This document shows positions 1 to 64,000 of a DNA stretch of 64,000 bases, in pieces (position 1 is the first letter of the stretch; the number at the start of each line of letters is the position of its first letter). A program made the translations under genes and the position numbers. Origin of the DNA: Actinomycetes bacterium (GTDB lineage Bacteria; Actinomycetota; Acidimicrobiia; Acidimicrobiales; RAAP-2). A model generated the notes under the pieces. It had not been told where the DNA came from and searched no databases. It saw nothing but the letters and a program-made list of their open reading frames with translations. The stretch covers positions 604,608 through 668,607 of the forward strand of contig JAJZUS010000001.1 of assembly GCA_021848365.1 (NCBI GenBank), in the 5' to 3' direction.

Positions 1-25
1 GGCAGAATGGGGCGGGGGAGGCACC

Positions 26-118
26 GTGACCATCGCGACCGAAACGACCGAGTGGGACGAGATCGACGAGGTGCTCGTCGAGGAGGTCTCGATCGACGGC
101 CTCTGCGGCGTCTACTAG
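26..118 (+). CDS. mftA: Mycofactocin precursor peptide MftA
   Basis: A 30-residue peptide starting at GTG, 5 nt after a strong GGGGGAG ribosome binding site. It is acidic and ends in IDGLCGVY, the form of the conserved MftA C-terminus (usually IDGMCGVY) whose last Val-Tyr pair is decarboxylated and cross-linked by the radical SAM enzyme MftC to start the redox cofactor mycofactocin. Directly followed by mftB and mftC, which makes the assignment firm even though the gene is tiny. The Leu in place of the usual Met three residues before the Gly-Val-Tyr end is a small deviation. Any regulator such as MftR would lie upstream of the window. Confidence 0.93.
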   Translation: MTIATETTEWDEIDEVLVEEVSIDGLCGVY

Positions 119-122
119 CTCC

Positions 123-389
123 GTGCCCTCGACCATCGACCGGCGAGCCGCGTGGCGGCTCAGCCCCGAAGTCTCTCTGCGGGACGAGCCCTTCGGGGCG
201 CTCGCCTACCACCACGGCACTCGCCGTCTCGTCGTCGTGAAGTCGGCGGCCCTCGCTCGCCTGCTCGAGCGACTGGGGGAGTACCCGTCGATGGAGGAGG
301 CCCTGGACGAGATCCCCGAGGGCGCGCGCGAACGCGTCGCTCGCGCCCTCGAGGACCTCGCGGAGTCGGGGATCGTCAGTGGCGCTTGA
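123..389 (+). CDS. mftB: Mycofactocin peptide chaperone MftB
   Basis: An 88-residue PqqD-like RiPP recognition protein that binds the MftA leader and presents it to MftC. The family signature is visible: an N-terminal WRLSPEVSLRDEPFGALAYH stretch around residues 12-31, then a helical C-terminal half. Starts at GTG 4 nt after the mftA stop and overlaps mftC by 11 bp, so the three are translated from one message. Length is normal for the family. Confidence 0.92.
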   Translation: MPSTIDRRAAWRLSPEVSLRDEPFGALAYHHGTRRLVVVKSAALARLLERLGEYPSMEEALDEIPEGARERVARALEDLAESGIVSGA

Positions 390-1488
390 GAGCGGACTGC
401 GCGATCGCCTGGAGGGCGGGCTCGGCGCCCCTATCTGCCTGACCTGGGAGCTGACCTACGGCTGCAACCTCGCGTGCGCCCACTGCCTCTCCTCCTCGGG
501 GCGTCGCGACCCCCGCGAGCTCACGACGGCCGAGGCGCGGGCCCTCATCGACGAGATCGCCGCGATGCGCATCTTCTACATCAACATCGGCGGGGGCGAG
601 CCGATGATCCGCGGCGACTTCTTCGAGCTCGTCGAGTACGCCATCGAGCGGCGCATCGGCGTGAAGTTCTCCACCAACGGGACGCGCCTCGACTCCCGGG
701 CGGCCGAGCGGCTGGCCGCGCTCGACTACCTCGACGTCCAGATCTCCCTCGACGGGGCCGACGAGGCCACCAACGACCGCCTCCGCGGTCCGGGCAGCTA
801 CGCCGCGGCCCGCCGGGCGATGGAGAACCTGGCGGCGGCGGGATTCGGGCCCTTCAAGGTCTCGGTCGTCGTGACGCGCGACAACGTCGGCCAGCTCGAC
901 GCCTTCGCCGAGCTGGCCCAGGGGTACGGGGCCGAGCTGCGCCTCACGCGGCTGCGTCCCTCGGGGCGTGGGGCCGACGTCTGGGAGACGCTGCACCCGA
1001 CGCGCGAGCAGTCCCGCGAGCTCTACCGGTGGCTGTGCGAGCACCCCGGCACCCTCACCGGGGACTCGTTCTTCCACCTCTCGGCCCTCGGCGACCCCCT
1101 CGAGGGCCTCAACCTCTGCGGGGCCGGTCGGGTGGTCTGCCTGGTCGACCCGGTGGGCGACGTCTACGCCTGCCCCTTCGTCATCCACGAACGCTTCCGC
1201 GCCGGGAACGTCCGCGAGGGGGGACTCGCGCGGGCCTGGCGCGAGAGTCCCGTCTTCACCGACCTGCGCGGGGCGGGCAGTGCCGGGGCCTGCGTCAGCT
1301 GCGGGAGCTACGACGCCTGCCGGGGCGGTTGCCTCGCGGCCAAGTTCTTCACCGGTCTCGAGCTCGACGACCCCGACCCCGAGTGCGTCCACGGCGCCGG
1401 CGAGGTGGCCCTCGCCCTGCCGCGTCGGCGCGTGCGACCGACGAGCGAGGTCGATCACTCGCGCCGTCTCCCGGTCGTCGGTCGCTAG
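379..1488 (+). CDS. mftC: Mycofactocin radical SAM maturase MftC
   Basis: A 369-residue radical SAM/SPASM enzyme that decarboxylates the C-terminal Tyr of MftA and forms the Val-Tyr cross-link, using S-adenosylmethionine. The SAM cluster motif CNLACAHC sits at Cys29, Cys33 and Cys36. The C-terminal SPASM domain has the expected seven cysteines (247, 265, 305, 308, 314, 318, 336) for two auxiliary Fe-S clusters. A GGGEP SAM-binding motif follows the first cluster. The GTG start overlaps the end of mftB. Full length and apparently intact. Confidence 0.95.
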   Translation: MALESGLRDRLEGGLGAPICLTWELTYGCNLACAHCLSSSGRRDPRELTTAEARALIDEIAAMRIFYINIGGGEPMIRGDFFELVEYAIERRIGVKFSTNGTRLDSRAAERLAALDYLDVQISLDGADEATNDRLRGPGSYAAARRAMENLAAAGFGPFKVSVVVTRDNVGQLDAFAELAQGYGAELRLTRLRPSGRGADVWETLHPTREQSRELYRWLCEHPGTLTGDSFFHLSALGDPLEGLNLCGAGRVVCLVDPVGDVYACPFVIHERFRAGNVREGGLARAWRESPVFTDLRGAGSAGACVSCGSYDACRGGCLAAKFFTGLELDDPDPECVHGAGEVALALPRRRVRPTSEVDHSRRLPVVGR

Positions 1489-1512
1489 TCTCGGGCGCGA
1501 GTAGGAGGGGAC

Positions 1513-2685
1513 GTGGCTCAGGGCTGGTTCGAGACCGTGGCGGTGGCGCAGCGTCGGGCGAAGCGGCGTCTCCCGAGTTCGGTGTACGGCGCCCTCATCG
1601 CGGGGTCGGAGGCCGGTCGAACGCTCGCGGACAATCAGGCGGCCTTCGCCGAGCTGGGATTCGCGCCCCACGTGGCCGGGCTCACCGCCGCGCCCGACCT
1701 CACGACGAGGGTGATGGGCCTCGACCTCTCGATGCCCGTCCTCATCTCGCCCACGGGCGTGCAGGCCGTCCACCCCGACGGCGAGGTGGCCCTCGCGCGC
1801 GCCGCGGTGAACCGCGGGATCGCGATGGGCCTCAGCTCCTTCGCGTCGCGCCCCATCGAGGAGGTGACGGCGACCGGCGCCCCGGTCCTCTTCCAGCTCT
1901 ACTGGTCGGGGAGTCGCGAGGCGATGGTCGCGCGCCTCGAGCGCGCCCGCGCCGCGGGGGCGCGCGGGATCATCGTGACCCTCGACTGGAGCTTCGCCCA
2001 CGGGCGCGACTGGGGGAGCCCGTGGATCCCCGAGCGCATGGACTGGCGGGCCCTCCTCCGCCTCGCCCCCCAGGGACTCTCGCGCCCGGCGTGGCTCTGG
2101 TCCTTCGTGCGCACCGGCGCCCTGCCCCCCCTCACGACGCCCAACATGGTCGTGGGCGACGAGCCGGCGCCCACCTTCTTCGGCGCCTACGGCGAGTGGA
2201 TGCAGAGCCCGCCACCGAGCTGGGACGACGTCGCCTGGCTGCGCGCGCAGTGGGACGGCCCCTTCATGGTGAAGGGCGTCTCGCGGGTCGACGACGCGCG
2301 CCGCGTGGCGGACCTCGGGGCGACCGCCCTCTCGGTCTCCAACCACGGCGGTAACAACCTCGACTCGACCCCGGCCTCCCTGCGGGCGCTCCCGGCGGTG
2401 GCCGAGGCCGTCGGGGATCGCGTCGAGGTCCTCCTCGACGGTGGGGTGCGCCGCGGCGGCGACGTGGTGAAGGCCCTGGCGCTGGGCGCCCGGGCCGTCA
2501 TGATCGGCCGGGCCTCGCTCTGGGGTCTCGCCGCGAACGGCCAGGCCGGCGCGGAGAACGTCCTCGACATCCTGCGCGGCGGGATGACGAGCGTCCTGCG
2601 GGGCCTCGGCCGCTCCTCGGTCGCCGAGCTCACGACCGCCGACGTGGTGATGCCCCCGTCCTTTCGTCGGGACCTCGGCGGGTGA
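1513..2685 (+). CDS. mftD: Pre-mycofactocin synthase MftD (FMN-dependent alpha-hydroxy acid oxidase family)
   Basis: A 390-residue FMN enzyme of the lactate dehydrogenase/glycolate oxidase family. In the mycofactocin pathway MftD oxidatively deaminates AHDP to the redox-active alpha-keto amide. The catalytic-His region SVSNHGGNNLDS (His278) and the C-terminal phosphate-binding DGGVRRGGDVVKALALGA and GRASLWGLA segments are present. A GTG start follows an AGGAGGGG ribosome binding site. A TAGTCT box at 1486-1491 could be a weak internal promoter. Its substrate normally needs MftE, which is not encoded next to it here. Confidence 0.9.
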   Translation: MAQGWFETVAVAQRRAKRRLPSSVYGALIAGSEAGRTLADNQAAFAELGFAPHVAGLTAAPDLTTRVMGLDLSMPVLISPTGVQAVHPDGEVALARAAVNRGIAMGLSSFASRPIEEVTATGAPVLFQLYWSGSREAMVARLERARAAGARGIIVTLDWSFAHGRDWGSPWIPERMDWRALLRLAPQGLSRPAWLWSFVRTGALPPLTTPNMVVGDEPAPTFFGAYGEWMQSPPPSWDDVAWLRAQWDGPFMVKGVSRVDDARRVADLGATALSVSNHGGNNLDSTPASLRALPAVAEAVGDRVEVLLDGGVRRGGDVVKALALGARAVMIGRASLWGLAANGQAGAENVLDILRGGMTSVLRGLGRSSVAELTTADVVMPPSFRRDLGG

Positions 2686-3467
2686 GCCGGGTCGCCGTCG
2701 TCACCGGGGCGGCCCGGGGGATCGGCGCGGCGGTGGTGGACACCCTCGTGGAGGACGGGTACCGCGTCGTTGCGGTGGATCGCTGCCGCGACCTGCCGGG
2801 CGTTCCCTACCCGATGGCGACGCCGGCCGACCTCGATGCCGTCGTCGCCCGCCACGGTGACGCGGTCCTCGGTCTCGTGGGCGACGTGCGCAGCGCGACG
2901 GACATGGATCTCGCGGTGGAGACCGCGGTGCGACACTTCGGTCACCTCGACGCCGTCGTCGCCGCGGCCGGGGTCGTCGCGGGCGGTGGGCCCCTGTGGC
3001 TCGTCGACGACGCGGCTCTCGACGCCTGCTGGTCGGTGAACGTCCTCGGGGTGCGCCGACTGGTCGGAGCGGCCGTCCCCGCCCTCATCGAGCGGGGCGC
3101 CGCGAACCACCCGCGCGTCGTGGCCATCGCGTCGGCCGCCGGGACCCTGGGGCTGCGGCACCTGGCCGCCTACTCGGCGGCGAAGCACGCCGTCGTGGGC
3201 CTCGTGAAGGGCCTCGCGATGGACCTCGCCGAGCACGGGGTCACGGCGAACACCGTCAGCCCGGGCTCGACGCGCACCGCGGCCCTCGAGGCCTCGGCCC
3301 GCGTCTACGGGCTGAGCGACCCCCAGGCCTTCGCGGCCCAGCAGCCCCTCGGCCGCCTCCTCGAGCCCGCCGAGGTGGCGAGCGCCGTCGCGTGGCTCTG
3401 CTCCCCGGCCGCCTCGGGGGTGACCGGGGCCGACCTGCGCGTCGACGCCGGCATGACGGTCGCCTGA
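2682..3467 (+). CDS. Mycofactocin-coupled SDR family oxidoreductase
   Basis: A 261-residue short-chain dehydrogenase/reductase. The Rossmann motif TGAARGIG spans residues 8-15 and the catalytic triad is Ser151, Tyr164 and Lys168 (YSAAK). After the second strand there is an insert around residues 34-60, as seen in SDRs that hold NAD tightly and pass electrons to mycofactocin rather than exchanging it. It overlaps mftD by 4 bp (GTGA), in the place where mycofactocin clusters often carry such an enzyme. The alcohol substrate cannot be read from sequence. Confidence 0.82.
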   Translation: MSRVAVVTGAARGIGAAVVDTLVEDGYRVVAVDRCRDLPGVPYPMATPADLDAVVARHGDAVLGLVGDVRSATDMDLAVETAVRHFGHLDAVVAAAGVVAGGGPLWLVDDAALDACWSVNVLGVRRLVGAAVPALIERGAANHPRVVAIASAAGTLGLRHLAAYSAAKHAVVGLVKGLAMDLAEHGVTANTVSPGSTRTAALEASARVYGLSDPQAFAAQQPLGRLLEPAEVASAVAWLCSPAASGVTGADLRVDAGMTVA

Positions 3468-3483
3468 GGAGCCGAGCGCGCAG

Positions 3484-3522
3484 TAGCCTTACCACCCCCC
3501 GGCGCGACCGCGCCGCGGGGTG
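3484..3522 (+). promoter_or_regulatory. Promoter -10 box and hairpin ahead of homospermidine synthase
   Basis: A TAGCCT -10-like box at 3484-3489 is followed by a hairpin at 3493-3522: a 6-bp outer stem CACCCC/GGGGTG and a 5-bp inner stem GGCGC/GCGCC around a GACC loop. It may be a 5' leader hairpin of the next gene or the terminator of the mycofactocin operon. There is no U tract, so the choice is open. Confidence 0.4.
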
Positions 3523-3538
3523 AGAAAGAAGGCCCTAA

Positions 3539-4999
3539 TTGACCGAACGCCGTCTGCCTGGTCGTGTCCTCGTCCTGGGGTGTGGATCCGTGGCGCAGTG
3601 TCTCCTACCGATGCTGCTCGACCACTTCTCCCTCGACCCGAGTACCGTCACGGTGCTCGAGAGCCGGGACAACCGATCGCGCATCGCGGACTCGCTCGAG
3701 CGGGGCGTTCGGTACTCGCAGGCCGAGGTCACCCGCGAGAACCTCGGGCAGGTGCTGAGCGATCACCTCGGGCCGGGGGACCTCCTCGTCGACCTGGCGT
3801 GGAACATCGGGCTGACCGAGCTCCTCGAATGGTGCCGCATGAACGACGTGCGCTACCTCAACACCTCGGTCGAGGTGTGGGACCCCTACGAGGACGCCGG
3901 GTCGCTCAGCCCCCAGGCGCGCACCCTCTACTGGCGCCACATGGCATTGCGCCGACAGATCGCCGCCTGGGGTGACAACGGGGGCCCGAGCGCCGTCGTC
4001 GAGCACGGGGCCAACCCCGGACTGGTGAGCCACTTCGTGAAGCGCGGACTCGTCGAGATCGCCGAGCGAGTCCTCGCCGACGGCCTGCTCGCCGATCGTC
4101 GCGACGCGATCGAGTCGGCCCTCGCCGAGGGCCGCTTCAACGACCTGGCCCACGCGCTCGAGGTCAAGGCCATCCACATCGCCGAGCGCGACACCCAGGT
4201 GTCGTCGCGCCCCAAGGAGGTCGGCGAGTTCGTCAACACCTGGAGCGTCGACGGCTTCTACGAGGAGGGCGTCGCGCCGGCCGAGATGGGGTGGGGGACC
4301 CACGAGAAGCACCTTCCCCGCCTCGCCTACGTCCATGAGGGCGAGGGGCCGCTCAACCAGATCTGCCTCGCCCAGATGGCCCACCAGACCCTGGTGCGCT
4401 CGGTCACGCCCTCGGGCCCGATCGTGGGCATGGTCATCCGCCACGGCGAGGCCTTCACGATCTGCGACCACCTGACGGTCTGGTCCGGGGGCCGGCCCGT
4501 CTACCGGCCCACGGTGCACTACGCCTACTGCCCGAGCGACCTCGCCTGGGCCAGCTTCGTCGAGCTCCAGGGGAACGACTACGCCTACCCCGAGCGCCAG
4601 CGGATCATGAACGACGACATCGTCTCGGGCCGCGACGAGCTGGGCGTGCTCTTGATGGGACACCCGTACCGCGCGTGGTGGACGGGCATGCAGACCTCGA
4701 TCGAGGAGGCCCGGGCCGTCGCCCCGCACCAGAGTGCGACGACGGTCCAGGTCGCGGCCTCGATCCTCGGGGCCCTCGACTGGCTCATCCGCGTCCCCCG
4801 CGCCGGGGTGCGGGTCCCCGACGAGCTCCCCTACGACGAGGTCCTCGCGGTCGCCGAGCCGTACGTGGGCACGACCTGGTCGGGTCCGATCGAGTGGGAT
4901 CCCGTCTCGACCCGCACCGAATGGTTCGATCGCTGGTCGGGCCGGGAGGTCGACGCCGAGGACCCCTGGCAGTTCACCAACTTCCAGGTGAACCCCTAG
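3539..4999 (+). CDS. hss: Homospermidine synthase
   Basis: A 486-residue NAD-dependent enzyme of the saccharopine dehydrogenase-like fold that joins two putrescines (or putrescine and spermidine) into sym-homospermidine. An N-terminal dinucleotide-binding motif VLGCGSVAQ lies at residues 11-19. Family stretches DLAWNIG, YLNTSVEVWDPY and HGANPGLVSHFVK follow. The start is a TTG at 3539 with an AAGAAGG-like ribosome binding site; no better start is in frame nearby. It stands alone between the mycofactocin locus and a convergent ATPase gene. Confidence 0.88.
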   Translation: MTERRLPGRVLVLGCGSVAQCLLPMLLDHFSLDPSTVTVLESRDNRSRIADSLERGVRYSQAEVTRENLGQVLSDHLGPGDLLVDLAWNIGLTELLEWCRMNDVRYLNTSVEVWDPYEDAGSLSPQARTLYWRHMALRRQIAAWGDNGGPSAVVEHGANPGLVSHFVKRGLVEIAERVLADGLLADRRDAIESALAEGRFNDLAHALEVKAIHIAERDTQVSSRPKEVGEFVNTWSVDGFYEEGVAPAEMGWGTHEKHLPRLAYVHEGEGPLNQICLAQMAHQTLVRSVTPSGPIVGMVIRHGEAFTICDHLTVWSGGRPVYRPTVHYAYCPSDLAWASFVELQGNDYAYPERQRIMNDDIVSGRDELGVLLMGHPYRAWWTGMQTSIEEARAVAPHQSATTVQVAASILGALDWLIRVPRAGVRVPDELPYDEVLAVAEPYVGTTWSGPIEWDPVSTRTEWFDRWSGREVDAEDPWQFTNFQVNP

Positions 5000-5087
5000 T
5001 CGTCCCGCTTGACGCGTCGCCCGATCTCCGGCGTCGTCGCGTCGAGCGGACTCGCGACCACGGCGAGTGGGGAGGGCGGACTCCCAT

Positions 5088-6395
5088 CTATCCCTCGCGT
5101 CGAAGCGCGGGGCCGATGGCGTAGAGGGGGATGTTCGTGACATCGCCCTGCTCGCGGAAGCGGGCCAGGGAGAATCGCCACGCCGTGCGCGGGTGGAATC
5201 GGTCGAGGTAACTGCGAAGGCTCTTCGACTTGACGTTGGTCGTCGCCTTCACCTCGATCGGGACGACGTGTCCGGCGCGCTCGATGGCGAAGTCGACCTC
5301 GGCGGACGCCTTCTCGGAACTCCAGTACGCCGGCTCCTCGTGACGGGCCGCGACGATCTGTTGGAGGACGTACTGCTCGGTGAGGGCCCCCTTGAACTCC
5401 TCGAAGATCCCCTCCCCCTGGAGGAGGACCGACGGCGCGAGACGCGACAGCGCGCCGAGCAGCCCCACGTCGAGCAGGAAGAGTTTGAAGATACGCGCGT
5501 CGACGTACGCGGAGAGCGGGCTAGCCGGTTTGGAGAACCGCGGCACCCGGTGTACGAGACCAGAATCGCTCAGCCACTGGACGGCCTCGGCGAAGTCTCG
5601 GGCTCGGGCACCGTCGCGGATGTGGGAGAAGATGTAACGCCCCTGTTCCCGGGCGAGCTGGGCCGGCAGGGAGGCCCACGCCTCGGCGATTCGACGACTC
5701 ACGAGGGGTGGCGCGTACGTGGCGAAGTCGTTCGCGTAGCCCGCCAAGATGTCGTCCTGGAGTCGTCGCGCATCCTCGAAGGAACCCGTGGCCGCGAAGC
5801 GGGCCACGGGTTCGGGCATCCCGCCCACGAAGAGGTACTGACGCAGTAGCTCGACGAGCCGATCGTGGAAGGGGTCGATGAGGCCCCAGTCCCGTTCCGT
5901 CACGAGGTCGGCGAGGGCCTCTTCACCGACGGCGCGCAGGAACTCGTCGAAGTCGAGCGGGTGGAGGTCGAGGAAGGCGACCTTGCCCACGGGGAACGAC
6001 GCGCCGGAGGATCGGAGGGCGACGCCGAGCAGGGAGCCGGCGGCGACCACGTGGATGTCGGGTCGCTGCTCCTGGAGGTACTTGAGGGCCGTGAGCGCCG
6101 CGGGGGCCTCCTGGATCTCGTCGATGATGAGGAGCGTCGAGTCGGGCTCGATCTCCGTGCCCGCCGCGATCGCCAAGCCGCGCAGTAACTGGTCGGCCTC
6201 GAGTCGTCCGGCGAAGACGGCGGTGGCGGAGGGGTCTCCCTGACAGTTGACGTACGCGGTCCGCTCGTACTCTCGCCGGCCGAACTCTCTCAGGAGCCAG
6301 GTCTTGCCCACCTGTCGAGCTCCCCGCAGGATCAGGGGTTTGCGCGCGACGTCGTGCTTCCACGCGAGCAACGACGAGTGGGCGACGCGTTCCAT
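5088..6395 (-). CDS. AAA-family ATP-binding protein with DUF4143 domain
   Basis: A 435-residue protein of the AAA_14/DUF4143 type. Walker A GARQVGKT lies at residues 25-32 and a Walker B region LLIIDEIQE near residue 100; the C-terminal half has the nuclease-like DUF4143 fold, ending with a PIEVKAT stretch. Members are common, patchily distributed and of unknown role. The ATG at 6395 has no Shine-Dalgarno but sits 6 nt after a TATCGT box, so it is probably leaderless. A large inverted repeat lies just upstream and is likely its operator. Being a lone gene between unrelated neighbours fits horizontal acquisition. Confidence 0.85.
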   Translation of the reverse strand: MERVAHSSLLAWKHDVARKPLILRGARQVGKTWLLREFGRREYERTAYVNCQGDPSATAVFAGRLEADQLLRGLAIAAGTEIEPDSTLLIIDEIQEAPAALTALKYLQEQRPDIHVVAAGSLLGVALRSSGASFPVGKVAFLDLHPLDFDEFLRAVGEEALADLVTERDWGLIDPFHDRLVELLRQYLFVGGMPEPVARFAATGSFEDARRLQDDILAGYANDFATYAPPLVSRRIAEAWASLPAQLAREQGRYIFSHIRDGARARDFAEAVQWLSDSGLVHRVPRFSKPASPLSAYVDARIFKLFLLDVGLLGALSRLAPSVLLQGEGIFEEFKGALTEQYVLQQIVAARHEEPAYWSSEKASAEVDFAIERAGHVVPIEVKATTNVKSKSLRSYLDRFHPRTAWRFSLARFREQGDVTNIPLYAIGPALRREG

Positions 6396-6413
6396 GGGAC
6401 CACGATACCAAGT

Positions 6414-6473
6414 TGGCGATTATTCCATGGAAAAAAGACCAAATCTGGAGAAAATTCCATGGAGTAATCGCCA
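6414..6473. repeat. 60-bp near-perfect inverted repeat upstream of the DUF4143 ATPase
   Basis: The arms TGGCGATTATTCCATGGAA (6414-6432) and TTCCATGGAGTAATCGCCA (6455-6473) are reverse complements at 18 of 19 positions. They are separated by a 22-bp A-rich spacer. This is the most AT-rich stretch in its neighbourhood and starts about 18 bp upstream of the ATPase start codon. Best read as an operator for autoregulation or for another dimeric DNA-binding protein. A small mobile relic is possible. Confidence 0.75.
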
Positions 6474-6581
6474 CGTTCCCCCGTGCCGGGGCCGTGCGGC
6501 CGGGCCTGCGTCGGCGAACGACTCACCGGACGCGTCGGTCTCGCCTCCTTCCCGGGGCGACCCGCGACCCGCTCGGATCGG

Positions 6582-6610
6582 TTGCGCGAGCATACCCCGG
6601 GGGGTATACT
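6582..6610 (+). promoter_or_regulatory. Promoter of the sulfide/persulfide operon
   Basis: A -35-like TTGCGC at 6582-6587, a 17-bp spacer, and a -10 TATACT at 6605-6610. The repressor operator lies inside the spacer and over the first half of the -10. The next start codon is at 6652, behind a GGAAGGGGCGAG leader. Confidence 0.65.
6592..6607. promoter_or_regulatory. CstR/CsoR-type operator
   Basis: The site ATACCCCGGGGGGTAT has two perfect 7-bp arms, ATACCCC and GGGGTAT, around a GG centre. This is the form of operator bound by DUF156 repressors of the CsoR/CstR/RicR group. It overlaps the -10 box of the operon that encodes such a repressor, which makes autoregulation very likely. Confidence 0.8.
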
Positions 6611-6651
6611 GTTCCGCGAGGCGCGGCGGGACCGCGTGGGAAGGGGCGAGC

Positions 6652-8109
6652 ATGGCGAAGGTCGTGATTCTGGGAGCGGGCATTTCGGGCCACACGGCGG
6701 CCCTGCACCTGCGACGGCGCCTGGGACGACGTCACGAGGTGGTCGTCGTCTCGCCCAACTCCAAGTGGAACTGGATCCCCTCGAACATCTGGGTCGGGGT
6801 GGGGAAGATGACGACCGACGAGGTGACCTTCCCCCTCGCCCCCATCTACCGTCGCAAGGGCATCACCTTCCACCAGGCCCTCGCCACCGAGTTCCACCCC
6901 GAGGGATCGGCGGAGGAGCCGTCGCCCTACGTGACGGTCCGCTACACCGACCCGGCCCGCAGCGGCGAGGTCGCCACCATCACCTACGACTACCTGATCA
7001 ACGCGACCGGCCCGAAGCTCAACTTCGCCGCGACCCCCGGTCTCGGACCCGACGGGAACACCGTCTCGGTCTGCACCCCGGCCCACGCCGTCGACGCGTC
7101 GGCGGCCCTCTCCGAGGCCATCGCCAAGATGCGTCAGGGCCAGCGCCAGCGCCTGGTGGTCGGTGTCGGCCACGGGACCTGCACCTGCGAGGGCGCGGCC
7201 TTCGAGTACACGTTCAACGTCGAGCACGAGCTGCGCGTCGCCGGGGTGCGCGACCAGGCCGAGATCGTCTACCTGACCAACGAGTACGAGCTCGGCGACT
7301 TCGGGGTGGGCGGCATGGTCTTCACCCAGAACGGCTTCGAGACGACGAGCAAGATCTGGACCGAGTCGCTCTTCCGCGAGCGCGACGTGAAGGCCGTCGT
7401 CCAGGCCCACGTGGAGAAGGTCGAGCCCGGGGTCATCCACTACGAGCAGCTCGACGGCTCGAAGAACGAGCTGCCCTTCGACTTCGCCATGCTGCTGCCA
7501 CCGTTCCGGGGCGCCGACCTCACGGCGTACGACCGCGAGGGCCGGGACATCACGAGCGACGTCTTCGCCCCGAGCGGCTTCATGAAGGTCGACGCGGACT
7601 ACACGGCCCGCACCTACGACGAGTGGAGCGCGAAGGACTGGCCGAGCACCTACGAGAGCTCGCGTTTCACCAACGTCTTCGGCGTGGGGATCGCCTTCGC
7701 ACCGCCCCACCAGATCTCGCGCCCCCGTACCAGTCCCAACGGCACGGTGATCGCGCCCTCGCCGCCGCGCACCGGCATGCCCTCGGGCGTCATGGGCAAG
7801 ACGGTGGCCATGACCATCGTCGACCGGATCACCAAGGGCCAGAACGCCGCCTCCCACCAGGCCTCGATGTCCGACATGGGCGCGGCCTGCGTCGCCTCGT
7901 CGGGGGTCGGCCTGCGACGGGGCACGGCCGCCTCGATGACGATGTACCCGGTCGTGCCCGACTACGAGCGCTTCCCGGCGACGGGCCGCTCGACCAAGGA
8001 CACCTTCGGGGAGATCGGCCTCGCGGGGCACTGGATCAAGTACATGCTCCACGTGCTCTTCATCTACAAGGCCAAGGCCCGCCCCCTCTGGTACCTGATC
8101 CCCGAATAG
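6652..8109 (+). CDS. Sulfide:quinone oxidoreductase-like FAD flavoprotein
   Basis: A 485-residue FAD protein of the sulfide:quinone oxidoreductase group, expected to oxidise sulfide to polysulfide at the membrane and pass electrons to quinone. The N-terminal FAD motif is VVILGAGISGHTAA (residues 3-16). Cysteines at 141, 177, 179 and 413 match the pattern of three redox cysteines in SQRs. The C-terminal 40 residues (GHWIKYMLHVLFIY) look like an amphipathic membrane-association segment. ATG at 6652 was chosen as the first start downstream of the promoter and operator. It heads an operon with a CstR-like repressor and a rhodanese fusion, which supports a sulfide role. Exact SQR type is uncertain. 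Confidence 0.78.
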   Translation: MAKVVILGAGISGHTAALHLRRRLGRRHEVVVVSPNSKWNWIPSNIWVGVGKMTTDEVTFPLAPIYRRKGITFHQALATEFHPEGSAEEPSPYVTVRYTDPARSGEVATITYDYLINATGPKLNFAATPGLGPDGNTVSVCTPAHAVDASAALSEAIAKMRQGQRQRLVVGVGHGTCTCEGAAFEYTFNVEHELRVAGVRDQAEIVYLTNEYELGDFGVGGMVFTQNGFETTSKIWTESLFRERDVKAVVQAHVEKVEPGVIHYEQLDGSKNELPFDFAMLLPPFRGADLTAYDREGRDITSDVFAPSGFMKVDADYTARTYDEWSAKDWPSTYESSRFTNVFGVGIAFAPPHQISRPRTSPNGTVIAPSPPRTGMPSGVMGKTVAMTIVDRITKGQNAASHQASMSDMGAACVASSGVGLRRGTAASMTMYPVVPDYERFPATGRSTKDTFGEIGLAGHWIKYMLHVLFIYKAKARPLWYLIPE

Positions 8110-8125
8110 AGCTGAGAGGAACACC

Positions 8126-8272
8126 GTGGACAACGCCGCGAGCGACATCGCGAACTCACCGCTCCCGACGCAGCAGACGCTGCGCCGACGCAACAACCTC
8201 GTCTTCCAGATGTGGCGATTCGTCGCGCTCAACGTGCGCTTCGTCACCATGATCTTCAAGGGAAACCACTAG
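8126..8272 (+). CDS. 48-residue basic, partly hydrophobic small protein
   Basis: A short reading frame with GTG start 7 nt after a GAGAGGA ribosome binding site, placed 16 nt after the SQR-like gene and 7 nt before the repressor gene. The N-terminal third is polar; after RRRNN a hydrophobic, aromatic segment (residues 24-44, including FQMWRFVALNVRF) follows and the protein ends KGNH. No family is recognised. The position and codon use argue that it is translated. It could be a membrane-associated partner of the SQR-like enzyme. Confidence 0.65.
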   Translation: MDNAASDIANSPLPTQQTLRRRNNLVFQMWRFVALNVRFVTMIFKGNH

Positions 8273-8279
8273 GAGCACC

Positions 8280-8564
8280 ATGACCGACAAGGCCACGCAC
8301 GTCCTCCAGGACCAAGAACAGCTCGACGCCATCCTGAAGCGCCTCAAGCGGGCGCACGGGCAGATGGGCGCCGTCGTGCGCATGCTCGAGGAGGGTCGCT
8401 CCTGCGAGGACGTCATCACGCAGATGTCGGCGGTGAGCAAGGCCATCAACACGGCCGCCTTCGCCCTGATCTCGACGAGCCTGAAGGAGTGCATCATCGA
8501 GCCCTCGGCCGACTCCGAGGAGATGACGATGAAGCTCCAGCGACTGTTCCTCAGCCTCGCCTAA
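8280..8564 (+). CDS. cstR: CstR-like persulfide-sensing repressor (DUF156/CsoR family)
   Basis: A 94-residue all-helical repressor. Cys42 (in GRSCEDVITQ) and Cys71 (in LKECI) are 29 residues apart, the spacing of the two metal-binding or sulfur-sensing cysteines in the family. The position of the copper-binding His of CsoR, four residues before the second Cys, is Ser67 here. This fits CstR, which senses persulfide by di- to tetrasulfide cross-links, rather than a Cu(I) sensor. ATG start with a CTAGGAG ribosome binding site overlapping the previous stop. It likely represses its own operon through the operator at 6592. Confidence 0.85.
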   Translation: MTDKATHVLQDQEQLDAILKRLKRAHGQMGAVVRMLEEGRSCEDVITQMSAVSKAINTAAFALISTSLKECIIEPSADSEEMTMKLQRLFLSLA

Positions 8565-8606
8565 TCGCACCCCGCACACCCCCCCAACCCCCCAAGGAGA
8601 CAAGAG

Positions 8607-10247
8607 ATGAGAGTCGTCATCATCGGCGGCGTCGCCGGCGGCATGTCGGCCGCGACGCGACTGCGCCGCCTGGACAGTGACGCCGAGATCATCGTGCTCG
8701 AGCGCAGCGGCTACGTGAGCTACGCGAACTGCGGACTGCCGTACTTCGTCGGCGGCGTGATCAGCGACGAGGAGGACCTGCTGCTGCAGACCCCCGAGAG
8801 CCTGCACGCGCGCTTCCGGCTCGACGTGCGCGTGAGCAGCGAGGTCGTGGCGATCGAGCCGGTCACCCGCACGGTCAGCGTGCGCGAGCTGCCGGGCGAG
8901 GCCACCTACGACCTCGGCTACGACTTCCTGATCCTGAGCCCGGGGGCCTCGCCGGTCGTGCCGCCGATCCCCGGGATCGAGCGGGCCATGGTCCTGCGCA
9001 CGGTCGAGGACGTGGAGCGCATGGCCGCCTCGGTCGAGGACCAGCCCGAACGGGCCGTCGTCATCGGCGGTGGCTTCATCGGCCTCGAGATCACCGAGAA
9101 CCTGATCCACCGCGGCGTCCCGACGGCGCTCGTCGAGGCGACCGACCAGGTGATGGCGCCGCTCGACCCCGAGATGGCCCACCTGGTCGCCGACGAGCTG
9201 CGCCGCCACGGCGTCGACCTGCACCTGGCCAACTCGGTGACCCGCATCGACGAGGGTGGCGTCGTCCTCGCCTCGGGCGAGGTCCTCGCGGCCGATCTGG
9301 TGGTCGCCGCCATCGGCGTGCGCCCTGACGTGCGCCTCGCTCGCGAGGCCGGCCTCACGATCGGCGCTGCCGGCGGCATCGCCGTCGACGAGTTCAACCG
9401 CACGAGCGACGAGCGCATCTACGCGGTCGGTGACGCGGCGGAGAAGACCGACGCCCTGGATGGGGGCGCCACGCTGGTGCCGCTCGCGAACATCGCCAAT
9501 CGCCACGGCCGCGTGGTCGCCGACCACATCGTCGGTCGGCCGATCCGCCCGGTGTCGACGATCGGCACCGCCATCGTGAAGGTCTTCGACCTCGTCGTCG
9601 CGGCGACGGGCTGGAACGAGAAGCGACTCGCGGCCCAGGGCCGGGCGCACCTCGCGATCCATACCCATCCCGCCCACCACGCCGGCTACTACCCCGGCGC
9701 ACGCAAGATGGCGCTCAAGCTGCTCGTCGAGCCGACCTCCGGCGCGATCCTCGGCGCCCAGGCCGTGGGCACCGAAGGCGTGGACAAGCGCATCGACGTG
9801 ATCGCGACGGCCATTCGCGCGGGCCTCACCGCGCCCGAGCTGGCCGACCTCGAGCTCGCCTACGCGCCGCCCTTCGGGTCGGCGAAGGACCCCGTCAACA
9901 TGCTCGGCTACGTGGCGGAGAACCTCCTCACCGGCCTCGTGGAGTCGGCCCAGTGGCACGAGACCCGGCCCCTCGCCGAGCAGGGGTACCTCCTGCTCGA
10001 CGTGCGCACGCCCGGCGAGTTCGCCCGAGGCACCGTGCCGGGGGCCCGGAACATCCCCGTCGACGAGCTGCGCGACCGTATGTCCGAGATCGACGCCCGC
10101 GACGTCGTGGTGATCTGTCAGGTGGGCCAGCGTGGCCACGTGGCCACGCGACTCCTGCGCGCTCACGGCTTCAACGCGCGAAACCTCTCCGGCGGCTACC
10201 AGACCTGGCACACCTCGCCGGCGGCCATCCCCGCGCTCGTCCACTGA
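8607..10247 (+). CDS. CoA-disulfide reductase/rhodanese fusion (NAD(P)H-dependent persulfide reductase type)
   Basis: A 546-residue two-domain protein. Residues 1-450 are a pyridine nucleotide-disulfide oxidoreductase with GGVAGG at 7-12, a single redox Cys42 in SYANCGLPY, and a second Rossmann motif VIGGGFIGLE. Residues 455-546 are a rhodanese domain with active Cys504 in CQVGQRG. Proteins of this design reduce CoA or glutathione persulfides and polysulfides with NAD(P)H. It is the fourth gene of the CstR-controlled operon, so persulfide clearance is the most likely job. The ATG follows an AAGGAGACAAGAG leader. Confidence 0.88.
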   Translation: MRVVIIGGVAGGMSAATRLRRLDSDAEIIVLERSGYVSYANCGLPYFVGGVISDEEDLLLQTPESLHARFRLDVRVSSEVVAIEPVTRTVSVRELPGEATYDLGYDFLILSPGASPVVPPIPGIERAMVLRTVEDVERMAASVEDQPERAVVIGGGFIGLEITENLIHRGVPTALVEATDQVMAPLDPEMAHLVADELRRHGVDLHLANSVTRIDEGGVVLASGEVLAADLVVAAIGVRPDVRLAREAGLTIGAAGGIAVDEFNRTSDERIYAVGDAAEKTDALDGGATLVPLANIANRHGRVVADHIVGRPIRPVSTIGTAIVKVFDLVVAATGWNEKRLAAQGRAHLAIHTHPAHHAGYYPGARKMALKLLVEPTSGAILGAQAVGTEGVDKRIDVIATAIRAGLTAPELADLELAYAPPFGSAKDPVNMLGYVAENLLTGLVESAQWHETRPLAEQGYLLLDVRTPGEFARGTVPGARNIPVDELRDRMSEIDARDVVVICQVGQRGHVATRLLRAHGFNARNLSGGYQTWHTSPAAIPALVH

Positions 10248-10300
10248 TCTCCCTCACCACCAATCCCACCTAACAACCCCAACCGAAAGGAAACAGACCA

Positions 10301-10465
10301 ATGTGCAGTCGAGTGACGTGCCGGACCTGCGGCAAGCCGACGTGGAGCGGATGCGGTAACCACATCGAGCAGGCGCTGGCGGGCGTGCCCAAGGCCGACC
10401 GCTGCCAGGGCCACGAGAGCCCGGCGGGCTCGGGCGGCTTCATGTCGCGCCTATTCTCTCGGTGA
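10301..10465 (+). CDS. 54-residue Cys/His-rich putative zinc-binding small protein
   Basis: A short gene with a GAAAGGAAACAG ribosome binding site. It has five cysteines (2, 7, 10, 18, 35) and two histidines (21, 38), arranged as CRTCGKPTWSGCGNH and RCQGH, as in small zinc-ribbon-like proteins seen in many genomes without known function. The basic C-terminus follows a Gly/Ser linker. It lies 53 nt after the rhodanese fusion and its stop overlaps the start of the methyltransferase gene. The Cys content could suit metal or sulfane-sulfur binding. Confidence 0.7.
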   Translation: MCSRVTCRTCGKPTWSGCGNHIEQALAGVPKADRCQGHESPAGSGGFMSRLFSR

Positions 10466-11238
10466 TGAACGCAGCCGCGCGGTGGCGTGACGCTCTGGCG
10501 GAGTGGGCCATCCCCGACGCCATCCTGTCTCAGGCCCCGGAGAGCCCGTGGATTCACCCCCCGGCGCTCTTCGGGCTGCCCGAGCGGATCGAGGACACGC
10601 CGTCGCACGCCCGCGCGCGCGAGGCCCTGCCCGAGGGCGGGTCCGTGCTCGACGTCGGGTGCGGTGGGGGGATCGCGGCCTACGCGATCACCCCACCCGC
10701 CCGCCGGGTGATCGGCGTCGACCACCAGGCGGCCATGCTCGCCATGTTCCGCGAGGCCGGCGCGGCCCGCGGGGTCGAGGTCCTCACCGTGGAGGGCGAC
10801 TGGCCGGCCGTCGCGTCGATCACGCCCGTCGCCGACGTCGTGACGACCCACCACGTCGTCTACAACGTGGGCGACATCGTGCCCTTCCTCGAGGCCCTCA
10901 CCGACCACGCGCGACGTCGCGTGGTCGTCGAGATGCCCGAGCGCCACCCCCTGGCGGGGATGACGCCCGCCTGGCGACACTTCTGGGACCTCGATCGGCC
11001 GGACGAGCCGACCCCCGAGGACCTGCTCGCCGTCCTCGCCGAGATGGGCGTCGCGGCGCACTCGGAGTACTTCACGGGCTCGATGCGCGGCGAGGTCGAC
11101 CTCGATCAGGCGGCTCACTTCACTCGGATTCGCCTCTGCCTCGCGCCCGAGCGCGAGGGCGAGGTCCGCGAGTTCCTCGCGGCCCAGGCGGCGACGCCGG
11201 GGCGGGCGCTGCGGACGATCTGGTGGGACGTCGCCTAG
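10462..11238 (+). CDS. Class I SAM-dependent methyltransferase
   Basis: A 258-residue methyltransferase with SAM motif I VLDVGCGGG at about residues 57-65 and an acidic residue closing strand 2 (VIGVDHQ). Substrate is unknown. GTG at 10462 (overlapping the previous stop as GTGA) or the ATG one codon later may be the start. Translational coupling to the Cys-rich small protein puts it at the end of the sulfur operon, though a functional link to persulfide metabolism is only positional. Confidence 0.75.
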   Translation: MMNAAARWRDALAEWAIPDAILSQAPESPWIHPPALFGLPERIEDTPSHARAREALPEGGSVLDVGCGGGIAAYAITPPARRVIGVDHQAAMLAMFREAGAARGVEVLTVEGDWPAVASITPVADVVTTHHVVYNVGDIVPFLEALTDHARRRVVVEMPERHPLAGMTPAWRHFWDLDRPDEPTPEDLLAVLAEMGVAAHSEYFTGSMRGEVDLDQAAHFTRIRLCLAPEREGEVREFLAAQAATPGRALRTIWWDVA

Positions 11239-11331
11239 CGCGACGCCACCTCCCACCTCGCGCGATGCACGGACCACGAGACACGGGACCATTGGCCCCG
11301 GTGAATGTGTAGTACGGGACTCAACATTCGA

Positions 11332-11337
11332 TAGGTT
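11332..11337 (+). promoter_or_regulatory. -10 box for leaderless cydA transcript
   Basis: TAGGTT ends 6 nt before the cydA ATG, so the transcript probably starts at or next to the start codon. The upstream 105 bp has no clear Rex or other known operator. Confidence 0.45.
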
Positions 11338-11343
11338 GGACGC

Positions 11344-12741
11344 ATGAGTGCACTACTCGCTGGTATCTCCACCCTGACCCTGGCCCGGTGGCAGTTCGCC
11401 GTGACCACCGTCTTCCACTTCCTGTTCGTCCCCCTGACGATCGGCCTGTCGCTGCTGGTGGCCATCTTGCAGACCGCGGCCTACCGCACGGGTGACGAGG
11501 CCTGGGAGCGGGCGACGCGCTTCTTCGGCAAGCTCTTCCTCGTCAACTTCGCCATTGGCGTGGTGACCGGGATCGTGCAGGAGTTCCAGTTCGGCATGGA
11601 CTGGTCGCGCTACTCGGTCTTCGTCGGCAACATCTTCGGCGCGCCCCTCGCCATCGAGGGCCTACTCGCCTTCTTCATGGAGTCGACGTTCCTCGGCGTC
11701 TGGATCTTCGGGCGCGGCCGGGTGAGTCCTCGGGTCCACGTCCTGTCGATCTGGCTGGCGAGCCTCGGCACGATCCTGTCAGCCGCCTTCATCGTGGCGG
11801 CCAACGCGTGGATGCAGCACCCGGTCGGCTACGCGATCGACCCGCGGACCCACCAGGCCGTGATGACGAACTTCTGGGCCGTCATGACGAACTCGACCTT
11901 CGTCCTCGAGTACGGGCACGTCCTCTTCGCGGCCTTCCTGACCGGGGCCGCCTTCCTCCTCGGGGTCGCCGCGTGGCACCTGCGCCGGGGCCACGACACC
12001 GCGGCCTTCGCGAAGGCCGCGCGCGTCGGCGTCGTCGTCGTGCTCATCGCCGCGGTCGGCACGATCTTCCTCGGCGACTCCCAGGGCAAGCAGATGGAGA
12101 CCCAGCAGCCCATGAAGATGGCCGCCGCGGAGGCCCTCTACGACACGACGAGCGCCGCCTCCTTCTCGCTGCTCACCATCGGCAACCTCTCGGGCAACCC
12201 GATCTTCCAGGTTCGCGTGCCCCACATCCTCTCGGTCCTCGCGACCAACACCTGGGACGGCCAGGTGGAGGGGATCCACCAGCTCCAGGCCCAGGCGACG
12301 AAGAAGTACGGCGCGGGCAGCTACGTGCCGGTCATCTGGCTCCTCTACTGGACCTTCCGGATCATGGTGGGCCTCGGCATCCTCCTGCTCGCGCTCGGGG
12401 CCATCGGCCTCTGGCTGATGCGCAAGCGCCGCCTCGAGCAATCGCCGCGCTTCCTGCGCTTCGCCGCCTGGATGATCCTGGCGCCCTTCATCGCCAACTC
12501 GGTGGGCTGGATCTTCACCGAGGTCGGTCGTCAGCCCTGGGTCGTCTACGGGTTGCTCAAGACCTCGAACGCCGTCTCGGTGATCTCGCCCGGCTACGTG
12601 GCGACGAGCCTCATCGGCTTCACCGCGATCTACACCGTCCTCGCGATCATCGAGATCGCGCTCATGATCCGCCTGGCCCGGATCCCGGAGGCGCCGCTGT
12701 CGCCCGCCGAGGCCGAGGCCGCGCCCGAGCTCGTCTACTAG
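11344..12741 (+). CDS. cydA: Cytochrome bd ubiquinol oxidase subunit I
   Basis: A 465-residue membrane subunit carrying hemes b558, b595 and d and the quinol site of the bd-type terminal oxidase, which has high oxygen affinity and resists sulfide and NO. It begins LARWQFAVTTVFHFLFVP, with the N-terminal heme-ligand His25. A GRQPW motif near the C-terminus (EVGRQPWVVYGLLKT) and about nine membrane segments are visible. The Q loop is of the short type. Being next to a sulfide operon fits a sulfide-tolerant oxidase. Confidence 0.95.
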   Translation: MSALLAGISTLTLARWQFAVTTVFHFLFVPLTIGLSLLVAILQTAAYRTGDEAWERATRFFGKLFLVNFAIGVVTGIVQEFQFGMDWSRYSVFVGNIFGAPLAIEGLLAFFMESTFLGVWIFGRGRVSPRVHVLSIWLASLGTILSAAFIVAANAWMQHPVGYAIDPRTHQAVMTNFWAVMTNSTFVLEYGHVLFAAFLTGAAFLLGVAAWHLRRGHDTAAFAKAARVGVVVVLIAAVGTIFLGDSQGKQMETQQPMKMAAAEALYDTTSAASFSLLTIGNLSGNPIFQVRVPHILSVLATNTWDGQVEGIHQLQAQATKKYGAGSYVPVIWLLYWTFRIMVGLGILLLALGAIGLWLMRKRRLEQSPRFLRFAAWMILAPFIANSVGWIFTEVGRQPWVVYGLLKTSNAVSVISPGYVATSLIGFTAIYTVLAIIEIALMIRLARIPEAPLSPAEAEAAPELVY

Positions 12742-12750
12742 GAGGTGGCC

Positions 12751-13800
12751 GTGTTCGCCGTCACCGCATCACCGAGCGGCCTCGAGCAGCTCTGGTTCGC
12801 CCTCATCGGAGTGCTCTGGCTGGGGTACTTCTTCCTCGAGGGCTTCGACTTCGGCGTGGGGGTCCTGCTCCCGTTCGTCGCGCGCGACGACGTCGATCGG
12901 CGCGTCGTCATCAACAGCATCGGGCCCGTCTGGGACGGGAACGAGGTGTGGCTGCTGGTGGCCGGCGGGGCGACCTTCGCGGCCTTCCCCCTCTGGTACG
13001 CGACTGTCTTCTCGGGCTTCTACCTCGCCCTCTTCGTCGTGCTGGCGGCCCTCATCGTGCGCGGGATCGCCTTCGAGTTCCGGCACCGGCGCGACGACGC
13101 CCGGTGGCGGCGGGCCTGGGACCGGGCCATCTTCTGGGGGTCGGCCCTGCCGGCCCTGCTCTGGGGAGTCGCCTTCGCGGACTTCGTCCACGGGGTGCCG
13201 ATCGTCGCGGGCGGGGCCTGGACCGGGACCTTCTTCGACCTGGTGAAGCCCTACGCGCTGCTCGGCGGACTGGCCACCCTGTCGCTCTTCACCCTCCACG
13301 GCGCCACCTACCTCGGCCTGAAGGCCGAGGACCCGGTGCGCGAGAACGCGCGCGCGGTCGGTCAGCGCCTCGCCCCGGTGACCTTCGTGCTGGTGACCGC
13401 CTTCCTCGGGTGGACCTACCTCAGCGCCCACGCCTGGCACCACGTCGGACTGGTCCCGCCGCTGCTGCCGATCCTCGCGGTCGGCGTGCTGGCCGCCGTC
13501 GGGTGGCTGATCGGTGAGCGCATGGAGGGCTGGGCCTTCGTGGCGACGGCCTTCGTCGTGCTGGCGCTCTTCACGACGTTGCTGCTGGACCTCTACCCGA
13601 ACGTGCTCGTCAGCTCGGTGAGGACCTCCTACGACCTCAGCATCGTCGCGAGCGCCTCGCATCCCTACACTCTGAAGGTGATGAGCTGGGTAGCGCTGAT
13701 CTTCACGCCCTTCGTGCTCGTCTACCAGGGCTGGACGTACTGGGTGTTCAAGAAGCGGGTCGGCCGTCCCGGGCGAGTCGAGCAGCCCACCGAGGCCTAG
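12751..13800 (+). CDS. cydB: Cytochrome bd ubiquinol oxidase subunit II
   Basis: A membrane subunit of about 349 residues that pairs with CydA. The start LEQLWFALIGVLWLGYFFLEGFDFG is typical, including the GFDFG motif, and WDGNEVWLL follows. GTG at 12751 is preferred over GTG at 12745, because the AGGAGG ribosome binding site ends too close to the first one. It starts 9 nt after cydA, so the two form one operon. Confidence 0.94.
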   Translation: MFAVTASPSGLEQLWFALIGVLWLGYFFLEGFDFGVGVLLPFVARDDVDRRVVINSIGPVWDGNEVWLLVAGGATFAAFPLWYATVFSGFYLALFVVLAALIVRGIAFEFRHRRDDARWRRAWDRAIFWGSALPALLWGVAFADFVHGVPIVAGGAWTGTFFDLVKPYALLGGLATLSLFTLHGATYLGLKAEDPVRENARAVGQRLAPVTFVLVTAFLGWTYLSAHAWHHVGLVPPLLPILAVGVLAAVGWLIGERMEGWAFVATAFVVLALFTTLLLDLYPNVLVSSVRTSYDLSIVASASHPYTLKVMSWVALIFTPFVLVYQGWTYWVFKKRVGRPGRVEQPTEA

Positions 13801-13812
13801 GGTCGCGTCCCC

Positions 13813-13850
13813 GGGGGCCCTCCTCGCGCGCCTGCGGCGCGCGAGCCCCC
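13813..13850 (+). promoter_or_regulatory. Strong hairpin between cydB and cydD
   Basis: A perfect 9-bp stem CTCGCGCGC/GCGCGCGAG (13823-13831 and 13837-13845) with a 5-nt loop. It is flanked by GGGGG (13813-13817) and CCCCC (13846-13850), which can extend the stem past a bulge. There is no U tract. It may lower read-through into the transporter genes or stabilise the cydAB message. Confidence 0.45.
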
Positions 13851-13867
13851 TGGCGATCCGGGGCGTC

Positions 13868-15355
13868 GTGGCGTCCGTCACCGCCAGCCTGGTGGCGACG
13901 GGGGCGCTCGTCGTCCAGGCGTTCGCCCTCGGGGCCGTGCTGGCGGCGCTCGCCCGGGACCCTCGCGCCGGCCTGGCACCCCTCGCGTGGCTCGTCGGGG
14001 CGACCGCCGTGCGGGCTCTCGCGAACGGCCTCGGCGAGCTGATCACGACGCGGCTCGCCGCGCCGGTCCGCCGCGCCCTGCGCCGTCGCGCCCTCGCCGT
14101 CGTACTCGACCGCGGTCGCGAGAGCGGCGCCGAGGCGACCGCCCATCTCCTGACGCGGGGCCTCGACGAGCTGGAGACCTTCCTCTCCACCTACGTCCCG
14201 GCGCTCGCGCTCGCGCTCGTCGCGCCGGTCGGGGTGGCCCTCGTGATCGGCGCCGAGGACTGGCTGAGCGGCGTGATCGTCGCCGTCTCGGCCCTGGTGC
14301 TGCCGGTCTTCATGATCCTGCTGGGCCTCGCCGCTCGCGACGAGATGGACCGGCGCTGGCGCGACCAGCAGCGCCTCGCCACCTACGTCGGCGACGTGGT
14401 GCGCGGAATGCGCGACCTCAAGTCCCTCAACCGGTCGCGCGACGCGGTGCGCTCGCTCGACGACGCGGGGGAGGCCCTCACGCGCTCCACGATGGCGACG
14501 CTGCGGGTCGCCTTCTTGTCGACCTTCGCCCTCGAGCTGCTGAGCTCGCTCGCGACCGCGCTGGTCGCCCTCTCGTTGGGGCTGCGCCTCATCCACGGCG
14601 GGCTCTCCCTCGAGCGGGCCCTCGTCGTGCTGCTGCTCACGCCCGAGGTGTTCGCGCCGCTGCGCCGCGCGGCCGCCCGCTACCACGACGGCACCGTGGG
14701 GATGAGCGCGGCCGGGGACGTGCTCGACCTCGTCGAACGCGCCCGACCGTCGGGAGAGCGCCCGGCTCCCGGCGCGCCCCCGGCGATCACCTTCGCATCC
14801 CTGCGGGCCCGTCCGGGACTCGCCGCGGTCGACGCCGTCGTCGCGCCGGGTGGTCGACTCACCGTGCGGGGACCGTCCGGGGCGGGCAAGACGAGCCTGC
14901 TGCGCGTCCTCGCCGGCCTCGCCGACCCCCACGAGGGCGCGGTGCTGATCGACGGCGCCCCACTCGCACGGATCGACGCCGACGCGTGGCGGGCCCGGGT
15001 GGGCTGGCTCGACCAGGACCCGACGCTGCGGGGCGTGACGACGCGTGACGCGCTGACGCGGGGCGCGACGGCGAGCGACGCCGTGCTGCGGGACCTCCTC
15101 GACGACCTCGGCCTCGACCTCGCGCTCGACGAGCCGCTCGCCGGCCTCGAGCTCTCCGCCGGTGAGCGTCGGCGACTGGCGCTCGCGGGCGCCCTCGTGC
15201 GCGATCCCCTGGTGCTGGTGCTCGACGAGCCGACGGCGCACCTCGACCCCGGGAGCGCCGCGCGGGTGCGCGCGGTGATCGCGCGCTCGCGCGCCACGGT
15301 GATCGTCGCGGCCCACGAGAGCGTGGTCGAGGGCCCCGAGGTGGCCGTCGGGTGA
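13868..15355 (+). CDS. cydD: Thiol reductant ABC exporter subunit CydD
   Basis: A fused permease/ATPase half-transporter. With CydC it exports cysteine or glutathione-like thiols needed for assembly of cytochrome bd. Six membrane helices fill residues 1-300; the ATPase has Walker A GPSGAGKT, signature LSAGERRR and Walker B LVLVLDEPTAH. At 495 residues from GTG 13868 it is short. The frame upstream (LLARLRRASPLAIRGV) reads like the usual CydD N-terminus but has no ATG, GTG or TTG, so the true start may be non-canonical or the N-terminus trimmed. Confidence 0.88.
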   Translation: MASVTASLVATGALVVQAFALGAVLAALARDPRAGLAPLAWLVGATAVRALANGLGELITTRLAAPVRRALRRRALAVVLDRGRESGAEATAHLLTRGLDELETFLSTYVPALALALVAPVGVALVIGAEDWLSGVIVAVSALVLPVFMILLGLAARDEMDRRWRDQQRLATYVGDVVRGMRDLKSLNRSRDAVRSLDDAGEALTRSTMATLRVAFLSTFALELLSSLATALVALSLGLRLIHGGLSLERALVVLLLTPEVFAPLRRAAARYHDGTVGMSAAGDVLDLVERARPSGERPAPGAPPAITFASLRARPGLAAVDAVVAPGGRLTVRGPSGAGKTSLLRVLAGLADPHEGAVLIDGAPLARIDADAWRARVGWLDQDPTLRGVTTRDALTRGATASDAVLRDLLDDLGLDLALDEPLAGLELSAGERRRLALAGALVRDPLVLVLDEPTAHLDPGSAARVRAVIARSRATVIVAAHESVVEGPEVAVG

Positions 15356-16956
15356 GCGTCCGGGCGGCGATGGCGGCCGAGCGCCGGGGGATCGTGCGCG
15401 CGCTGGCGATCGGCGTGGTCGTGGCGCTCAGTACGGCCGGGCTCTCCCTCACCTCGGCCTGGCTGATCGTGCGAGCGTGGCAGCGACCGGCCGTGCTCTC
15501 GCTGAGCGTCCCGATGGGTCTCGTCCAGATCTTCGCGCTGGCGAAGGCGGCCACCCGCTACGCCGAGCGCACGGCGACGCACCGCGTGGCCCTCTCGGTC
15601 ATGTCGCGGGTCCGGGCCGACCTCGCACGCGAGATCGAGCCGCTGGTGCCGGCCGGTCTCGGGCCCCGGCCGGGCGAGGTGGTGGAGCTGGCGCTCAACG
15701 ACGTCGACCGCGTCGAGAGCCTGCTGGTGGCCGTCGCGGCGCCGCTCGCCGCGGGCACGGTCGCCGCCCTCGTCGTCGCGGTCGTCCTCGGCCTCCTCGT
15801 GCCCCTGGCGGGCCTCGCCCTCGCCGTCGCCCTCCTCGTCGCCCTCGGTGCGGGACCGGTGAGCGCCCGCCTCGCCGCCCGGGCCGAGGAGCGTCGCGAC
15901 GCCGCGCTCGCCGCGCTCGCCGCGCTCGTCGACGACCTCGTTCGCGACCCGGCGGCGGTGGCGCTCGGCGAGGGGTGCGCCAGCGCCCTCGCGCGACTCG
16001 ACGAGCACGAGGACGCCCTCGACCGGGCCCGGCGGACGGGGGCGTGGGTGCGCGCCCTGACGACGGCCACCCTGACGGCGACGAGCGGGCTCGCCGCCGC
16101 GGCGATCGTCGCGTTGAGCGCCGCGGCCCGCGCCGGCGGGCACCTCGGGGCCGCCCTCGTGGCGGTTCCCGCGCTCGGGGCGATCGCCGCCCTCGACCTC
16201 GTGGGAGGGGCCGCCGGGCTCACCGGCTGGCGAGCCGACCGGGCGAGCCTGGTCCGGCTCGCGACCCTCCGGGATCGTCCCGTGCCGGTGGTCGAGCCGG
16301 AGCGTCCCCGGGGGGTCGTGCCGGGTGACCTCGTGGCGCGCGCCGTGGGGGTCACCGGGCGGCTGGCGCCGACGGACCTCACGGCGTCGACGGGCGTCCT
16401 CGCCCTCGCCGGCCCCTCCGGGTCCGGCAAGACGACCCTCGGGCTGGTGCTCGCGAAGTTCCTCGACCCCGACGCCGGACGACTCACCCTCGGGGGCGTC
16501 GACGTCGCCGACCTCACCTCGACGTCGGTGCGCGAGGTCGTCGGCTCGGTCGGGGACCAGCCGCACGTCTTCGCGACCTCGCTCGCCGGGAACCTGCGCC
16601 TCGCCCGTCCCGACGCCCGCGACGGCGACCTGCGCGAGGTCCTGGAGCGGGTCGGGCTCGCCGACCTGCTCGCTCGCCCCGGGGGCCTCGACGCCCCCCT
16701 CGGGGGAGCGAGCGTCGGACTCTCGGGGGGTGAACGGGCGCGCCTAGGCCTCGCCCGCGCCCTGCTCGGCGCTCGGGCGGCGCTGGTCGTCGACGAGCCG
16801 ACCGCCTCCCTCGACGAGGTGAGCGCCGAGCGCGTGCGCGCCTCCCTCGCCGCCTACGGACGGGACCACGCCGTCGTCCTCATCTCGCACCGGCCCGAGG
16901 ACCTCGCGGCGGCCGACCGCGTCGTCCGGCTGACGCCGCCACCCCCCCTGGGCTAA
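15352..16956 (+). CDS. cydC: Thiol reductant ABC exporter subunit CydC
   Basis: A 534-residue partner of CydD. An N-terminal exporter membrane domain is followed by an ATPase with Walker A GPSGSGKTT, signature LSGGERARLGLARALL and Walker B LVVDEPTAS. The sequence ALAKAATRYAERTATHRVAL in the second loop is typical of CydC. It overlaps cydD by 4 bp (GTGA), so the two are co-translated. Confidence 0.9.
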   Translation: MSVRAAMAAERRGIVRALAIGVVVALSTAGLSLTSAWLIVRAWQRPAVLSLSVPMGLVQIFALAKAATRYAERTATHRVALSVMSRVRADLAREIEPLVPAGLGPRPGEVVELALNDVDRVESLLVAVAAPLAAGTVAALVVAVVLGLLVPLAGLALAVALLVALGAGPVSARLAARAEERRDAALAALAALVDDLVRDPAAVALGEGCASALARLDEHEDALDRARRTGAWVRALTTATLTATSGLAAAAIVALSAAARAGGHLGAALVAVPALGAIAALDLVGGAAGLTGWRADRASLVRLATLRDRPVPVVEPERPRGVVPGDLVARAVGVTGRLAPTDLTASTGVLALAGPSGSGKTTLGLVLAKFLDPDAGRLTLGGVDVADLTSTSVREVVGSVGDQPHVFATSLAGNLRLARPDARDGDLREVLERVGLADLLARPGGLDAPLGGASVGLSGGERARLGLARALLGARAALVVDEPTASLDEVSAERVRASLAAYGRDHAVVLISHRPEDLAAADRVVRLTPPPPLG

Positions 16957-16957
16957 G

Positions 16958-17065
16958 GTCGAGTCGCCTCGGAGCAGCGAAGTCGGTGAGATTCCGACGC
17001 TGTCCCGCAACTGTGAGGGGTTCGCCCCGAGCCAGGTCGCCTGCGACGAGGTCAGTGCACCACCA
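16958..17065 (+). promoter_or_regulatory. Cobalamin riboswitch
   Basis: The core consensus is present: a GTCGGTGAGATTCCGACGCT helix (16982-17001), the CCCGCAACTGTGA stretch (17004-17016), and the B12 box GAGCCAGGTCGCCTGC (17029-17044). Closing pairing CCTCG/CGAGG (16967-16971 with 17046-17050) is possible. It lies in the 176-bp leader of the btuFCD-like genes, so it should lower their expression when B12 is plentiful. Exact ends are approximate. Confidence 0.9.
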
Positions 17066-17132
17066 GCTCTCGAGGTGAGGAGCGGTCGGATCTCGATCCG
17101 TCGACTACCGAGCTTCGACGGAAAGGAGATCC

Positions 17133-18041
17133 ATGTATCGCTCCCTCCGTCGGGCCGCCGCCATTGTGGCGTCGGTCACGACCCTGATCGCGGTGCCCCT
17201 GGGCCGTGCCGGCGCCAGCGCCAGCGCACCCTCGTGCATCGTCTCGCTCTCGCCCACGGCGACCGACACGCTCTTCGCCATCGGGGCGGGGCGCCAAGTC
17301 GCCGCGGTCGACAAGGACGCTCATCTGCCGAGCCGGGGCCTGCCCTCGATCCGCATCGACGCGCTCAACCCGAGCGTCGAGGCCATCCTCTCGGTCTGCC
17401 GTCCGACGCCCGCGCACCCCTCGCGGCGACCCGACCTCGTCATCATCAGCTACGACGCCAACAAGATCAAGGAACGCCTGAGCGCCCTCGGGGTGAGGGT
17501 CGTCGAGCAGGACGCGCCGACCAACCTGGCCGGCGCCGTCGCCCAGATGAAGGCGCTCGGCGCCCTGACGGGCCACGCCGTCGCGGCCGCCCGGCTGGCG
17601 ACGTCGATCTCGACGACGATCCGTCGGGACGTCGCCTCGCTGCCGCCCCACGCGGGCAAGACGCTGCGCGTCTACTACGAGATCGACCCCACCGGCTACT
17701 CGTTGACCTCGACCACCTTCGTCGGCTCACTGCTCAAGATGCTCGGCGTCGTCAACATCGCCGACGCCCAGTCGACGAGTGCCGACGCCGGCTACCCCCA
17801 GCTCAACCCGGAGTACGTCGTCGCGGCGAACCCGCAGCTCATCCTCCTCGACGACGGGGTGAGCCCGAACTCACTCGCCGCCCGACCCGGGTTCTCCGGC
17901 GTGGCGGCGGTGACCTCGCACCACGTGGTCGAGGTGAACCAGAACATCGGCTCGGAGTGGGGCGTGCGCCTCGGGAACCTGATGAACGGCCTCACCAAGG
18001 CGGTGGCGGCCGCCTACGACGACCCGAGCCTCTGGGGGTGA
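17133..18041 (+). CDS. btuF: Cobalamin-type ABC transporter substrate-binding protein
   Basis: A 302-residue exported protein with a signal peptide of about 29 residues ending AGASASA. The mature part has a helical-backbone (BtuF/FhuD) fold: SIVSLSPTATDTLFAIG at the N-terminus, LNPSVEAILS and LVIISYDANKIKERL in the first lobe. No lipobox Cys directly follows the signal, so it may be free or membrane-tethered by the uncleaved signal. Placed directly after the cobalamin riboswitch with an AAAGGAG ribosome binding site. The riboswitch is the main reason to assign B12 or a corrinoid rather than a siderophore. Confidence 0.82.
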   Translation: MYRSLRRAAAIVASVTTLIAVPLGRAGASASAPSCIVSLSPTATDTLFAIGAGRQVAAVDKDAHLPSRGLPSIRIDALNPSVEAILSVCRPTPAHPSRRPDLVIISYDANKIKERLSALGVRVVEQDAPTNLAGAVAQMKALGALTGHAVAAARLATSISTTIRRDVASLPPHAGKTLRVYYEIDPTGYSLTSTTFVGSLLKMLGVVNIADAQSTSADAGYPQLNPEYVVAANPQLILLDDGVSPNSLAARPGFSGVAAVTSHHVVEVNQNIGSEWGVRLGNLMNGLTKAVAAAYDDPSLWG

Positions 18042-19072
18042 GCACGGCGCTGCCCCCGCGGCGCCGCGTGGCGGTCGCCGGCGTCCTCGCGACGTTGGCG
18101 GTCCTCGGCGCGGTGCTCGCGGGGCTCGCCGTCGGCCCGACACCGATCGGGCTCGGCCGCGTCGTCGGCGACCTGCTGAGCCGCCTCGGCGTCGGACACT
18201 CGACCCTCAGCCCGCTCCAGTCGACCATCGTGTGGCAGCTGCGGGCCCCGCGCCTCGTGATGGGCCTCCTCGCCGGCGCCATGCTGGCCGTCGCCGGGGG
18301 GACCTACCAGGGGGCCTTCCGTAACCCGCTGGCCGATCCCTACCTCCTCGGGGTGGCCTCCGGCGCTGGCCTCGGGGCGACCATCGCCCTGGTGCGGGTC
18401 CAGGGCGATGGGGTCCCGGCGATCACGCCCCTGCTGGCCTTCGCCGGCGCCATGGCGGCCGTCGGGGTCACGTGGGTGATCGGCGGCCGGGGGCTGCGCA
18501 CCGCGACGGGACGCCTCATCCTCGCCGGGGTCGCCGTCTCCTCGCTGCTCACGAGCGCCCAGACCTACCTCCAGCAGTCCTCCCTCGGATCGATGGCCAA
18601 GGTCTACATCTGGCTCCTCGGCTCGCTGGCGGGCGCCAGCTGGTCGAGCGTCGCCCTGATCACGCCCTACGTCCTCGGCGCCATCGTCGTCTGCGTCCTC
18701 GCCGCCCGGGCCCTCGACGTGCTGAGCGTCGGGGATGACGAGTCGCGCTCGCTGGGCCTGCCGGTGCGGCGTGTGCGGGCGATCGTGGTGGTCGCCTCCT
18801 CGCTCGGGACGGCCGCCGTCGTCTCGGCCGTCGGTCTGATCGGCTTCGTCGGGATCATCGTGCCCCACGCGGTGCGCCTCGTGGTCGGCACCTCGTATCG
18901 GCGGATCCTCCCCCTCACCGTGCTCGTGGGAGCCGCCTTCCTCGTCTTCGCCGACACCCTGGCGCGCACCGTGATGGCCCCTTCGGAACTGCCCCTCGGG
19001 GTCGTGACCGCGCTCGTCGGGGCCCCCGTCTTCGTGGTCCTCCTCGGCTGGAACGAGCGGGGCGCGCGGTGA
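18038..19072 (+). CDS. btuC: Cobalamin-type ABC transporter permease
   Basis: A 344-residue polytopic permease of the FecCD/BtuC family. WQLRAPRLVMGLLAGAMLAVAGGTYQGAFRNPLADPYLLG is present in segments and defines the family; so is GLIGFVGIIVPHAVRL near the C-terminus. The GTG start at 18038 overlaps the stop of the binding-protein gene as GTGA. Confidence 0.86.
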   Translation: MSTALPPRRRVAVAGVLATLAVLGAVLAGLAVGPTPIGLGRVVGDLLSRLGVGHSTLSPLQSTIVWQLRAPRLVMGLLAGAMLAVAGGTYQGAFRNPLADPYLLGVASGAGLGATIALVRVQGDGVPAITPLLAFAGAMAAVGVTWVIGGRGLRTATGRLILAGVAVSSLLTSAQTYLQQSSLGSMAKVYIWLLGSLAGASWSSVALITPYVLGAIVVCVLAARALDVLSVGDDESRSLGLPVRRVRAIVVVASSLGTAAVVSAVGLIGFVGIIVPHAVRLVVGTSYRRILPLTVLVGAAFLVFADTLARTVMAPSELPLGVVTALVGAPVFVVLLGWNERGAR

Positions 19073-19884
19073 TCGAGGTCCGCGCCCTCACGGTTCGCGC
19101 GGGGAGCCGCGTCCTCGTCGACGCCGTCGACCTCGTGGTCGAGCCCGGGACGTGGTGCACGGTGATCGGGCCGAACGGCGCGGGCAAGACGACGCTCGTC
19201 GAGGCGGTCGCGGGGCTGCGCCGCCCCGAGGGCGGGTCGGTCTGGGTGGGTGGCCGCGACCTCGGCCCGATGCGCGAGCGCGACCGGGCCCGCGTCGTCG
19301 CGCTGGTGCCCCAGCACCCGGTCGTCCCACCCGGCATGGCCGTCTACGACTACGTGGCCCTCGGGCGCACCGCCCACCACGGCCTCCTGCGCGGCGCGAC
19401 CTCGGCCGATCGGCGCGCCGTCGACGAGGTGATCGGGCGACTCGCGCTCGGCGACCTCGCCGAGCGCGACGTGGCGACCCTCTCGGGCGGCGAGCGCCAG
19501 CGCACCGTCGTCGCCCGGGCCCTCGCCCAGGGGACCTCGGTCGTGGTGCTCGACGAGCCCACCACCGGCCTCGACGTACGCCACCAGATCGAGCTGCTGG
19601 AGCTCGTGCGCAACGAGGTCGTCGACTGCGGGGTGACCGTGCTCGCCACCCTCCACGACCTCACCCTCGCCGGCCAGTTCGCCGATCGCATCGTCCTGCT
19701 CGACGCCGGCCGGGTCGTGCTCGACGGGGCCGCGCGCGAGGTCGTGCGCGACCCCGAGCTCGCCGCCCGCTACCGCACCGCGCTGCGGGTGGTGGAGGTC
19801 GAGGGGCGTGACGTGGTGGTGCCGGTGCGGACTCAGCCGACCGCGGCGACCACCGAGCGCGCGAGCACCGGGTCGGCTCGGTAG
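19069..19884 (+). CDS. btuD: Cobalamin-type ABC transporter ATP-binding protein
   Basis: A 271-residue ATPase with Walker A GPNGAGKTT, signature LSGGERQRTVVARALAQ and Walker B VVLDEPTTGLD, of the FecE/BtuD type. It overlaps the permease gene by 4 bp and completes the riboswitch-controlled importer. The last 52 bp overlap the 3' end of a convergent gene on the other strand. Confidence 0.86.
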   Translation: MIEVRALTVRAGSRVLVDAVDLVVEPGTWCTVIGPNGAGKTTLVEAVAGLRRPEGGSVWVGGRDLGPMRERDRARVVALVPQHPVVPPGMAVYDYVALGRTAHHGLLRGATSADRRAVDEVIGRLALGDLAERDVATLSGGERQRTVVARALAQGTSVVVLDEPTTGLDVRHQIELLELVRNEVVDCGVTVLATLHDLTLAGQFADRIVLLDAGRVVLDGAAREVVRDPELAARYRTALRVVEVEGRDVVVPVRTQPTAATTERASTGSAR

Positions 19885-21002
19885 GCCGAGGTGTGCACGG
19901 CGGCCGAGAACCGGGTCGACGTCAGCGAGGTCGCCCCCAGGGGCTCGGCGACCAGGTCCCCGGCGGCCGTCGCCGAGTAGACCGGCACTCGTAGCCGCGC
20001 GCCGAGCGTGCGCGCGCTGAGGAAGTAGCCGCGCGCGACGGCCGTTCGCAGATCGGATCGCCCCGGGCCGCTGCGGACGAGGGCGGCGAGGGCCCGGAGC
20101 GTGCCGAGGCCCCGAGCCACGGTCGTCTGGGCCCCGCAGGTCGGCCCAACGCGTCCGACGAGCGGGAGAGACCGGCACCCGAGGGCGAGGGTCCGGGTGA
20201 GGGCCGCGAGGGCGCTCGCGAGGTCGCGCAGGGCCGAGGGGCCAATGCCCGGGATGGTGCCCACGTCGGCGAGGGCCGCCTCGAGGGGGATCACGCCGTA
20301 GGCCTGGGGGCCCGTCACGTTCCAGGTAGCCGCCCCCCCGCGACCCAGCAGGTGACGATCGGTCGGCTGGGCGTAGGGGTCGGCGACGAGGACCACACCC
20401 GCGAGGTGCCCGGCGAGGGCGCGACCGGTGAGGCCACTCGCGACGATCGAGGACGGGTGCTGCGCCATCATCGCGAGGGCCTCGTGCAGGACGGCCGCCC
20501 CCTGGGAGTACCCGACGAGGAGTAGTCGACTCGTCGGGCAGGCCGTGGCGACGCGACCGAGCGCCGCGAGGACGGTGGGTCCGGCGGACAGCACGTCGCC
20601 GACGTAGAGGGCCCAGGCGGCCGAGCCGGCCCCGGGACCCGGGACGGCCGGGGCGGCGTAGGCCGGCGGCGCTCCGCCGAGGCTCGCCGACAGGGAGAGA
20701 GCCTCGGGGTGGGCGAGACGCGGATCGGCGGCGAGAGCCGAGTAGAGGTGATCGACCGTGACGCCGAGCCCGTGGGTGCGCGAGGCCTGGGTCGATGACG
20801 CGACCTCGCCGGACCCGGGCGCACCGACCACGACGTGGGTGCTGCAGGGGATCTCGGGGACGGTCGTGGTCGTGGTGGTCGTCGTCTCCACGGTCGTGGT
20901 CGTGGTGGTGGTGGTGTCGGTCGCGCCGACCGGGGTCGGCGTCGCGAGGAGGCCGAGGAGGAGGGCGACGGCGACGGCGCGTCGGGCTCGCGGGATCGTC
21001 AC
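19833..21002 (-). CDS. Exported cutinase-like alpha/beta hydrolase
   Basis: A 389-residue secreted protein. A signal peptide (about 27 residues, ending VGA) is followed by a Thr-rich linker with two runs of eight threonines, then a cutinase-like domain. Its start VVVGAPGSGE is typical, and the nucleophile motif GYSQG lies in LLLVGYSQGAAVL. It probably cleaves esters or lipids outside the cell. GTG at 21002 sits 6 nt after a TAGCGT box, so it is likely leaderless. The 3' end overlaps the btuD-like gene tail to tail. Confidence 0.72.
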   Translation of the reverse strand: MTIPRARRAVAVALLLGLLATPTPVGATDTTTTTTTTVETTTTTTTTVPEIPCSTHVVVGAPGSGEVASSTQASRTHGLGVTVDHLYSALAADPRLAHPEALSLSASLGGAPPAYAAPAVPGPGAGSAAWALYVGDVLSAGPTVLAALGRVATACPTSRLLLVGYSQGAAVLHEALAMMAQHPSSIVASGLTGRALAGHLAGVVLVADPYAQPTDRHLLGRGGAATWNVTGPQAYGVIPLEAALADVGTIPGIGPSALRDLASALAALTRTLALGCRSLPLVGRVGPTCGAQTTVARGLGTLRALAALVRSGPGRSDLRTAVARGYFLSARTLGARLRVPVYSATAAGDLVAEPLGATSLTSTRFSAAVHTSAYRADPVLARSVVAAVG

Positions 21003-21250
21003 GACGTCACGCTAGGGCGGCACGGGTCCGGTCGTCCGTTCGCCCCGGGGCTCAGCGCGCGCCAGCTCGCGGGTGCGGGCACCCCGAAAACTCTTCGCGA
21101 GCGGCTCCGCGGCCGCGCGGGGAGCTCCTGGTCACCGGGTTTCCCGGCGGCGATATCAATTCTCCCTATTTCCAATTGAGGAACTACAGATTGACAACGG
21201 AGGGACAACGACCGAGGGTGGCCGTGAAGGGGCAGAAGGAAGAGGGCCAT
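21003..21250. promoter_or_regulatory. Divergent intergenic region with AT-rich segment
   Basis: 248 bp between the cutinase-like gene and the surface-protein gene. It holds the TAGCGT box of the former (21009-21014, minus strand). An unusually AT-rich stretch lies around 21155-21200, including an inverted pair CAATT/AATTG, which is a likely promoter area for the surface protein. No exact plus-strand promoter is assigned. Confidence 0.4.
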
Positions 21251-23887
21251 ATGAGTGGAACCTTATGGAAGGACTGGGTGGCACGGAAGACGAGCCGGCG
21301 GGGATCGACCGGTCCCCGCTCCCGTCGCCGCCTCGTCGGGGCCGTCGGCCTCGTGACGACGGTGGCCTCGTTCCTGCCGATGGTCGGGGTCGTGACGAGC
21401 ACGGCCCAGGCCGAGGGCGGCAAGCCCGGTGACGGCGGCTCGCTGAGCATCACCCTGGAGAAGGCGGCCTCGCCGACCACGTTCAGCACGTCGGGCCAGA
21501 CGATCAACTACACGTACACGGTGAAGAACACGAGCAGTGTCTCCCTCAGCGACCTCGCGGTGACCGACGACCACATCGCCTCGGTCTCGTGCGCGGAAGG
21601 GCGACTCTCCGCGGGAGCCAGCGTGACCTGCACGGGCAGTTACACGACCAAGGCGAGTGACGTCGGACAGGACATCACCAACATCGCCACGGCGACCGCC
21701 TCGTCGAAGGGACAGAAGGCCACGGCCACCGCATCGGCGACCGTGACCTACGTCGCGCCGCTCGCCGCGGGGATCTCCCTCGCGAAGGTGGCCTCCCCGA
21801 CCACCTTCACGACCTCCGGTCAAGTGATCAACTACACCTACACGGTGACCAACACGGGCAACGTGGCCCTGACGGACGTCGCGGTGAGCGACGACCTGAT
21901 CGCCTCGGTCTCGTGTCCGTCGACCAGCCTGGCCGTCGGAGCCAACGAGACCTGTACGGGTAGCTACACGACGACGACGACCGACGTCGGTCAGAACCTG
22001 ACCAACCACGCGACGGTGACGGCGTACTACGGCGACAAGAAGGTGACGGACTCCGCCTCGGCGACCGTGACCTACGTCGCGGTGCCGGTGCCGGGCCTGA
22101 CGCTCGCCAAGGCCGCCTCGCCGACCACGTTCAGCGGGGCCGACCAGGTCATCGCCTACACCTACACGGTGACGAACTCGGGTGGTACGGACCTGACGGG
22201 CGTCGGAGTGACCGACGACCACATCGCCTCGGTCTCGTGTCCGTCGACGTCCCTCGCCGCGGGCGCGAGCGAGACCTGTACGGGTAGTTACACCACGACG
22301 GCGAGCGATGTCGGCTCGAGCGTGGTGAACAACGCGACGGCGACCGCCTACTACGTCGAGCAGAAGGTGACCGCGACGGCGTCGGCCACGGTGCGCTACT
22401 CCCCGAGCCACTCGCCCGGACTGACGCTCACCAAGGTGGCCTCACCGACCGCCTTCAGCGGTTCGGGTCAGGTCATCGGCTACACCTACACGCTGACCAA
22501 CACGGGCAACGTCTCCCTGACGGGCGTCGGGGTGACCGACAGCCTGATCGCCTCGGTCTCGTGCCCGTCGACGACGCTGGCCGGTGGGGCTCACGAGACC
22601 TGCACGGGCAGTTACACGACGACGACCGCTGACGTGGGTCACAGCGTGACCAACACCGCGACCGCGACCGGCGCCTACGGCGAGGAGACCCTCACCGCGA
22701 CCGCGTCGGCCACGGTGGTCTACGTCGATCCGCAGACCGTGGGCATCACCTTGGACAAGGTCGCCTCGCCGACCACGTTCACCGCGGCCGGTCAGGCCAT
22801 CGCCTACACCTACGCGGTGAAGAACACCAGTAGCGTCGCCCTCACGGGCGTCGGAGTGACCGACAGCCTGATCGCCTCGGTCTCGTGCCCGTCGACCACT
22901 CTGGCCGCCGGAGCGAGCGAGACCTGCACGGCCACCTACACCATCCTGGCCAGTGACATCGGCAAGAGCGTCACCAACGTGGCGCAGGCCGCCGGGTACC
23001 TCGGCCAGCAGAAGGTGACGGCCAGCGACACGGTCACGGTCAGCTACCAGTGGCCGCAGGTGCCGACGATCCCGTCGGCCGTGACCACGGCGATCGCCAC
23101 GACGCCCACCGTCAGCGGGCGCTCGGTGACCGACACCGCGACGGTGACGAGTTCGTCGGGCACGCCCACCGGAACGGTGACGTTCGCCCTGTACCGGTCG
23201 ACCAACGCGACGACCCCCGTCGGCACGGCTGAGAAGACCCTCGGGACGGACGGACGCGCGACGTCGAACGCCTACACCAACCTGCTCCCGGGAAGCTACT
23301 TCTTCGTCGCGACCTACAACGGCCAGGGCGTCTTCCCGAAGGTGATCGGCCAGCCGGAGACCTTCACGATCGCCCTGCTGACCCCGGTCGTCGCGACGAC
23401 GGCCTACGAGAGCGGGTCGACGGCCTACGACACCGTCACGGTGACCCCGCCCGCGGGCAGTCCGAACGACCCCGCACCGCAGGGGACGGTCACGTTCACC
23501 CTCTATGACGCCACCACCAACGCGGTGGTCGGCGTGCCGGACGTCGGCGTGGCGCTCCTGAACGGCGCCGCCACGTCGTCGACGTTCGGCGTCCTGGCGG
23601 AAGGGAGCTACTACTTCGTGGCCTCCTTCGTGAGCACTGACGCGATCTACGCGTCGCTGGACGGAGCGCGCGAGCCCTTCACGGTCATCGCGACCAACGC
23701 CCCGACTCAGCCGACGACGCCGACCACGGTGCCGCCGTACCACATCCCGACCAACGCCCCGTCCACGGGCCACGGCGGTGCCGCGCAGTCGAGCGGCAAC
23801 CTGGCTCTGGAGGCCCTGAGCGGCCTGTTGGCCCTCACGGGCCTGCTCGGGCTCGTGATGGTCGCCCGACGCCGCCGTCGGGCGTAG
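21251..23887 (+). CDS. Cell-surface protein with DUF11-like repeats and sorting signal
   Basis: An 878-residue exported protein. A long basic N-terminus leads into a signal segment ending STAQA near residue 55. Five repeats of about 107 residues follow (roughly residues 66-598), each starting like LTLAKAASPTTFSGADQVI and holding YTYTVTNTG and SCPSTTLAAGASETCTG. These are DUF11-type beta-sandwich repeats. Two Ig-like domains (GTVTFALY, GTVTFTLYD) and a Pro/Thr linker precede a C-terminal sorting signal: an APSTG motif, a hydrophobic helix and RRRRRA. The class F sortase gene next door is the likely anchoring enzyme. The ATG at 21251 follows GGAAGAGGG. Confidence 0.85.
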   Translation: MSGTLWKDWVARKTSRRGSTGPRSRRRLVGAVGLVTTVASFLPMVGVVTSTAQAEGGKPGDGGSLSITLEKAASPTTFSTSGQTINYTYTVKNTSSVSLSDLAVTDDHIASVSCAEGRLSAGASVTCTGSYTTKASDVGQDITNIATATASSKGQKATATASATVTYVAPLAAGISLAKVASPTTFTTSGQVINYTYTVTNTGNVALTDVAVSDDLIASVSCPSTSLAVGANETCTGSYTTTTTDVGQNLTNHATVTAYYGDKKVTDSASATVTYVAVPVPGLTLAKAASPTTFSGADQVIAYTYTVTNSGGTDLTGVGVTDDHIASVSCPSTSLAAGASETCTGSYTTTASDVGSSVVNNATATAYYVEQKVTATASATVRYSPSHSPGLTLTKVASPTAFSGSGQVIGYTYTLTNTGNVSLTGVGVTDSLIASVSCPSTTLAGGAHETCTGSYTTTTADVGHSVTNTATATGAYGEETLTATASATVVYVDPQTVGITLDKVASPTTFTAAGQAIAYTYAVKNTSSVALTGVGVTDSLIASVSCPSTTLAAGASETCTATYTILASDIGKSVTNVAQAAGYLGQQKVTASDTVTVSYQWPQVPTIPSAVTTAIATTPTVSGRSVTDTATVTSSSGTPTGTVTFALYRSTNATTPVGTAEKTLGTDGRATSNAYTNLLPGSYFFVATYNGQGVFPKVIGQPETFTIALLTPVVATTAYESGSTAYDTVTVTPPAGSPNDPAPQGTVTFTLYDATTNAVVGVPDVGVALLNGAATSSTFGVLAEGSYYFVASFVSTDAIYASLDGAREPFTVIATNAPTQPTTPTTVPPYHIPTNAPSTGHGGAAQSSGNLALEALSGLLALTGLLGLVMVARRRRRA

Positions 23888-23909
23888 GGATGATCCGGGG
23901 GATCGCTCG

Positions 23910-24752
23910 ATGACGGCGTTCCGTCCGGAGTGGGGCGGGCGACCCACCACCAGACTCTGGTGGTGGGTCGCCTCCCTCGCGCTCGTGGCCGCGGGCGTCA
24001 CGGGCTGGGTCCTCGCTTCCCGTAGTGGCCCCCCGGTGGGGCCGAGCCTCGAGCGACCGCTCGGCCAGGTGTACCTCGATCCCTCCCAGCTCGGGACCCT
24101 CCCGGGGGTCGAGGGTGACGTGACCACCACCACGGACCCCGCCGCGGCGGGGCTCTCTTCGACGAGCGGTTCGGTCCGTCCGTCGCTCGCGGTCGCGACG
24201 GCGACCTCTCCCTCGGCGGCGTCGGGGACGACCTCGATCACCCCACGGGCCGCGACGTCCTCGCGACCCGCGTCCCAGCGCTACATCCCCCGCTCGCGTC
24301 CGGTGAGCATCGTGATCCCGGCGATCGGGGTGAGGGTTCGCCTCGACAGCCTCGGACTCAATCGTGATCACTCGGTCCAGGTACCGGCCAGCACGACGAT
24401 CGCCGGCTGGTACCGCAACGGACCGGCTCCGGGCCAGCAGGGCTCGGCCGTGATCCTCGGGCACGTCGACAGCTACCGCGGGCCGGGCGTCTTCATGCGG
24501 ATCCACGATCTGCGACCGGGACAGACCGTCGTCGTCACCCTGGCGAACGGGTACGTCGTGCGCTTCACCGTGATTGGGCTGCGCGAGTACTCGAAGAACG
24601 GCTTTCCCGACAAAGTCGTCTACGGGACGCGTCCCTACGCCGCGCTCCAGCTGGTGACCTGCGGGGGAGCGTTCGACCGCGCGACCGGTCACTACGAGTC
24701 GAACGTCGTCGTCTACACGGTGATGTCCGGCTCGACGGCGCCCCGACGCTGA
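23910..24752 (+). CDS. Class F sortase
   Basis: A 280-residue membrane-anchored transpeptidase. One N-terminal helix (about residues 18-36), a Ser/Thr/Pro-rich stretch, then a sortase beta-barrel. His185 in ILGHVDS and Cys251 in LQLVTCGG are the catalytic pair; the C-terminal arginine cannot be placed surely. It should cleave the APSTG-like signal of the preceding surface protein, only 22 bp upstream. A perfect hairpin covers its first codons. Confidence 0.85.
   Translation: MTAFRPEWGGRPTTRLWWWVASLALVAAGVTGWVLASRSGPPVGPSLERPLGQVYLDPSQLGTLPGVEGDVTTTTDPAAAGLSSTSGSVRPSLAVATATSPSAASGTTSITPRAATSSRPASQRYIPRSRPVSIVIPAIGVRVRLDSLGLNRDHSVQVPASTTIAGWYRNGPAPGQQGSAVILGHVDSYRGPGVFMRIHDLRPGQTVVVTLANGYVVRFTVIGLREYSKNGFPDKVVYGTRPYAALQLVTCGGAFDRATGHYESNVVVYTVMSGSTAPRR
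23938..23972 (+). repeat. Perfect 17-bp-arm inverted repeat inside the sortase 5' end
   Basis: The arms GGCGACCCACCACCAGA (23938-23954) and TCTGGTGGTGGGTCGCC (23956-23972) are exact reverse complements with one C between. It covers sortase codons 10-21. In RNA this is a very stable hairpin 50 nt after the surface-protein stop, so it may protect that message or reduce sortase expression. Confidence 0.85.
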
Positions 24753-24753
24753 C

Positions 24754-25005
24754 TCCGCAAAGCCGCGCACCGTCGCGGCGATGGCCTCGCGCAGCTGGGC
24801 CACCTCGTAGTCGTCCGTCACGAGCCGCATCTCGGAGAGCGCCGTGCCGAGGTCGTCGTCGCGTCAACCCACCCTCGACGCGCCGCGCCATCCCGGACAG
24901 GTCGGTGACGCCCGGGGGAAGACGGACGTCGTTCCCGAGACGACGGAACACGGGATCGTGTCGAGATCGACAGAGACGACACCCTTCATCAGGAGTAATC
25001 GTCAA
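24754..25005 (-). pseudogene. Gene remnant, possibly of an Xaa-Pro aminopeptidase-like protein
   Basis: On the minus strand, coding-like sequence shifts frame. An upstream part reads DPVFRRLGNDVRLPPGV and DLSGMARRVEGGL; after a frame change near 24850 it continues DDDLGTALSEMRLVTDDYEV and AQLREAIAATVRGFAE. The second part resembles the segment leading into the catalytic domain of aminopeptidase P. Neither piece is long enough to be a gene and the downstream end runs into the sortase stop. A short decayed fragment is the best reading, with the family only tentative. Confidence 0.3.
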
Positions 25006-25174
25006 CGACGACGGCTCTAGCCGCAGGGTCGCCGCCGCGGGGCGACCGGCGCGGCGGGTCGACGAGGGTTAGGCTCCTTCGGCGAGGCGGCCTCTCTCAG
25101 GTCTCCTCAAAAATGTCTTCTCGTTGTGCCCGGGGCCTCAGTTTTCTCACTGTTGTGAATGACGTCAGTCCCCG
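25006..25174. other. Intergenic stretch before the CAP-like gene
   Basis: 169 bp with no gene. The second half (25110-25165) is AT-richer, with CTCAAAAATGTC and GTTTTCTCACTGTTG, and probably carries upstream promoter elements of the next gene. No terminator or repeat was recognised. Confidence 0.35.
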
Positions 25175-25201
25175 GTGATACTCGTTCTCGACACTGGATG
25201 C

Positions 25202-26266
25202 ATGCCCCACACGAGCCGAACCTTTGCGGGACGTCCGTCCGCGAGCACCGACCCGTCTAGGTCGACGGGCTCGCGCCGACGCCGGGCGTTCGCCTGGCGC
25301 CGCCGCCTCATCACGCTGAGCCTGCCCGTCCTCGGCACCGTCCTCGCGAGTGGGGTCGCGGCGCCGGCGAGCGCGAGTCAGCCGCGCCCCGCGGACCCCG
25401 CCCCCTCCGCCCACCAGGGGGCGGGAGCACCCTCCTCCCTGCGCGTCACGCACCGCTCGACCTCGCACGCGTCGACGTCGTCGACGGGTCGGCCGAGTGC
25501 CGCCGCCCGGCGCGTGATGGCGCACCTCAACCCGGTGGCGAACATCGCGCCGGCGCCCAACTTCCTCGTGGCTGGCCCCTGCACCAACGCGAGCGGATCT
25601 TGGAGTTGCGCGAACCCGTGCCTCTCGACCTCGCTCACTTGGCCGTCCTTCACCGACGCACCGGCGTGCAACCAGTACGTCCTGCGCGCGATCGACCACG
25701 CCCGAGCTGTCGAGGGTCTCGCGCCCATGACGTTGCCGTCCACCTGGTACTCGCTCACGACGACCCAGCAGCTCTTCGTCGTGACGAACCTCGAGCGGGT
25801 GGCGCGGGGCCTGCGCCCCTATCGCGGGCTCAACGCCACGCTGTCGGCGGCCGCGCAGCGCGCCGCCGCCTCGCGGGCCGATCCCGCCCTCGCGCGCGGC
25901 TTCGCCGTCGCCACCACCCGGGGCGTCCCGGCCTGGGGGGGCGCCTGGAGCGGGGGCTTCTCGGTGCTCGCGGCCGACTACATGTGGATGTACGACGACG
26001 GCTGGGGCGGCTCGGTGGCGGCGACCTCCAACGTGGCCTGCACGACGTCGACGGCCCGCGGGTGCTGGGGTCACCGGGACGAGTTGCTCGGCTACGACCC
26101 GGGTTACAACCCCGGTGTGGGCCTCGACGCGACCAACGTCGTCGTGGGCGCCGGATTCGCCCGCGTGCGCTCGTCGAGCTCGTTCACGGTCCTCTTGGAG
26201 CGGCCGGCCGGTGCCCCGCCACCGATGACCTTCACGTGGGCGAAGGACGTCGCGCCGTACCTCTAG
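25202..26266 (+). CDS. Exported CAP/SCP-like domain protein
   Basis: About 354 residues. A basic N-terminus with RRRR leads into a signal segment ending PASAS near residue 60. The mature protein has a Cys pair region (CTNASGSWSCANPC) and then a domain with NLERVARGLRPY and GCWGHRDELLG, which match the CAP-family helix (NxxRxxxGL) and GHR motif. Role is unknown; CAP proteins are often secreted. ATG at 25202 has a GACACT box 6 nt upstream, so it is preferred; a GTG at 25175 in the same frame is the alternative. Confidence 0.55.
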   Translation: MPHTSRTFAGRPSASTDPSRSTGSRRRRAFAWRRRLITLSLPVLGTVLASGVAAPASASQPRPADPAPSAHQGAGAPSSLRVTHRSTSHASTSSTGRPSAAARRVMAHLNPVANIAPAPNFLVAGPCTNASGSWSCANPCLSTSLTWPSFTDAPACNQYVLRAIDHARAVEGLAPMTLPSTWYSLTTTQQLFVVTNLERVARGLRPYRGLNATLSAAAQRAAASRADPALARGFAVATTRGVPAWGGAWSGGFSVLAADYMWMYDDGWGGSVAATSNVACTTSTARGCWGHRDELLGYDPGYNPGVGLDATNVVVGAGFARVRSSSSFTVLLERPAGAPPPMTFTWAKDVAPYL

Positions 26267-26293
26267 GCCCGACGATCACCGGTTCCCGCCGTT

Positions 26294-27652
26294 CTAGAAA
26301 CTCCCGACGCCGTTCGGCGTGCCGACGCCGACCGGGCCGCTGTAGTAGTTGTCGCTCGAGCCGAGGTTGTATCCGGCGTTCGCGTTGCAGAGGTAGGAGC
26401 CGCACGAGGCCGTCTGTCCCGTGGTCACCGGGTTGAGGCCGCTCTCCGCGGCGCTGGAGTAGAGGGCTGCGGGGGTGAAGGCCGTGGCGTTCCCGGCGAG
26501 GGCCACGACGGAGGCGATGATCGGCGAGGCGACGCTAGTCCCGCCGAAGACCAGCCAGCCCGACTGCCCGTAGGTGTCGTAGACGGCGACGCCGGTCGCC
26601 GGGTCGGCGACCGCCGAGACGTCGGCGACGACCCGGTTGCTCGGACAGGCGGACGCCGCGTACTGCCAGCTCGGCTTCGGCTCGTAGGCCGAGCAGCCCG
26701 ACCCCGCACCCTCGCTCGAGCTGGTGCTCCAGACCGACTCCGTCCAGCCCCGCGAGTTGGTCGCGGGGCTGAGCGAGGTGCCGCCGACGGCGACCACGCC
26801 CGGGATGGCGGCCGGGTAGTCGACGCCGTAGCCCCCGTCACCGCTGCTCACCGTGACGACCACGCCCTTCGTGTTCGTGTAGTAGTGGTCGTAGGTCGTC
26901 TCGGTGGAGAACTCCGCCGAGCCGTAACTGTTGGAGACGACCGTCGCCCCGTTGTTGATCGCCCACTGGGCCGCGGTGGCGAGGTTCAGCATCGAGGCGG
27001 AACTCGCCTCCACCAGCATGATGTTGCAGTAGGGGCAGACGGCCGAGACCATGTCGAGGTCGAGGGAGATCTCCTGGGACCACGAGGAGTTGTTGCGCGG
27101 CAGGTTAGTCCCGCCCGACTGGTTCAACTGGAGGAAGCACGGCGTCGTGCTCGTGGCGAGGTTCGACGGCGAGCAGCCGGTCGCGAGCGACGGAACGGAC
27201 GTGCCGTAGAACTGGGAGCGATACGTCCGCACGTCGCTCAGAGCGTAGGGGTCGTTGTAGGCGTCGACGATGGCGACCGTGGGGCGCGCGGTCCCGGTGA
27301 ACGCGGAGCTCAGGGAGGGGAGGTTGTAGGCGCTCTGGAGGTCGGCGGGCTGGAAACCCGGGATGGCCGGGGCGGTCGTCGTCGTGGTCGGTGAGATCGT
27401 CGTCGTGGTGGAGGTCGTCGTGGTCGGTCCGTGGCCGTGCTTCGTCGGGCTCACGTGCTGGCCCCGCCAGTCCGAGGTATTGAGGAGTCGGATCGCGTTG
27501 CAGTGTGCGACCCCGGGTGCCTGGGAGGGGGAGCAGACGGCCGCCTCGGCGGGACTCGGTGCCGCGGCGGCGAGACCGACGGCCGTGAGTCCCCCACCGA
27601 CGGTGACGAGGGCGACGACGATGGTCGCGAGGCGTGCGCGGACAACTCCCAT
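26294..27652 (-). CDS. Secreted S53 family (sedolisin-like) serine peptidase
   Basis: A 452-residue exported peptidase. A signal peptide ends near AEAA (residue 38). A His/Thr-rich linker (about residues 70-95) precedes the catalytic domain. Catalytic Glu194 and Asp198 lie in SQEISLDLD, the oxyanion Asp region in SSGDGGYG, and Ser373 in GGTSVASP. The large N-terminal propeptide of classic sedolisins is missing; this is the short actinobacterial form. These enzymes often work at acidic pH. The ATG has a GGGAGG ribosome binding site 5 nt upstream. Confidence 0.88.
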   Translation of the reverse strand: MGVVRARLATIVVALVTVGGGLTAVGLAAAAPSPAEAAVCSPSQAPGVAHCNAIRLLNTSDWRGQHVSPTKHGHGPTTTTSTTTTISPTTTTTAPAIPGFQPADLQSAYNLPSLSSAFTGTARPTVAIVDAYNDPYALSDVRTYRSQFYGTSVPSLATGCSPSNLATSTTPCFLQLNQSGGTNLPRNNSSWSQEISLDLDMVSAVCPYCNIMLVEASSASMLNLATAAQWAINNGATVVSNSYGSAEFSTETTYDHYYTNTKGVVVTVSSGDGGYGVDYPAAIPGVVAVGGTSLSPATNSRGWTESVWSTSSSEGAGSGCSAYEPKPSWQYAASACPSNRVVADVSAVADPATGVAVYDTYGQSGWLVFGGTSVASPIIASVVALAGNATAFTPAALYSSAAESGLNPVTTGQTASCGSYLCNANAGYNLGSSDNYYSGPVGVGTPNGVGSF

Positions 27653-27709
27653 GGTGACCTCCCGTTCGCCCGGAGCCTAGTGACGGGCGTGGCGGGTGTC
27701 GAGGGTCGT

Positions 27710-28765
27710 CTAGCGGAAGTCGCTCATCAGGTCGTCGAGGACCGCCGAGCCCGGGCAGAGCTGGTCGACGGGGATCTTGGCGAGGGCGTGGGTCGGGGTG
27801 TGGTTCACCTCGTGCATGCTGGATCCCGACTCGTCGAGGTAGAGCAGACCCGTCACGACCTCGCCGTGGCGCTGGTGGTCACGGATGTAGGCCTCGACGG
27901 AGAGCCGGTTGGTCGGGTCGTAGCCCTCGGGGGTCGCCCGGAAGGTGAGGACGCTCCCGTCGTGCATCGTCACCGTGCGCGATCCGCGCCCGCCGACGGT
28001 GGCGGTGATCTCCTCGCGCACCGGGACGTAGTCGGTGACGACCTCCTTCACCTCGTGCTCGCGCACGAACCGGTAGCTCTTGGTCGACCCCTCGTGGTCG
28101 TTGAAGGTCACGCAGGGGCTGATCACGTCGATGAGCGCGAAGCCGTTGTGGGCGACGGCGGCCTTCAGGATCGGGACGAGCTGCTCCTTGTCGCCCGAGA
28201 AGGAGCGGGCGAGGAAGGTGGCCCCCATCGAGAGTCCCAGCATGATCGGGTCGATCGGGGCGATGACGTTGGCCTCGCCCTTCTTCGGACGGGTGCCGAT
28301 GTCGGCCGAGGCGGAGAGCTGGCCCTTCGTGAGGCCGTAGACGCCGTTGTTCTCGATGACGTAGACCATCTTCACGTTGCGCCGGATCGCGTGGGCCAGG
28401 TGGCCGATACCGATCGAGAGCGAGTCCCCGTCGCCCGAGACCCCGAGCAGGGTGAGCTCGCGGTTGGCCGCCGCCGCCCCGGTGGCGATCGCCGCCATGC
28501 GACCGTGGGCCGAGTTGAACCCGTGGGCGCCCCGGATGAAGTAGGTCGGCGTCTTCGAGGAGCACCCGATGCCCGACAACTTGGCGATATCGCGCGGGGG
28601 CATGGAGAGCTCCCAGAAGGCCTGGACGATCGCGGCGGTGATCGAGTCGTGTCCGCAGCCCGCGCAGAGGGTCGACATGGCGCCCTCGTAGTCGCGGATC
28701 GTGAGCCCCAGGTCGTTGGTCGGCAGGGGCGCCAGGGGGATGAGGGGCTTGGTGATCGAGGGCAT
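27710..28765 (-). CDS. korB: 2-oxoacid:ferredoxin oxidoreductase beta subunit
   Basis: A 351-residue thiamine-diphosphate subunit. CAGCGHD near residue 35, GIGCSSKTP and the TPP motif GDGDSLSIG followed by ENNGVYGLTKGQ are visible. Together with KorA it converts a 2-oxoacid (2-oxoglutarate or pyruvate) and CoA to an acyl-CoA, CO2 and reduced ferredoxin, or the reverse. It overlaps korA by one base (TGATG). The exact 2-oxoacid is not decided by the motifs I can see. Confidence 0.92.
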   Translation of the reverse strand: MPSITKPLIPLAPLPTNDLGLTIRDYEGAMSTLCAGCGHDSITAAIVQAFWELSMPPRDIAKLSGIGCSSKTPTYFIRGAHGFNSAHGRMAAIATGAAAANRELTLLGVSGDGDSLSIGIGHLAHAIRRNVKMVYVIENNGVYGLTKGQLSASADIGTRPKKGEANVIAPIDPIMLGLSMGATFLARSFSGDKEQLVPILKAAVAHNGFALIDVISPCVTFNDHEGSTKSYRFVREHEVKEVVTDYVPVREEITATVGGRGSRTVTMHDGSVLTFRATPEGYDPTNRLSVEAYIRDHQRHGEVVTGLLYLDESGSSMHEVNHTPTHALAKIPVDQLCPGSAVLDDLMSDFR

Positions 28766-30597
28766 CAGGCCTCCAGGTTCTCGAGGACGGCGTCCACGAC
28801 CTGGCCCGCCGACAGCGGGAAGCCGCCGTAGAAGAGGGCCGAGGTCATCGACGTGAGGGGCACGCCCGCCTCCAGGGCGAGCAGGGAGCGGAGTTGGCCG
28901 TCGCGGTTCTGCTCGATGACGAAGCAGTGGTCGTGGCTCTCGATGAACTCGCGGATCTCCGGGGCGAAGGGGAAGCCCCGCACGCGGAGGTAGTCGGCGG
29001 CGACGCCCCGCTCGGCGAGCAGGTCGGTCGCCTCGCGCACGGCGAGGTCGCAGCTGCCGAGGGTGACGAGACCGACGCGGGCGCCGTCACGGCGCTGGAT
29101 CACCGGGGCCGGCACGTAGGCCGCCGCTGCGGCGTGCTTCGCCTTCAGGCGGTCGACGACCTCCTGGTACTCGTCGGGCCGCTCGGTGTAGCGCCCGAAG
29201 GCGTCGTGGCCCGAGCCGCGGATGAAGTAGGCGCCCTTCGAGTCCGACCCCGGCAGGGTGCGGGCCGCGACGTGGTCGGCGTTGGCGTTGGCGTAGCGGA
29301 AGAACTCCTTCATGCCCGCGAGGTCCTCGTCGGTGAGGACGGGCCCGCGGTCGAAGGTGCGCGTGTCGTCCCAGCGCAGCCGTGGCACGACCCAGTCGTT
29401 CATGCCGATGTCGAGGTCCATGAGCATGAAGACCGGGGTCTGGAAGTGCTCGGCGAGGTCGAAGCTCTCGACCGCGAACTCGAAGGTCTCCTTCGGGTCC
29501 GCGGGGAAGAGCAGGATGTGCTTGGTGTCGCCGTGACTCGCGTAGGCGCAGAGCAGGATGTCGGCCTGCTGGGTCCGCGTGGGCATGCCCGTCGAGGGAC
29601 CGGTCCGCTGGACGTTGAAGAGGACGACGGGGATCTCGGTGTAGTACGCGAGCCCGAGGAGCTCGTTCATGAGCGAGACGCCCGGGCCCGAGGTCGAGGT
29701 GAAGCTGCGCGCCCCGGCCCACCCGCCGCCGAGCACGATGCCGATGGCGGCGATCTCGTCCTCGGCCTGGATGATGCAGTAGTCGTTCTCGACCGAGATC
29801 GAGCCGTCCTCGCCCTCGACGGTGCGGCGCCGGTAGGTGGCGCAGAGCTTGGTGAAGTTGTCCATCACGGCGGTGGCGGGGGTGATCGGGTACCAGCCCG
29901 CCACGGTCGCCCCGGCGTAGAGGGCGCCGAGCGCCGCGGCGGTGTTGCCGTCGATGAGGATGTGGTCGCTCGTCTTGTCCATCGGCGCCACGCGGAACGG
30001 CAGCGGGCAGTCGAAGTGCTCGACGGCGTAGTCGTAGCCGAGGCGCAGGGCCTTCTGGTTCGACTCGCGCAGGGCCTCGTTGCGCGCGAAGGTCTCGGCG
30101 AGCAGCCCGGCCACCAGGTCGGCGTCGATGCCGAGCAGCGCGACGATCGTGCCCGCGTAGGCGATGTTCTTCATCAGGATGCGCTCGCGGGGCTTCGCGA
30201 AGTTCTCTAGGCACATCTTGGCGAAGGGGACGCCGAGCAGGGTGACGTCGGGCCGCAGCAGGGCGGCGTCGAGGGGCCACGAGTCGTCGTAGAGGACGTA
30301 GCCGCCGCTGCGGACCGAGCCGATGTCCTCGCCGTAGGTCTGGGCGTTCATGGCGACCATGAGGTCGTACTCCAACGACCGGGCGGTGTGGCCGTCGCCG
30401 TTGACCCGGATCTCGTACCACGTGGGCAGGCCCTGGATGTTGGAGGGGAAGAGGTTCTTGCCCGAGACCGGGATCCCCATGCGGAAGATCGCCTGCATGA
30501 GGAGGCCGTTGGCGCTGGCGGAGCCCGTGCCGTTGACGTTCGCGAGCTTGATCGCGAAGTCGTTCACGCGGACCTCGCGGGCGGCGTCGATCGTCAT
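28765..30597 (-). CDS. korA: 2-oxoacid:ferredoxin oxidoreductase alpha subunit (gamma-alpha fusion)
   Basis: A 610-residue subunit in which the gamma domain (residues 1-190: ANVNGTGSASANGLLMQAI, SGGYVLYDD) is fused ahead of the alpha domain (GNTAAALGALYAGATVAGWY, with YPITPAT). It pairs with KorB. ATG at 30597 is used: it overlaps the stop of the upstream flavoprotein gene as TGATG. The three genes form one operon. Confidence 0.92.
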   Translation of the reverse strand: MTIDAAREVRVNDFAIKLANVNGTGSASANGLLMQAIFRMGIPVSGKNLFPSNIQGLPTWYEIRVNGDGHTARSLEYDLMVAMNAQTYGEDIGSVRSGGYVLYDDSWPLDAALLRPDVTLLGVPFAKMCLENFAKPRERILMKNIAYAGTIVALLGIDADLVAGLLAETFARNEALRESNQKALRLGYDYAVEHFDCPLPFRVAPMDKTSDHILIDGNTAAALGALYAGATVAGWYPITPATAVMDNFTKLCATYRRRTVEGEDGSISVENDYCIIQAEDEIAAIGIVLGGGWAGARSFTSTSGPGVSLMNELLGLAYYTEIPVVLFNVQRTGPSTGMPTRTQQADILLCAYASHGDTKHILLFPADPKETFEFAVESFDLAEHFQTPVFMLMDLDIGMNDWVVPRLRWDDTRTFDRGPVLTDEDLAGMKEFFRYANANADHVAARTLPGSDSKGAYFIRGSGHDAFGRYTERPDEYQEVVDRLKAKHAAAAAYVPAPVIQRRDGARVGLVTLGSCDLAVREATDLLAERGVAADYLRVRGFPFAPEIREFIESHDHCFVIEQNRDGQLRSLLALEAGVPLTSMTSALFYGGFPLSAGQVVDAVLENLEA

Positions 30598-32417
30598 CAG
30601 TGGCCTCCTTCGCTCGCGCTCGCGGCGCGCACCGGGATGTGGGTCACGCCGGGCTTGCCGGCGTACGACGTGAGCAGCGTGAACTCCTGCATGTCCCACG
30701 CCGCGGTGGGGCACCGCTCCGCGCAGAGCCCGCAGTGGACGCAGACGTTCTCGTCCTTCACCATGACCCGGCCCGTCTGGGGCAGGGGAGCGGAGACGTA
30801 GAGGGACTGGCCGGGGTTGGCTCGCGGGGTGTTGAGCCGACCCGAGAGCTCGGCCTCGTCGCCGTTCTCCGTGATCGTGAGGCAGCGCACGGGGCAGATG
30901 TCGACGCAGGCGTCGCACTCGATGCACAGCGTGGGCGAGAAGACGGTCTCCACGTCACAGTTGAGGCAGCGCTGGGCCTCGCGCGCGTACTGCTCGGCGC
31001 TGAAGCCGAGCTCGACTTCGAGGTTGAGCGACTCGAAGCGCCGGGTGAGGTCGATGTGGGCCATCTCCTGGCGCGGCGACGGGTTGTAGTCGTTCGAGTA
31101 ACTCCACTCGTTCATGCCCATCTTCAGGCTGATGAGGTTCTGCCCGGCCGGCGGCCGGTCGGCCACGTCGAGGCCCTGGCAGTACTGGTCGATGGAGATC
31201 GCCGCCTCGTGGCCGTGCGCGACGGCCCAGATGATGTTCTTCGGGCCCCACGCGGCGTCGCCGCCGAAGAAGACGCCCGGTCGGGTGCTCATCATCGTCG
31301 TCTCGTCGACGACGGGCAGGTCCCACTCGCCGAACTCGATGCCGAGGTCCCTCTCGATCCAGGGGAAGGCGTTCTCCTGGCCGATCGCGAGGATGACGTC
31401 GTCGCAGGGCACGGTGATCGTCTCGACCACGCTCGAGTGGCGCGCGCCCTCGTCCCAGGTGACCACGTCGAACTCCATGCCGGTCAGCCGGCCGTCCTCG
31501 ATGACGAAGCGCTGGGGCGCGTGGTTGACGACGATCTGGACGCCTTCTTCCTCGGCGTCCTCGAGCTCCCAGGGCGAGGCCTTGAAGTACTCGCGGGGGC
31601 GGCGCGCCATGACGCGGATGTCCTGGCCGCCGACGCGCCGCGCCGTACGGCAGCAGTCCATGGCGGTGTTGCCGACGCCGATGATGAGCACGCGCTCGCC
31701 GATCGAGTCGATGTGTCCGAAGGCGACCGACTCGAGCCAGTCGATGCCGATGTGGATGTGACTCTCCGCCTCGTCGTGGCGTCCGGGGAGGTCCAGCTCC
31801 TTGCCGCGCGGGGCACCGCTGCCCACGTAGACGGCGTCGTAGCCCCGACCGAGCAGGTCGCCGAGGCTGGCGACGGGGGAGTTGTAGTGGACGGTGACCC
31901 CGCCCCGGTCGATGATGTTCGACGTCTCCTCGTCGAGGACCTCCGCCGGGAGGCGGAAGCTCGGGATGTTCCAGCGCATCAGGCCGCCGGGCTGATCGTT
32001 CTTCTCGAAGATGTCGATCTCGTAGCCGAGTGGCGCGAGGTCGTTCGCCACCGTCAGCGACGACGGCCCCGCCCCGATGATCGCCACGCGCTTGCCGTTC
32101 TTCTGCTCGGGGATCGGCGCGAGGCGGTCGGCGATCTCGCCCTTCAGGTCGGAGGTGACGCGCTTCAGGCGGCAGATGGCCACCGGGTCGCCGTCGACGC
32201 GCCCGCGACGACAGGCCGGCTCGCACGGCCGGTCGCAGGTCCGTCCGAGGATTCCGGGGAAGACGTTCGACTGTCGATTGAGGAGGTAGGCCTCGTCGAA
32301 GCGTCCCTGGGCGATCAGGCGGATGTAGCCGGGGACGTCGGTGTGCGCCGGACAGGCGTACTGGCAGTCGACGACGCGGTGGTAGTAGGCGGGGTCTCGG
32401 ACATCGGTGGGTTCCAC
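30597..32417 (-). CDS. GltD-like FAD oxidoreductase with 4Fe-4S ferredoxin domain
   Basis: A 606-residue iron-sulfur flavoprotein. The N-terminal Fe-S domain of the glutamate synthase small subunit has cysteines in CQYACP and CDRPCEPACRRG. FAD and NAD(P) Rossmann motifs follow (VAIIGAGPSSLTVA; VLIIGVGNTAMDCC). The C-terminus is a two-cluster ferredoxin with CIECDACVDICPVRC and CVHCGLCAERCP. It heads the korAB operon and could move electrons between ferredoxin and NAD(P)H. GTG at 32417 is chosen for its AAGGAGG ribosome binding site 4 nt away. Confidence 0.85.
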   Translation of the reverse strand: MEPTDVRDPAYYHRVVDCQYACPAHTDVPGYIRLIAQGRFDEAYLLNRQSNVFPGILGRTCDRPCEPACRRGRVDGDPVAICRLKRVTSDLKGEIADRLAPIPEQKNGKRVAIIGAGPSSLTVANDLAPLGYEIDIFEKNDQPGGLMRWNIPSFRLPAEVLDEETSNIIDRGGVTVHYNSPVASLGDLLGRGYDAVYVGSGAPRGKELDLPGRHDEAESHIHIGIDWLESVAFGHIDSIGERVLIIGVGNTAMDCCRTARRVGGQDIRVMARRPREYFKASPWELEDAEEEGVQIVVNHAPQRFVIEDGRLTGMEFDVVTWDEGARHSSVVETITVPCDDVILAIGQENAFPWIERDLGIEFGEWDLPVVDETTMMSTRPGVFFGGDAAWGPKNIIWAVAHGHEAAISIDQYCQGLDVADRPPAGQNLISLKMGMNEWSYSNDYNPSPRQEMAHIDLTRRFESLNLEVELGFSAEQYAREAQRCLNCDVETVFSPTLCIECDACVDICPVRCLTITENGDEAELSGRLNTPRANPGQSLYVSAPLPQTGRVMVKDENVCVHCGLCAERCPTAAWDMQEFTLLTSYAGKPGVTHIPVRAASASEGGH

Positions 32418-32630
32418 GGTCCTCCTTCGTGCTGCTCGAGACGAACGAGCGGCTCGAAACAGGCGACGCAACTGTCCAACTAGGCCGTAGCGTACTGCGA
32501 CCATCCCCATCGTTCTCGACGCCGCCGAGGCCCGACGACGCCCTCGTAGGGCACTAAGTCACCTCACTCGAGCCGACGGGAGACGCGGTGGGCATCCCGT
32601 AGAATCGTCGAAAGAGTTGAAGGGAAGTTC
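32418..32630. promoter_or_regulatory. Divergent promoter region of kor operon and pyruvate kinase
   Basis: 213 bp between divergent genes. A TAGAAT -10 box for pyruvate kinase lies at 32600-32605, about 25 nt before its GTG, with a GAAGGGAA ribosome binding site between. The minus-strand promoter was not located surely. Shared regulation is possible because both transcripts start here. Confidence 0.45.
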
Positions 32631-34049
32631 GTGCGTCGCACCCGAATCGTTGCCACCCTGGGTCCGGCGTCGGACTCCGATCAGGTCATCACCGACCTCA
32701 TAGCGGCGGGCGTCGACGTCTTTCGCCTCTCCTTCGCCCACGGTGACATCGAGTCGGGGATCGCCCGACTGCGTCGGGTGCGCGCCCTGGCGCCCGACCT
32801 CGCGATCATGGTTGACATCCCCGGGCCGAAGATTCGCGCCGGCTCCTTCGGCACGGCGCCGGTGCTCCTGGAGACCGGCACCTCGGTCGAGATGGTCGAG
32901 GGCTTCGGGGAGAGCTCGACCTCGGAGCGCATCGTCGTCGAGCGCGACGACGTCCTGCACCTCCTGCACACCGGCGACCACGTCCACATCGGTGACGGTG
33001 GCGTCTCACTCGAGATCACGCGCACCGGCGCGGCGACCCGTGCCGTGGTCGCGGCCGGGGGGTCGGTGATGGGCAAGCCGGGACTGTCGCTGCCCTCGTC
33101 GATCATGAACGACCGCCTGCCGACGGCGGAGGACCGGGCCCGACTCGAGGCCCTGAGGGACGAGTCCTTCGAGATCCTCGCCGTCTCCTTCGTGCGCTCG
33201 GCCTTCGACATCGTCTCCACCCGGACCGTCCTCGCCCGCGAGGACGTCATGGTGATGGCGAAGATCGAGACGGCGGAGGGCGTCCAGAACCTGGACGAGA
33301 TCATCGCCGTCGCCGACTCGATCATGGTCGCGCGCGGCGACCTCGGGGTGCGCCTGCCCATCGAGGAGGTCCCGCACCTGCAGAAGGACATCGTGCGCCA
33401 CGGCATCCGCTACGCCCGCCCGGTCGTGGTGGCGACCCAGATGCTCGAGTCGATGACCCACGCCCAGGTCCCCACCCGCGCCGAGGTCACCGACGTCGCG
33501 AACGCGGTCCTCGACGGGGCGAGCGCCGTCATGCTGTCCGCCGAGACGGCGATCGGCGACGACCCGGTGACGACGGTGCTCACGATGGACCGCATCGTGC
33601 GGCGGGCCGAGGCCTCCTTCGACTATCCGAAGTGGGGCGGCGGACTCGGCGTCCAGCAGATCGTCGGCGTCGGCACCCAGGCCACGCGGATCACCGGGGC
33701 CATCACCGGGGCGGCCTGGCGCGCGGCGATGGAGGAGCACGCCGTGGCGATCGTCGCCTGCACCCGGTCGGGCATGACGGCGCGCGCGATCTCGCGCTTT
33801 CGCCCGCCGATGCCCATCGTGGCGATCACCCCGAGCGAGGCCACGGCGCGTCAGCTGCACGTCTCCTGGGGCGTCCAGGAGACCTACCTGTCGCCGGCCA
33901 CCGACATCGACGAGCTCTGCGACTTCGCGGTGGCCCAGATGAAGATCTCGGGGACGGCGAAGCCGGGCGACGCCGTCGTGGTGATGGCGGGGTCGGCCTC
34001 GGGCGGGGCCCAGATCACCGACACCGTTCGGATGATCGTCGTCAGCTAG
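32631..34049 (+). CDS. pyk: Pyruvate kinase
   Basis: A 472-residue glycolytic enzyme converting phosphoenolpyruvate and ADP to pyruvate and ATP. RRTRIVATLGPAS at the N-terminus, the metal/phosphate region MAKIET, ARGDLGVRLP, and VVVATQMLESM are all present, with a normal C-terminal regulatory domain. The B domain is in place (residues about 70-165). It overlaps the 3' end of the convergent methyltransferase gene by 4 bp. Divergent transcription from KorAB places pyruvate formation and 2-oxoacid use side by side. Confidence 0.94.
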   Translation: MRRTRIVATLGPASDSDQVITDLIAAGVDVFRLSFAHGDIESGIARLRRVRALAPDLAIMVDIPGPKIRAGSFGTAPVLLETGTSVEMVEGFGESSTSERIVVERDDVLHLLHTGDHVHIGDGGVSLEITRTGAATRAVVAAGGSVMGKPGLSLPSSIMNDRLPTAEDRARLEALRDESFEILAVSFVRSAFDIVSTRTVLAREDVMVMAKIETAEGVQNLDEIIAVADSIMVARGDLGVRLPIEEVPHLQKDIVRHGIRYARPVVVATQMLESMTHAQVPTRAEVTDVANAVLDGASAVMLSAETAIGDDPVTTVLTMDRIVRRAEASFDYPKWGGGLGVQQIVGVGTQATRITGAITGAAWRAAMEEHAVAIVACTRSGMTARAISRFRPPMPIVAITPSEATARQLHVSWGVQETYLSPATDIDELCDFAVAQMKISGTAKPGDAVVVMAGSASGGAQITDTVRMIVVS

Positions 34050-34834
34050 ACCCGTACCGCGCTCAGTCGCAGCGTCTCGTAGCTCAGTTCGAAGGACCCC
34101 CCGAGCCGGTCGATGGCCGCCCCGACACGCGCGAGCAGCTCGGCGCGCAGCTCGTCGGGCAGGAGGGCGTGATCACTGTGAGTGCGTAGGAGCTCGATCC
34201 ACTCGTCCCGGGAGTAGGGCTGGCGCCAGGCGTAGGCGTCGAGGGTCGGCTCGAGGAACTGGTCACAGGCGGCGATCCCCTGTCGCTCGGTCTCGTAGCG
34301 GAAGGCCCCCAGTGCGTCGCGCCCGACCGAGGCGCCGTGGATGACCGAGGACTGGTGCACGCTCGGGGCGAGCTCGTCGTAGACGGGGTCGAGCAGTTCG
34401 GCGAGGTCGCCGGGCATCGTCCCCACATTCCAGAAGCACTGCAGCGACCCACCGGGTTCGAGGACGGCGGCGGCCTTCTCGGGCCCGACGAAGGGATCGA
34501 CCCAGTGCCAGGCCTGGGCCGCGGTGACGCGCTCGAAGAGGCGCCCGCGGGGCTCCCACGCCTCGAAGGTCGCGACCTCGACCTCGGTGCCGCGGGTGCG
34601 GGCGACCTCGGCCATCCGCTCGTCGGCCTCCACCCCGAGGACGACGGCGCCACTCTCCGCGAAGAGTCGCGCCGCGATCCCGGTGCCGCAGCCGACGTCG
34701 AGGAGGCGTCGACCCGCGGGGCGGGGACCGAGGACGTCGGCGACCAGGGAGGCGGGGTAGCTCGGTCGGGCCCGGTCGTAGCGCTCGGCCTGGGAGCCGA
34801 ACGACTCGGCGCGGTGTCGATCCTCGTGGAGCAT
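34046..34834 (-). CDS. Class I SAM-dependent methyltransferase
   Basis: A 262-residue methyltransferase of the UbiE/trans-aconitate type. AESFGSQAERYDRARPSYP at the N-terminus, motif I LLDVGCGTGIAA and a following VLGVEADERM acidic residue are visible. Substrate unknown. No operon partner: pyruvate kinase converges on one side and the acetyltransferase diverges on the other. Confidence 0.78.
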   Translation of the reverse strand: MLHEDRHRAESFGSQAERYDRARPSYPASLVADVLGPRPAGRRLLDVGCGTGIAARLFAESGAVVLGVEADERMAEVARTRGTEVEVATFEAWEPRGRLFERVTAAQAWHWVDPFVGPEKAAAVLEPGGSLQCFWNVGTMPGDLAELLDPVYDELAPSVHQSSVIHGASVGRDALGAFRYETERQGIAACDQFLEPTLDAYAWRQPYSRDEWIELLRTHSDHALLPDELRAELLARVGAAIDRLGGSFELSYETLRLSAVRV

Positions 34835-34939
34835 GGCTCAGTCTGTCACGGTCGACCCGCTGGACTGGTCGCGACCATCCCGCCGGATCGTCTCGCGGAC
34901 TCGTCGTCGCCATCGCGCGCCCGCGGACAGTATTGACGC

Positions 34940-35470
34940 GTGCTGTCGCCGATCACCGCCGAGCTCCAGCCCCTCGCAACGGGGCACGGACCGGCCATAC
35001 TCGCATTCGAGATCGTGAACCGTTCGTACTTCTCCGCGACCGTCTCCGATCGGGGCGACGAGTACTTCGCGACCTTCGCCGACCGGCTCGAGGAGGCTCT
35101 CGCCGACCAGGCCGCGGACCGCGCCGCCTACTTCGTGCTCGTGGAGCCGGACGGGAGCGTCGTCGGTCGGTTCAACCTCTACGGGATCGTCGACGGCTCG
35201 GCCGAGCTCGGCTACCGCGTCGCCGAGCGCGTCGCGGGGCGGGGCGTCGCGACGGCCGCGGTGCGGGAGCTCTGTCGTTGGGCCGCTGAGGATCGGGGCC
35301 TCACCCGCTTGGTAGCCCGGACGAGCGTGGACCACCGGGCGTCCCAGCGAGTCCTGCTCGCGGCGGGATTCGTCATCGAGGGCCCTACCGATATCGACGG
35401 CCGATCGGCGATCGCCTTTCGACGCGACCTCGCCGGACGGGACGGACCCGACGGGGCTCGTCGGCCGTGA
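34940..35470 (+). CDS. GNAT family N-acetyltransferase
   Basis: A 176-residue acetyltransferase. The acetyl-CoA motif RVAGRGVATAAVREL (Q/RxxGxG/A type) and the later ASQRVLLAAGFVIEG match ribosomal-protein-alanine acetyltransferase-like (RimJ-type) members. Substrate unknown. GTG start with no clear ribosome binding site; a CAGTAT box 6 nt upstream suggests a leaderless message. A terminator hairpin directly follows. Confidence 0.8.
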   Translation: MLSPITAELQPLATGHGPAILAFEIVNRSYFSATVSDRGDEYFATFADRLEEALADQAADRAAYFVLVEPDGSVVGRFNLYGIVDGSAELGYRVAERVAGRGVATAAVRELCRWAAEDRGLTRLVARTSVDHRASQRVLLAAGFVIEGPTDIDGRSAIAFRRDLAGRDGPDGARRP

Positions 35471-35471
35471 G

Positions 35472-35488
35472 CCCGAGGCCACCTCGGG
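35472..35488 (+). terminator. Hairpin after the acetyltransferase gene
   Basis: CCCGAGG (35472-35478) and CCTCGGG (35482-35488) form a perfect 7-bp stem with a CCA loop, beginning 1 nt after the stop codon. No U tract, as is common in high-GC actinobacteria. Confidence 0.55.
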
Positions 35489-35766
35489 GTTAGCTGACTC
35501 AGCAATCGGAGGCGCTTCGGAATCTGGACCGCGTCCGGGCGTTGAAGCTAGTGGGTGCCCCCGGTCTCGTCTCCCCGCTCCCACCCGGCAGGCCGCGCCG
35601 AGTTCCGATGGTCCAGCGAACGCCGCGACACCTACTGCCGAGAGATGCTGAGAGCACGCTCACCTAGTGCGCGTGTCAGCGCATCTGTCGTCACTATCGT
35701 GTCCGAAGAATTGTTTTAGACATTCCATCGAGATTCTTGGCGCAGAGACAGAGATGAGGTCGCTAC

Positions 35767-36765
35767 ATGAAGCGTCCATCGAGAGCCGCTACGACACTCG
35801 TCGCGTCACTGCTCGTCGTCGGCACCGTTGCGGGGGTCGCCACCGCGAGCGCTCGCACGCAACCCAAGTCCTTCTTCGCGTGTGAGAGCGCGACCGGCGA
35901 GGTCACGTCGATCAGCACGTCCTCGCACATCCGGTGTCCCGGAGCGGTGAGAGTGCGGTGGAATTCGACCGGTCCCAGGGGAGCCCGAGGTGCCACGGGC
36001 CCCCAGGGCGTACCGGGTGCGCGCGGTTCACTCTGGTCGACCGGGAGCGGCACGCCCACTGCGACGGGTCAGAACGGCGACCTCTACCTCGACACGTCGT
36101 CGGGCGAGGTTTACGAAGTGGTCTCGGGCACGTGGACGATGGAGGCCAACATCACGGGACCCCAAGGTGCGATGGGTGCCAGAGGCATCTCGGGTTCACA
36201 GGGACTACAGGGACCACAGGGCCCCCAGGGCGTACCGGGTGCGCGCGGTTCACTCTGGTCGACGGGGAGCGGAACGCCCACCGCGACGGGTCAGAGCGGC
36301 GACCTCTACCTCGACACGTCGACCGGTGACGTCTACGAGTTGGTCGCGGCCGCGTGGGTGTTGAAGGCCAACATCAAGGGCCCTCAGGGCGCACAGGGCC
36401 CAAATGGAGTTGTCCGTGACTGTTCGACCAGCTCGTACTACCCAGGAATCGACCTGGCCGGCTGTGATCTCTTCGGGGCGAATCTCACCGGCGCGAATCT
36501 CGCGGGTGCGAATCTCGCAGGCGCGAATCTCAGCCAGTCGTCTCTCAGGCAGGTGGACCTCACCGGCGCGAACCTCGGGGGAGCGAACCTCTTCGAAGCG
36601 GACCTCACCAACGCGAATCTCACCGGCGCGAATCTCGGGGGCGCGAATCTCAGTGAGGCGAATCTCACCGACGCAAGTCTCACCGGCGCAAGTCTCACCG
36701 GCGCTATCTACCTCCTCACTTTGTGCCCGAGCGGTACTACCGCATCTTCCCCCACCACGTGTTGA
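35767..36765 (+). CDS. Secreted protein with collagen-like and pentapeptide repeats
   Basis: A 332-residue exported protein. A signal peptide of about 27 residues ends ATASA. Short collagen-type Gly-X-Y stretches (GPRGARGATGPQGVPGARG; GPQGAMGARGISG; GPQGPQGVPGARG) alternate with two copies of a module starting GSLWSTGSGTPTATGQ and ending in a WTMEANI-like strand. From about residue 230 a pentapeptide-repeat helix follows, built from NLTGA, NLAGA and NLGGA units, ending in a Cys-containing tail. Likely an extracellular structural or adhesive protein; no catalytic motif is seen. Start ATG at 35767 has only a weak GAGG upstream. Confidence 0.8.
   Translation: MKRPSRAATTLVASLLVVGTVAGVATASARTQPKSFFACESATGEVTSISTSSHIRCPGAVRVRWNSTGPRGARGATGPQGVPGARGSLWSTGSGTPTATGQNGDLYLDTSSGEVYEVVSGTWTMEANITGPQGAMGARGISGSQGLQGPQGPQGVPGARGSLWSTGSGTPTATGQSGDLYLDTSTGDVYELVAAAWVLKANIKGPQGAQGPNGVVRDCSTSSYYPGIDLAGCDLFGANLTGANLAGANLAGANLSQSSLRQVDLTGANLGGANLFEADLTNANLTGANLGGANLSEANLTDASLTGASLTGAIYLLTLCPSGTTASSPTTC
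35997..36346 (+). repeat. Duplicated module within the collagen-like gene (222-bp offset)
   Basis: The sequence from 35997 to about 36124 recurs at 36219 to about 36346. The first 40 bases or so are identical, and the rest differ at scattered, mostly third-codon positions. It encodes the Gly-X-Y end plus the GSLWSTGSGTP module. An in-frame internal duplication explains it. Confidence 0.85.
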
Positions 36766-37182
36766 TCCGCCCCGGACGTCACGGAGAGTGGGGGCCGACC
36801 CGTCGGGGTAGCCACCCGATCAGGTGTGAGCCATCGTTCGCGAGTGCGAATGGCGTGCCTCCGACCGTTTCCCGTTCCGGGATCGCCGGGGCATCATGCG
36901 TCAATGACTCCGGGACACCGCGTATTGGGGCGCCCATGACTGCGGCGAACTGCGCCATCGACGTCGTGCCCGGGGAGGCTCCTCAGCTGGGGCCGTAGTG
37001 GTCCCGGCCGGCGTTCCCACGCAGTGGAGGCACCGAATCGCCCTGGGGCAGGTCGGGGACTCCATGAGACCTAGAGCGATGCACGGTGACGTGCGAGCGT
37101 CGTCTGCGCCGCCTCACCCTCGACGACCGCCTCATCGGCCGGAGTGCCGTCGGAGAGCTAGATACGCTGAGGCATCACGGAG
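36766..37182. other. 417-bp gap without a recognisable gene
   Basis: I see no supported gene, hairpin terminator or known regulator site here. One open frame overlaps the end of the previous gene out of frame and ends at 36998, but it lacks a ribosome binding site and family likeness. The stretch lies between the accessory-looking repeat protein and tRNA-Arg, and may be decayed sequence. Confidence 0.4.
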
Positions 37183-37254
37183 TGCCCCCGGCAGGACTCG
37201 AACCTGCGCACCCGGCTCCGGAGGCCGGTGCTCTATCCGCTGAGCTACGGGGGC
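37183..37254 (-). tRNA. tRNA-Arg (anticodon CCG)
   Basis: A 72-nt cloverleaf on the minus strand. The acceptor arm is GCCCCCG/CGGGGGC with discriminator A, the anticodon stem CCGGC/GCCGG holds loop CTCCGGA (anticodon CCG, reading CGG), and the T arm is GCAGG-TTCGAGT-CCTGC. CCA is not encoded. CGG is a common codon in this GC-rich genome. Confidence 0.95.
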
Positions 37255-37302
37255 AGCCCCGACAGCCTACCGGAGTGCGGCCGCGGGGGGACCGGGGCCA
37301 TT

Positions 37303-37308
37303 TACAGT
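37303..37308 (+). promoter_or_regulatory. -10 box for leaderless lysA transcript
   Basis: TACAGT ends 6 nt before the lysA ATG, and no ribosome binding site lies between. Transcription should start at the A of ATG. Confidence 0.6.
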
Positions 37309-37314
37309 TCCCCT

Positions 37315-38586
37315 ATGGCCGTACCCCTCGACCCCGCCCTCCTGCCGGATACCGCCGTGCTCGAGGAGGACGACGTCCGGGTCGGCGGCGTGTCGCTGCG
37401 CGCGCTCGCCGAGGAGTTCGGCACGCCCGTCTTCGTCTACGACGAGGCCACCCTGCGGGCCCGGGCCCGGGCCGCGCGGGCTGCCTTCGACGAGGGCGTC
37501 GCCTACGCCTCCAAGGCCTTCCTCTGCGGAGCGATGGCCCGGCTCGCCGTCGAGGAGGGCCTCGACCTGGACGTGGCGACCGGAGGGGAGCTCGACCTCG
37601 CGCTGCGGGCCGGAGTGCCGGCGTCCCGTCTCGTCCTGCACGGCAACAACAAGTCGCCCGCCGAGCTCGAACGGGCCGTCGGGGTGGGCGTGCGTCGCGT
37701 CGTGGTCGACGGGTTCGACGAGATCGCGCGGTTGGCCGACCTGGTGCCCCCGCGGGGCGTGGACGTCCTGTTGCGGGTGACGCCCGGCGTCGAGGCCCAC
37801 ACCCACGAGTTCGTCCGGACCGGGCAAGAGGACAGCAAGTTCGGGGTCTCGATCTCGACCGGGGACGCCGAGCGTGCGTGGCGCACCCTCACCGACATCC
37901 CCGGGGTACGTCTACGGGGCCTGCACTGCCACATCGGGTCCCAGATCTTCGAGTTCGACGGCTACCGCGCGGCGCTCGAGGTCGTGGGATCGTTCCTCGC
38001 CGGTCGTGATCTCGACGAGCTCTGCGTCGGGGGCGGCCTCGGGGTCGCCTACGTGGCCGACGAGCGCGCGCCCACGATCGCCGAGTGGGGGGCCGCGATC
38101 CGGGCGGGCGCGCACGCCGCGGGGATCGACCCCGCGACCCGACTGACGGCGGAGCCCGGGCGAGCCATCGTCGCTCGGGCCGGTCTCACCGTCTACCGGG
38201 CCGGCACCCGCAAGGTGACCTCGGCGCGCACCTACCTCGCCGTCGACGGGGGGATGAGCGACAACCCCCGGCCCGTCCTCTACGGCTCGGGCTACGAGGC
38301 CTTCGACGTGGCTCGCCCTCGCGAGGAGCGCCCCCAGGCCCTGCGCCTCGTGGGCAAGCACTGCGAGAGCGGGGACGTGATCGTCGACGAGGCCTGGCTC
38401 CCCGCCGCGACGGGCGTCGGCGACCTCGTGGCGACCCCGGTGACCGGGGCCTACGGGTACGCGATGGCCTCCACCTACAACCGCGTCCCTCGCCCTCCCG
38501 TCGTCTTCGTCGCCGACGGACGGGCCCGGCTGGTGGTGCGTCGGGAGACCGTCGACGACCTCGCGCGCCTCGAGGTCGAGTCCTAG
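37315..38586 (+). CDS. lysA: Diaminopimelate decarboxylase
   Basis: A 423-residue PLP enzyme making L-lysine from meso-diaminopimelate, the last step of lysine synthesis. PLP-binding Lys67 lies in YASKAFLC, and the sequences [25 protein letters not shown] (as [12 protein letters not shown]) and [13 protein letters not shown] follow. ATG at 37315 is chosen because of the leaderless -10 box. It starts the actinobacterial lysA-hom-thrC-rho block. Confidence 0.95.
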
Positions 38587-38594
38587 CCACGGGT

Positions 38595-38600
38595 TAGCCT
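38595..38600 (+). promoter_or_regulatory. -10 box for leaderless hom transcript
   Basis: TAGCCT ends 6 nt before the hom ATG at 38607, again without a ribosome binding site. This favours ATG over the in-frame GTG at 38601. Confidence 0.5.
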
Positions 38601-38606
38601 GTGCGA

Positions 38607-39908
38607 ATGGCAAACCCGGTGGTGCGCGTCGGCGTCATCGGCGCGGGCTTCGTGGGCGCCGCGCTGGTGGACATTCTGCTCGACCCGACGCGTCGCGTGG
38701 CCCTCGTCGACGCGGCCACCGCCGAGCTCGAGCTGGTCGGCGTCGCGGTGCGCGACGCCCGACGCGAGCGTCCGGGCGTGCCGCCCGAGCTGGTACGCGC
38801 CGACGCCCGCACCCTGGCCGCCGAGGCGGACATCGACGTCCTCGTCGAGCTGGCCGGGGGGGTCGACGCGGCGGGAGAGTACGTGGAGGCGGCGCTCGGC
38901 CGGGGCGTGTCGGTCGTGACGGCCAACAAGGCCCTGATGGCGAAGCGCGGGACGGCCCTCGCGCGCCTCGCCCACGCCCACGGGGCCGACCTCTTCTACG
39001 AGGCCGCCGTCGGGGGGGCGGTCCCGATCCTGCGGGCCCTGCGCACCTCGCTCGCCGGCGAGCGCATCGAGCGCGTCATGGGCATCGTGAACGGCACGAC
39101 GAACTTCATCCTCTCGGAGATGACCGACCACGGGTCGGACTACGGGGACGCCCTCGCCGAGGCCCAGCGACGCGGCTACGCCGAGGCCGACCCGACGGCC
39201 GACGTCGAGGCCTTCGACGCGGCGGCGAAGGTCCTCATCCTCGCCTCGCTCGCCTTCGGGACCGAGCTGCGCGACGAGACCATCGACCGCCAGGGGATCA
39301 GCGGCGTGCGGGCGCTCGACGTCGAGTTCGCCCGTCGCAACGGCTACGTCATCAAGCTCCTCGGCGTCGCCGAACGGGTCGGCGAGCACGGACTGTCCCG
39401 CCGCGTCCACCCGGCGATGGTGCCGGTCGACCACCCGCTGGCCGCGGTCCACGGGGCGATGAACGCCGTGTTCGTCGAGGGCCAGCGCAGCGGACCGCTG
39501 ATGTGGCTGGGCCAGGGAGCGGGCGGCGCGCCGACCGCGACGGCCGTCCTCGGCGACGTCCTCGACGCGGCGCGCAACCGGGTGAGCGGACGCCACGACG
39601 TGCCCTTCATGGTCGACGACACCCTCGTCCGCGTCCCGGCCGGGGATCTCGAGAGCGTCTTCTACCTCAGCCTCGACGTGGCCGACGAGCCCGGGGTCCT
39701 CGCGGCCGTCGCGGGCGTCTTCGGTCGCCACCGCGTCTCGATCCAGTCGATGGAGCAGTCCGGCTTCGGCGACGAGGCCCGGCTCTCCTTTCTCACCCAC
39801 CGCGCGCTCACGCGCGACGTCGACGCGACCATCGAGGAGCTCTCCCAGCTCGACGTGGTCGACCGGGTGGGAGCCTGTATTCGCGTGATCGAAGGAGGAG
39901 CAGCGTGA
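38607..39908 (+). CDS. hom: Homoserine dehydrogenase
   Basis: A 433-residue NAD(P)-dependent enzyme reducing aspartate semialdehyde to homoserine, for threonine and methionine. The Rossmann motif [13 protein letters not shown] is at the N-terminus, the catalytic domain has [10 protein letters not shown] and [11 protein letters not shown], and a C-terminal ACT domain (from about residue 350, [21 protein letters not shown]) suggests feedback control by threonine. It overlaps thrC by 4 bp. Confidence 0.95.
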
Positions 39909-40942
39909 CCGGTTGGCGGGGACTGCTCGAGGAGTACCGTTCGTGGCTCAACCTGGAGGGGATCGACGAGATCGTCACCCTGCAGGAGGGCAACACCCCC
40001 CTCATTCGGGCCGACCGGCTCTCCGAGCGCCTGGGGGCCGACGTGTGGCTCAAGTTCGAGGGTCTCAACCCGTCCGGCTCCTTCAAGGACCGGGGCATGA
40101 CGATGGCCGTCACGAAGGCGAAGGCCGCCGGGGCGACGACCGTCGTCTGCGGGTCGACGGGCAACACGTCCGCCGCCGCCGCCGCCTACGCGGCGAAGGC
40201 CGGCATGGACTGCGTGGTCCTCGTGCCCGACGGCAAGATCGCCCTCGGCAAGCTGGCCCAGGCCATCGTCTACGGAGCGAAGATCTTCCAGATCCGCGGC
40301 AACTTCGACCAGGCGCTCGACCTCGCGCGCGAGCTGACCCAGCACCTGCCCATCACCATCGTCAACTCGATCAACCCCGACCGGATCGAGGGGCAGAAGA
40401 CGGGGGCCTTCGAGATCGTCGACGTCCTGGGTCACGCCCCCGACATCCTCTCGATCCCGGTGGGCAACGCCGGCAACATCACCGCCTACTGGCGGGGCTT
40501 CCTCCAGTACCACGAGGCGGGGCGCTGCGAGCTGCCCCGGATGTGGGGCTTCCAGGCCGCGGGTGCGGCACCCATCGTGCTCGGCCACCCGGTCACCAAC
40601 CCCGAAACGATCGCCACGGCGATCCGGATCGGCAACCCGGCGAGCTGGGTCCCCGCCCTCGAGGTCATCCACGAGTCGCTGGGGGACATCCGGGCCGTCA
40701 CCGACGAGGAGATCCTCGACGCGTACCACTTCGTGGCCCGCTACGAGTCGATCTTCTGCGAGCCGGCGTCGGCCGCCTCGGTGGCCGGCCTGCTGAAGTA
40801 CGGCGTCCCGGAGGGGGCGACGGTCGTCTGCGTCCTCACCGGCAACGGCCTGAAGGACCCCGACACCGCACTGCGCACGAGCACGAACCCGCCGGTCGTC
40901 GAGCCGACGGTCGAGGCCCTGCTCGGCGCCCTCGGGGGCTGA
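39905..40942 (+). CDS. thrC: Threonine synthase
   Basis: A 345-residue PLP enzyme of the fold type II group, turning O-phosphohomoserine into threonine. PLP Lys61 sits in SGSFKDRGM, the phosphate loop is [14 protein letters not shown], and [14 protein letters not shown] is present. GTG at 39905 is coupled to hom (GTGA) and has a GGAGGAGC ribosome binding site. The homoserine kinase gene thrB, which commonly follows in actinobacteria, is absent from this block. Confidence 0.95.
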
Positions 40943-40966
40943 CGACCGTCGCGCCACGCGAGCGGC

Positions 40967-41078
40967 TACACTCCTAGATGTCGCCCGTGGGCCCGCTGGC
41001 CCCGTGGCAGCCGCCCGGCGACATCCTGCGAACTCTTCTCCGCTCCCCGCGTTATCCGGTGGACGAGAAAGGACCTCC
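40967..41078 (+). promoter_or_regulatory. Promoter and leader of rho
   Basis: A TACACT -10 box at 40967-40972 implies a start near 40979 and a leader of about 100 nt before the rho ATG. The leader is C-rich in its second half (ACTCTTCTCCGCTCCCCGCG at 41031-41050), which would suit Rho loading and autogenous attenuation. This role is inferred from other bacteria. Confidence 0.45.
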
Positions 41079-42755
41079 ATGGCTTCCACGCCCTCTCCGG
41101 ATCGCGCGGTGCTCGAAGCGAAGTCGCGCGACGAGCTCCAGACGATCGCCAAGGCCACCGGTGTCGAGGTGAGCGGTCGCGCCACCAAGTCGGCGCTGAT
41201 CGACGCCATCGTCGGTGGTGGCTCCGCCCCCGTCCCTACGCCCGCTCCCGCCGCCAGCCGCGCCGTGCGCTCCCGCCGTACCGTGGCCACCCCGATCGAG
41301 GACCTCGACGACCTGCTCGGCGAGTTCGCTCGCGACGTCCTGCCCGAGGTCGTGCGCGAGGCGGTCGCCGAGCGGCCCGCCGCGACGCGCCCGGCCCCGA
41401 GCTCTCCCGCAGCCAGCGCGCCCGCCCCGGCGGCGTCCGCGGTGAGCGAGGCCCCGGCCGAGCCGGCGCACCGGAGCGGTCGACCCCCGCGTGAGTTCAA
41501 CAACGGCGGCGGTAACGACAGCGCCGGCAACTCGCGTAACCGTCGCAACCGACGCAACCGCAACCGCGATCGCTTCGGCGAGGCGCAGCCCAACGCCGAC
41601 CAGCCCTACTCGGGCGATCTGCTCGACATCGAGGGCCTCCTCGACCTGCGCGACGACGGCTACGGCTTCCTGCGCACGCGCGGCTACCACCCGTCGCCCC
41701 AGGACGTCTACGTCTCGATCAACATGGTGCGCAAGTACGGGCTGCGCAAGGGCGACAGCGTCAGCGGCGGCTACCGTCCGGCGGGTCCGAGCGAGAAGTA
41801 CCCGGCCCTGTTGCGAGTGGACACGGTGGCCGGTCTCGACCCCGAGGTCGCCCGGCTCCGCCCGCGCTTCGAGGACCTCACCCCCCTCTTCCCCGACGAG
41901 AAGCTTCGACTCGAGACCAACGTCGGCAAGCCCGACCTCACCCCGCGGATCGTCGACCTGCTGGCACCCATCGGCAAGGGCCAGCGCGGCCTGATCGTCT
42001 CGCCGCCGAAGGCCGGCAAGACGACGGTGATGAAGCAGATCGCCCAGTCCATCGAGGCGAACAACCCCGAGGTGCACCTCATCGTCCTGCTGGTCGACGA
42101 GCGCCCCGAGGAGGTCACCGACATGCGGCGCAGCGTTCACGGTGAGGTCGTCGCGTCAACCTTCGACCGTCCGGCCGAGGAGCACACCCACGTGGCCGAG
42201 CTCGCCATCGAGCGCGCGAAGCGCCTCGTCGAGCAGGGCCGCGACGTCGTGATCATCCTCGACGGCATCACCCGTCTCGCCCGCGCCTACAACCTGGCCG
42301 CTCCGGCCACCGGGCGCATCATGTCCGGTGGTGTCGACTCCGGAGCGCTCTACCCGCCGAAGAAGTTCTTCGGCGCGGCCCGCAACATCGAAGAGGGCGG
42401 CTCGCTCACCATCCTCGCGACGGCCCTCGTCGAGACGGGGTCGAAGATGGACGAGGTCATCTTCGAGGAGTTCAAGGGCACGGGCAACATGGAGCTGAAG
42501 CTCGACCGGCGTCTCGCCGAGCGTCGCCTCTACCCGGCGATCGACGTGAACGGATCCTCGACCCGTCACGAGGAGCTCCTCTTCGACCGCGACAGCCTGG
42601 CCCAGGTCTGGAAGCTGCGCCGGGTGCTCAACGGGCTCGCGTCGGAGGGCCGCGAGGCCGCCGGCCTCGAGCTCCTGATCGACAAGCTGAAGATGACCCG
42701 CTCGAACGACGAGTTCCTGGCCGAGATCGGCCGGGGGGCCAGCCCGACCAGCTGA
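41079..42755 (+). CDS. rho: Transcription termination factor Rho
   Basis: A 558-residue hexameric RNA helicase. An N-terminal Rho_N helical domain (residues 8-48) is followed by a long low-complexity insert rich in Ala/Pro and then Arg/Asn (about 60-170), as in other actinobacteria. The RNA-binding cold-shock domain has YGFLRTRGY. The ATPase has Walker A PPKAGKTT (Lys314), [14 protein letters not shown], and the Q/R-loop region. ATG at 41079 follows AAAGGACCTCC. Confidence 0.96.
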
Positions 42756-42797
42756 ACGTAGAAGCGTCTAGACTGTTCCCTCGCACGAAGGAGTCCC

Positions 42798-43019
42798 ATG
42801 AAGACCGAGATCCACCCCGCGTACGTCGACTGCACGGTCACGTGCTCGTGCGGCAACACCTTCACCACGCACTCGACGAAGTCGGAGCTCCACGTCGAGC
42901 TCTGCAACAACTGCCACCCCTTCTTCACCGGTAAGCAGAAGCTGGTGGACACCGGTGGTCGCGTCGAGCGCTTCCAGCGCCGCTACGCCAAGACCGCGGC
43001 GAGGGCGCGCAAGGCCTAG
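42798..43019 (+). CDS. rpmE: 50S ribosomal protein L31 (zinc type)
   Basis: A 73-residue ribosomal protein. Cys16, Cys18, Cys36 and Cys39 make this the zinc-binding C+ form rather than the zinc-independent paralogue. A TAGACT box at 42769-42774 and a GAAGGAG ribosome binding site precede the ATG. It ends 6 nt before prfA. Confidence 0.96.
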
Positions 43020-43025
43020 TTCGCG

Positions 43026-44099
43026 GTGGCCTCGCTCGACGAGACCCTCGCGACCGTCGAGGGGGAGCTGCGCGACGTCGAGGCCGCCCTGGCGGACCCC
43101 TCGGTCGTCGCCGATCGGAACCGACTGCGGGACCTCTCGCGTCGCCACAAGGAACTCGCCGAGATCGACGCCGCCTGGCGACGCGTGCGTCGGGCCCGCG
43201 AGGACGTGGCGACGGCCCGCGAGATGCTGGGTGGCGCCTCGGGCGAGGAGCGCGAGCTCTGGCGCGAGGAGCTGAGCGCCGCCGAGGAGGCCCTCGCGCC
43301 CCTCGAGGAGGAGCTCGAGACCCTGCTCCTGCCCCGGGACCCGAACGAGGGCCGCAACGTGATCATGGAGATCCGCGGGGCCGAGGGCGGTGAGGAGGCC
43401 AACCTCTTCGCCGGCGACCTCGCCGCCATGTACCGCCGCTACGCCGCCCGTCGCGGCTGGAAGCTCGAGGTCATCGAAGAGCGACCCTCGGACCAGGGCG
43501 GCCTCGACGAGGCCACCTACCTCATTAAGGGCGAGGACGCCTGGACCCGGCTCGAGCAGGAGGCCGGCGTCCACCGCGTCCAACGCGTCCCGGTGACGGA
43601 GGCGAAGGGCCGCGTTCACACCTCGTCGGCGACCGTGTCGGTCCTACCCGAGGCCGAGGAGGTCGACGTCGAGATCGACCCCAACGACCTGCGCATCGAT
43701 GTCTACCGCTCCTCGGGACCCGGGGGCCAGAGCGTCAACACCACCGACTCCGCGGTGCGCATCACGCACCTGCCGACCGGCATCGTCGTCTCGATGCAGG
43801 ACGAGAAGAGCCAGATCCAGAATCGCGCGAAGGCCCTCATCGTCCTGCGCTCGCGACTGTTGAAGGCGGCCCAGGAGGCCCAGGCGAGCGAGCTCGGGGA
43901 CCTGAAGCGCTCCCAGTTGGGCGGCGGCGGGCGCTCGGAGAAGATCCGGACGTACAACTTCAAGGAGAACCGGGTCACCGACCACCGGGTCAACGTCACC
44001 ACCTACGCCCTCGACGAGGTGCTGAACGGCGACCTCGACGCCTACGTCGACGCGCTCATGGCCGACAAGCGAGCCCGCCAGCTCGCGGCCCGTGCCTAG
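43026..44099 (+). CDS. prfA: Peptide chain release factor 1
   Basis: A 357-residue class I release factor reading UAA and UAG. The peptidyl-hydrolysis motif GGQ is at residues 233-235, exactly as in E. coli RF1. The codon-recognition motif is of the PxT type ([10 protein letters not shown]), which excludes RF2. GTG start is assigned 6 nt after rpmE. It is followed immediately by prmC, whose product methylates the GGQ glutamine. Confidence 0.95.
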
Positions 44100-44871
44100 C
44101 GGGGCGGTCGAGGGGTTGGCCGCCCACGAGGCGCGCTGGCTCGAGGAGGAGTTCGGCCACGACCCCGCGGCCCTCGCCGAAGCGATCGAGCGACGCCGCG
44201 CGCACGAGCCGCTGCAGTACGTCCTCGGCCACTGGCCCTTTCGCCGTCTCGACCTCGTCGTCGACCGTCGCGTCCTGATCCCGCGCTTCGAGACCGAGGG
44301 CCTGGTCGACGTCGCCCTCGCCGCCCTCGGGGAACGCGAGCGCGTCCTCGTCGTCGACCTGGGCTGCGGGAGTGGGGCGATCGGGCTCGCCCTGGCGAGC
44401 GAACTCGCGGCCCGCGACGTCCGCGTGGAGCTCTACGCCGTCGACCTCAGCGAGGACGCCCTCGACGTCGCGCGGGAGAACGCGCGCCGCTGCGGCGTCA
44501 CGGCGCAGTGGCGTCGCGGCTCCTGGTACGCGGCGCTCGAGCCCGAGCTCGCGGGCCGCGTCGACCTCATCGTCGCGAACCCGCCCTACGTCGCCGCCGC
44601 CGAGATGCCCGCGCTCGCCCCCGAGCTCGCGTTCGAACCCCGCGGCGCCCTCGTCGCGGAGGACACCCCGGCGTCGCCGGGCTTCGCCGATCTCGCCGAG
44701 GTGATCGCCGGTGCGGCGCACTGGCTGGCGCCCGGCGGGGTGCTCGTGGCCGAGCACGGTGCGGACCAGGGCGACGCCATCCTCGCCGCGGCGCGCGCCG
44801 CCGGGTTGCGTGACGCGATCGACCACCTCGACCTCGCCGGCCGGGCGCGCGTCCTGGAGGCTCGGCGATGA
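44092..44871 (+). CDS. prmC: Release factor glutamine methyltransferase PrmC
   Basis: A 259-residue SAM-dependent enzyme that N5-methylates the Gln of the GGQ motif in release factors. It has the short N-terminal helical domain, [15 protein letters not shown] motif [15 protein letters not shown] and catalytic NPPY at 163-166. The GTG start overlaps the end of prfA by 8 bp. Confidence 0.93.
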
Positions 44872-45473
44872 TCGCCCGACTGGACCTCGCCCGGGCCGTG
44901 GCCGTCCTCGCGGCGGGGGAGGTGGTCGCGATCCCGACCGACACCGTCTACGGGCTCGCCGCCTCGCTCGACCAGCCCGCCGCCGTCGCGCGCATCTTCG
45001 GGTTGAAGTCGCGGCCCCCGACGACGGCCCTGCCGGTCCTCGTTGACGACCCCGCCCGGGCCGCCGCGCTCGGCGTCACCTGGGATGCTCGCGCCGCCGC
45101 CCTCGTCCGCGCCTTCTGGCCGGGGGCGCTCACGATCGTCGTCCCCGCGCCCGACGAGCTGGCGCGGCGGGTCGGGGGGAGCGGGGCCCTCGGGCTGCGC
45201 CAGCCCGACGACGCGACGGCCCGGGCCCTCCTCGCCCGCACCGGACCCCTGGCGACGACCAGCGCCAACGAGCACGGCGACCCTCCCTGCACGTCGGCCG
45301 AGGAGGTCGACGCCGTCTTCGCGACCCGCGAGGGACTGGCGGGGGTCCTCGACGACGGTCCCCGACGGGCGACGGTCTCGACGGTCGTCGTCCTCGAGGC
45401 CGACGGCTGGCGAGTGGCGCGTGAGGGCGCGGTCAGCGAGGCGGCGCTCGCCGCCGTCCTCGACCGGTACTAG
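44868..45473 (+). CDS. tsaC: Threonylcarbamoyl-AMP synthase (TsaC/Sua5 family)
   Basis: A 201-residue enzyme making threonylcarbamoyl-AMP for the t6A37 modification of tRNAs that read ANN codons. The YrdC motifs VVAIPTDTVYGLAA, KSRP, WPGALTIV and TSAN are present. It is the short TsaC form without the Sua5 C-terminal domain. ATG overlaps prmC by 4 bp and it ends 4 bp into the convergent enoyl-CoA hydratase gene. Confidence 0.92.
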   Translation: MIARLDLARAVAVLAAGEVVAIPTDTVYGLAASLDQPAAVARIFGLKSRPPTTALPVLVDDPARAAALGVTWDARAAALVRAFWPGALTIVVPAPDELARRVGGSGALGLRQPDDATARALLARTGPLATTSANEHGDPPCTSAEEVDAVFATREGLAGVLDDGPRRATVSTVVVLEADGWRVAREGAVSEAALAAVLDRY

Positions 45474-46231
45474 ACGGCGCCGCGCCGAACCACCCAGGTG
45501 GCCGGCCGCTTCTCGAGGAACGCGGCCATCCCTTCCCGCGCCGCTTCCCCGGCGAAGAGGTGAGCCGAGAGCTCGGCGGCCCAGGTGAAGGCCTCGTCGG
45601 GCGGGAGGTTCGGCACCACGTCGGTCAGCTGCTTCGCGGCCGCGAGGGCCTCGGGTGCGCCGGCGAGGAGGTCGTCGACGATGGCGTCGACGGTCGCGTC
45701 GAGGTCCTCGCTCGCGACGGCGTGATTGATGAGGCCGAGTCGCACGGCGTCGGTGGCCGAGAACCGGTTCGCGCGCAGGAAGGCCTCGCGCGCCTCACCG
45801 AGGCGCATCTTCGGGAGGCAGACGACCGCGATCATCGCGGGGGCGACGCCGACGCGCGCCTCGGTGAAGCCGAAGCGCGCCGTGTCGAGGGCGACCGAGA
45901 CGTCCATGGCCGCGGCGAGCCCGACGCCCCCGGCGACGCAGTGTCCCGCGAGTCGTCCGACCACCGGCTTCGGGCACTGGCGGATCCGCTGGAGCAGGGC
46001 GACCAGCCCCGGGGCACCCGGGCCCGCGGCGGTGGTGAGGTCGGCTCCGGCGCAGAAGGTCGAGCCGCGGTTGGTCACGACCACGACGCGCGTCGAGGGG
46101 TCGTCCGCGGCCTCGTCGAGGGCGTCGAGCAGCCCGCTCACGAGCTCCGCGCTCAGCACGTTGCGTCGGGCTTCGTCGGCCAGGGTGACGGTGGTGACCG
46201 GTCCCGACCGCGTCACCTCGACGACGCTCAC
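45470..46231 (-). CDS. Enoyl-CoA hydratase/isomerase family protein
   Basis: A 253-residue crotonase-fold protein. Oxyanion-hole segments FCAGADL and GHCVAGGVGLAAAMDV are visible, as is GFTEARVG with an acidic residue in the catalytic region. It hydrates, or adds to, an enoyl-CoA. GTG at 46231 overlaps the upstream gene's stop as GTGA. It is the last gene of a five-gene minus-strand operon with an acyl-CoA carboxylase, where it would act on the carboxylated product (AtuE or LiuC-like). Confidence 0.85.
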   Translation of the reverse strand: MSVVEVTRSGPVTTVTLADEARRNVLSAELVSGLLDALDEAADDPSTRVVVVTNRGSTFCAGADLTTAAGPGAPGLVALLQRIRQCPKPVVGRLAGHCVAGGVGLAAAMDVSVALDTARFGFTEARVGVAPAMIAVVCLPKMRLGEAREAFLRANRFSATDAVRLGLINHAVASEDLDATVDAIVDDLLAGAPEALAAAKQLTDVVPNLPPDEAFTWAAELSAHLFAGEAAREGMAAFLEKRPATWVVRRGAV

Positions 46232-47019
46232 CGCGCCCCCCGGGGCTCGGGACCCGTCGTCGGGCCGCCGGCGAAGGCCTGGGCCCGCAGGAGCCAGTGA
46301 CGACCGAGGTCGCCGGTGACGAGGGCGGTGTCGTCGAGGTGACGACGTTGCACCACGACGAGGCAGAAGTCGAGAGCCGGTCCCCGCACGACGTCGCGAG
46401 CCCCCTCGTCGCCGAAGGTCCACCGCCGGCCGTCGGGCCCGTCGAGCTCGACGCGCACGGACTCCGCGGGGGGCTCTTCGCCCCGCACGCGGTAGGACCA
46501 GTCGCGGGTGATGTAGCCGAGCCGCACCACGTGGGCGAGTCGCGCCGTCGCCACCCGCTCGATCCCCAGGGCGTCGGCGACGTCGGTGCCGTGGGCCCAG
46601 GTCTCCATGAGGCGGGCGGTGAGGAAGGAGGCCGCGCCCATCGAGGGTCCGAACCACGGCACGCGCGCGGTGGGCGCGAGCCCCGCGGCCACCCGGTCGA
46701 GCTCGTCGCGGGCGGCACGCCACTGCGCGAGGAGGATCGCCGGGTCGCGGCCCTCGCGAGCGAGCGTCAATTCGTCGAGTCGACCCTCGAGGGCCGCCGC
46801 GACCACGGCGTCGAGGTCGGTCGCGAAGCCCTCGGGGTCGTCGATGGCGCGGGCCGCCGCCCGGTCGAAGTAGGCGAGGTGGGCGATCTGGTCGGCGACG
46901 TCCCAACCCTCGGCCGGCGTCGGGGTCGCCCACGACACGGCGGGGAGGCCCGCCACGAGGGCGTCGAGGTCCCACTGCTCGGCCGTGAGGTCGGCGCGCA
47001 GGGCCGCGAGGTCGCTCAC
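46228..47019 (-). CDS. TIGR03084-like protein with mycothiol maleylpyruvate isomerase-type (DinB-like) domain
   Basis: A 263-residue protein with an N-terminal helical bundle: TPAEGWDVADQIAHLAYFD holds a His that is metal-binding in this superfamily, and MGAASFLTARLMETWAHGTD gives the second His. The C-terminal part has RVELDGPDGRRWTFGD. It belongs to the actinobacterial TIGR03084 type by overall pattern. Function is unknown; it may use mycothiol or a metal. It overlaps neighbours by 4 bp on both sides. Confidence 0.75.
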   Translation of the reverse strand: MSDLAALRADLTAEQWDLDALVAGLPAVSWATPTPAEGWDVADQIAHLAYFDRAAARAIDDPEGFATDLDAVVAAALEGRLDELTLAREGRDPAILLAQWRAARDELDRVAAGLAPTARVPWFGPSMGAASFLTARLMETWAHGTDVADALGIERVATARLAHVVRLGYITRDWSYRVRGEEPPAESVRVELDGPDGRRWTFGDEGARDVVRGPALDFCLVVVQRRHLDDTALVTGDLGRHWLLRAQAFAGGPTTGPEPRGAR

Positions 47020-48773
47020 GGCGCGAGCAGGGCGCGGGGGATCTCCACGACGCGGCTGCGCAGCCACTCGCCGAGTCCCTTCGCCTGCTTGTCGAGGCGG
47101 CTCGAGGCGGCGACCCCCTCCTCCAGGAGGTCGCGGATGACGAAGTTCCGGGCCCGCAGGTGGGGCAGGTCGTAGGCCTCGACGACGAGGTCGCGCGCCT
47201 CGGGCAGCAGCTCGCGCAGCCGCTCCACCGTGAGGAACCCGACCATCCACCGGTAGGCGTCGTCGGTCCTCGCGAAGACCCCGACGTTCGCGTGGCCCCC
47301 CTTGTCCCCGGAGCGCGCCCCGAGCACCCGCCCGAGGGGTGCGCGCTCGGTGGGCTCGAGCTCGAGGGGCTCGGGGACGTCCGGTCCGTCGACGGTGGGC
47401 GGTGCGCCCGCGGGGGCGACCGACTCGACGAGGATCGTCGGCCCGTCGAGGAACGTGACGTACTGGGGCACGACGTCGGCGTCGACGAGGGCCGGGCGGT
47501 AGACGCCGAAGGGCTCGGCCGGTCCGGGAGCCGCGCTCAGGCTGAAGAAGCCGGGCACGGTCGTCAGGGCGATCTCCACGGCCGCGTTGGCGAGCGGGCG
47601 GCCGACCGTGCGCTCGTCGTGGTCGCGCACCGTGAGGTGCCAGACCGCGACGGCCTCGTCGTTGGTCGCCGGGTCGGCCTTGTCGGTGCGCGCGAGGCGA
47701 GTCGTCACCCGCTCGTACTCCTCGGGCCGGTGCGGGCTGGCGCGCCAGAAGGCCCGCTCGACGAGGTCGGCCTTCGCCTCGATGTCGAGGCCGGTGAGGG
47801 CGACGCGCAGGTCCTGTCGATAGCCGCCGAGTTCGTTGGTGACGACCTTGAGGCGCGCGGGCGGCGGCTCGCCGGTCGCTCCGGAGATCCGGACTCGGTC
47901 GGGGCCGATCGCGGCGACCTCGATCGTGTCGAAGCGGGTGGTGACGTCGGGCCCGAGGTAGCGGGGCCCGCCGATCTCGTAGAGGAGCTGGGAGGTCACG
48001 GTGCCGACCGAGACCTCGCCACCGGTGCCGTCGTGCTTGCCGATCACCGACGACCCGTCCTCGAAGACCTCGGCCCAGGGGAACCCCACGTACTCCATCC
48101 CGGGGACCTCGGTGAAGAAGGAGTAGTTGCCCCCGGTCGCCTGCGCGCCGCACTCGATGACGTGGCCGGCGACGACGGCCCCGGCGAGCCGGTCCCAGTC
48201 GTCGCGCGCCCAGCCGTGGTGCCAGGCGGCCGGGCCGGCGACGAGCGCGGCGTCGGTGACGCGTCCGGTGATCACGACGTCGGCGCCGCGGGCGAGGGCC
48301 TCGGCGATGCCGAAGGCGCCGAAGTAGGCGTTGGCGGTGAGCGTCGCGCCCGGCGTGAAGGGTGCGCCCGTCTCGAAGTCGCTCAGGACGCCCGCGGCGC
48401 TCAGCTCCCCGAGCCGCTCGACGAGGTCGTCCCCGTGGACGTAGGCGATCGTGAGGGCGAGACCCTGGCGATCGGCGATCTCGGCGACGGCCTGGGCGCA
48501 GCCGGCGGGGTCGAGCCCGCCGGCGTTGGAGACGACCTTGATGCCGCGCTCGGCGCAGGTGGCGAGGACCTGCTCCATCTGGGTGACGAAGCTGCGCGCG
48601 TAGCCCCCGCGGGTGTCCTTCGCCCGTCGTCGGGCGAGGATCAGCATGGTGAGCTCGGCCAGCCAGTCGCCGGTGAGCACGTCGATCGGGCCGCCCTCGA
48701 CCATCTCACGCGCGGCCGCCAGCCGGTCACCGTAGAAGCCCGAGCAGTTGGCGATGCGGATGGGTTGGTCCAT
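47016..48773 (-). CDS. AtuA-like protein (DUF1446 family)
   Basis: A 585-residue protein matching the acyclic terpene utilisation AtuA/DUF1446 family: RIANCSGFYGDRLAAAREMV at the N-terminus, GPIDVLTGDWLAELTMLIL, and VVSNAGGLDPAGC. A C-terminal segment begins near residue 480 and includes ARSGDKGGHANVGVF. Biochemical role is not settled; it is encoded with geranyl-CoA-type carboxylases in pseudomonads and with acyl-CoA carboxylases in actinobacteria. It overlaps the carboxylase alpha gene by one base. Confidence 0.85.
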   Translation of the reverse strand: MDQPIRIANCSGFYGDRLAAAREMVEGGPIDVLTGDWLAELTMLILARRRAKDTRGGYARSFVTQMEQVLATCAERGIKVVSNAGGLDPAGCAQAVAEIADRQGLALTIAYVHGDDLVERLGELSAAGVLSDFETGAPFTPGATLTANAYFGAFGIAEALARGADVVITGRVTDAALVAGPAAWHHGWARDDWDRLAGAVVAGHVIECGAQATGGNYSFFTEVPGMEYVGFPWAEVFEDGSSVIGKHDGTGGEVSVGTVTSQLLYEIGGPRYLGPDVTTRFDTIEVAAIGPDRVRISGATGEPPPARLKVVTNELGGYRQDLRVALTGLDIEAKADLVERAFWRASPHRPEEYERVTTRLARTDKADPATNDEAVAVWHLTVRDHDERTVGRPLANAAVEIALTTVPGFFSLSAAPGPAEPFGVYRPALVDADVVPQYVTFLDGPTILVESVAPAGAPPTVDGPDVPEPLELEPTERAPLGRVLGARSGDKGGHANVGVFARTDDAYRWMVGFLTVERLRELLPEARDLVVEAYDLPHLRARNFVIRDLLEEGVAASSRLDKQAKGLGEWLRSRVVEIPRALLAP

Positions 48774-50704
48774 CAGGCCTCCTCGTCGATCGGCGTCAGG
48801 ACCAGCAGGTCGGCGCCACCCTCGACCTGGTCGCCGGGCACGACGTGCAGGGCGCCCACGACGCCGTCGTGGGGCGCGACGATGGGGTGCTCCATCTTCA
48901 TCGCCTCGAGGACGACGAGGGTCGCTCCGGCCCGGACCCGCTCGCCCGACCTCACCCGCACGTCGATGACGACGCCGGGCATCGGGGCGGCGAGGCCCCC
49001 CGTCTCCGTGGGGGCCTCGGACGGCGCGCGGAAACGGGGGACCCGCTCGAAGCTCACCGTCCCGCGCGGGACCTGGACGTGCAGGTGGGTGGGGGTCGCG
49101 CTGACGCGAGCACCCCACCGTCGTCCGCGCACCTCCACGTCGAGGGCCGTGGGCGACCAGGCGTGGACGCGTGCCGTGCCGTCGGGCAGGACGTAGGAGC
49201 CGTCACGGGCGCGCCGGTAGGCGACCTCGAGGGTCTCCTCGCCCCGGCGTAGGACGACCCGCTCGTCGGGCAACCGGGCGTTGCGCCAGCCCGGGGGGAT
49301 CGTCCCGAGGACCTCGGCGCGCGCGGCGTTCTCTCCCGCGACCCACAGGGCCGCGGCGACGGCGGCCTCGGTGAGCTCCGCCGGCGAGGGCTCGAGACGG
49401 GGGGCGGGCTGGTGGCGCTCGATGAAGTCCGTCGTCGTGTCCCCGGCGATGAAGGCGGGGTGGCGCAGCGTGGCGGCGAGGAAGTCCCGGTTGGTCGTGA
49501 CCCCGGCGAGGTGCAGTCGTTCGAGGGCCCGCGCGAGGCGGCCGGCGGCCTCCTCGCGGGTCGCGCCGTGGGCGATCACCTTGGCGAGGAGCGAGTCGAA
49601 GGCCACGCTCACCACCGACCCGGTGACGACGCCCGACTCGAGCCGCACCGCCGGCTCGTCGGCCGGCTCGAAGGCGGCGAGGGTCCCCGCCGCGGGCAGG
49701 AAGCCGTTCGCCGGGTCCTCGGCGCAGAGCCGGGCCTCGATGGCCCACCCCCCGGGGGCCGGGGGGCGCGGGCGCAGCGGCAGGCCGTCGGCGACGCGCA
49801 GCTGCTCGACCACGAGGTCGACCCCGGTGACCTCCTCGGTGACCGGGTGCTCGACCTGGAGCCGCGTGTTCACCTCGAGGAAGAAGAACTCGCGCGTGGC
49901 GTCGTCGTAGAGGAACTCGACCGTCCCCGTCGAGCGGTAGTCGAGCGACCGGCCGAGGGAGAGGGCCGCGTCGACGAGGGCCGCCCGGCCCTCGTCGTCG
50001 AGGACGGGGGAGGGGGACTCCTCGATGAGCTTCTGGTGGCGGCGCTGGATCGAGCACTCCCGCTCACCGAGGGCGACGAGGGCGCCGTGGGCGTCGCCGA
50101 GGATCTGGACCTCCAGGTGACGCGCGCGGGCCACGTAGCGCTCGAGGAAGACCCGGTCGTCGCCGAAGGCGGACGCCGCCTCGCGACGCGCCGCGGCGAC
50201 GGCCTCGACCAGGTCCTCGCGGCGCTCGACGCGGCGCATGCCCTTGCCCCCGCCGCCCGCGGCGGCCTTGACCAGCAGGGGGAAGCCGACCCCCTCGGCC
50301 TCGCTCGGGTCCTCGCTCGAGGGGAGCGTCGGGACGCCGGCCGCGCGGGCCCGACGCTTCGCCTCCACCTTGTCGCCCATGGCGGCGATCGTCGCCGGGG
50401 TCGGGCCGACCCAGACGAGGCCCGCCGCCTCGACGGACGTCGCGGCCTCGGCGTTCTCCGAGAGGAACCCGTAGCCCGGATGGATGGCCTGCGCGCCGGT
50501 GCGCTGCGCGGCGGCGATGATCGCCGCGACGTCGAGGTAGGTCGTCTCGAGTCGCACCGCCTCGTCGGCGTCGTGCACGTAGGGGGCGTCGGCGTCGGCC
50601 GCCACGTAGACGGCGACGGTGCGCCAGCCGAGCGAGCGCGCGGCGCGGATCACCCGGCGGGCGATCTCGCCGCGGTTGGCCACCAGGACGCTCGAGAGAC
50701 TCAC
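48773..50704 (-). CDS. Acyl-CoA carboxylase alpha subunit (biotin carboxylase + biotin carrier)
   Basis: A 643-residue subunit that carboxylates its own biotin with ATP and bicarbonate. The ATP-grasp domain begins SSVLVANRGEIARRVIRAAR and includes GGGGKGMR and the EVNTRLQVEHPVTEE active-site stretch. The C-terminal carrier has EAMKMEHP with biotinyl-Lys603. GTG at 50704 overlaps the beta-subunit stop as GTGA. The acyl-CoA substrate is set by the beta subunit and is not known. Confidence 0.93.
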   Translation of the reverse strand: MSLSSVLVANRGEIARRVIRAARSLGWRTVAVYVAADADAPYVHDADEAVRLETTYLDVAAIIAAAQRTGAQAIHPGYGFLSENAEAATSVEAAGLVWVGPTPATIAAMGDKVEAKRRARAAGVPTLPSSEDPSEAEGVGFPLLVKAAAGGGGKGMRRVERREDLVEAVAAARREAASAFGDDRVFLERYVARARHLEVQILGDAHGALVALGERECSIQRRHQKLIEESPSPVLDDEGRAALVDAALSLGRSLDYRSTGTVEFLYDDATREFFFLEVNTRLQVEHPVTEEVTGVDLVVEQLRVADGLPLRPRPPAPGGWAIEARLCAEDPANGFLPAAGTLAAFEPADEPAVRLESGVVTGSVVSVAFDSLLAKVIAHGATREEAAGRLARALERLHLAGVTTNRDFLAATLRHPAFIAGDTTTDFIERHQPAPRLEPSPAELTEAAVAAALWVAGENAARAEVLGTIPPGWRNARLPDERVVLRRGEETLEVAYRRARDGSYVLPDGTARVHAWSPTALDVEVRGRRWGARVSATPTHLHVQVPRGTVSFERVPRFRAPSEAPTETGGLAAPMPGVVIDVRVRSGERVRAGATLVVLEAMKMEHPIVAPHDGVVGALHVVPGDQVEGGADLLVLTPIDEEA

Positions 50705-52338
50705 AGCCGGAAGACCCCGTAGCCGGCCGTCCCCTCGATGGGACGGCTGCGCACGACCGAGAGGCACATCGCGAGCACCGTGCGGGTGTCGCGGGGGTCG
50801 ATGATCCCGTCGTCGCTGATGGCGCTGGTGGCGGCGAGGGCGAGCGACCCCTGCTCCTGGGCCCCCTCGACCATGGCCACGATTCGGGCGTCCTCCTCCT
50901 CGTCGAAGGGCTCACCCAGTCGCGCCGCCCGGGCGCGACGGACTTGGCTCATGACCCCGGCGATCTGCTTGGGCCCCATGACCGCGATCTTCGCGGTGGG
51001 CCAGAGGAAGGTGAACCGGTTCCCGAAGGCGCGACCCGACATCCCGTAGGTGCCGGCGCCGTAGGAGGCGCCGAGGATCACCGTCAGGTGCGGGACCGTC
51101 GAGTTGGTCACCGCGTTCAGCATCTGCGAGCCCTTCTTGATGATGCCCGCGGCCTCGGCGTCGCGGCCCACCATGTAGCCGGTGACGTTCTGGAGAAAGA
51201 TCAGGGGGACGTCGATCTGGTTGCAGAGCTGGATGAACTGGGCGGCCTTCTCGGCGGCGGTCGGCTGGATCACGCCGTTGTTGCCGAGGATCCCCACGGG
51301 GTACCCGTGGATCGAGGCCCAGCCGCACACCATGGTCGAGCCGTAGCGGGCCTTGAACTCCTCGAAGCGCGATCCGTCGACGACGCGGCCGATCACCTCG
51401 CGCACGTCGAGGGCCTGGCGCAGGTCCCGGCTCACGAGTCCCAGGAGCTCCTCGGGGTCGAGCGTGGGTGGCTCGGGGGGCATCGAGGCGTCGGGGCCGG
51501 CCTTGCGCCAGTTGAGGTGGGCGACGACCTCGCGGCACATGCGCAGGGCGTCCATCTCGTCCTCGGCGAAGTAGTCGCCGAGGCCCGAGACCTCGGCGTG
51601 TAGTCGCGCGCCGCCCAGGGTCTCGTCGTCGATCTCCTCCCCGAGGGCCATCTTCACCAGGGGCGGCCCGGCGAGGAAGATCTTCGACTGGTCCTTGACC
51701 ACGATGTTGTAGTCGGACAGGCCCGGCTGGTAGGCGCCACCGGCGGTCGAGGAGCCGAAGACGACGCTGACGGTCGGGATGCGCCGGCGTGACAGCTCGA
51801 TGAGGTCGTAGAAGAAGCGGCCGCTCTCGGCGAAGTGCCCGGTGTTCATGCGACCGCCGCCGCCCTCCCCGACGCGCAGGTCGGCCCCGGCCGACTCGAC
51901 GAAGCTGACGTAGGGGAGGCGGTTGTCCCGGGCGATCTCGAGGGCCCGCATCCACTTCTTCGCGGAGAAGACGGTGAGGGCTCCGCCCAGCACCGTCGGG
52001 TCGTTCGCCATGATGACGCACTCGGTGCCGGCGATGACCCCGATGCCCACCACCATCCCGCCCCCGATCGTGTAGTCGGAGCCGTACGCGGCGAGCGGGG
52101 AGATCTCGAGAAAGGGGGTGTCGGGGTCGAGGACGGCGGCGATCCGCTCGCGCACGGGTAGCTTGTGGCGGGACCGTAGACGGGCCGTCGCGGCCTCGCC
52201 GCCCCCGGCCGCGGCCTGGTCGAGGAGCTGATCGATGACGCCGAGCTGCTCGAGCATGTCCTCGCGATTGCGTCGGTACTGGTCCGACGTCCGGTCGAGC
52301 CGGCTGCGCAGCGGTGGCGCCAGTGGCAGGTGACCCAC
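50701..52338 (-). CDS. Acyl-CoA carboxylase beta subunit (carboxyltransferase)
   Basis: A 545-residue carboxyltransferase with the two crotonase-fold halves of the methylcrotonyl/geranyl-CoA group: RERIAAVLDPDTPFLEIS, FVESAGADLR, VFGSSTAGGAYQPGLSDY, and in the second half GILGNNGVI, FLQNVTGYMVG and GASYGAGTYGM. It transfers CO2 from biotin to an acyl-CoA. It heads the minus-strand operon. The GTG start lies 6 nt after a TAGTAT box (52345-52350), so it is leaderless. Confidence 0.92.
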   Translation of the reverse strand: MGHLPLAPPLRSRLDRTSDQYRRNREDMLEQLGVIDQLLDQAAAGGGEAATARLRSRHKLPVRERIAAVLDPDTPFLEISPLAAYGSDYTIGGGMVVGIGVIAGTECVIMANDPTVLGGALTVFSAKKWMRALEIARDNRLPYVSFVESAGADLRVGEGGGGRMNTGHFAESGRFFYDLIELSRRRIPTVSVVFGSSTAGGAYQPGLSDYNIVVKDQSKIFLAGPPLVKMALGEEIDDETLGGARLHAEVSGLGDYFAEDEMDALRMCREVVAHLNWRKAGPDASMPPEPPTLDPEELLGLVSRDLRQALDVREVIGRVVDGSRFEEFKARYGSTMVCGWASIHGYPVGILGNNGVIQPTAAEKAAQFIQLCNQIDVPLIFLQNVTGYMVGRDAEAAGIIKKGSQMLNAVTNSTVPHLTVILGASYGAGTYGMSGRAFGNRFTFLWPTAKIAVMGPKQIAGVMSQVRRARAARLGEPFDEEEDARIVAMVEGAQEQGSLALAATSAISDDGIIDPRDTRTVLAMCLSVVRSRPIEGTAGYGVFRL

Positions 52339-52344
52339 GGGCCG

Positions 52345-52350
52345 ATACTA
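52345..52350 (-). promoter_or_regulatory. -10 box for the carboxylase/AtuA operon
   Basis: TAGTAT on the minus strand, 6 nt before the GTG start, implies a leaderless transcript. The opposing rpiB -10 box lies about 50 bp away, so the promoters are back to back. Confidence 0.6.
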
Positions 52351-52412
52351 CCGACGGGTCACCCCCACGCTCGGGCCGAGGCGACACGGGGCGGACCCGT
52401 AGGATGAGGGAG

Positions 52413-52862
52413 ATGCGCATCGCCGTCGCCTCCGACCACGCGGGCTACGACCTGAAGAGCCACCTGGCCGCCGTGCTGGAGTCGTGGGGCTACGACGTCG
52501 TGGACCTCGGCGCCCGCAGCGGGACCGACTCGGTCGACTACCCGGACTTCGGCGAGGCCGTCGGGCACGCGGTCACCTCCGGCGACGCCGAGCTGGGCGT
52601 TGCCGTCTGCGGGACCGGCATCGGGATCTCGATCGCCGCGAACAAGGTGCCCGGCGTGAGGGCGGCGCTGGTCCACGACGTGACCTCGGCCCACCTCGCG
52701 CGCGAGCACAATCACGCGAACGTCCTCTGCTTCGGGGGGCGCGTCACCGGGCCGGCCGTCGCCGAGGAGGCCCTGCGCGCCTGGCTCGACGCGACGCCCG
52801 GCGCGGGTCGCCACGAGCGGCGCATCGACAAGCTGAGGGCGCTCGACGAGCGCCACGACTGA
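52413..52862 (+). CDS. rpiB: Ribose-5-phosphate isomerase B
   Basis: A 149-residue RpiB/LacA-type isomerase interconverting ribose 5-phosphate and ribulose 5-phosphate. [21 protein letters not shown], the catalytic-Cys segment [17 protein letters not shown] and REHNHANVL are present. A TAGGAT box at 52400-52405 ends 7 nt before ATG 52413, which also has GAGGGAG next to it. It is followed 13 nt later by glyA. Confidence 0.93.
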
Positions 52863-52875
52863 GAGGACACCGACC

Positions 52876-54168
52876 GTGGCTGCATCACCGTTCGACGCCT
52901 GGATCAACCACGACGACGAGCTGACGGCCCTCCTCGCCGACGAGTGGGAGCGTCAGACGACGACGGTTCAGCTGATCGCCAGCGAGAACTTCGCCTCGCC
53001 GGCCGTCCTGGCGGCGACGGGCTCGATCCTCACCAACAAGTACGCGGAGGGGTACCCCGGGCGTCGCTACTACGGGGGCAACCAGGTCGTCGACGAGGTC
53101 GAGGACCTGGCCCGACGGCGCCTCACGGCCCTCTTCGGGGCCGACCACGCCAACGTCCAGCCCCACAGCGGGGCGAACGCCAACCTGGCGGTCTACGCGG
53201 CGCTGCTCGAGCCCGGCGACACGGTCCTCGCGATGCGGCTCGACCAGGGCGGCCACCTGACTCACGGCTCTCCGGCGTCGATCGTCTCGAAGATCTGGAA
53301 CTTCGTCAGCTACGGCGTGACGCCCCGCCGGGACGATCCCGCGAACCCCGGTGAGCTCATCGACCTCGACCACGTGCGCCAGATGGCCCTCGAGCACCGG
53401 CCCCGCCTCATCGTCGCCGGGGCGACGGCCTACAGCCGCCGCATCGACCCGGCCCCGTTCCGCGAGATCGCCGACGAGGTCGGGGCCCTGCTCATGTTCG
53501 ACTCGGCCCACGTCGCGGGTCTCATCGCCGGCGGGGTCCACCCGAACCCGGTGCCCTACGCCGACGTCGTCACCTTCACGACCCACAAGACCCTGCGCGG
53601 CCCGCGCGGCGGGGCGATCCTCGCCCGCGAGGAGTACGCGAAGAAGATCGACGCCAGCGTCTTCCCCGGCCAGCAGGGCGGGCCCCTCGAGCACGCCATC
53701 GCGGCGAAGGCCGTCGCCTTCCGCGAGGCGTCCCAGCCCGCCTTCGCCGACTACGCCGCCCGGGTCGTGGCGAACGCCCACGCCTTCGGCGAGGCGCTGG
53801 CCGCGGAGGGGTTCCGCCTGGTGTCGGGCGGGACGGAGAACCACATGGTGCTGCTCGACCTGCGCGACTTCGACGCCGAGCTCACGGGCAAGGAGGCCCA
53901 GGAGGTCCTCGATCGGGCCGGGATCACCACGAACCGCAACACGATCCCCGACGACCCGCGCAGTGCGTTCGTGACCTCGGGCCTGCGCGTCGGGGCCGCC
54001 GCCCAGACGACGGCAGGGATGAACGGGGCCGAGTTCGCCCAGATCGCCGCGCTGATGGCGAGGGCGCTGCGGGGACGCGCCGACGAGGCCGTCGTCGCCG
54101 CCGTGCGTCACGACGTCGCGGCCCTGTGTCGCGACTTCAACCCGTACGCGGCCTTCGGCGCGAGGTAG
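52876..54168 (+). CDS. glyA: Serine hydroxymethyltransferase
   Basis: A 430-residue PLP enzyme converting serine and tetrahydrofolate to glycine and methylene-tetrahydrofolate. [40 protein letters not shown] and the PLP-lysine site [11 protein letters not shown] (Lys238) are all standard. GTG start at 52876 behind GAGAGGACACC. Normal length. Confidence 0.96.
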
Positions 54169-54171
54169 TCC

Positions 54172-55308
54172 GTGCACAGCATCGCGGCCTACGGGGTCGT
54201 GGCCGCGGTGGCCGCCGTCGTGACCATGCTGCTCACCCGTCCGGCACGGGCCGTCTCGCTGCGCGTCGGCTACACGGCCCAGCCCGACGCCCGCAAGGTC
54301 CACCAGACCGTGACGCCCTACGGGGGCGGGGCGGCGATGCTGATCGGCCTCTCGGTCGCCGTCATCGTCGCGGCGACCATCCCGGCGCTGCGGCCGGTCG
54401 TCACGGGGTCCCACGAGATGCTCGGGGTGGTGCTCGCGGCGGGGATCATCTTCGTCGTCGGGGTCGTCGACGACTTCCGGGACATGTCGGCCCCCGCGAA
54501 GGTCGCGGGCCAGTTCCTCGCCGCTTCGGTCCTGTACTTCAGCGGCACCACGATGTACCAGCTGAAGCTGCCCTTCGCCGGTTTCATCGTGCTGGCCCCG
54601 TCGATGCTCCCGGTCATCACGGCCGTCTGGGTCTTCGCGATCTCGAACGCCATCAACCTCATCGACGGCCTCGACGGCCTCGCCGCGGGCATCGTGGCGA
54701 TCGCCGCGGCGACGCTCTGCCTCTACGGGCTCCGCCTGGAGGACCTGGGGCTGCTGCCCGTGAGCAACGTCGGACCCCTCGTGGCGGCGCTCGCCGCGGG
54801 GGTCTCCCTCGGCTTCCTGCGCGACAACTTCCACCCGGCGAAGCTGTTCATGGGTGACGCGGGGGCCCTCCTGCTCGGCCTGCTCATGTCGGCCGCGACG
54901 ATGGTCATCGGGGGCCGGACCCCTCCGGCGAGCGGGGTGACCTTCTTCTTCTTCGCCCCCCTCGTCATCCCCTTCCTCATCCTCGGCGTCCCCCTCCTCG
55001 ACGCCGCGTGGGCCTTCGTGCGCCGCACGGCGTCGGGTCAGGGCTTCCACACCCCCGACAAGAACCACATCCACCACCGCCTGATGCGCCTGGGGCACGG
55101 GCACCGGCGCACGGTGGTCATCCTGTGGCTCTGGACGGCCGTGCTCTGCGGTTTCGTGCTGTTTCCGCTCTTCGAACCGCGGATCAACGTGGCCATCCCC
55201 TTCGGCGTGGCCCTACTCGCCGTCGGCCTGCTCACCTGGCTCAGCCCCCTCTTCACGCGTCGCGCGGGCGCGGAGGAGGACGAGCCCTCGACCCGGGTGT
55301 CACCGTGA
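54172..55308 (+). CDS. wecA: Undecaprenyl-phosphate GlcNAc-1-phosphate transferase-like (WecA/TagO family)
   Basis: A 378-residue polytopic enzyme that links a sugar 1-phosphate to undecaprenyl phosphate, starting a cell-envelope glycan. The family motifs are visible: RKVHQTVTPYGGG, GVVDDFRDMS, NAINLIDGLDGLAAG, FMGDAGALLLG and the cytoplasmic HIHHRLMRLGH loop. Ten or so membrane helices. Mycobacteria have rfe/wecA in the same place just before the atp operon. It overlaps the next gene by 4 bp. Confidence 0.9.
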   Translation: MHSIAAYGVVAAVAAVVTMLLTRPARAVSLRVGYTAQPDARKVHQTVTPYGGGAAMLIGLSVAVIVAATIPALRPVVTGSHEMLGVVLAAGIIFVVGVVDDFRDMSAPAKVAGQFLAASVLYFSGTTMYQLKLPFAGFIVLAPSMLPVITAVWVFAISNAINLIDGLDGLAAGIVAIAAATLCLYGLRLEDLGLLPVSNVGPLVAALAAGVSLGFLRDNFHPAKLFMGDAGALLLGLLMSAATMVIGGRTPPASGVTFFFFAPLVIPFLILGVPLLDAAWAFVRRTASGQGFHTPDKNHIHHRLMRLGHGHRRTVVILWLWTAVLCGFVLFPLFEPRINVAIPFGVALLAVGLLTWLSPLFTRRAGAEEDEPSTRVSP

Positions 55309-55553
55309 GCCCCGACGAGGACGACCCCGGCCCTGACCAGCCCCGACGGGACGAGGACCCGCCCTGGATCGGCCTCGGCGCCTTCGCCGCGCTCGGTACG
55401 ACGATCGCCCTCATCGAGGCCGCCGGCGTCCTCGGCGGGATCTGGGTCGACCACCTCCTCGGATCCTCACCGTGGGGGCTCCTCGTCGGGGTAGTGTTGG
55501 CGACGGTCGCCGCCGTGGTAAGCGTCATGAAGCAAGTCCGGCGTTTCCTCTAG
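55305..55553 (+). CDS. atpZ: AtpZ/AtpI-like small membrane protein
   Basis: An 82-residue protein. A charged, Asp/Pro-rich N-terminus (about 22 residues) is followed by two membrane helices: WIGLGAFAALGTTIALIEAAG and GLLVGVVLATVAAVVSVM, the pattern of AtpZ/putative F0F1 subunits that precede atpB. GTG at 55305 overlaps the transferase stop as GTGA. Its role may lie in Mg2+ supply or c-ring assembly. Confidence 0.75.
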   Translation: MSPDEDDPGPDQPRRDEDPPWIGLGAFAALGTTIALIEAAGVLGGIWVDHLLGSSPWGLLVGVVLATVAAVVSVMKQVRRFL

Positions 55554-55566
55554 AGAAAATCCGCCC

Positions 55567-55974
55567 GTGCTCGAGAACCTGCCCGTCACCACGCTCGCGC
55601 GTCTACTGCGACGCACAACGCTCTCCGCACTCGTCGTCGGTGCGCTCGGCTTCGTGGTGGCCCTGCTCGTGGCCCCGCCGCTCGCGGCCCTGGGCGTCGC
55701 CCTGGGCGTCGCCCTCGCGATCCTCAACCTCCGCTTCCTCGACCGCCAGGTCGCCCGGGTCGAGGTGCGAGGCGGGGAGGACCGCAAGGCGGTGCGCCGC
55801 CAGCTCGGCGGGCGGACCACCGGTCGGCTCGCCGTCGTGACGGTGGTCGTCCTCGGGCTTTTGTGGCTGAGCCCCCCCCTGGGCTTGGGTATTGTGTCAG
55901 GGCTCGTGCTCTACCAGATCGTGTTCGTGGTGAATGTGATGCGGGCGGTAGCGAGCCAGGGAGGACCGCAGTGA
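55567..55974 (+). CDS. atpI: ATP synthase subunit I-like membrane protein
   Basis: A 135-residue protein with four predicted helices in two pairs (about 20-52 and 86-125) and a charged loop between them, RQVARVEVRGGEDRKAVRRQ. Position directly before atpB and topology fit the AtpI/UncI assembly chaperone; sequence identity to known AtpI is weak by eye. Starts at GTG 55567, 13 nt after the previous stop, and overlaps atpB by 4 bp. Confidence 0.7.
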   Translation: MLENLPVTTLARLLRRTTLSALVVGALGFVVALLVAPPLAALGVALGVALAILNLRFLDRQVARVEVRGGEDRKAVRRQLGGRTTGRLAVVTVVVLGLLWLSPPLGLGIVSGLVLYQIVFVVNVMRAVASQGGPQ

Positions 55975-56756
55975 GGATGCTGGACGCCATGGGGCAGATC
56001 CACCCCGGCGTGCACCCAACGGTGCACGTCCTCGGCCTGACGATCGACATCGACGCGGTGACCTCGTCCATCGTCGCCGCGATCATCCTGCTGGCCCTGG
56101 GCTTCGCCGCCGCGCGCCGCGCGACGAGCGGCGTGCCGGGCAAGCTCCAGCTCTTCTGGGAGTTCCTCATCGAGCAGGTCGGCGACCTCGCGGACTCGGC
56201 GATCGGCAAGGAGGGCCGTCGGTTCGTGCCGATCGGGGTGACCCTCGGGCTCTACATCCTCATCGCCAACTGGATCGGCTTCCTGCCCTCGGCCCTGCGC
56301 CCGGGCGTCAGCTCGGAGATCCTGCCCGCCCCCACGGCCGACGTGAACCTGCCCCTCGCGATGGCGCTCTTCGTCATCGTCTGGGTCCACGTCGAGTCGA
56401 TCCGGGCCCGCGGCTTCAAGGGCTACGTGCGCCACTACTTCCAGCCCTACGGGATCCTGGCGCCGATCAACGTGATCGAGGAGCTCACCAAGCCGATCAC
56501 GCTGACCTTCCGACTCTTCGGCAACATCTTCTCCGGCAGCCTGATGGTGGTCGTCATGGCCGCCCTGCTGCCCGTCTACGTCGTGCCCTTCGGCGAGATC
56601 ATCTGGAAGCCGTTCGACCTCTTCATCGGCGCGATCCAGGCCTTCATCTTCACCCTGCTCACCATCTTGTACTTCGGCATGGCGATGAGCCACGACGAGC
56701 ACGAGGAGCACCCGGCCGCCCCCGCGGGGGCCGTGCCGGTCCCGGCCTCTCACTAA
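55971..56756 (+). CDS. atpB: ATP synthase F0 subunit a
   Basis: A 261-residue membrane subunit forming the proton half-channels. The essential Arg lies in the [13 protein letters not shown] helix, and the last helix has [21 protein letters not shown] at 55971 is preferred: GGGAGGA lies 6 nt upstream and the start is coupled to the previous stop as GTGA; ATG at 55977 is an alternative. Confidence 0.95.
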
Positions 56757-56781
56757 GTCCCAACCCAGGAGGAACACAACA

Positions 56782-57048
56782 ATGGCAAATCCCTCAGACG
56801 TCGGATCGGCCGTCCGCATCGCGGGCGCGCTGGTCGGTGGCGGCCTGGCCCTCGGTGGCGGCGCCATCGGTGCGGCGATCGGTGACGGTCTGGCCGGTAG
56901 CCAGACGATCGCCGCGATCGCGCGTCAGCCGGAGATCGAGAACAAGGCTCGTCAGTACTTCTTCCTGACGGTCGGTCTGGTCGAGGCCATGTACTTCATC
57001 AACCTGCTGTTCATGGTCGTCTTCGTCTACGTCTTCCAGAAGCAGTAG
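56782..57048 (+). CDS. atpE: ATP synthase F0 subunit c
   Basis: An 88-residue hairpin of two helices that forms the rotor ring. The first helix has the glycine-rich packing motif [16 protein letters not shown]; the loop has ARQPE; the ion-binding Glu68 is in GLVEAMYF. The residue after Glu68 is Ala rather than the Ser/Thr of Na+ rings, so proton coupling is expected. A good AGGAGG ribosome binding site precedes ATG. Confidence 0.96.
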
Positions 57049-57093
57049 TCCGCCCCGTCGTCGCCTAGCCCCGAGTAAAGAAGGTCACGAGAG

Positions 57094-57615
57094 ATGATTG
57101 GCGAGTCCGTCTTCCTGCTGCCCAACGGAACGTTCTTCGTCGAGTTGGCGGTGGTGGTCATCATCCTCTTCCTGGTCACGAAGTACATCCTTCCGCCGCT
57201 CAATCGAGCGATGGAGGGCCGCCAGGAGAAGATCCGCACCGCCCTGGAGGCGGCCGAGCGCGCTCGTGCGGAGGCGGCCGCCGCCGACGACGAGCGATCC
57301 CAGGTCCTCAACCAGGCCCGGGAGCAGGCGCGAGAGATCGTCGCCTCGGCTCAGGCCCTCGCGGAGCAGGTGAAGACCGAGGCCGGGGGTCGCGGCCAGG
57401 CCGAGTACGAGCGCATCGTCGAGTCGGCGCACGACGAGGTCACCGTGGCCCGCCAGCGCGCCATCGAGGAGGCCTCGGCCCGCATCGGCGAGATCGTCTT
57501 CGACCTGGTGACCAGGATCGTCGGCCGTGAGGTCGACCAGAACGCGCACCAGGACCTCATCCGCGAGGCGATCGCCGCCCTCACGGCCGAGGCCCAGCGC
57601 GGGACGGGCAACTAG
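57094..57615 (+). CDS. atpF: ATP synthase F0 subunit b
   Basis: A 173-residue peripheral-stalk subunit. One N-terminal helix (about residues 11-33, FVELAVVVIILFLVTKYIL), then a long charged coiled coil rich in Ala/Glu/Arg. It is a separate b subunit; mycobacteria have in addition a fused b-delta protein, which is not seen here. Confidence 0.94.
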   Translation: MIGESVFLLPNGTFFVELAVVVIILFLVTKYILPPLNRAMEGRQEKIRTALEAAERARAEAAAADDERSQVLNQAREQAREIVASAQALAEQVKTEAGGRGQAEYERIVESAHDEVTVARQRAIEEASARIGEIVFDLVTRIVGREVDQNAHQDLIREAIAALTAEAQRGTGN

Positions 57616-57617
57616 AG

Positions 57618-58529
57618 ATGCTCCCCACGCTCGACGGGTACGCCGCCGCCCTCCTGGGTGCGATGGACGCGGCGTCGCTGGCCGCGACGGCCGACGGGCT
57701 GCGCGCACTCGAGCAGACCGTCCTCGGTCGTGCCGATCTGCGCGCCGTCCTGACCGACACCTCGTTGTCGGGACCGGTGCGCTCGAGCGTGGTGCGCGAG
57801 ATCCTCGAGGGCAAGGTGGGTGCTCCGGTCGTGCGGCTCGCCGGCTTCGCGGCCGGCGCCGTGCCGGCCCAGGAGGTGCCCCGCGCCTTCGGCGAGTTGG
57901 CCCTGGTGGCTCACACCCGTCGCGAGACGGGCAATCACGAGTCGGTCAATCTCGGGCTGCTCGAGGCGCGCAAGCGCGTCGCCGGCTTCACTGACGCCCT
58001 GCTCGAGGACCGGGTCGTCGAGGACTTCGCCCGCATCGAGCACGAGCTCTTCACGTGGGCGCGAGCGATCGAGACGAACGCGGACCTGCGACGACTGCTC
58101 ACCGACCGGGACGCGCCGCTTGCGGTGCGCCGGGGGGTCACGACGGACCTCCTCGGAGCCGGGGCCGACCCCGACACGCTGCGCATCGCCCTCTACCTCC
58201 TGGAGGGCGGGCGGCCGCGTGACGTGGTGGGAACCCTGGACTACCTGGTGGACCACGTGGCGCGCGCCCGGGACTGGCGCGTCGCACGCGTGCACACCGC
58301 GCGGACCCTCGCCGACGACGACCAGGCGGCCCTCGCCCGCTCGCTGAGCTCGCTCACCGGCGGGCCCGTCGAACTGCAGGTCGCGGAGGACCCGGCCCTC
58401 CTCGGAGGGGTGCTGGTCGAGGTGGGGGACCTACGCCTCGACGCCTCGATGCGCGGCCGGCTGGCCACGCTGCATGAGTCGGTGGCCGGGGGCCACCTCT
58501 ACCAGTCCACTCTCAATCGCAACGACTAA
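57618..58529 (+). CDS. atpH: ATP synthase F1 subunit delta (long, duplicated form)
   Basis: A 303-residue stalk subunit, well above the ~180 residues of most bacteria. Residues 130-303 are a standard delta: helical bundle then RVHTARTLADDDQAALARSL, DPALLGGVLVEVGD and SMRGRLATL. Residues 1-110 form another copy of the helical bundle: ADLRAVLTDTSLSGPVRSSV there parallels ADLRRLLTDRDAPLAVRRGV later. Actinobacterial deltas are known to be long. ATG is 2 nt after atpF. Confidence 0.92.
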   Translation: MLPTLDGYAAALLGAMDAASLAATADGLRALEQTVLGRADLRAVLTDTSLSGPVRSSVVREILEGKVGAPVVRLAGFAAGAVPAQEVPRAFGELALVAHTRRETGNHESVNLGLLEARKRVAGFTDALLEDRVVEDFARIEHELFTWARAIETNADLRRLLTDRDAPLAVRRGVTTDLLGAGADPDTLRIALYLLEGGRPRDVVGTLDYLVDHVARARDWRVARVHTARTLADDDQAALARSLSSLTGGPVELQVAEDPALLGGVLVEVGDLRLDASMRGRLATLHESVAGGHLYQSTLNRND

Positions 58530-58544
58530 CGACAAAGGAAGAAG

Positions 58545-60062
<1,518 letters not shown>

Positions 60063-60087
60063 GGACTGAGGACGGGAAGGAGCCGCC

Positions 60088-62416
<2,329 letters not shown>

Positions 62417-62418
62417 TC

Positions 62419-62850
62419 GTGGCCACCATGCTCGTCGAGATCGTGACGCCGGAGGCGGCCCTGTGGCAGGGGTCGGCTCAGGCGCTCATGGCCCGGTCCT
62501 CGGACGGGGAGTTCACGGTGCTGCCCCAGCACACGTCGCTCGTCACGGACGTGGTGCCCGGCGTGGTGCGAGTGGCGACGAGCGAGGGGGAGCAGTCCTT
62601 CTGCGTCCACGGCGGCTACGTGCAGGTCGGCCCGGGCGAGGAGCCCGGCACCACCCGCACGACGCTGCTCGCCGGGGTCGCCGAGCGCGTGTCGGAGATC
62701 GACGGGGCCCAGGCCCAGGCCGACAAGGAGCGCCTCGAGGCCGAACTCGCCCAACTGGGCCGCGACGGCGGCGAGGACCCGGTCGCCCGATCGGTCCTCG
62801 AGACCGAACTCGCCCGCGCGGAACTGCGCCTGCGGGCGATCGGTCGCTGA
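62419..62850 (+). CDS. atpC: ATP synthase F1 subunit epsilon
   Basis: A 143-residue rotor subunit. An N-terminal beta-barrel (LVEIVTPEAALWQGSAQAL, GEFTVLPQHTSLVTDV, CVHGGYVQV) is followed by a C-terminal pair of helices that can inhibit hydrolysis. GTG start 2 nt after atpD. Its stop codon forms half of a palindrome shared with the convergent gene. Confidence 0.94.
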   Translation: MATMLVEIVTPEAALWQGSAQALMARSSDGEFTVLPQHTSLVTDVVPGVVRVATSEGEQSFCVHGGYVQVGPGEEPGTTRTTLLAGVAERVSEIDGAQAQADKERLEAELAQLGRDGGEDPVARSVLETELARAELRLRAIGR

Positions 62851-62860
62851 TCAGCGACCG
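62841..62860. terminator. Perfect 20-bp palindrome spanning two convergent stop codons
   Basis: CGGTCGCTGATCAGCGACCG reads the same on both strands. Its centre TGATCA holds the TGA of atpC and the TGA of the CBS gene back to back. It may end both transcripts, or only reflect convergent coding of the same codons. Confidence 0.5.
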
Positions 62861-63282
62861 CTGACGTAGTCCAGCAGTTCGCGTCGCTCGCGCTCGAGGT
62901 CGTCGACGCGGGCCTTCACGACGTCGCCGATGGAGACGAGCCCGACCAGTCGACCATCGTCGAGGACCGGGACGTGGCGGATGCGCCGCTCGGTCATGGT
63001 GGTCATGAGGGCCGGGATCGTCGTCCCCGGCTCGCAGGTGACCACGTCGGCCGTCATCAGATCCCGGACGCGCTCCTCGAGGGCGTCCGTCCCGCTGCGG
63101 GCGAGCGCGCGCACCACGTCGCGCTCGCTCAGGATGCCGGCCAGTGGCCCCCGGCCGTCGACGACCACTAGGGCGCCGATGCCGCGCTCGCGCAGCAACT
63201 CGACGGCGTCGCGTACCGGGCGCTCGGCGCTCACGGTGGTGACGTCGTGACCCTTCGCGGCCAGTAGGTGCGCTACGTCCAT
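62851..63282 (-). CDS. Tandem CBS-domain protein
   Basis: A 143-residue protein made of two CBS domains (about residues 5-60 and 70-130; VVVDGRGPLAGILSERDVVRA and HVPVLDDGRLVGLVSIGDVV). Such stand-alone pairs bind adenine nucleotides as energy sensors. ATG at 63282 is chosen for the AGGAGAAGGGGGA ribosome binding site; a TACAGT -10 box lies at 63307-63312 on the minus strand. Confidence 0.88.
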   Translation of the reverse strand: MDVAHLLAAKGHDVTTVSAERPVRDAVELLRERGIGALVVVDGRGPLAGILSERDVVRALARSGTDALEERVRDLMTADVVTCEPGTTIPALMTTMTERRIRHVPVLDDGRLVGLVSIGDVVKARVDDLERERRELLDYVSGR

Positions 63283-63315
63283 GGAGTCCCCCTTCTCCTG
63301 AGCCGGACTGTAGAG

Positions 63316-63340
63316 CCCCTTCGGGCCCGGGGGCAAGGGG
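63316..63340 (-). terminator. Hairpin terminator after glpX
   Basis: CCCCTT (63316-63321) pairs with AAGGGG (63335-63340) around a GC-rich loop that can pair further through its GCCC and GGGC. It begins 5 nt past the glpX stop, on the minus strand, and precedes the promoter of the CBS gene. Confidence 0.55.
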
Positions 63341-63345
63341 ACGGC

Positions 63346-64000
63346 CTAGAAACCGGCGGTGGTGAACTCCTGGAGCTTGTTGTGCCGGTGGAAGGTCTCC
63401 ACGGTGCGCACCGTCCCCGACTGGGACCGCACCACCAGGGACTGGGTGGTCGCCCCGAACTCGGTGAAGCGCACGCCCTTCAGGAAGTCGCCGTCGGTGA
63501 TGGCGGTCGCCGAGAAGTAGCAGTTGTCCCCCTGGACCAGGTCGTCGGTCGTGAGCACGCGCTCGACGTGGTAGCCCTGGGCGACGGCGAGGGCGTGCTC
63601 GGTCTCGTCACGGGGGTGCAGGATCCCCTGGATCTCGCCCCCGAGGCCCTTCAGGGCGGCGGCCGCGATGACGCCCTCCGGCGTCCCGCCGATGCCGAAG
63701 AGGATGTCGGCTCCCGAGTTGGGCCAGGCCGTGGCGATCGCGCCGGTCACGTCGCCGTCGGAGATGAGCAGCACGCGGGCTCCCGCCTCGCGCACCTCGG
63801 CGATCAGGTCGTCGTGACGGGGCCGGTCGAGGACGACGACGCCGAGCTCCTGGACCGGCTTGCCGAGGCGCTTGGAGAGTTCCTTCAGGTTCTCGGTGAC
63901 TGTCGCGTTGATGTCGACGGCGCCGCGCCCGCGCGGGCCGACCGCGACCTTGCGCATGTAGACGCAGGGCCCCGGGTTGAACATGGTGTGACGCTCCGAG
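63346..64000 (-). CDS. glpX: Fructose-1,6-bisphosphatase class II, 3' part
   Basis: The C-terminal 217 or so residues of GlpX; the frame stays open past the window edge, so the N-terminus is missing. MFNPGPCVYMRKVAVGPRG, LISDGDVTGAIATA, GIGGTPEGVIAAAALK and the C-terminal TVRTVETFHRHNKL are characteristic. It dephosphorylates fructose 1,6-bisphosphate in gluconeogenesis, opposite in direction to the pyruvate kinase encoded elsewhere here. The Met at 63984 is internal, not the start. Confidence 0.95.
   Translation of the reverse strand, partial: SERHTMFNPGPCVYMRKVAVGPRGRGAVDINATVTENLKELSKRLGKPVQELGVVVLDRPRHDDLIAEVREAGARVLLISDGDVTGAIATAWPNSGADILFGIGGTPEGVIAAAALKGLGGEIQGILHPRDETEHALAVAQGYHVERVLTTDDLVQGDNCYFSATAITDGDFLKGVRFTEFGATTQSLVVRSQSGTVRTVETFHRHNKLQEFTTAGF

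Follow-up and report, generated by a model that had tools for sequence, protein, structure and literature searches.

The system closest to the locus analysed here is that of ScCsoR (SCO0620) in Streptomyces coelicolor, an actinobacterial DUF156 repressor with two cysteines 29 residues apart (Cys37 and Cys66). ScCsoR binds the 16-bp sequence ATACCn6GGTAT, which is an N4 site in the terms used here (four bases between ATACCC and GGGTAT half sites; N5 sites have five). It controls a rhodanese gene and its own gene, and polysulfide releases it (PMC7533328). Staphylococcus CstR, the regulator of the cst operon, has the same two-cysteine layout with an Asn at the position of the CsoR copper-ligand His, and the Staphylococcus plasmid cst operons that we examined carry N4 sites. 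The copper CsoRs of Streptomyces lividans, S. aureus and Bradyrhizobium share the family and the half sites but differ in having Cys-His-Cys ligands, an N5 spacer and control over copper export (PMC3902906, PMC5947656, PMC5057107). Thermus thermophilus TTHA1953 is a CsoR-family regulator of sulfur oxidation; it differs in that it controls the Sox pathway, and no response to NaHS was found there (PMC10318464).

In the 64-kb stretch of DNA that we analysed (the window), a sulfur operon (Table 1) encodes a DUF156 repressor with the same cysteine separation as ScCsoR, and its candidate operator fits the ScCsoR sequence letter for letter (PMC7533328). The targets differ. ScCsoR acts on persulfide dioxygenase, TauE and rhodanese genes and Staphylococcus CstR on CstA, CstB and TauE, whereas the candidate targets here are sulfide:quinone oxidoreductase (SQR), a fusion of a CoA-disulfide-reductase-like protein (CoADR) to a rhodanese, thioredoxin, a further rhodanese, a YgaP-TM/DUF302 unit and a small Cys protein. 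The circuit itself is of an already known kind, with a close precedent in S. coelicolor; a rule of operator spacing and an unnamed regulon protein go further.

Table 1. Features of the predicted promoter, operator and sulfur operon (positions in the window).
Feature	Position	Strand	Basis
-35 element TTGCGC	6582..6587	+	3/6 to consensus; conserved in relatives
CstR operator ATACCC-CGGG-GGGTAT, N4 spacer class (predicted)	6592..6607	.	Sequence and conservation in relatives' SQR promoters
-10 element TATACT	6605..6610	+	5/6 match; overlaps operator 3' arm
SQR, 485 aa	6652..8109	+	PDB SQR 3sz0, E 8e-35; Pfam Pyr_redox_2
48-aa small protein, GTG start	8126..8272	+	Directly after SQR; no family
CstR-type DUF156 repressor, 94 aa	8280..8564	+	Pfam PF02583, 77.3 bits
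CoADR-like protein (Cys42) fused to rhodanese domain (Cys504)	8607..10247	+	TIGR03385, Pfam Rhodanese
54-aa Cys-rich protein MCSRVTCRTCGKPTWSGCGNH...	10301..10465	+	Unnamed family; invariant C2 C7 C10 C18 H21 C35
SAM methyltransferase, candidate regulon neighbour	10462..11238	+	Pfam Methyltransf_25/11; overlaps stop of 54-aa gene

The initial annotation placed a perfect ATACCCC/GGGGTAT dyad in the -35/-10 spacer of a promoter. The dyad is exactly as described: the 16-mer ATACCCCGGGGGGTAT at 6592-6607 has arms at 6592-6598 and 6601-6607 around a central GG. It fills the 17-bp spacer between TTGCGC and TATACT and shares its final three bases with the start of the -10 box. Among the 203 perfect 7-bp dyads in the window it alone has the ATACCC/GGGTAT make-up, and it is the single match to ATACCCN4GGGTAT at up to two mismatches. 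By itself a single loose match in 64 kb carries little weight, since 33 of 100 shuffles of the window also give at least one such match. A simple sigma-70 scan did not flag the 6582-6610 region, since TTGCGC agrees with the consensus at only three of six bases; we dropped the scan as proof of a promoter and used conservation instead. In eight SQR promoters (that of the window and L119, L166, L200, L201, L202, L207 and L226) the elements TTGCG(C/T) and TATA(C/G)T, 17 bp apart, and the register of the dyad are conserved, and the four central operator bases vary, which is the pattern that an operator embedded in a promoter should leave. The proposed promoter thus holds in its position, its overlap with TATACT and its conservation, with a -35 element that is weak. 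The dyad is almost certainly the landing pad of a CstR-type sulfur-stress repressor. The divergent neighbour at 5088-6395 encodes an AAA_14/DUF4143 ATPase that is probably unrelated to the sulfur operon.

The operon has the gene content first proposed for it, namely SQR, a rhodanese fusion, small proteins and a DUF156 repressor. SQR carries a CTCEGAAFE motif (Cys177/Cys179). The fusion scores 60 bits against Pfam Rhodanese and 459 bits against TIGR03385, below that model's cut-off of 578.8. The 48-aa protein, with no Pfam or NCBIfam match and seven relatives in 198 genomes of the order, is a possible SQR partner given its place directly 3' of the SQR gene. Cytochrome bd oxidase genes lie 3' of the operon at 11344-13800, and an N4 site precedes cydA in another genome (L278).

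The repressor has the two cysteines 29 residues apart that had been claimed for it (Cys42 and Cys71), and Ser67 stands where CsoR has its copper-ligand His, so that the Cys-His-Cys set of Cu(I) ligands is broken. Its match to PF02583 is firm (E 1e-21), and its scores against the NCBIfam equivalogs FrmR (33.3 of 133 bits) and RcnR (32.2 of 138) fall short of both cut-offs. The best PDB matches, 7mq1-7mq3, are deposited as CsoR; we take them to be pneumococcal CstR. A Pfam search found no copper export genes in the operon, and a P-type ATPase instead adjoins the CsoR paralogs encoded elsewhere in the genome. One branch (support 90, not starred) splits His-bearing from His-less proteins in a tree that takes in 153 DUF156 proteins of all the loci collected; the tree is built on few columns and has some long branches that are possibly false ORFs. 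The window repressor is placed within a starred set of 25 His-less proteins on the CstR side.

Genome-wide, there are four perfect ATACCC-N4-GGGTAT sites against 0.034 expected from base composition (P about 6e-8), and a reversed control pattern gives none. Apart from the window operator, these sites lie ahead of a thioredoxin gene, of a gene for a single-domain rhodanese, and of a unit in which a YgaP-like-TM gene comes before DUF302 and methyltransferase genes; the thioredoxin-gene site overlaps a TATACT on the minus strand. The search was blind to gene content, so the position of all four ahead of genes for sulfur or thiol functions argues strongly for a sulfane-sulfur regulon. Across the 198 order genomes, in which a regulator was scored as present on E-value alone, 46 of the 57 that encode a CstR-like protein have N4 sites, as against 23 of the 141 that do not encode one (Fisher 1e-17); at a stricter E-value cut the figures are 37 of 46 and 32 of 152. 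N5 sites likewise accompany CsoR (48/100 genomes versus 5/98, 1.5e-12). N4 sites are also present in 13 of 56 CsoR-only genomes and in 10 of 85 with neither regulator, which points either to errors in the E-value presence calls or to further uses of the site. In about a dozen cases an N4 site is followed by a gene for an MMPL-family transporter (L058, L301, L305, L325), and such genes adjoin CstR on Rhodococcus and Nocardia plasmids (L369, L372), a possible link between MMPL export and persulfide stress.

Two CsoR paralogs with Cys-His-Cys ligands are encoded next to a P-type ATPase in the genome of the window. At their sites the half sites of the window operator flank five central bases, and these sites are the only two N5 matches in the genome at up to one mismatch. 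The same division holds at the order loci, where 22 of 30 CstR genes have an N4 site and none an N5 site, and 23 of 30 CsoR genes an N5 site and none an N4 site. Near the DUF156 genes of all loci, named plasmids of Staphylococcus, Enterococcus, Lactiplantibacillus, Paenibacillus, Nocardia, Mycobacterium, Rhodococcus, Cytobacillus and Niallia included, His-less genes have N4 sites in 67 cases (one with an N5 site as well) and an N5 site only in one, and His-bearing genes have N5 sites in 28 cases and N4 sites in none. The exception is on a Meiothermus plasmid (L370), where a His-less DUF156 protein with Tyr at the His position is encoded beside rhodanese genes and has N5-like sites only. Neither type of site lies within 700 bp of 46 of the 114 His-less genes, as would be expected of genes internal to an operon, such as that of the window. 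Published sites fall the same way: the S. lividans CsoR consensus ATATACCCCTNAGGGGTATAT (PMC3902906), the S. aureus copA and copX sites (PMC5947656) and the Bradyrhizobium and Corynebacterium CsoR boxes (PMC5057107) are N5, and the polysulfide-released ScCsoR binds an N4 site (PMC7533328). As read from these sequences, the rule is that CstR-type His-less regulators go with N4 sites and copper CsoRs with N5 sites, and the window site is N4. In the literature searched, outside the primary S. aureus CstR papers (Grossoehme 2011, Luebke 2014, Fakhoury 2021), we found no earlier statement of this rule.

Identical half sites and the presence of two Cys-His-Cys CsoR paralogs in the same genome could be taken to mean that the dyad is a copper operator, repressed by the linked DUF156 protein or by a CsoR paralog and released by Cu(I). 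We consider this very improbable, because the two copper-type paralogs own N5 sites beside the P-type ATPase; moreover, the linked protein lacks the copper His, the N4 spacer departs from the N5 of copper CsoRs both here and in published sites, and the regulon consists of sulfur genes. Scarcely better are the prospects for a sensor of some other thiol-reactive agent (formaldehyde, quinones or disulfide stress), with the sulfur genes as part of a general thiol response. FrmR belongs to the same family, and genes for MMPL transporters and glutaredoxin-like, OsmC-like and SOD proteins follow N4 sites in other genomes, but the operon pairs SQR with a rhodanese, the two-cysteine layout is that of CstR, and ScCsoR, the nearest characterised actinobacterial relative, responds to polysulfide (PMC7533328). 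We set the copper and formaldehyde readings aside on the missing copper His, the N4 spacer, the sulfur regulon and the CstR-like cysteines.

A different doubt concerns only the idea that the spacer acts as a code. N4 and N5 may simply mark ancient DUF156 lineages and the sites they inherited, with the spacing itself not deciding what binds. On the DUF156 tree the spacer class switches once, together with the His, so the class belongs to two old lineages and the association does not come from many independent events. Against this, unlinked sites at many genes keep their class, and genomes with both regulators, that of the window included, hold the two classes apart. We regard the lineage explanation as unlikely, though with appreciably more in its favor than either alternative sensor, and we infer that N4/N5 spacing is a cause of CstR/CsoR specificity.

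The CstR reading itself is supported in every part that could be computed: family, loss of the His, the SQR/CoADR-rhodanese operon, the sulfur regulon and the N4 class. Because of the four sulfur-gene sites, Cys42 and Cys71 with Ser67, and the place of the repressor on the CstR side of the tree, we give a probability of about 0.9 that the operon is a CstR-type persulfide-sensing autoregulatory circuit. In such a circuit, the apo, thiol-form DUF156 tetramer would bind ATACCC-N4-GGGTAT in the SQR promoter, occupy the spacer and the -10 box, and block RNA polymerase. Sulfide oxidation by SQR, or a build-up of sulfane sulfur, would then presumably persulfidate Cys42 and Cys71 or bridge them by polysulfide. 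The modified repressor would leave, allowing SQR, the 48-aa protein, the repressor, the CoADR-rhodanese and the 54-aa protein to be made. Away from the operon, the same repressor would control the three units that have perfect sites of their own (thioredoxin, single-domain rhodanese and YgaP-like-TM/DUF302/methyltransferase). The DNA itself would keep the circuit apart from the two copper-type paralogs, with CstR reading TAC-X8-GTA (4-bp spacer) and CsoR reading TAC-X9-GTA (5-bp spacer).

In the family of the 54-aa protein, M1, C2, C7, C10, G17, C18, G19, H21 and C35 are invariant (pattern MCxxxxCxxC...GCGxH). Profile searches of Pfam, NCBIfam and PDB gave nothing significant, and we found no description of the protein in the literature searched. 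It is present in 60 of the 198 order genomes; in the reference genome collection it matches at least 581 stretches, of which the 80 best are all from Actinomycetota. On plasmids the gene often lies where the PLSDB gene table, which is incomplete, lists nothing, as between CstR and rhodanese genes on Curtobacterium pC1a. Per-locus counts of site targets were set aside as biased, because some loci had been collected through this protein; the frequencies given here rest on the 60 order copies, which were found by protein alone. An N4 site (at most one mismatch, within 150 bp) lies at 40 of these 60 distinct copies, against 1 in 6000 for base shuffles. In genomes scored CstR-positive, 34 of 34 copies either follow an N4 site or lie within a CstR operon, versus 9 of 26 elsewhere (P 8e-9). 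Among wider actinobacteria the site is found at 42 of 120 copies, and many others directly follow rhodanese/CoADR or CstR genes. Judged by these associations, the Cys-rich protein is a widespread actinobacterial member of the predicted CstR regulon.

In 28 of the 60 order copies the last base of the N4 site is the second of the start codon, which places the start codon inside the operator. All of these 28 have T as their first spacer base (elsewhere 17 of 168 do), and 16 are preceded by TG, features that would fit a TAnnnT, partly extended -10 element for a leaderless transcript starting at the ATG. A leaderless csoR transcript with its operator on the -10 box has been reported in Bradyrhizobium (PMC5057107). 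At six loci (L128, L136, L134, L145, L106, L146), ATGTCCGGACAT-like palindromes lie just upstream of the Cys-rich gene. Such palindromes are found at copies that have no CstR site, in genomes with no detected CstR, and L146 carries both motifs; these genes may have passed to a second regulator. An AlphaFold2 model of the 54-aa protein has a small beta-beta-alpha arrangement (mean pLDDT 77, pTM 0.48), and a PDB fold search with it gave no match better than E 5.6. We assign no fold beyond a knuckle-like Cys/His arrangement. The most likely role of the protein would be to bind zinc, or else to carry or repair sulfane sulfur.

Taken jointly, we lean modestly toward a picture in which an N4/N5 code separates the CstR and CsoR regulons within one cytoplasm, and the Cys-rich protein (about 38-70 aa, a probable zinc-knuckle) is an unrecognised core persulfide effector of actinobacteria. 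Its gene would often be leaderless, a single 16-bp element serving as -10 box, operator and start codon in much of the order. It is a real question how paralogs in the CsoR family that share their half sites stay off one another's promoters, and one that the N4/N5 rule would reduce to the insertion or deletion of one base. The rule would also let sulfur and copper regulons be assigned from genome sequence alone, and an unnamed gene family gains its first functional context and a testable role.
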